Assembly: GCA_002887195.1 (NCBI GenBank) | Contig: PJAB01000727.1 | Location: forward strand, 1-21,590 | Direction: 5' to 3' | Source: Chrysochromulina parva | Taxonomy: Eukaryota; Haptophyta; Prymnesiales; Chrysochromulinaceae | DNA: 21,590 bases | Shown: in pieces, positions 1 to 21,590 of the stretch | How positions within the stretch are numbered: the stretch's first letter is position 1 | How the letters are laid out: every line of letters starts with the position of its first letter | Made by a program: the position numbers and the translations under genes | Notes under the pieces: model-generated | Databases searched by the model: none | What the model was told of the DNA's origin: nothing | The model's input: only the letters and a program-made list of their open reading frames with translations

Positions 1-1
1 T

Positions 2-155
2 GAACGCGACTACCCGCCGCCGCGCGATCCTCGTGACGACCCTTACGGTCGCGACCCATATGATCGTCCGCCGCCGCCGCGCGACCCTCGTGACCTTGCC
101 CCGCGCGACCCCTACGACCGTCCACCCACACGCGATCCATACGACCGTCCCCGCT
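2..155 (+). CDS. 3' part of an exon coding a repetitive Arg/Asp/Pro/Tyr-rich protein (partial at 5' end)
   Basis: From base 2 the plus strand reads, without a stop, a low-complexity peptide built on an RDPYDRPP-like unit of about 7-10 residues, repeated roughly five times with variation (RDPRDDPYG, RDPYDRPPPP, RDPRDLAP, RDPYDRPPT, RDPYDRPR). The reading frame stays open to a stop ending at 505. However, composition changes sharply after base 155 to a Cys-rich, non-repetitive string, exactly where GTAAGT (156-161), a perfect spliceosomal 5' donor, occurs. I therefore infer the exon ends at 155 and an intron follows; the 3' acceptor cannot be placed. Such charged Arg/Asp/Tyr/Pro repeats are disordered and occur in RNA-processing and scaffold proteins, but no function can be assigned. 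The 5' part lies outside the window. Confidence 0.5.
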
Positions 156-390
156 GTAAGTGCACGCGGCATGCGCCGCGCGCTGTGCTGTCACCGGATC
201 TTTACTGCTGCTGCCTGCCGCGAGTGCGGCGAGTGCCGCACCTGCACCTGCTGCGCATGGCTGGATGTGCCTTACGATCCGTGCTGACCGCTCGCCCCAC
301 GCGTGCATCACGGCGCAGACTGAGGGCTACTACGCATGGGGACATACAGCAGCAAAAACTGGATTTCGCGCACTCTGGTGGTCACAAGTA

Positions 391-619
391 CAAGTACGGA
401 GAGAGGGATCTATGGCTGCCTAACTGGAGAGAAGAGGTGGTGGGAATGAGCAGCAGAGTTTGCGCTGGTCTGGGCTTTGCCCTGGTCCGTGACGTGCATG
501 TCTAGTGCAAGTACAGAGAGAGGGTCTATGGCTGCCTAACTGGAGAGAAGAGGTGGTGGGAATGAGCAGCAGAGTTTGCGCTGGTCTGGGCTTTGCCCTG
601 GTCCGTGACGTGCATGTCT
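391..619. repeat. Tandem duplication, two copies of a ~117-bp unit
   Basis: Copy 1 spans 391-507 and copy 2 spans 508-619. Both start with CAAGTAC and run through an identical ~100-base core (for example GGAGAGAAGAGGTGGTGGGA and GTCCGTGACGTGCATGTCT). I see only a substitution (CGGA/CAGA) and a one-base indel (GGGATC/GGGTC) near their left ends. The near-identity suggests a recent duplication. The indel and the 117-base period do not produce a coherent repeated protein, so it is more likely noncoding. Confidence 0.9.
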
Positions 620-1664
620 GTGGCGGCACGATGTGACGAAACGGAGCGTCCGGGAGCCGCACGAACGTGGTGGACCACTGGTCAACGAAGCACGTGTATA
701 TCGAACTCACGCCGCCTTCATAATTACACACAACTCGCGCCCCCATCATATTACAACCGTCTCGGCCATAATGGTACAGCATTTCAAATTGTAGGCTCAC
801 TGTCAGAGGCCGTTTCCTCACATTCCATGTGGGGCGTACCGCCATGCAAAAGCCTCCTGCATGCTCCTGTGTCTGCCCGGCGGTTCAGCTGCACGGCCGG
901 CCGAGCTCTCATACGATCATGGGCGACGGGCCGCGGGGCACTCCGGTGGGTCTGCACTCGACTCTCTTTTGGGGAAGCGCGACATGCGACGCTCTCGTCA
1001 ATCCCGCCAACCTCCAATCATTCACTTGTCATCCATGGCGCTCTCGCCGTCGTGGTCCTTATCGTCCAGTCGTCGTCGTCCGGTCGTTTGCGGCCCGCGG
1101 AGGAGCGCTGCGATCGGACCGTGTGGCCTCGCTCGGGGCCCCCGCGTGTCGCCACGTGTCGTCCCGCACTGGCCACTGCCCGCACTGTGTGGCAGTGGCA
1201 CTCCGGTGGCGAGCGCGAGGAGCGTGCAACGGAGGGTCACTCTGTGGCCACATTGCACATACACACGACAGGTCACTGGCCTGTGGCCACAGCTATTATC
1301 GCACTTCACAGCCCCCGCGCACCCACCGTGCTCGGCTCGATCGCGGCCCGGCACAGTGGGTGTGATTTGCGTCACAGACAACAGACTGAGTCTGAGACTG
1401 GGAGACTGCTGTCAGTGCGTCACCGAGACTGCTCGCATTCGATTTTTCAAACTACGCCGGCGCGCACGGGCGCCCCGGCCCCGCCGCCATGCGCGGATGC
1501 GGTGGCCGCGGTGCGCCAATCGAAATTCGAATGCGTGACCGGACGGACGTCGGCGCCGACCGTGCGAAGCTCGACCTCGAAAGCGACGCAGGAACGCACC
1601 ACCCACGGGGCCGCCGACACCGACGTGGGGATATATTAATATCATATTCTTATACAGACACGAG

Positions 1665-1699
1665 AAAGTTACTAAGTTCACAACGCACTAAGTAACTTT
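1665..1699. repeat. Inverted repeat (9-bp stem, 17-base loop) in an AT-rich island
   Basis: AAAGTTACT (1665-1673) pairs with AGTAACTTT (1691-1699). It lies about 140 bases beyond the stop codon of the minus-strand LRR gene, in the only AT-rich part of this spacer. It could mark the 3' UTR or cleavage region of that gene, or be neutral. No poly(A) signal was assigned with confidence; a reverse-strand TTTATTTG sits nearby at about 1825. Confidence 0.4.
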
Positions 1700-1838
1700 T
1701 ACCAGACGACGATACGCGGGATAAGTTCTTCACCGCTTAAACATACTAAAGATACTAGATACTTGAAAAGCTTTCGATCGATGTCGCCGCACGTGATGAG
1801 TCGATGGACTGTGCGCGGGCGCGCAAATAAACGACAGG

Positions 1839-4800
1839 TCACTCTGCCTGGTGGAGCAGTGCGCCGCGTAGTCGATTGAGCTTCGCCTCCACTGCCGCTG
1901 CGGCCTGTCTTCGCTTCGCTAGCTCCCCCTCCATGTTGGCACGCTCGCGTTTGAGGTTGAGAGCCTGGGCTTGTGCGCGGCGCAAAGCCTCCTTGACTGC
2001 AGCGAGGTCCTGACCTCCAGCGGGGGCCGCTGATGCCACCAGCGGGCTCCCTCCCTCGCCACCTGCGCCACCTCGGATGGCCTTGGCCTGGTTCCGCGCA
2101 TCGCGACGCATTTCCTCTTGCACCTCAGCGCGATATTGCAGCCACTCGTCTCGTTCGCGTTGCCACTCGGCCTCGCGTCGGGACACTTCGTCATTGAGAC
2201 GCAGCAGCCTTTGTGCCTCCTTCTTCGCAATCTCTCGCCAGAGCGCCGTCACCGCTGCCGAGCCCGCAGCGGCCTTGCCGCCGCGCCCCCCGCCGCCTCC
2301 GATGGTGCTGGGGGCGAAGGACAGGGTGTTCGAGGGCGCCTCGCTTTGCGCGTCGATGGTCTCGTTGTCTGCAAAGCCTCCCTCCTCCAGCAATGCGTGC
2401 TCCATCGCCGCCGCCATGAAGGCATCGCGTTCCATCGCCGCAGCCCAATCGAATGCAACGTCGACGCCGCCCGCCGCCGTGCTCGAGGCTGCGATGCCAG
2501 CCCCATCCCCAGCGCTTGGGTCGTGCTCCGCCTCCTCGTCCACCTCCTCCTTGGCACTGCTGATGACCTCAGACGCCGCCGCCTCGGCGCTCCTGGCCCC
2601 GCTGTCCTGCTCATCAGCGGTTGCGCCGCCATGAATGCGCGATGTGAGTGCGAGGATGGCCCACGCCGCTTGCCACGCCGACTGACGCCAGACGCAGCGC
2701 AGCGACTCGTGCTCACGCCGCTCGCGCTTGATCGCGGCTAGCTGCCGTCGCACCGAGTCTTCGGCCGCGGCCGCCTCCTCCTCCTCATCGAAATCTATGC
2801 CCCGCGCCGCCTCCGTCGCCTCTGCTAGATCACAAGCCGCCGCTACCCCCATGCTCGGTGGCGCGGCGCGGGCTTTCGAAGGCGATGGGATGGCCCGGCG
2901 CAGCTCGGCGAGCTCCGCCCGAGCTCGTTCGACCTCGCCTTCGAGCTCTTCAATGGCGCGATGCTGCGGCGCAAGAGGATTCTCGTCCGTACCGCCGACG
3001 CTCTGCCGCCGCTGGCGCGCGCGCTTCTCCTCGAGAGCTGCGGTCATCGAGGCCAGCCGCTGCCGATGGTGCGCAGCCTCGCGCTCAGCCTGCTGCGTAC
3101 GCTGTGCGAGGGCGTGCGTGACACCTTCGGCCGGCAACTCGGCCTCCAGAGCCGTGCATGCGTCCTCGGCCGCCACAAGCGTTGTCTCGAGCTCCACGAG
3201 CTCGCGCCGCACGTCTGCGAGTGCGGCCTCGGCGGCAAGCGTCTCCTGCCGCTCGCGCTGCAGGGCCCCCTTCTGGCTGATGTACTCCTCGCGCTGCTTG
3301 CTGCTCGTGCTTGCGCTGCCGGCGTTCACCTGCTGGCGTACCGCCTGCAGCGCGCCCTCAGCCTCCTGGAACAACACTTCTTTGGCGCGAATGGCGCTTA
3401 AGAGCTCTTGCTGCTGCGCCAGCTGTCCCGCGCGCTCCGCCTCGAGACGGTCTGCGCGCGCGCGCCACTTGATGCATTCGGACGCAATCACCGCGCCCGC
3501 CGCCGCCGCCGCCGCCGCCACGATCCGTTCCTCGGCTGCCTGGCGTGTGGCCGACAGGCCGCCTGCGGAGGGGGCATATCCGTATCCGTACAAGGAGCGA
3601 TCGTCGTCAGCGAAGCCGTGCTCCAACGAGCTGCTGGGCTCGAGTGCCTCGACGCGCTGCAGCGCAGCACGCGCCGCCGCGAGGGCACCTGTGGACCCAG
3701 AGGGACTCGGCGGCCCCCGCGAAGCACCGTTACCCGTGTGAGGCGCACAGCCGCCTCTGTCAGGGCCGCCGCTGCCCATCCCGCCGCCGCCCGGCCAGCG
3801 TGGTGTTCCTACTGACCATCCCGACGGGCTGCTCGCAGAGGATGGAGGCTCAACGCCGCCGACTCCTCTACCGCCGCCCCCACCGCTACCAAAGTGGGCG
3901 CCGGCGTGGGCGCCGCTGCCCACTACGGCGCTCTCATAGTGCGCCGTAGGCGTCTGGGCGTACCCGTGAAGCGTCGTGTTGAGCGGCGTCATCGGATACG
4001 GCGCCATCTGCGGCGACATCCCGGGGCTCAGACGCATCGGAGAGGCATGGGGCGCCTGCGCCGTGGTCGTCGCAGGCGCAGGCGCAGGCGCAGGCGCGGG
4101 GGACCAGTTCTCCGGCGAGGGCGAACCGACCATAGGCAGCACTGCTGCCGGGGCGGGGGCGGGGGCTTGCTGCGCTTGCCACGCCGCCAGCATCTGCATC
4201 TGCTCCTCCACGACATTGAGCTGACGGATAGGCTTGGCGTTGCTCTCCCGACGAGCCGCGAGGAGAGCGCCGAGCGTGCCGCCAACAACGCCGCCCGCCT
4301 TGCCACTGCCCACTACAGCGCCTGCCGCCTTGTCGCTGCCCTCTGCTGCCGTCCCAGCCTGACCCATCATGTCAATGTGTGCCGCGCTCGCCGTGCTAGG
4401 CGCGCCCGGCCGAGCGGTGCTAGGCGCACTCGGCGGTGCGCTCGGTGGCGCACTCGTCGGCGCAAGCTCTTGCGTACTCAGCATGGCGCCAAAGACAGAG
4501 CCGCTCCTGACTGCCCGCTTGTCAGCTGCAGCATCAGCTGTGGCCATCAGTGCCGGCGCCGGTGACGCGTAGCTCATGTGGCCCGCGTGGTTCGTTGGTT
4601 CGCGCTCTGGGCGAGGGAAGCGTTTGTCAGTCTGGGGCTGGCCGGTGCCCTTTACGGCGCTCGTTCGGGCGCCTTCCCGTCGGGAGCTGTGCTGCCTCTC
4701 CTCCTCCTCCTCCTCCTCCTCCAGATAAATGGAGCGATCATCATCGTCCTCCTCCTCCTCGTCCTCACTGAGCCCGCCCTGGCTGCCCTGGCTGTCCTCA

Positions 4801-6926
4801 TGCTCGCTCTGTGCGGCGCCACCGTCGTCGTCAAACTCAAAGGCCATCGTGGCCATCGGCACCATGGACACCATGGATGACGATCCGCCAGCCCGAGCGG
4901 GCAGAGGGCCATTCCCCGGCATCGCTGCCGCCAATGCGCCTGCAGTCCTGGCAGCCTTCGGCGCAGTGCCGCTTCCTGCCGCTGCGCGTTGCGTGCGTTC
5001 AAAGGCTTCACGCTCCATTTGCTTCATCTTCTCTCTCTCGGACTCTTCAAGCGCCATCTGACGCTCACCAGCCTCACGGCGGGCAAGCGCGGCCATCTCC
5101 GCCTCCGCGCGCGCAGCCTCGGCCGCCTCGGCCGTCCGCTCGGCCGCAGCAGTGGCCGTCGCCTCACGCTCCATACGCTCGCGCGTCTTCTTGTCGTCCG
5201 GCGCCTCCCGCCAACTAGGCAGGCGCCCTCCCGGGGTCGGCGGCTGCGAGGCTGCCACACGCCTGGAGCTCATCTCAGTTTCGTCATCGCGCGAGTCCCC
5301 ACGACCTTTGTCGGGGCCGTTGGCACGCGCCGTGTTGGCACGCGCCGTGTTGGCACGCGTGCTGCCGCGGCCCGCGCCGGATGCGCCGGCGCCGCGGCCC
5401 CCGGCGCCGCGATTCCCGGCGCCGCGCCCGCCGCTGCCTGTTGCCTGCAGTACCCAACTAGGAAGCTCTTCCTCGTCTTTCTCGTCCTCGTCCTCGCCGG
5501 TTACATCGCTCGAACCCCCATCACTCACGAAGCCATCGCCGTCCAAATGAGACTCCATCTCAATGTCGGTGGCGCTCCGGCCGGCAGTGGCGCCGGCGCG
5601 GCCGGCAATCAAGCGCGCCTCGCCGCCCGCGCCACCCCACGGGCGTGTCTCAGCTGCTTGCTGCCGTGGTGCGTCGCGTTTGAAGCCGACGCCCGCGCCA
5701 TCGTCCAACGGTTCCCGGCACGAGCCGCCGCCGCTGCCGCCAGCACGCCCTTTCGGCGGCTCGCTTCGCGCGCGGCTGCTCATGGCTGCCAGAGCACGAT
5801 CCGACGAGGAGGCGCGCCCACGTCCCTTGGCGCCCAGTACAGCGCGTCCGTTGGCGCCGTCCTCCAAGTCATCAAGCCATCCCTGGGGACCTGGCTGCAT
5901 CGCACCCGCGCCGCTCGGGATGCTCACGCCAGGTTTCGTCGACTTGGCGCTGCCTCCAATGAGAGCCTTCATGTTCACCCACGCGCCATGACTGCCACTC
6001 TCATGCGTCGACGACCCGCTGCCGCCGCCACCGGCAGCGCTGCCGGCAGCGCCGCTGGCGGCACCGAAATCTTTGAGACTGATGCCATCATCGTCGTCCT
6101 CCTCATCGCTGGCGCCGGGCAACACCATGATCGCCGCTGCTGCCACTGGACGCTCCATATTCGAGACGCCGCGCCGCTCCTGAGGGGTCACCGCCACGCC
6201 ATCCAGACGCTGTAGCGACTGCGCGTACGTGATCACGAGGTGGCGAAGTGCGGGCGTGTCAGAGACGGGATTCCCGCCCACTCGCAGCTCCTTGAGCTTC
6301 TTGAGAGAACTGAGCACGCGCAAGGCGGCGTCGAACTCGCCTGTGGACTTCGACCATACGAGCCGGTTCTGCGAGACGTCGAGCTCGCGCAGCGAGCTTG
6401 CCACTGCCTGGAGCTCAGCCCAATTCCGATGGATCTGGTTGCGCTGCAGGTGCAGCGTCTGCAGCTGCGGCAGCTCTTGGAGCGGCGGGATCGCGACCAG
6501 TCGATTGGATGCGAGGTCGAGGTCCGTCAGCTTTGGCAGCCGCAGGATCAGGCCGCCGCCCACCTGCAGTGAATTCGCGCATGCCACCAGCGACCGCAGC
6601 GCCTGGAAGCGATTGACCTCCTCGAGCGATGTCAGCTCGTTGCCACCAAGGTTGATCGTCTGCGGCGCGCCCTTAGGCACGTGCGCCAGCAGCGAGATGT
6701 CCCGCAGCTTAAAGTTGGCGTGCGAGAAGTCGAGCGTCGCCGGGTAGCGCAAGGTCGTCACATCGCCAACAAAGTGCTCATCCTTGAGCCCATGCGTCAG
6801 CCGCGATGGCGGCACAATCACGTCGCCGCTCTTCCCTATCTTATCTTCGACCAGCCCTTTGAGCTGCTCTACGGTTTGAGCTGCCTTAGAGAATTCTCTT
6901 TGGGCTGCTTTCGTGAGCCCAAGCAT
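1839..6926 (-). CDS. Large leucine-rich-repeat protein with disordered middle and C-terminal coiled coils
   Basis: A single open frame of about 1695 residues. Numbering is from the first ATG at 6926 (MLGLTKAAQREF); the frame continues open upstream, so an earlier start or a 5' exon is possible. Residues ~62-252 form six or seven LRRs of the SDS22-like type (TINLGGNELTSL, LTDLDLASNRLVAIPPL, LQTLHLQRNQI, LRELDVSQNRL, LKELRVGGNPV), closed by an LRR cap (YAQSLQRLDGVAVTPQERRG). A long disordered part follows with Gly/Arg runs, a TARAN triplet, an acidic run (about 4687-4765) and Pro/Ala runs. A Glu/Ala/Arg helix lies at ~575-645, and coiled coils at ~1150-1410 and ~1560-1695. LRR plus long coiled coil is typical of centrosomal, ciliary or cytoskeletal scaffolds. 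That role is inference; no catalytic domain is visible. Confidence 0.85.
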   Translation of the reverse strand: MLGLTKAAQREFSKAAQTVEQLKGLVEDKIGKSGDVIVPPSRLTHGLKDEHFVGDVTTLRYPATLDFSHANFKLRDISLLAHVPKGAPQTINLGGNELTSLEEVNRFQALRSLVACANSLQVGGGLILRLPKLTDLDLASNRLVAIPPLQELPQLQTLHLQRNQIHRNWAELQAVASSLRELDVSQNRLVWSKSTGEFDAALRVLSSLKKLKELRVGGNPVSDTPALRHLVITYAQSLQRLDGVAVTPQERRGVSNMERPVAAAAIMVLPGASDEEDDDDGISLKDFGAASGAAGSAAGGGGSGSSTHESGSHGAWVNMKALIGGSAKSTKPGVSIPSGAGAMQPGPQGWLDDLEDGANGRAVLGAKGRGRASSSDRALAAMSSRARSEPPKGRAGGSGGGSCREPLDDGAGVGFKRDAPRQQAAETRPWGGAGGEARLIAGRAGATAGRSATDIEMESHLDGDGFVSDGGSSDVTGEDEDEKDEEELPSWVLQATGSGGRGAGNRGAGGRGAGASGAGRGSTRANTARANTARANGPDKGRGDSRDDETEMSSRRVAASQPPTPGGRLPSWREAPDDKKTRERMEREATATAAAERTAEAAEAARAEAEMAALARREAGERQMALEESEREKMKQMEREAFERTQRAAAGSGTAPKAARTAGALAAAMPGNGPLPARAGGSSSMVSMVPMATMAFEFDDDGGAAQSEHEDSQGSQGGLSEDEEEEDDDDRSIYLEEEEEEEERQHSSRREGARTSAVKGTGQPQTDKRFPRPEREPTNHAGHMSYASPAPALMATADAAADKRAVRSGSVFGAMLSTQELAPTSAPPSAPPSAPSTARPGAPSTASAAHIDMMGQAGTAAEGSDKAAGAVVGSGKAGGVVGGTLGALLAARRESNAKPIRQLNVVEEQMQMLAAWQAQQAPAPAPAAVLPMVGSPSPENWSPAPAPAPAPATTTAQAPHASPMRLSPGMSPQMAPYPMTPLNTTLHGYAQTPTAHYESAVVGSGAHAGAHFGSGGGGGRGVGGVEPPSSASSPSGWSVGTPRWPGGGGMGSGGPDRGGCAPHTGNGASRGPPSPSGSTGALAAARAALQRVEALEPSSSLEHGFADDDRSLYGYGYAPSAGGLSATRQAAEERIVAAAAAAAGAVIASECIKWRARADRLEAERAGQLAQQQELLSAIRAKEVLFQEAEGALQAVRQQVNAGSASTSSKQREEYISQKGALQRERQETLAAEAALADVRRELVELETTLVAAEDACTALEAELPAEGVTHALAQRTQQAEREAAHHRQRLASMTAALEEKRARQRRQSVGGTDENPLAPQHRAIEELEGEVERARAELAELRRAIPSPSKARAAPPSMGVAAACDLAEATEAARGIDFDEEEEAAAAEDSVRRQLAAIKRERREHESLRCVWRQSAWQAAWAILALTSRIHGGATADEQDSGARSAEAAASEVISSAKEEVDEEAEHDPSAGDGAGIAASSTAAGGVDVAFDWAAAMERDAFMAAAMEHALLEEGGFADNETIDAQSEAPSNTLSFAPSTIGGGGGRGGKAAAGSAAVTALWREIAKKEAQRLLRLNDEVSRREAEWQRERDEWLQYRAEVQEEMRRDARNQAKAIRGGAGGEGGSPLVASAAPAGGQDLAAVKEALRRAQAQALNLKRERANMEGELAKRRQAAAAVEAKLNRLRGALLHQAE
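4698..4722. repeat. (TCC)n microsatellite coding a poly-Glu run
   Basis: A run of about eight TCC/CTC triplets; on the minus strand it reads GAG codons and encodes the longest Glu run of the LRR protein. Together with GAC/GAT codons at about 4740-4765 it forms a strongly acidic segment. Such triplet tracts expand and contract in frame, so length differences between strains are expected. Confidence 0.8.
5320..5364. repeat. Three tandem 15-bp units coding TARAN repeats in the LRR protein
   Basis: TTGGCACGCGCCGTG occurs at 5320-5334 and 5335-5349, then a diverged third copy at 5350-5364. On the minus strand it encodes a five-residue T-A-R-A-N unit. The period is a multiple of three, so it stays in frame. 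It lies next to Gly/Arg/Ala-rich sequence and looks like slippage-driven growth of a disordered linker. Confidence 0.85.
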
Positions 6927-7165
6927 TTGTCGAGGCCAAGGAGCACGACGGAACAAGGCTGGGCTCCCAGGGCCAAGGCCATCTAGATGGGTGCGCCGTA
7001 CTGGGCATAAGCGACTTGTCGATCATTTGGTTCGTTGCTACTTGTAGTCTCCAAAATTAACTGCGACCACGCATCACACCGCCGATTGGCAAATATACAC
7101 ATGGTACACGATAGGGGATATTAATCGCTATCCTTGTCCCCGCACAGCATCCGCACTGGCATGCA

Positions 7166-7221
7166 CTGGCACTGAGCCGCGTTGGCCGCCATCTCTGGCA
7201 CTGAGCTGCGTTGGCCGCCAT
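7166..7221. repeat. Two near-identical 27-bp direct repeats abutting the F-box gene stop codon
   Basis: Copies at 7166-7192 and 7195-7221 share CTGGCACTGAGC, then GCGTTGGCCGCCAT, with one mismatch (C/T) and a 29-bp period. The second copy ends one base before the stop codon of the minus-strand F-box gene (7222-7224). The pair therefore lies in its 3' UTR, between it and the LRR gene. The remainder of the 6927-7221 spacer is unremarkable apart from an AT-richer segment near 7045-7125. Confidence 0.8.
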
Positions 7222-8289
7222 TCACATCGCCTCTACATCTGATGCGAGGCTGATGGATCGGACCTCGTGCACGACCCCGCGGGCGAGCACGCGCCAAAAG
7301 GCCTCGGCGTCTCCCGAATGCGACTCGGGCGTGCCGGGCGGCGTGCGCGGCGGCGTGCTGTGCGGTGACGCTGGCTCCTCGAGTGCCATCGATCTCTCCT
7401 CATCGGCAACGCACAGGAGAAGCTCTTGCAAGGTGGGCTGCAACCGCCGCAGGTCGTCGCGCGCGCGGAACCCTCGGCAGTCGCGCGCCGACGACCACGC
7501 CGTCCACTTGAGCACGACGCGCTGCGAGAGTACGCGCGGCGGCGTGGCGTGCGTGCCTTGGCGAAGTCGCTGCAGGGCGCGGGCCAGCGGCCGCAGGCGC
7601 AGGTCGAGGGCGTGCGGTTCGCACTCCGAGCGCAGGCGGCGGCGCTGCAGCACGGCAATGGCAGCGCACGCGGTCAGCGGGGCACGCGTCGCCGCGTCAC
7701 TGCGCAGCCACTCGACGATGTCGTCCGCCGCTATCTGCCCGTTGGCGACGAGGCTCGCGAGCTGGTCGCAATCACGCTTGAACTCGCCTTCGATCACGCT
7801 GGCGGAATGGAGCACGCGCGCGGAGCACTCCAGGGGGTTGCTCGCGCTGCGCGCACTCAAGCCAGTGCTACTGCTCACCATCGCGACTGGCGGAGCGTTG
7901 CTGCCCGGGATACTCAGGTCATTGAGCTCCATGCGCGCCTTTTTCCATCGCACGCTGTACAAGTCGCGCACCGTGCTCGCGTCGCCGCTCGGCTCAGCGC
8001 CGGGATAGCGTTCAGTAAGCCTCACTCGCCAGAAGTCCGAGTCCGCCATGGCCATCAGCGGCTTACAGGTGGCTGTCACTGCGACGATGGACATCGTGTC
8101 GCCAATGTGGTGCATGATGGCGCAGCAGAGTTCGTGCGGCAGCACGGTCAGATGCGAAAGCGGGTGGACGGCCTCATCATTTCCCCGCGACCTGGGGGTG
8201 ACGGTCCCGCCATTTTCACGCGTCATCGACGAATGGATCCGATGCAGAAATGCTTGATGATTGATGAATTGACGTTTCAGGTTTTTCAT
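7222..8289 (-). CDS. F-box protein (probable SCF ubiquitin-ligase substrate receptor)
   Basis: 355 residues from an ATG at 8289 with a favourable context (GCCATGA) to a TGA at 7222-7224. Residues ~46-92 fit an F-box: LPHELCCAIMHHIGD, then VAVTATCKPLMAMADSDFWR, with the usual Leu-Pro start, a central Cys/Lys/Leu helix and a Trp near the end. F-boxes bind SKP1 and place a substrate-binding region in an SCF E3 ligase. The rest (~120-300) is predicted helical with charged Leu/Arg-rich segments and matches no WD40, Kelch or LRR receptor module that I recognise, so the substrate is unknown. The tail (~310-330) is rich in Ser/Thr-Pro (STPPRTPPGTPES), which could be phosphorylated by proline-directed kinases. 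It is divergent to the EF-hand gene, with about 300 bp between starts. Confidence 0.7.
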   Translation of the reverse strand: MKNLKRQFINHQAFLHRIHSSMTRENGGTVTPRSRGNDEAVHPLSHLTVLPHELCCAIMHHIGDTMSIVAVTATCKPLMAMADSDFWRVRLTERYPGAEPSGDASTVRDLYSVRWKKARMELNDLSIPGSNAPPVAMVSSSTGLSARSASNPLECSARVLHSASVIEGEFKRDCDQLASLVANGQIAADDIVEWLRSDAATRAPLTACAAIAVLQRRRLRSECEPHALDLRLRPLARALQRLRQGTHATPPRVLSQRVVLKWTAWSSARDCRGFRARDDLRRLQPTLQELLLCVADEERSMALEEPASPHSTPPRTPPGTPESHSGDAEAFWRVLARGVVHEVRSISLASDVEAM

Positions 8290-8597
8290 GGCAAATTAAA
8301 CGGAACATGATGAGTCTACAGATGATGCGGCTCAAAGGCCTCCCAGTCGCCGCAGTCTTTGGACCACACATTTTGTTCTGCACACTGCGCTGGACGTCTT
8401 TCCAATTCTCCGCGGTTTCAGTTTCGGAAAAAGTTTCGCGTCGTGAAACCGCGTCCCTTGGACGGTACACAGTACACAGCCGGATTCCGAGCGGGCGCGT
8501 TGTCACGCGGTGTTCGTCGGCGGCTGCCGTCCAACACTGTCAGTGAGGAGTCAGTGAGGTTCCGCACTGGTCGAGTCCTTCGGCTACCTCTGCAGGC
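8290..8597. promoter_or_regulatory. Divergent intergenic region between F-box and EF-hand genes, probable shared promoter
   Basis: The 308 bases separate two genes transcribed away from each other, so both promoters must lie here or in 5' UTRs within it. No TATA box or other specific core element could be assigned. It contains short repeated words (ACAGTACACAG near 8468, GTCAGTGAGG/GTCAGTGAGG near 8538-8560) of unknown meaning. If the EF-hand gene actually starts at 8793 the region would extend accordingly. Confidence 0.4.
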
Positions 8598-10505
8598 ATG
8601 CCCGGGACGGCTCTCTCTGGGGCGCGGACGTCGATCACGTCCTCGCAGAGCAGTGCTGCCTTCTTCCAAGGCTCTCCGTTGACGCTGCTGCCCGGGGACC
8701 GTCTCGGCAGGCCCGTGGCACCGCCCATATTAGCCGTCCCGCTCCCCTTCTTCCTGCCGCCACTGCCTGGTTCTATTGCAGCTGCAGCTGCCATGACCAA
8801 ACCGCCGTCCCCTAGTCCCAAAGGCCTCAGCCCACCGCGGCGCGTGGGTGGCTCCCTGAGGGTGCCGCCAGGGATGCCGTTGCAAACCAGTGCCTCGCTG
8901 AGCTCCAGCTCCTTTGCCAAGACTAAAGGCTCGCCGTCACGACTACTCGTGGAGCTTCCAGCTGTCGAGCGGCGCAGCCCAGCGGCTCAGGCGGAACCAC
9001 TTTGCCTGCTCGAAGTGCTCGATGATCCCATCTTCGAGCAAAACACCTTGGCGGCTGTCTTTGGCGAGGAGAAGCCGGAACAACCGGAATGGGTGGAGAT
9101 CGCTGACCCATCTGCTGCCGTGTCCGCTGATCCATCGGAAAAAGGCTCCTTGCCCAATCTGCATGTGGGCGCCGCGAAAGCCTTTTTCCGGCGCCAATCG
9201 GCCGTCGCCCTCGGGGCAGCTGCCTTGGGCTTTGGCCGCATGCAGGCTTCGCGGAGCGAAGGGGCGCTGCCAGCGCTCTCGAGTGCGGCGCTGCCAGCGC
9301 TCTCGAGTGCGCCCAAACCCAGCAGCGATGCTAAGGACAGAGCGGCCAATCTTGGAGCTGTCACAGCCGCCACAGCTCACTCCTACTTCAACGCGAGCAA
9401 CGAAAGAGATGAGCTCATAGTCGAAGGTCTCGAAAACACGCTGCTCGGAGCGATTCTCAACGCAGTTGACTCGCGCTTTGAAGAGTCTGGTCCGCAACAT
9501 GCGTCGGATGCGGTAGCGGCAATGCAGAAGCGCAAAAAGGACAGGAAAAACTCCGTCGAAGCGCTCGCGCGCATGCTCGACGATTCGCTCGTCCCGACAG
9601 CTTACGAGGTGCAGCTGGCCAAAAAGGGCCAAGGGACGGACGAGATCAGGGCCCAGGTTCAGTCGCTTCGCGAGGCGCTGCGGCGCGCCGATGTGCTCGA
9701 CCGCGTCATCGACCTCTTCCACAAGTGCGACGTCGATGGCAACGGCGAGATTTCGCTAAAAGAGTTTACCGATACCATCAAGTCCATTCTTCCGGAGACG
9801 AGGATTGTCGACATTCACGCTATTTTTAGCGAGTTCGATGAGTCTGGCGATGGCTCTATCTCGTACGAGGAGTTGATCCTCACGCTCAGAAAGAAGGACA
9901 CCATCGCGACAAACGCCTTCGTGGTGAAGCCTTTGCCCAAGGATCTTCAACCGCGACGCCGTGATGTCCTCAACCTCTACAAGGATATCGCGCAGCAAAA
10001 GGCAACTAAAAGCGGTGGTGGCAGCGTGCCCTGGCACGACGCCCGCCTGCCCAGCTTTGAGCCATCCAACTTTGAGGAGGCACTCCGCCTGTACTACCCG
10101 AAGGACACGAGGGAGACAAGGTCGCGGCTCATCCAGTGGATCGAAGATGTGCTCAAATGTCGGGAAGCGACCCTGGAGCGCAACGTTGCCGAGGCAGATG
10201 CGGCCATCATCAAACAGCTCGACGTCGACGGTAGCAACACCATCGACATCACCGAGTTCTGCGAGCTGAGCAAGCGCACGGGGCTGAGCAAGACTGCAAT
10301 GCGCGCGCGCTTCCGCGACAAGGACTTTGGTAACTCGGGTGTTCTCAGCATCGAGCAGACGCGCGAGGTGCTGCGGGAGCTGCGCGCAGAGCAGCATCTG
10401 CGGACGAACAAGAACGAACCACTCGACCTGGAATTCTTCGCCGGCCTGCGAGCACCAGGGGAGAGGGTGAGAACAAGCAACTCACCGAACGAAGCGGTCG
10501 TTTGA
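8598..10505 (+). CDS. EF-hand calcium-binding protein with two EF-hand pairs
   Basis: 635 residues from the ATG at 8598; an alternative start is residue 66 (ATG at 8793, GCTGCCATGA), preceded by a TTGCAG that could also be a splice acceptor. The first ~150 residues are Ser/Pro-rich and probably disordered. EF-hand 1 loop is D378-E389 (DVDGNGEISLKE) and EF-hand 2 loop D414-E425 (DESGDGSISYEE); both have all acidic ligands and the central Gly, so they should bind calcium. EF-hand 3 loop is D542-E553 (DVDGSNTIDITE), with Asn replacing the central Gly. EF-hand 4 (from D576, DFGNSGVLSIEQ) lacks the ligands at positions 3 and 12. The two pairs are separated by ~115 residues of linker. No kinase or other effector domain is visible, so it is probably a calcium sensor, buffer or scaffold. 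Confidence 0.85.
   Translation: MPGTALSGARTSITSSQSSAAFFQGSPLTLLPGDRLGRPVAPPILAVPLPFFLPPLPGSIAAAAAMTKPPSPSPKGLSPPRRVGGSLRVPPGMPLQTSASLSSSSFAKTKGSPSRLLVELPAVERRSPAAQAEPLCLLEVLDDPIFEQNTLAAVFGEEKPEQPEWVEIADPSAAVSADPSEKGSLPNLHVGAAKAFFRRQSAVALGAAALGFGRMQASRSEGALPALSSAALPALSSAPKPSSDAKDRAANLGAVTAATAHSYFNASNERDELIVEGLENTLLGAILNAVDSRFEESGPQHASDAVAAMQKRKKDRKNSVEALARMLDDSLVPTAYEVQLAKKGQGTDEIRAQVQSLREALRRADVLDRVIDLFHKCDVDGNGEISLKEFTDTIKSILPETRIVDIHAIFSEFDESGDGSISYEELILTLRKKDTIATNAFVVKPLPKDLQPRRRDVLNLYKDIAQQKATKSGGGSVPWHDARLPSFEPSNFEEALRLYYPKDTRETRSRLIQWIEDVLKCREATLERNVAEADAAIIKQLDVDGSNTIDITEFCELSKRTGLSKTAMRARFRDKDFGNSGVLSIEQTREVLRELRAEQHLRTNKNEPLDLEFFAGLRAPGERVRTSNSPNEAVV
9264..9311. repeat. Perfect 24-bp tandem duplication inside the EF-hand gene
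   Basis: The 24-base unit beginning GCGCTGCCAGCGCTCTCGAG occurs at 9264-9287 and 9288-9311 without mismatch and encodes two copies of an ALPALSSA peptide. It is in frame, within the disordered N-terminal part and away from the EF-hands. It is likely a recent slippage event and may be polymorphic. Confidence 0.9.
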
Positions 10506-10809
10506 TTCGCCCAGCGGTGTGTCGTCATACCACGTCTGTGTCGTCGTGTAGAGACCCGGTTGGCGCCCACGGCCGTGTACATGTGCCAAGTCAAGTCTAT
10601 ACTTGACTGTGCGTCGATTAGACACACGCTCACGTGGGGGGACCGCGAAGAAACTGAAACTGAAACTGATTAGACACACTTTCACATTCGACACACCTGT
10701 GTGTGGGCAGGGGGGCCGATCGGCGGCGCGGGCCGTCCACAGGCGGCGAAGGACCGAAGGACCGAGCGAGAGCGAGCGGCGCCTTCTCTTCCTTCGGAGG
10801 TCAGCGCCC
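10506..10809. other. Spacer between EF-hand gene and next plus-strand gene, with short repeats
   Basis: About 300 bases that should contain the 3' UTR of the EF-hand gene and the promoter or 5' UTR of the following gene. It holds a 12-base direct repeat GATTAGACACAC (10616-10627 and 10668-10679) and, between the copies, three tandem AAACTG units (~10650-10667). A short inverted word ACACACCTGTGTGT lies at about 10692-10705. No coding potential beyond chance frames was seen. Confidence 0.4.
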
Positions 10810-11274
10810 ATGCCGTCGCTCACCGTGCCCATCCGCGTCGCGCGCGAGGACGTGCTCACGGGCCAGTTCGCAGCTCTGGCGGACGCAGCAACCCTTGTGC
10901 TCAGCGATGTGAACTGCACCGTCTGCCAGTCTGGTGGAACAGTGGTTCTGCATCAGCCGCTGGGCGCTCTTATCTTCGGAAGCCTGGACTCCAAGATCAT
11001 GCTCGTCCCCGCATCGCGCGGCCCAGCGCTCCTAGCCGAGTGTCATTCCGAGCGAGACGTAGCGGTCGTGCTTCAGCATCTTCGCTTCAAGGGGATCGCG
11101 ATCAACGGGCCGCCACCGCCTACGCCTCTCACGCCGGCTCAGCTTGAAGCTGAGGTCGAACTTCATTTGAAGAATGCAGCCTTTCTCCGGCTGCTCTCCG
11201 AACTGGACGGCACGCTTGCACGTCGCCACTCGCTTGGACTGCCCGACCTGCTGGTTCCATCCTCAGTGACATGA
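10810..11274 (+). CDS. Unrecognised 154-residue protein
   Basis: I start it at the ATG at 10810 (GCGCCCATGCCG). The same frame is open further upstream but only with Arg-rich, UTR-like sequence and no ATG. The peptide has alternating hydrophobic and polar residues over ~1-100 (SLTVPIRVAREDV, TVVLHQPLGALIFGS, SKIMLVPASRGPALLAEC, DVAVVLQHLRFKGIAI), suggesting a small beta-rich or alpha/beta fold. A Pro-rich hinge (NGPPPPTPLTPAQ) and a short helical tail follow. I see no signal peptide, membrane segment or catalytic motif. Composition and codon use fit the neighbouring genes, so I believe it is real. A small beta-helical or longin/roadblock-like fold is conceivable but not supported. It is convergent with the TIR-like/TPR gene. 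Confidence 0.6.
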   Translation: MPSLTVPIRVAREDVLTGQFAALADAATLVLSDVNCTVCQSGGTVVLHQPLGALIFGSLDSKIMLVPASRGPALLAECHSERDVAVVLQHLRFKGIAINGPPPPTPLTPAQLEAEVELHLKNAAFLRLLSELDGTLARRHSLGLPDLLVPSSVT

Positions 11275-11675
11275 AACCCGAGGCCAGCCGAGGCATGTGC
11301 CGGCAACGTGCGAATACCGCCGGTCGACGTCGACGACCTGCACGAACGTCTGAGTGGTGAAGTCGTGTGTAGGTGATCCCGCCAAGTGGATTCGAATCCA
11401 GTTAGTAGGTTCCATCACCACAAATTCGCGCACAAGTCACACATCCGGGCCGCGGGCCGGCGACGCTGACGCGTGACGGCCCGACCCCGCCCGCGCCCCG
11501 CGAACCGCCGCGCGCACATGTATAACGCGCGGCCCCGCGGCGTCGGCCGCCAACCTGACGACTAGATCCCGGATACGAGGGGCCGTGGCCAACACTCGTT
11601 ACGGTCTGATGCCTGTCATCTCAACACGGATGCCGCTGCACACATCACTGCATGCCCTATGCTCTCTTGTTACTC
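11275..11675. other. Convergent 3' spacer, GC-rich, with a structured inverted repeat
   Basis: The 400 bases between two converging stop codons should hold both 3' UTRs. The main structure is a nested inverted repeat at 11372-11419. Beyond it (11450-11570) is very GC-rich sequence with CGCG words and one ATGTATAA near 11517-11524. No gene, tRNA or known RNA was found. Confidence 0.4.
11372..11419. repeat. Nested inverted repeat with a 14-bp perfect palindrome core
   Basis: Outer arms GGTGAT (11372-11377) and ATCACC (11414-11419) enclose the perfect palindrome TGGATTCGAATCCA (11387-11400). The core resembles a tRNA T-arm (GG, TTCGAAT, CC), but there is one extra base in the loop side and no matching acceptor, D or anticodon arms on either strand. 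It is therefore not called a tRNA. It could fold as a hairpin in either converging transcript or be a palindromic protein-binding site. Confidence 0.5.
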
Positions 11676-14600
11676 TCATCGGCCGGCAGCGTTCGGCGAA
11701 CTCGGTGGTGCGTCGGTCGTACCCCACGGTGACAAGGCGGGCGCGGGCGCGGGCAAGCTCGCAGCTGGCTCGGCCGAAGCGGCCGAAGCGGCCGCCATGG
11801 CCCGTTGCGTGACGACAGCTTCGACGGTGGGTTTGCGCGGCACGAGGGGCGGCCCTCCCATTCCGTTGACCACAGCGCCGTTTGCGGGGCGCACCGGGGC
11901 TGCTCCCGCGCCGTCCTGAGCGCTCAGGGCGCTGTACGATGCGGGCGGCGTGCGCTTGGGCTGCTTCAGCGCGAGATCGAGCTTGTAATGCTTGGCCACG
12001 TCCTGCGCCTCGACAAGCTTGACTTGCTGCACAAGGTTGTCGAGGAGCTTCGCGGCCACGTGTCGGGTGCGCTCATGCCGTACGCCCAAAGTGCGCGCCA
12101 GCGCCTCGGTCACGTGCCGGTAGTAGCCTTCGGCGCTCACGTACTCCTTGGCCTTGTCGTGCGCACCGGCGAGGCGCTCCATGGCGTTGAGGGTGTCCTC
12201 GTGCTGAGGGCCGTGCACGCGCTCGGCACCATGCAGGCAGCGCTGAAGCCCCTCGATCCCCTCAGCTACACGCCCGAGCACGACCAGAGACTGCGCGTAC
12301 TCTCCGAGCGTGCGCAGCGTACTCACGTGCTCATCCCCTAGCAGCGCCTGGCGCCCCTCATAAGCCTTCCGGAAGTACTCAGCGGCCTCGTCGTGCTTCT
12401 TCTGCAGGGCGAGCACCTGCGCGAACCCATGGAGTGCCCGTAGCGTCTCTCGATCAGTCTCTCCGAGCGCGAGCATCAACCCACGGCTCGCCTGCGCGTA
12501 GTAGAGCGCCGCCGGCTCGAGCTTCCCTTGAAGGCGCAGCGCGTTGGCCAGGTTGCTCATGGTACCTAGGGTCTCCGGGTGGCGTGCGCCGTAGGCCTTC
12601 TGGTAGCCTTCGAGCGCACGCTTGAAGACGGACGCGGCGAGCGCGCGCTTGCCTTGCTCCGCGAGCACCATCCCGTACGCATCGGTCGTCTGCAGCGTGA
12701 GCGGGTGCGCGAGGCCCAGCGTGAGCTCGAGCCCCTTGAGTGCGCCGCGGTACAGCGACGCAGCATCGTCAGTGAGCCGTTGATCGGCGAGCAGCTCGGC
12801 GAGGGCGACGCTCGTACGGAGAGTGAGGGGTGACGACACTCCAAAGCCTTGCTCGTACTCGGCGAGGGCGTGCCGGTAGAGCTGCGTCGCCTCGGCAGTC
12901 CTTCCTTCCTGGGCAAGCAGCCTCGCGAGACAGCTGACCGCGGCGAGCGTCTCGGCGTTCCGAGCGCCGGAGTGCTCCTCTCGCACCGTCGCCTCATGCA
13001 CGAGGAGTGCCTCTGCCTCCGCGGGACGCCCAAGCGCCGCGAGCAACTGCGCAAGAGATCATCAGAGGTCATCAGAGGTCATCAGAGGTCATCAGAGGTC
13101 ATCCGCGGTCATCGGCGCTCATCAGCGCTCATCAGAGCTCATCAGCACACCTGCGCGAGCTCGAGTCGGAGCTCATCAGAGGTCATCAGAGGTCATCAGA
13201 GGTCATCAGTCGTCATCAGCACACCTGCGCGAGCTCGAGTCGGAGTGGCAGCGGCGTGCGCGGCCCGCGCTCTAGCTCGAGCCGACGCAGCGCCGCCGCG
13301 CCCTCAGCTGCGAGCCATTCGCGCACAGCTCTCTGCACAGCGGCAAGCGCGCCTGGAGCGAGAAGCGCGAGCGCCACCATCAGTGGCAACCAGTGGCAAT
13401 CAGTGGCAATCAGTGGTAATCAAGGCAATCAGGGCGCATCAGCGGCAAGCGCGCCTGGAGCGCCCCCCTCGAGCGCCTCGAAGCGGGCTCGCATCGCTCC
13501 TGCAGAGGCGGAGGAGGGCAGCTGGAGTCCATCGACGCTCGCGCTTCGGATGCTCTGATCGAGTTGACCCAGCGACGTCTCGAGCAGAGCGGGCAGGTCC
13601 GACCACTCATGCGTCGCAAGCTCGACGTGCACACGGCCGCCCGAGGCGAGCACCGCCGCCGCCTCGAGCACGCACTGAGCGCGGCTCAGCGCCATCGGTC
13701 CTTCAGCCGAGCGCTGCGTCGAGGCGTTGAGCGCCGTACCGGCGCCCATAATGGCAGCGCCCTCCACCCCACCGCTGCTCGCGCCGAGGCCCGACGTAGC
13801 CTGGGCGTGGCGCGGCGGGCTGACGCCACGTGGCGTGGCGGGCTTGGTCAACATGAACGGCTCGTCCGGGCGGGCCCATGCGCCTACGAGCGGGTAGCAG
13901 AAGAGCACCACCTCCTTGCACGCGGGCCGCTGCACATGGAGCTCCACGTCAGTGGCAATCAGTGGCAATCAGGGGTAATGATAGGCAATCAGGGGTAATC
14001 ATAGGCAATCCGTATTCATCAATACTCGTCAAGACTCATCAGGGCTCATTACCTGCGCATGGAGTTCCGCGGCCGATGCATGCTGCGAGGCGCAGAAACC
14101 GTCCACCCACGCGAACGCCGGCGGCGGCGCGCTCGCGGCGGCGCTCGCGGCGCGCCCAAGCCCACTCTGCGCAGCGCCGATGAGGTCGGCGATGCATGAG
14201 GAGGACGGGTAGCTGAGGAGGAGCGTCGGTCTGCCAAACAGCCTCGACGTGTCCACCTGCTCGAACAAACAGCGCGAGTGCCACAATCAGTGGCACTCAG
14301 AGGCAATCAGTGGCACTCAGAGGCACTCATCTCAGTGGTACTCGTAGGCGGTCAGTGCTCATCAGGGGTCATCAGTGGTCATTACCTGCTCGAGACGCGC
14401 GAGATCGAAGCACGCGCGCGCGAGAGAAGTGCCCGTGTGCGCGGTGAGCTGCTGCACCGTCGCGCTCAGCGGCATGCGCTCGCCGCCGCCGCACAGCTCC
14501 GCCATCGTCGTCTCCCCTGCAACACCGTGCTGCATATAGAATGTCTCGAGCGCCGCCAAAAAGGGCGCGCCGATGCCGAGCGCGGCCGTGGCACCGCCCT

Positions 14601-16980
14601 CGAAGTTGATGCTGTCGGCGCAAGCCTGCGTCACAAAGACGCCGTCCTGGGCACCCCCGCCGTCCTGGGCGCGCCCCTCGGGCTCCTTCGGCGCCGTCTT
14701 GGGCATGAGCGCGCTCGGCCCCATCAGCTGATTACAGTCCGCCGAGGGCTGCGAGCGTCGTGGCGACGGTAAGATGGGTCCCCTCGCCGCCTCCGCCGCC
14801 TGCTGCTCGAGCTTCGTCAACAGCCGCATGGCCGCCAGAAGCGCCTCCTCATCCACAGGGAGCAGCGGCGGCGCGGGCTGCGGCGGCAACGGCTGCGGCG
14901 GCAACGGGCCCGCCTCGGAGGGCTGCGGTGCCGGCGGCATGATGTACTCGACAGATGGCTGCGTGGACAGCGCTGTACCGGGCGCCGACGCCTGTCCTGT
15001 CCCAGTAAGCATGAGTGGCAGCGCTGTACCGGGCACCGCCGGCGGGATGGCAAGCCTCCCTATCCCCCCTGCCGACGACGCGCGGGCCGCCGCCCCCGAT
15101 GGCGGGCGCTGCCCCGGGCTCATTGGCACGCCTGCGAGCTTCAGCGACGTCAAACGCTCCGCGGCATCGAGAGCGATCGCCTCGGCCGCCGCCGCCGCTG
15201 CGGCTCGGCTCGTCGGGACGCAGCTGTGATTGAGCTGTGAAGACGCGAGCTGTGAAGGCGCGGCGCGCTTGGGCGGCGAGGGCGGCGCCTGAGGCGGCGC
15301 CGCGTGCTCTGCGGGTGGCGGCGGCGGCGGCGGCGCGTCGGCCGCGGGTATGGTGACCGAGTCCGCGACCCCTGATGGCGCCGTCCTGGGCAGTCCGGAG
15401 GGCGCCGTCCTGGGCCGTGGCTGCTCCCAAGGCAGCGCCGTCTTGGGCTTGCCCTTCTCGCGGTACACCACCTTCTCGACCTCGACGTACACGGGCTTAG
15501 GGACCTCCTTGATGACCTCCTTGACCTTGATGACCTGCTTGATGACCTCAACCTCCTTGATGATGGGGTTCGCCAGGTAGCTCTCCTCCATCGCCTTGAG
15601 AGCCACCGCCTGCTCACGCTGCGCCTTCTCGGCCGCCGCCGCGAGGTCCGCCGCCGCACGCTCCGCCGCCGCCTGCAGCTCGCGCTGCGCCTTAGCACGC
15701 TCGGCCTGCACCGCGTCCTCCATCGCACGCTTGGAGCGACCAAGCTCGTCGCGGATGGCCTCGGCCTCCTGCGCCACCCTCTCGAGACGCGCATGCAGCT
15801 CGCCCTTCTCCGCCGCAATGGCCTCGGCCGCCTCCACCTTCGCTCGCGCGATCGCGTCCGCGATCTCGCGCTGCGAACGCTGCCTCTCCTCTGCGAGAGC
15901 TCTCTCCGACCGCGTCGCCGCCGCCGCAAGGGCCGCATCGCGCTCCGCCTTCGCCCGCGACAGCGCGTCTTCGAGCGCCGTGGCCGCATGGGTCGCGGCG
16001 AGCCGGAGCGCCTTCTCCTTCTCCTCCCTCGCGGCTTCGAAGGCCTCATCGTGGGCCACAGTGGCGGCGGCCGCACACTCCGCCTCGATGCGCAGCTCGG
16101 ATTGCTTCAGTCCCTCCTTGGCGGCGACCACGTCGGCGAGGAGCGTACGGACCTCGGACTGCAGCCGAGAGATCTGGCCCTCGAGCCGCTTCTGGTCCAG
16201 CCGCGACGAGCGCTGCAGCTCTTCGGGCATGCGGCGCAGCTCCTCGCGCAGCACGGCATTCTCAGCGGCCATTCGCTCCGCGCGCTGCTCGGCGCTGCCG
16301 CCGGGTCGTGGCTCGCCGCCGCCGCCGCTGCTCGCCGCGGTCGCGGCCGGGTCGAGACGCCACCGAAAGTCCGGATCCGGCCCCGTGCGCACCTGCGGCG
16401 CCGCAAGCCCACTGCCGTTGAGCGCATCGCGGTGGCTCATCGACGCGCCCGAACTCGAGCGCCACATATGCTCAGCGCCCATCGGAGCGCCAGCGGGAGC
16501 GCCAGCGGGAGCCATCAAGGACTGCTGCGAGCGGCTCAGGGCCGATGGCCCCGGGCTCTGCGGCCGATTATTGTACACGGCCCTCACGGCTGAGCCGGCA
16601 GCGATCGGACCTTGCGGGTAGTAGCCCGGCAACGGCGGACCAGCGGCGGCCGGACCCTGCTGGTAATAGCCCGGCGGTGGCGGATAGCCCATCGGCATCT
16701 GCTGCTGTGAATAGCCACAGCTGCTGTCGGGCGCGGCGCTGCCTAGCACTGGCGCTGGACGGGCGCCCACCATTTGCGTCACACGAAGCGAGAGGGAGCG
16801 CTCAGCAGCAGCCCTCCGTTCAATTTCATTCGGGTTCACCATTTGATGATGAACAAGAGTATGCGGCGGCGGCGGCGGCTGCTGCCGACGCACTGCGGAG
16901 GCGTGTGCTTGTGGGTTCGCTGCTGGAGCCTGCTGAACAAGAGTAGGGTCGGCCCACGCCCGCAGCGGTCTCGCTTCCAT
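11676..16980 (-). CDS. Five-exon gene: coiled-coil / Val-repeat / TIR-like / kinesin-light-chain-type TPR protein
   Basis: Proposed exons, in transcript order: 16980-14386, 14256-14053, 13929-13455, 13352-13225 and 13046-11676. Joined they give one frame of about 1590 residues; each intron gives a stop within about eight codons if unspliced. The start at 16980 has a strong context (CCGCCATGG). N-terminal ~1-230 is Pro/Gln-rich, then a coiled coil at ~230-465. A Val/Lys/Glu segment (IIKEVEVIKQVIKVKEVIKE) at ~470-510 resembles alveolin-type repeats, and a disordered part follows. From ~800 to 1110 the order of motifs (TLLLSYPSS, AFAWVDGF.ASQH, LSRAQCVLE) follows the TIR-like domain of algal TPR proteins (usual forms FVSHAW, FWVD, WCLWE). 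The Glu at ~1022 persists but neighbouring residues are changed. About nine 42-residue TPRs run from ~1125 to 1520 (LLAALGRPAEAEALL, LARLLAQEGRTAEATQLY, LANALRLQGKLEPAALYY). It probably acts as a protein-interaction scaffold; enzyme activity is doubtful. Confidence 0.75.
13047..13224 (-). repeat. Intron 4 (178 bp), minisatellite intron with an internal duplicated donor
   Basis: Coding-strand donor CTCGCGCAG|GTGTGCTGATG and acceptor CTCTTGCGCAG|TTGCTCGCGG. The interior holds two tracts of 10-mers (ATGACCTCTG repeated, also ATGAGCGCTG, ATGACCGCGG). A second copy of the exon end plus donor lies between them. The 33-base copies are at 13139-13171 and 13213-13245 on the plus strand, 74 bp apart. 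Phase 0. Splicing joins PLRLELAQ to LLAALGRPAEAEALL, which restores the first TPR helix pair and strongly supports the junction. Confidence 0.8.
13353..13454 (-). repeat. Intron 3 (102 bp), probable GC-AG minisatellite intron
   Basis: A perfect 23-base direct repeat (plus-strand copies 13338-13360 and 13440-13462, beginning CAGCGGCAAGCGCGCC) brackets about five 10-mers (ATTGCCACTG and variants). No GT donor exists in the repeat. CTCCAG|GCGCGC at the donor side and CTCCAG|GCGCGC at the acceptor side give a GC-AG intron in phase 1. The interval is 102 bp, a multiple of three, but it contains an in-frame TGA, so it must be removed. Removing any 102-base window within the repeat gives the same mRNA. 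Confidence 0.7.
13930..14052 (-). repeat. Intron 2 (123 bp), 10-bp minisatellite intron
   Basis: Coding-strand donor GAACTCCATGCGCAG|GTAATGAGCC and acceptor GAGCTCCATGTGCAG|CGGCCC. The 15 bases before each splice point match except for two positions. Between them run about ten consecutive 10-mers (ATGAGTCTTG, ATTGCCTATG, ATTACCCCTG, ATTGCCACTG twice). Phase 0. Splicing removes a stop six codons into the intron and joins ASAAELHAQ to RPACKEVV. Confidence 0.8.
14257..14385 (-). repeat. Intron 1 (129 bp), 10-bp minisatellite intron
   Basis: On the coding (minus) strand the donor is CTCGAGCAG|GTAATGACC and the acceptor TTCGAGCAG|GTGGAC. The interior is mostly units of a degenerate 10-mer (ATGACCACTG, ATGACCCCTG, ATTGCCTCTG, AGTGCCACTG). 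After the last unit comes a module reading CACTGATTGTGGCACTC, then a pyrimidine-leaning stretch. CGAGCAGGT occurs at both ends, so splice position is defined by the GT that follows the donor. Phase 0 on both sides. Reading through gives a stop after seven codons. Confidence 0.8.
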
Positions 16981-17182
16981 GGCGGTTGGGTCGCCTATGT
17001 CGAGATGTGTGAATGAATAGGCCGTGAATGTCAGGTAGATCATTTGAGCATTTGAGAGTCAGTGAAACAGGGATCCCGTTCGGCACTTCCACCGTAGCAC
17101 TGGTTGTCGCGTCTGTTGTGTTAACGTTCACACATACCGTATTCGAGCCACGTGGGGCCGACGTCTTGGAGGTACCGTACAC
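16981..17182. promoter_or_regulatory. Short divergent spacer, probable shared promoter of the TIR-like/TPR and PPR-like genes
   Basis: Only 202 bases separate the two start codons, so the region must carry both promoters and both 5' UTRs. It contains a direct repeat CATTTGAG (17040-17047 and 17050-17057) and is more AT-rich than its surroundings. No TATA box was assigned. Confidence 0.45.
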
Positions 17183-18213
17183 ATGGCTACCACGTCGGCC
17201 CGTGTGCGCGTCGTCACCAAGACCGCCTCCAATCCCCTGCGCCTTCACGATAGGTTGACGGCAGAGCTGTGCACACCAATGCTCGAGCGTCGTGTGGCGC
17301 TCGCGGCCATTGATCGCGCCGTCGGCGACGCCGCTTTGGAACGGCCGTGGCTGACGACCTCGGTCCTGACGGCGGCGGTGCGAGCGCTTGGCTCGGCTGG
17401 CCATATCTCGCTGATCCCCGAGGTGCTCAACCGCGCAGCAACTCACGAACTGGGCGGCCGGGCGCTACCGGGTCGGCAGCGCGTGTACAACGAGGCTGCG
17501 CGCATGCTTGCTCGCGACACTCGCTCGGGCGTGGGTGGTGGCCGCGTGGAGCGCGTCCTCGGCATCCTCGAGAGGATGCGTGCCGATCGCGTGGCGCCCA
17601 GCTCGTACACGTTGCAGCATGTCTTCGCCGCGGCGCGGCGCGAGCCATCGAATGAGCCCGCGCAGCTCCTAAAGATCCTGCAGGAGCAGATGCGCGCCGG
17701 CATGCGGCCAAACCGAGCGTCGTTCGATGCGCTGATCGAGGCGTGCGCGCCGGCGGCCTGGGCGTCGACGGCAGGCCGGCAGCTGGACCGGCTGCCGTTG
17801 CTTCTTATTAAGACCTGCGAGATCTGCCAGGTCACGCCGAGCGGCCAGACGGTCAGGGCGCTGCTGCGGCTGGTGCACACTCCTTCAGCTCTGACGGTCG
17901 TTGAACCACTCGTGGCGAAGCTGCCCTTTGCGCCGCAGCGCGCACTGCGCGACGATGCGCTCGTCGCGGCGCGTGCGCGTGTGCACGCGGCTCAGACGGC
18001 GGACGCGGCACTCGTCACGCTCCGGATGCGCGCCATTGGTTTCGTCACGAGCGACCCAAATTTGGCAACCGCGCGGAAGCCGAAGGCGGCAACCGGCGAT
18101 GTGGAGAGGCGCATCGACACGGCGGACGGCAACGCGTACACGAGGGCAGAGTTCATTGAGGAGTATGGTGGGACGAGCGAGTGGGAGATGGCCAAACCGG
18201 CCGCTCACGCATC

Positions 18214-18245
<32 letters not shown>

Positions 18246-19465
18246 CAGCTTCGCAACTGGCGCCGTTGCCGCCGCCGGCGGCGCGGCGTGCTCTCCTGCT
18301 CGGCTGCGTGGCGGCGCGCGAGTACTACCAGTGCGTTGCGCTGCTTGACGCGTTCTGGGGGGCGGGGCTCCGAGTGGACGAGCGCTCCTGTCGACGGCTG
18401 CTGCACGAGAGCGGCGAGGGTGTGCGCAGGCGCTCACCCGGCGCCCTCGCGCTCCTACAAGCGACGACGGCGGCGCTTTTGGGGAATGGTCTGACGGCGA
18501 GCGTGCAGCGAGGCGGAGCGCGGCGCACCGCGACCGAGGAGCATGAGCTCGTCCGTGTCCTCGCGCGAGCTGAATGGCGTGCGAGGCTGCGCCAGCCCGC
18601 AGAGGCACAGCAGCTGGCGCTCTCGCGCCTCGCGAGGGTCGACGTCGCGCCGCGCCCGCGCTTGCTCGCCACGCTGGTGCACATGCATGCAGCGTCGGGT
18701 GACTTCGAGGCGGCACTGCGGGCCTTGAAGGCCCCGCCCGGCGCCCGGGACCCAGCGGCGGAGCAGGCCGTTGCGCCGGGCAATGCGCCCGAGGCGGCGG
18801 ACGACGACGTTCCTGATGCGGCCGCCTCCGCGCCGGGCGCGGCGGCGCCGCGGCCGCCGTCGTCCTGGGCACTCCACGGCACTCCCGCACTGGTGTCCGT
18901 GGAGACGCCCTATCTCGCCCTGCTGAGTGCGGTCCGCTCTCCCACCCATTTGGAATCCGCCATCGAGGCTCTGAGGCTGATGGCCCTTGCAGGTGTACGC
19001 CCAACCTTGCGGACGCGCATCGCTCTGGCGCGAATGGCTGGACGGCTGCAAGCAGCTCAGGAGGGCGCTCCGGGCCGCACGCCCGCCGTCGCGGCGCCTT
19101 CACCACGAGTGCCCGGCGCAGCGCGCTTCTGGGGCCTCGAGTCGGTCGGTGCAACCCCGGGCGGCACGCATGCGGCGACGGCCGGCTCGCTGCCAGTGGC
19201 GCAGTGGCTTGAGTCGTTACGTCGAGAAGAAAGCCGCACAGCGGCTTCGGGAGCGGCGGACGAGGGCGGGGGCTCGGCGGCGGACGATGCGGCGCTGGTG
19301 GGCGCGGCTTCCGATCTGATCCTTGAGAGTCGCATGGCGGCACACCTCGAACGCATTCGCGAGATCATGGAGAGCAACGTCGACGTTGTGCGTGGACTGG
19401 CGAGGTCTATTGCGGAGCAGGACCAGGAGCAGCGGCAACAAGTAGAGGAGGCGGAAGAAGATTGA
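17183..19465 (+). CDS. PPR-like helical-repeat protein, probably organellar
   Basis: 760 residues from an ATG at 17183 (ACACATGG). The N-terminus (MATTSARVRVVTKTASNPLR) is basic, rich in Ser/Thr/Ala and free of acidic residues for about 22 positions, as in mitochondrial or plastid targeting peptides. Residues ~100-190 contain pentatricopeptide-like helix pairs (VYNEAARMLARD, VLGILERMRADRVAPSSYTL, LLKILQEQMRAGMRPNRASF). Further candidates are at ~370-430 (CVALLDAFWGAGLRVDERSC) and ~590-625 (AIEALRLMALAGVRPTLRTR). PPR proteins bind organellar RNA one base per repeat. Here repeats are few, diverged and separated by disordered Ala/Pro/Ser-rich linkers, including a Ser run at ~345-356, so a base code cannot be read. 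The tail (~725-760) is a charged helix. Some other alpha-solenoid is possible. Confidence 0.65.
18215..18244. repeat. (TCCTCG)5 microsatellite coding a poly-Ser run
   Basis: Five perfect TCCTCG hexamers encode ten serines (extended by one more upstream codon pair) in a linker of the PPR-like protein. The alternation TCC/TCG is kept exactly, which points to recent expansion rather than selection for Ser alone. Confidence 0.85.
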
Positions 19466-19825
19466 GAGACCGCAGAGCGACGAGAGATTCGGAGAACACT
19501 CACAGAGAGGCTGGGTTCCCCGCTTCCCTTAGCGGCTCGGCCCTGCGGTCACCCTGTCCGCGCCGCGCGCGCCGGCGCCGTGATGTGCGCCGGCGCGCGT
19601 ATGCGCCGCGTGTCAGGACGACGTTTTTCAGACCGAATCTCCCTAGAACTGTTCGTGGTTCGATATGAGATGTTTCATTTCATTCACACAATACACGACA
19701 AGCGTGAAGCGCGACTCAAGAGCGCCGCAAGACTTGTACTATACAGAAAGCCGACTAGCCGTAAGCCGAGCTAACGGCGGCGACACGGACCCACCTGCAA
19801 AGAGCACCGCGGTTGCAGGCGGCCG
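19466..19825. other. Convergent 3' spacer with a strong GC hairpin
   Basis: The 360 bases between the stop codons of the PPR-like and pseudo-SNF2 genes should be two 3' UTRs. The only striking element is the hairpin at 19566-19599. From about 19650 to 19745 the sequence is AT-richer (TTTCATTTCATTCACACAATACACGA region), as at the other gene ends in this window. No coding frame of interest was seen. Confidence 0.4.
19566..19599. repeat. Perfect 12-bp GC-only inverted repeat (hairpin, 10-base loop)
   Basis: CGCGCGCCGGCG (19566-19577) pairs perfectly with CGCCGGCGCGCG (19588-19599) across the loop CCGTGATGTG. It starts 100 bases after the PPR-like stop codon. An all-G/C stem of this length would be very stable in RNA. 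It could protect or end the PPR transcript or the opposing one; no U-run follows, so it is not a bacterial-type terminator. Confidence 0.7.
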
Positions 19826-21562
19826 TCATCGATTGCTGATGTTGGCGATCGTAACCACGTTCTCGTCCTTCACCTTGACCCATTCCGCGGGCTCCGCCTC
19901 GCTCGCATCCAGTAGCACGTGCAGCCGCTCGGCCTCTTCGTCGTAGCTATGCACGTGGCCCACCCGACCATTGTACTCAGGCTTCGACTTGAGGCCCTCG
20001 AGGCGCACCTCCGAGTTGACCATCCAGTGGCGATCTTTGTGGACGTCGACCAGCATGTGCTCCGGCACCTCCCTCTCGACAATATGAGGTCGGCCACCGC
20101 GGTTGACTCGACGCATGACGAGTGCACCGGAGAGCTGGGTCTGCATGATGGGCAACACGACATGACCCATGGCCCACTGGCGCAACAGCTGTGCTCGCTC
20201 GCCTTGGCAAAATCTGTCCATCTGATGTTTAACATTCGCCAAGAGCTCGTCCCGCCAGCCGTGCCCGCCAAAACCTTTGCAAGCGTCGCTGACGGTTTGC
20301 ATGACACCGCTCGCGTCGCCAGGCAGATGCTCGTTCGTCAGCCGTATCACGTTTTCTTTTCTCACGCCGTCTTTTCTCACCCCATTCACGCTGTCCGCGA
20401 AGGCGTTCACGTGGCGCAAGCTGAGACCAGGGGGTCTGAACTGCCGCTCGTCAAAGATCATCAACTTGAACGTCGAGTTGAGTTGCTCGAACACTTCCAC
20501 CAGCACCTTCAGTTCGTCTGCAGCCGCCGGGTACATGGACACGAGCAGAAGATTCGGTGTGGAGCTGGACCGCGGCTCGATGAGGCGGACACGAGACATG
20601 GACACGAGCTCGTCGGCGGTGCGAACCAGACCCACTCGCAGCTTGACCAGCTGCAGCACCGCCTCCTGCCACGAAGGCCAGCTCGGCTCGGGCGCGACGA
20701 TCACAAAAGGGCCGTGAATTCCATTTTGCCACAAGTGCAAGATGAGATGAGCGCACGGCCCAGCACTGTCGAGGCCAATGTCGTCGGCAACAATGGAGCC
20801 ACAACCGCTCTCATAGCCGCTGACCAGCCAGGAGAAGAGCTCCTTCTCGCTCGCGGCAAGCGCGGGCGTGTTCGGCGCAGGCTTCTTGACAAACTTCCCA
20901 CTCTTTATGACGATCCTTGCCATCTCTTTAAGGCGATTCGTGCGGAAGAAGTCCATGATGAGCTTGTAACTGGAAAGGACCTTGTCCAGCGCGGCCGCGA
21001 GTATTGGCCTCGCTGCAGCTATGCGCCACACACGGCAGACGGCACTGCATCCGAGCAGCGCAGACAAAATCCCATTATTCACCGCAATCACGTCGTTCAT
21101 GTTCGGCCGTGGCACACGTCCTCCAATGGAGAACAAGATGCCTTCGATCATGTCCTCGTCCGAGAGCACCATGTCCTGCGCATCCAGGCTCTTCTTGGCC
21201 TGCTGCGCCTTCTTGGCCTCGTTGCCCTCGCGCTTGAGCCGCTCGAGCGTCGCCGCGTGCTCGGCCGCGGGCAGGTGCTTCGCCTCCTTGAGCAGTTTGA
21301 TGAAGATGCTTCCGCTCGTGCGCGGCTTGCCAGTCTCTTCGACGAGCATGCCGCCGGCTGCCTGGATGCGCTCGACGGCGGCGAGCAGCTCCAGCGCGGC
21401 GGGCGCGCCGAGCGTCTCGACCACGGCGCGCGGGATCCGCAGCAGCTCGTCCAGGCGCGAAGCGATCCATTCGCTCAACTTGTCGGTCGGCTCGGCCGCA
21501 AGCGCCGCTGCATCCCACTCACACATCCAGCCGTTGGCGGCGGCACCATCGTCGGTGTCCAT
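19826..21562 (-). CDS. PHAX-like RNA-binding domain joined to a degenerate SNF2-type ATPase domain
   Basis: 578 residues from the ATG at 21562 to TGA at 19826. The frame stays open upstream to the window edge, so the true start may lie outside. Residues ~27-94 fit a PHAX RNA-binding domain (LLRIPRAVVETLGAPAALEL, IQAAGGMLVEE, SGSIFIKLLKE). Residues ~240-512 follow the SNF2 N-terminal half in order: ELFSWLVSGYESGCGSIVADDIGL, then GPFVIVAPEPSWPSW, LMIFDERQ, RLTNEHLPGD and LVMRRVNRGG. The Walker A motif, normally DEMGLGKTxQ, reads DDIGLDSAGP (260-269), without the Lys and Thr; DEAH reads DERQ (371-374). No helicase C-terminal half follows. Residues ~515-573 (GLKSKPEYNGRVGHVHSYDE) are a small beta module common in algal proteins. 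Probably a non-catalytic nuclear RNA- or chromatin-binding scaffold; the domain calls are by motif order, not by search. Confidence 0.65.
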   Translation of the reverse strand: MDTDDGAAANGWMCEWDAAALAAEPTDKLSEWIASRLDELLRIPRAVVETLGAPAALELLAAVERIQAAGGMLVEETGKPRTSGSIFIKLLKEAKHLPAAEHAATLERLKREGNEAKKAQQAKKSLDAQDMVLSDEDMIEGILFSIGGRVPRPNMNDVIAVNNGILSALLGCSAVCRVWRIAAARPILAAALDKVLSSYKLIMDFFRTNRLKEMARIVIKSGKFVKKPAPNTPALAASEKELFSWLVSGYESGCGSIVADDIGLDSAGPCAHLILHLWQNGIHGPFVIVAPEPSWPSWQEAVLQLVKLRVGLVRTADELVSMSRVRLIEPRSSSTPNLLLVSMYPAAADELKVLVEVFEQLNSTFKLMIFDERQFRPPGLSLRHVNAFADSVNGVRKDGVRKENVIRLTNEHLPGDASGVMQTVSDACKGFGGHGWRDELLANVKHQMDRFCQGERAQLLRQWAMGHVVLPIMQTQLSGALVMRRVNRGGRPHIVEREVPEHMLVDVHKDRHWMVNSEVRLEGLKSKPEYNGRVGHVHSYDEEAERLHVLLDASEAEPAEWVKVKDENVVTIANISNR

Positions 21563-21590
21563 CGCGTCACCGCCCTGGATGGAGCTGAAT

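What the first reader, a model, noticed from the sequence alone, without database searches (positions are those of the whole stretch)
13047..14385. Four introns of one gene are all built from the same degenerate 10-bp tandem repeat
On the coding strand all four introns (129, 123, 102 and 178 bp) consist mainly of units near ATKRCCNCTG, laid end to end at 10-base spacing. The repeat is absent from exons and from every other gene in the window. Each unit ends or joins in CTGAT/CTGAC, which fits a branch-point consensus (yUnAy), and carries a TGA. Because 10 is not a multiple of 3, a stop recurs in every frame within about 30 bases. So one short repeat could supply branch points and nonsense signals however many copies exist. 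This is seen directly; the view that it is an introner-like family is inference.
Basis: partly seen in the sequence, partly recalled or inferred. Interest (0 to 1): 0.85.

Follow-up and report, generated by a model that had tools for sequence, protein, structure and literature searches.

The report
Introns built from a copied minisatellite
In a small alga, short runs of one 10-letter DNA repeat appear to have been copied into many genes and to be cut out again as introns, which points to a little-examined way for genomes to make new introns.

Summary
Confirmed and extended. The four introns are real by anatomy: excising them gives one 1612-codon frame that aligns to uninterrupted homologues. 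All carry 10-bp CTGATKRCCN arrays, intron 4 the most regular. The genome is a Chrysochromulina, almost certainly C. parva. It holds 6564 perfect three-unit stretches (6 for the reversed control), at least 2568 runs.

In the window and the DNA I fetched, 63 of 69 arrays lie on the coding strand by a coding score. Between two-fifths and half are flanked by direct repeats, mostly exon sequence, well above swapped-flank controls; clean cases vary from 10 to 45 bp. Two splice layouts occur: the upstream target copy gives GT or GC and a conserved 20-base cassette (about 1530 genome matches) gives AG; or, as in the window, the target copy gives AG. At one site 47 of 48 homologues reaching the position align straight through; the exception, 100% identical where aligned, has the intron.

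Best reading: an introner-like family with a minisatellite body, copied into staggered exon breaks. Introners are known, also in Chrysochromulina; the main survey filtered out low-complexity families and mentions 3-9-bp target duplications. No RNA evidence was available, and flanks were not compared with ordinary introns.

The parts
14257..14385 (-). intron 1 (129 bp), GT-AG, 10-bp repeat body; second layout (GT from the insert, AG from the duplicated target)
14386..14393 (-). upstream copy of target TCGAGCAG (8 bp; weak on its own)
   Evidence: read; not counted by the scans
14257..14264 (-). downstream copy of target TCGAGCAG, ends in the 3' splice site
   Evidence: read
13930..14052 (-). 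intron 2 (123 bp), GT-AG, 10-bp repeat body
14053..14068 (-). upstream target copy GGAACTCCATGCGCAG (2 mismatches to the other copy)
   Evidence: score 10
13930..13945 (-). downstream target copy GGAGCTCCATGTGCAG, supplies AG
13353..13454 (-). intron 3 (102 bp) as GC-AG; borders ambiguous within the duplicated target
13440..13462 (-). upstream copy of exact 23-bp target CGCTCCAGGCGCGCTTGCCGCTG
   Evidence: 23 of 23
13338..13360 (-). downstream copy of exact 23-bp target
13047..13224 (-). intron 4 (178 bp), most regular array, with internal tandem copy of exon border plus array
13213..13245 (-). exon border and first bases of intron 4, first copy (33 bp)
   Evidence: (74-bp unit), read
13139..13171 (-). 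second copy of that 33 bp inside intron 4, 74 bp on
   Evidence: read
11676..17043 (-). host gene, 5 exons; homologues carry TPR domains. Its start is the ORF start, not verified

Best explanation
These introns belong to a genome-wide family that I call minisatellite introners. A stretch of 10-bp units (CTGATKRCCN)n, often ending in the cassette CTGATTGCCTCCCTCATCAG, is copied into an exon at a staggered break. Filling the overhangs duplicates roughly 10-45 bp of exon on both sides. The result can splice cleanly because one copy of the duplicated exon supplies one splice site and the insert supplies the other. Layout A: the upstream target copy begins with GT or GC and the insert ends in TCATCAG. 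Layout B: the target ends in AG and the insert starts with GT. Each unit also carries a CTGAT that fits a branch-point motif. Removing the intron restores the original exon. Later, units and whole target-plus-insert blocks multiply in tandem. Shown: arrays, copy number, orientation, target copies, restored frames in many cases, restricted presence at one site. Inferred: splicing in the cell, the staggered break and fill-in, copying from existing arrays, and branch-point use.
For: Genome counts: 6564 three-unit hits vs 6 for the reversed control; 3996 four-unit hits vs 4, so at least 2568 runs; cassette CTGATN7CTCATCAG 1532 hits vs 0 reversed and 15 with the spacing one base shorter. Flanking direct repeats of score 12 or more in 24 of 47 arrays vs 3 of 235 swapped flanks; 17 of those 24 hold no array-unit letters. 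Of 68 cassettes, 29 are followed by sequence repeated upstream vs 8 of 333 swapped. Over 76 arrays at score 10, layout A 18 (control 7 of 748), layout B 19 (control 16 of 751), either 30. Coding strand 63 of 69 arrays. A Pfam domain spans the predicted junction in 5 of 8 protein pieces given, including a transportin and an RRM. At the L010 site 47 of 48 homologues that reach the position align through; only P0037 (100% identical over its aligned part) stops in the array.
Against: No RNA reads. Half or more of the arrays show no target copy at the thresholds used, bar (23 of 47 without). 7 of the 24 flanking repeats contain array-unit letters, and some of the 30 (for instance both L004 rows) match repeat unit to repeat unit. 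The controls swap flanks; I did not compare with ordinary introns of this genome, and a 2025 paper reports direct repeats of 4-30 bp at or near the borders of all 213 introns it examined (PMC11782384, abstract only). Exact excision gave the best coding score in only 15 of 29 cases, 7 each for the two shifted frames. The TCATCAG end is the reverse complement of CTGATGA, the start of the commonest unit, which could mean a transposon-like inverted repeat. The copying step is not observed. Presence/absence was tested at one site only.
Confidence: 0.58

Rival explanations
1. Conventional DNA-transposon introners: a non-autonomous element with short terminal inverted repeats (CTGATGA...TCATCAG) moved by a transposase, whose body happens to be a minisatellite.
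For: Conserved 3' end with 1532 genome matches; the end TCATCAG is the reverse complement of CTGATGA; target copies. Introner families with 3-9 bp target duplications are described, including a Chrysochromulina sp. family with 4-bp ones (PMC9860276).
Against: Target copies vary from 10 to 45 bp in 23 clean cases, longer than those described, while a given transposase usually makes one length (recalled); in layout A the stretch between target copy and array varies, so no fixed 5' end was seen; the Chrysochromulina family of the paper is said to lack TIRs.
Confidence: 0.18
2. Ordinary old introns in which a minisatellite expanded later by slippage.
For: Minisatellites grow by slippage (recalled); tandem copies of whole intron blocks exist (L049, L058, L078); about half or more of the arrays show no target copy.
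Against: Does not explain the shared 20-base cassette (1532 matches), the duplicated exon borders, or the reading-through of 47 of 48 homologues at the L010 site.
Confidence: 0.11
3. Tandem duplication of an exon piece holding a cryptic splice site made the intron, and the array grew inside it.
For: In L042 the exon target itself contains CTGATGACGA and the array there uses that unit; tandem genomic duplication is a documented route (PMC3443670, passages).
Against: In the clean cases the target copy is shorter than the intron and the rest ends in the cassette found genome-wide.
Confidence: 0.08
4. Retroposition (target-primed reverse transcription) of an RNA carrying the repeat, giving target duplications of variable length.
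For: One fixed and one variable end with variable duplications is what such insertions leave (recalled).
Against: No source RNA or reverse transcriptase was looked for; layout B lacks the fixed 3' end.
Confidence: 0.05

Closest known systems
Introners (Gozashti et al. 2022, PMC9860276; abstract, parts 1-2 of 7 of section 2 and passages read)
   Same: Sequence-similar introns in up to thousands of copies, target duplications, one splice site from the target copy and one from the insert, aquatic protists, a Chrysochromulina sp. listed.
   Different: Here the body is a 10-bp minisatellite and target copies are 10-45 bp, where the paper speaks of 3-9 bp. That survey removed putative families of low sequence complexity. 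Whether its Chrysochromulina families resemble this one was not checked.
Daphnia neointrons from staggered breaks (PMC4202315, passages read)
   Same: Direct repeats of exon at opposite ends of new introns, explained by staggered double-strand breaks.
   Different: Repeats of that kind there are 4-12 bp; a shared cassette in over a thousand places is not mentioned in the passages seen.
Amoebophrya introner elements (PMC7789003, passages read)
   Same: Repeated introns with direct repeats at the borders.
   Different: Those have 8-20 nt inverted repeats forming hairpins and 3-5 nt direct repeats; here 3 of 4 introns folded no better than shuffles.
Intron gain by tandem genomic duplication (reviewed in PMC3443670, passages read)
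   Same: Duplicated exon sequence provides splice sites.
   Different: Here a repeat shared genome-wide lies between the copies.

Membership tests
Introner | many introns in one genome with similar sequence up to near both splice borders | tested here: inconclusive
   array plus 20-base 3' cassette shared widely; at the 5' border similarity is irregular, and layout B lacks the cassette
Introner | inserted into exons, in coding orientation | tested here: met
   63 of 69 arrays on the coding strand by coding score; Pfam domains span 5 of 8 junction tests
Introner | recent gain, absent from relatives at the same site | tested here: met
   one site only: 47 of 48 homologues that reach it align through
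Introner | splicing shown by RNA | not testable with these tools
   no transcript data for this species were at hand
DNA-transposon type introner | short target duplication (3-9 bp in PMC9860276) of one length per family (recalled) | tested here: not met
   10-45 bp, median 23, in 23 clean cases of 29
DNA-transposon type introner | terminal inverted repeats | tested here: inconclusive
   TCATCAG end vs CTGATGA units, but the commonest units start so anyway
Staggered-break intron gain | exon sequence repeated at opposite ends of the intron | tested here: met
   in 24 of 47, 29 of 68 and 30 of 76 by three scans, each above its swapped control
Tandem genomic duplication | intron body is a copy of exon sequence | tested here: not met
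   in the clean cases only the first 10-45 bp are exon copy; the rest ends in the shared cassette

The most novel reading that the evidence does not exclude
A minisatellite acts as a mobile intron maker without a transposase: repeat tracts from existing introns are copied as patches into staggered breaks in exons, and the fill-in of 10-45 bases supplies the missing splice site, so a repair pathway plus one 10-bp repeat has created thousands of introns in one alga.
Probability: 0.33. Interest if true: 0.88.

Novelty: new variant of a known kind. Interest (0 to 1): 0.72.

Why it matters
How introns are gained in bulk is an open question. Here is a family with thousands of genome matches, some insertions with exact target copies, and two complementary splice-site layouts, in a class of sequence that a main published survey set aside as low complexity. 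It makes the role of break repair in intron gain testable by strain comparison, and suggests that introner counts in repeat-rich protists may be too low.

Tried and rejected
General minisatellite unrelated to genes: disfavoured by strand and coding context and exon-border copies. Viral origin: one 25-base array pattern has no exact match in the viral contig collection; other patterns were not tried. Special RNA hairpin: 3 of 4 introns fold no better than shuffles; window intron 1 has z -2.5. Local spread within a gene: arrays of one locus are not significantly more alike in unit sequence than arrays of different loci (218 of 2000 permutations reach the observed value). Telomere-repeat introns as a second family: only 2 exact matches to the end pattern, control 1. 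The C. parva gene model P0011 and the C. tobinii model P0013 as splice evidence: both skip part of this region and end at intron 3. The first pattern for the 3' cassette had the wrong spacing; kept as a control.

Rows dropped: one search used 47 of 49 arrays (full flanks needed); one search left out L012 because L050 covers it; one search left out 6 of 29 cases whose target copy contains a repeat unit or is 50 bases or longer, among them L064, a good PAS-domain example. One search left out arrays within 150 bases of a locus end. The mispaired controls swap flanks between arrays. Loci around arrays were chosen by array hits, mostly in contig order; ten 10-kb stretches were chosen without regard to arrays, and 3 of 10 held arrays in the strict scan.

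Full report
Observation. The four intervals on the minus strand have the lengths and borders stated. Tandem Repeats Finder reports period 10 in all four. The exact three-unit pattern CTGATN5CTGATN5CTGAT occurs 6 times in the window, all in intron 4, against 0 in 100 shuffles; introns 1-3 are degenerate versions. Excision gives one frame of 1612 codons including the stop. The spliced protein aligns to uninterrupted homologues P0010 and P0012 without a gap at junctions 1, 3 and 4; at junction 2 there are gaps.

Organism. The best named matches to the spliced protein are a eukprot entry labelled jgi/Chrpa1 'Chrysochromulina_OHIO_Genome' (100% over 28% of the query) and Chrysochromulina tobinii (94% over 29%). 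That Chrpa1 stands for C. parva is recalled. The assembly held is 45.07 Mb in 2199 contigs. Two relatives read into intron 1: P0014 (97%) ends EQVMTTDDP, the translation of this intron's first bases, and P0015 (89%) ends in a different tail, EQVIMSTAGPDVH, that could be translated from such units. So intron 1 seems shared with near relatives.

Genome-wide family. The three-unit pattern has 6564 matches, the reversed control 6. The four-unit pattern has 3996, control 4, so at least 2568 runs of three or more perfect units exist. In the window and fetched DNA the distance between neighbouring CTGAT words is 10 in 425 cases; the control word TAGTC gives 2 pairs within 35 bases in all. The commonest units are CTGATGACCT (128 of 425), CTGATGGCCT (64) and CTGATGACCA (44). 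Arrays lie on the coding strand in 63 of 69, opposite in 4, undecided in 2, by a codon score trained on long frames of the sample.

A conserved 3' cassette. Many of these introns end in or near CTGATTGCCTCCCTCATCAG. The pattern CTGATN7CTCATCAG has 1532 matches and 0 for the reversed control; with one base less it has 15. In the fetched DNA 68 cassettes (up to 3 mismatches) are followed by GT in 40 and GC in 18. Independent slippage at each gene would not give the same 20 bases, so copying from a common source is likely.

Target duplications. In 47 arrays with full flanks, 24 have flanking direct repeats of score 12 or more, against 3 of 235 with swapped flanks; 7 of the 24 contain array-unit letters, the other 17 are 14-48 bp long. 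Taking the cassette end as anchor, 29 of 68 have the downstream start repeated upstream, against 8 of 333 swapped. In 23 clean cases the copy is 10-45 bp long (median 23) and the intron 45-230 bp, 20 of 23 within 66-116; longer copies go with shorter inserts (Spearman -0.47, p 0.024). That fits a lower limit on intron length. Over 76 arrays, layout A (target copy supplies GT or GC) reaches score 10 in 18 (control 7 of 748) and layout B (target copy supplies AG) in 19 (control 16 of 751); 30 have either, but some of these, such as both L004 rows, match repeat unit to repeat unit. In the window, intron 2 has a 16-bp copy with 2 mismatches (layout B), intron 3 an exact 23-bp copy that contains its border, intron 4 an internal copy of its border; intron 1 has only 8 bp. 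The swapped-flank control does not compare with ordinary introns; in Drosophila gained and conserved introns were reported to carry short flanking repeats equally often (PMC3443670, passage), and a 2025 paper reports direct repeats near the borders of all 213 introns it examined (PMC11782384, abstract).

Introns, not coding repeats. Precise excision gives long frames across the junction in several loci, for example 1076 plus 1474 bases at L010 and 1212 plus 1485 at L014. By coding score exact excision wins in 15 of 29 cases against 7 and 7 for shifted frames, a set that includes internal tandem copies. Of 8 protein pieces given to Pfam (the L010 piece did not include its junction), a domain match spans the predicted junction in 5: HEAT repeats of a transportin (L032), RRM (L038), poly(A) polymerase head domain (L067), Fn3-like (L056) and TPR (L075). 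A PAS protein (L064) has two PAS stretches of which only the first is printed; in L051 the junction lies just outside the enoyl-CoA hydratase match. The name transportin is my reading of the sequence; Pfam lists HEAT and importin-beta-like repeats.

Restricted presence at one site. For the L010 intron (13-bp exact target copies), 61 homologous proteins were found. 48 reach the intron position; 47 align past it (a few with insertions or a frame change nearby) and one, P0037 (100% identical over 28% of the query), stops in the array with one residue changed. The 82% identical P0028 runs through this site and later into an unrelated tail, which suggests an unspliced genomic frame; some of the others may be spliced models or transcripts. 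So the intron appears specific to this species or its nearest kin.

Mechanism. I favour a repeat patch copied into a staggered break with fill-in. Shown are the products: variable target copies, a shared body, restored frames in many cases. Inferred are the break, the donor and the enzyme. A transposase with short inverted repeats is the main rival; variable duplication length speaks against it.

Literature. The introner survey (PMC9860276; abstract, parts 1-2 of section 2 and passages read) speaks of 3-9 bp TSDs in earlier families, shows a Chrysochromulina sp. (TARA_PON_109_MAG_00232) with 4-bp TSDs, and states that low-complexity families were filtered out because microsatellite expansion could explain them. 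The C. tobinii genome paper (PMC4580454, passages) gives one intron per gene on average; its single mention of introns says nothing of repeats. Daphnia neointrons (PMC4202315, passages) have 4-12 bp repeats assigned to staggered breaks. Searches for introner with haptophyte, with tandem repeat and intron gain, with target site duplication and with Chrysochromulina, and for intron gain with minisatellite, listed no paper whose title or abstract start describes this class; I saw listings only for most of them, and the library lacks most subscription journals.

Noticed in passing
L036 / L079 (G000:C7 near 7877): An apparent intron made of degenerate telomere-like CCCTAA repeats ending CCCTAG|G; the exact end pattern occurs only twice in the genome, control 1.
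   Followed up: partly
L045:4038-4139 and 4617-4648: Arrays with an 11-bp unit (TGCTGATCGAT, GATTGCATGCT) that resembles the 10-bp unit.
   Followed up: no
L078, L049, L058: Target-plus-array-plus-cassette blocks repeated in tandem: 3-4 cassette ends 61-80 bp apart.
   Followed up: partly
L042, L008: A second recurrent motif, GCATGCAAGTGCTCA, next to arrays in two loci.
   Followed up: no
L042:1739-1789: The exon target itself contains the unit CTGATGACGA and the neighbouring array uses the same unit.
   Followed up: partly
window 13047-14385: Public gene models P0011 and P0013 skip part of this region and end at intron 3, so these introns are probably wrong or missing in that annotation.
   Followed up: partly
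window 387-619: A 116-bp unit repeated twice at 97%, unrelated to the finding.
   Followed up: no
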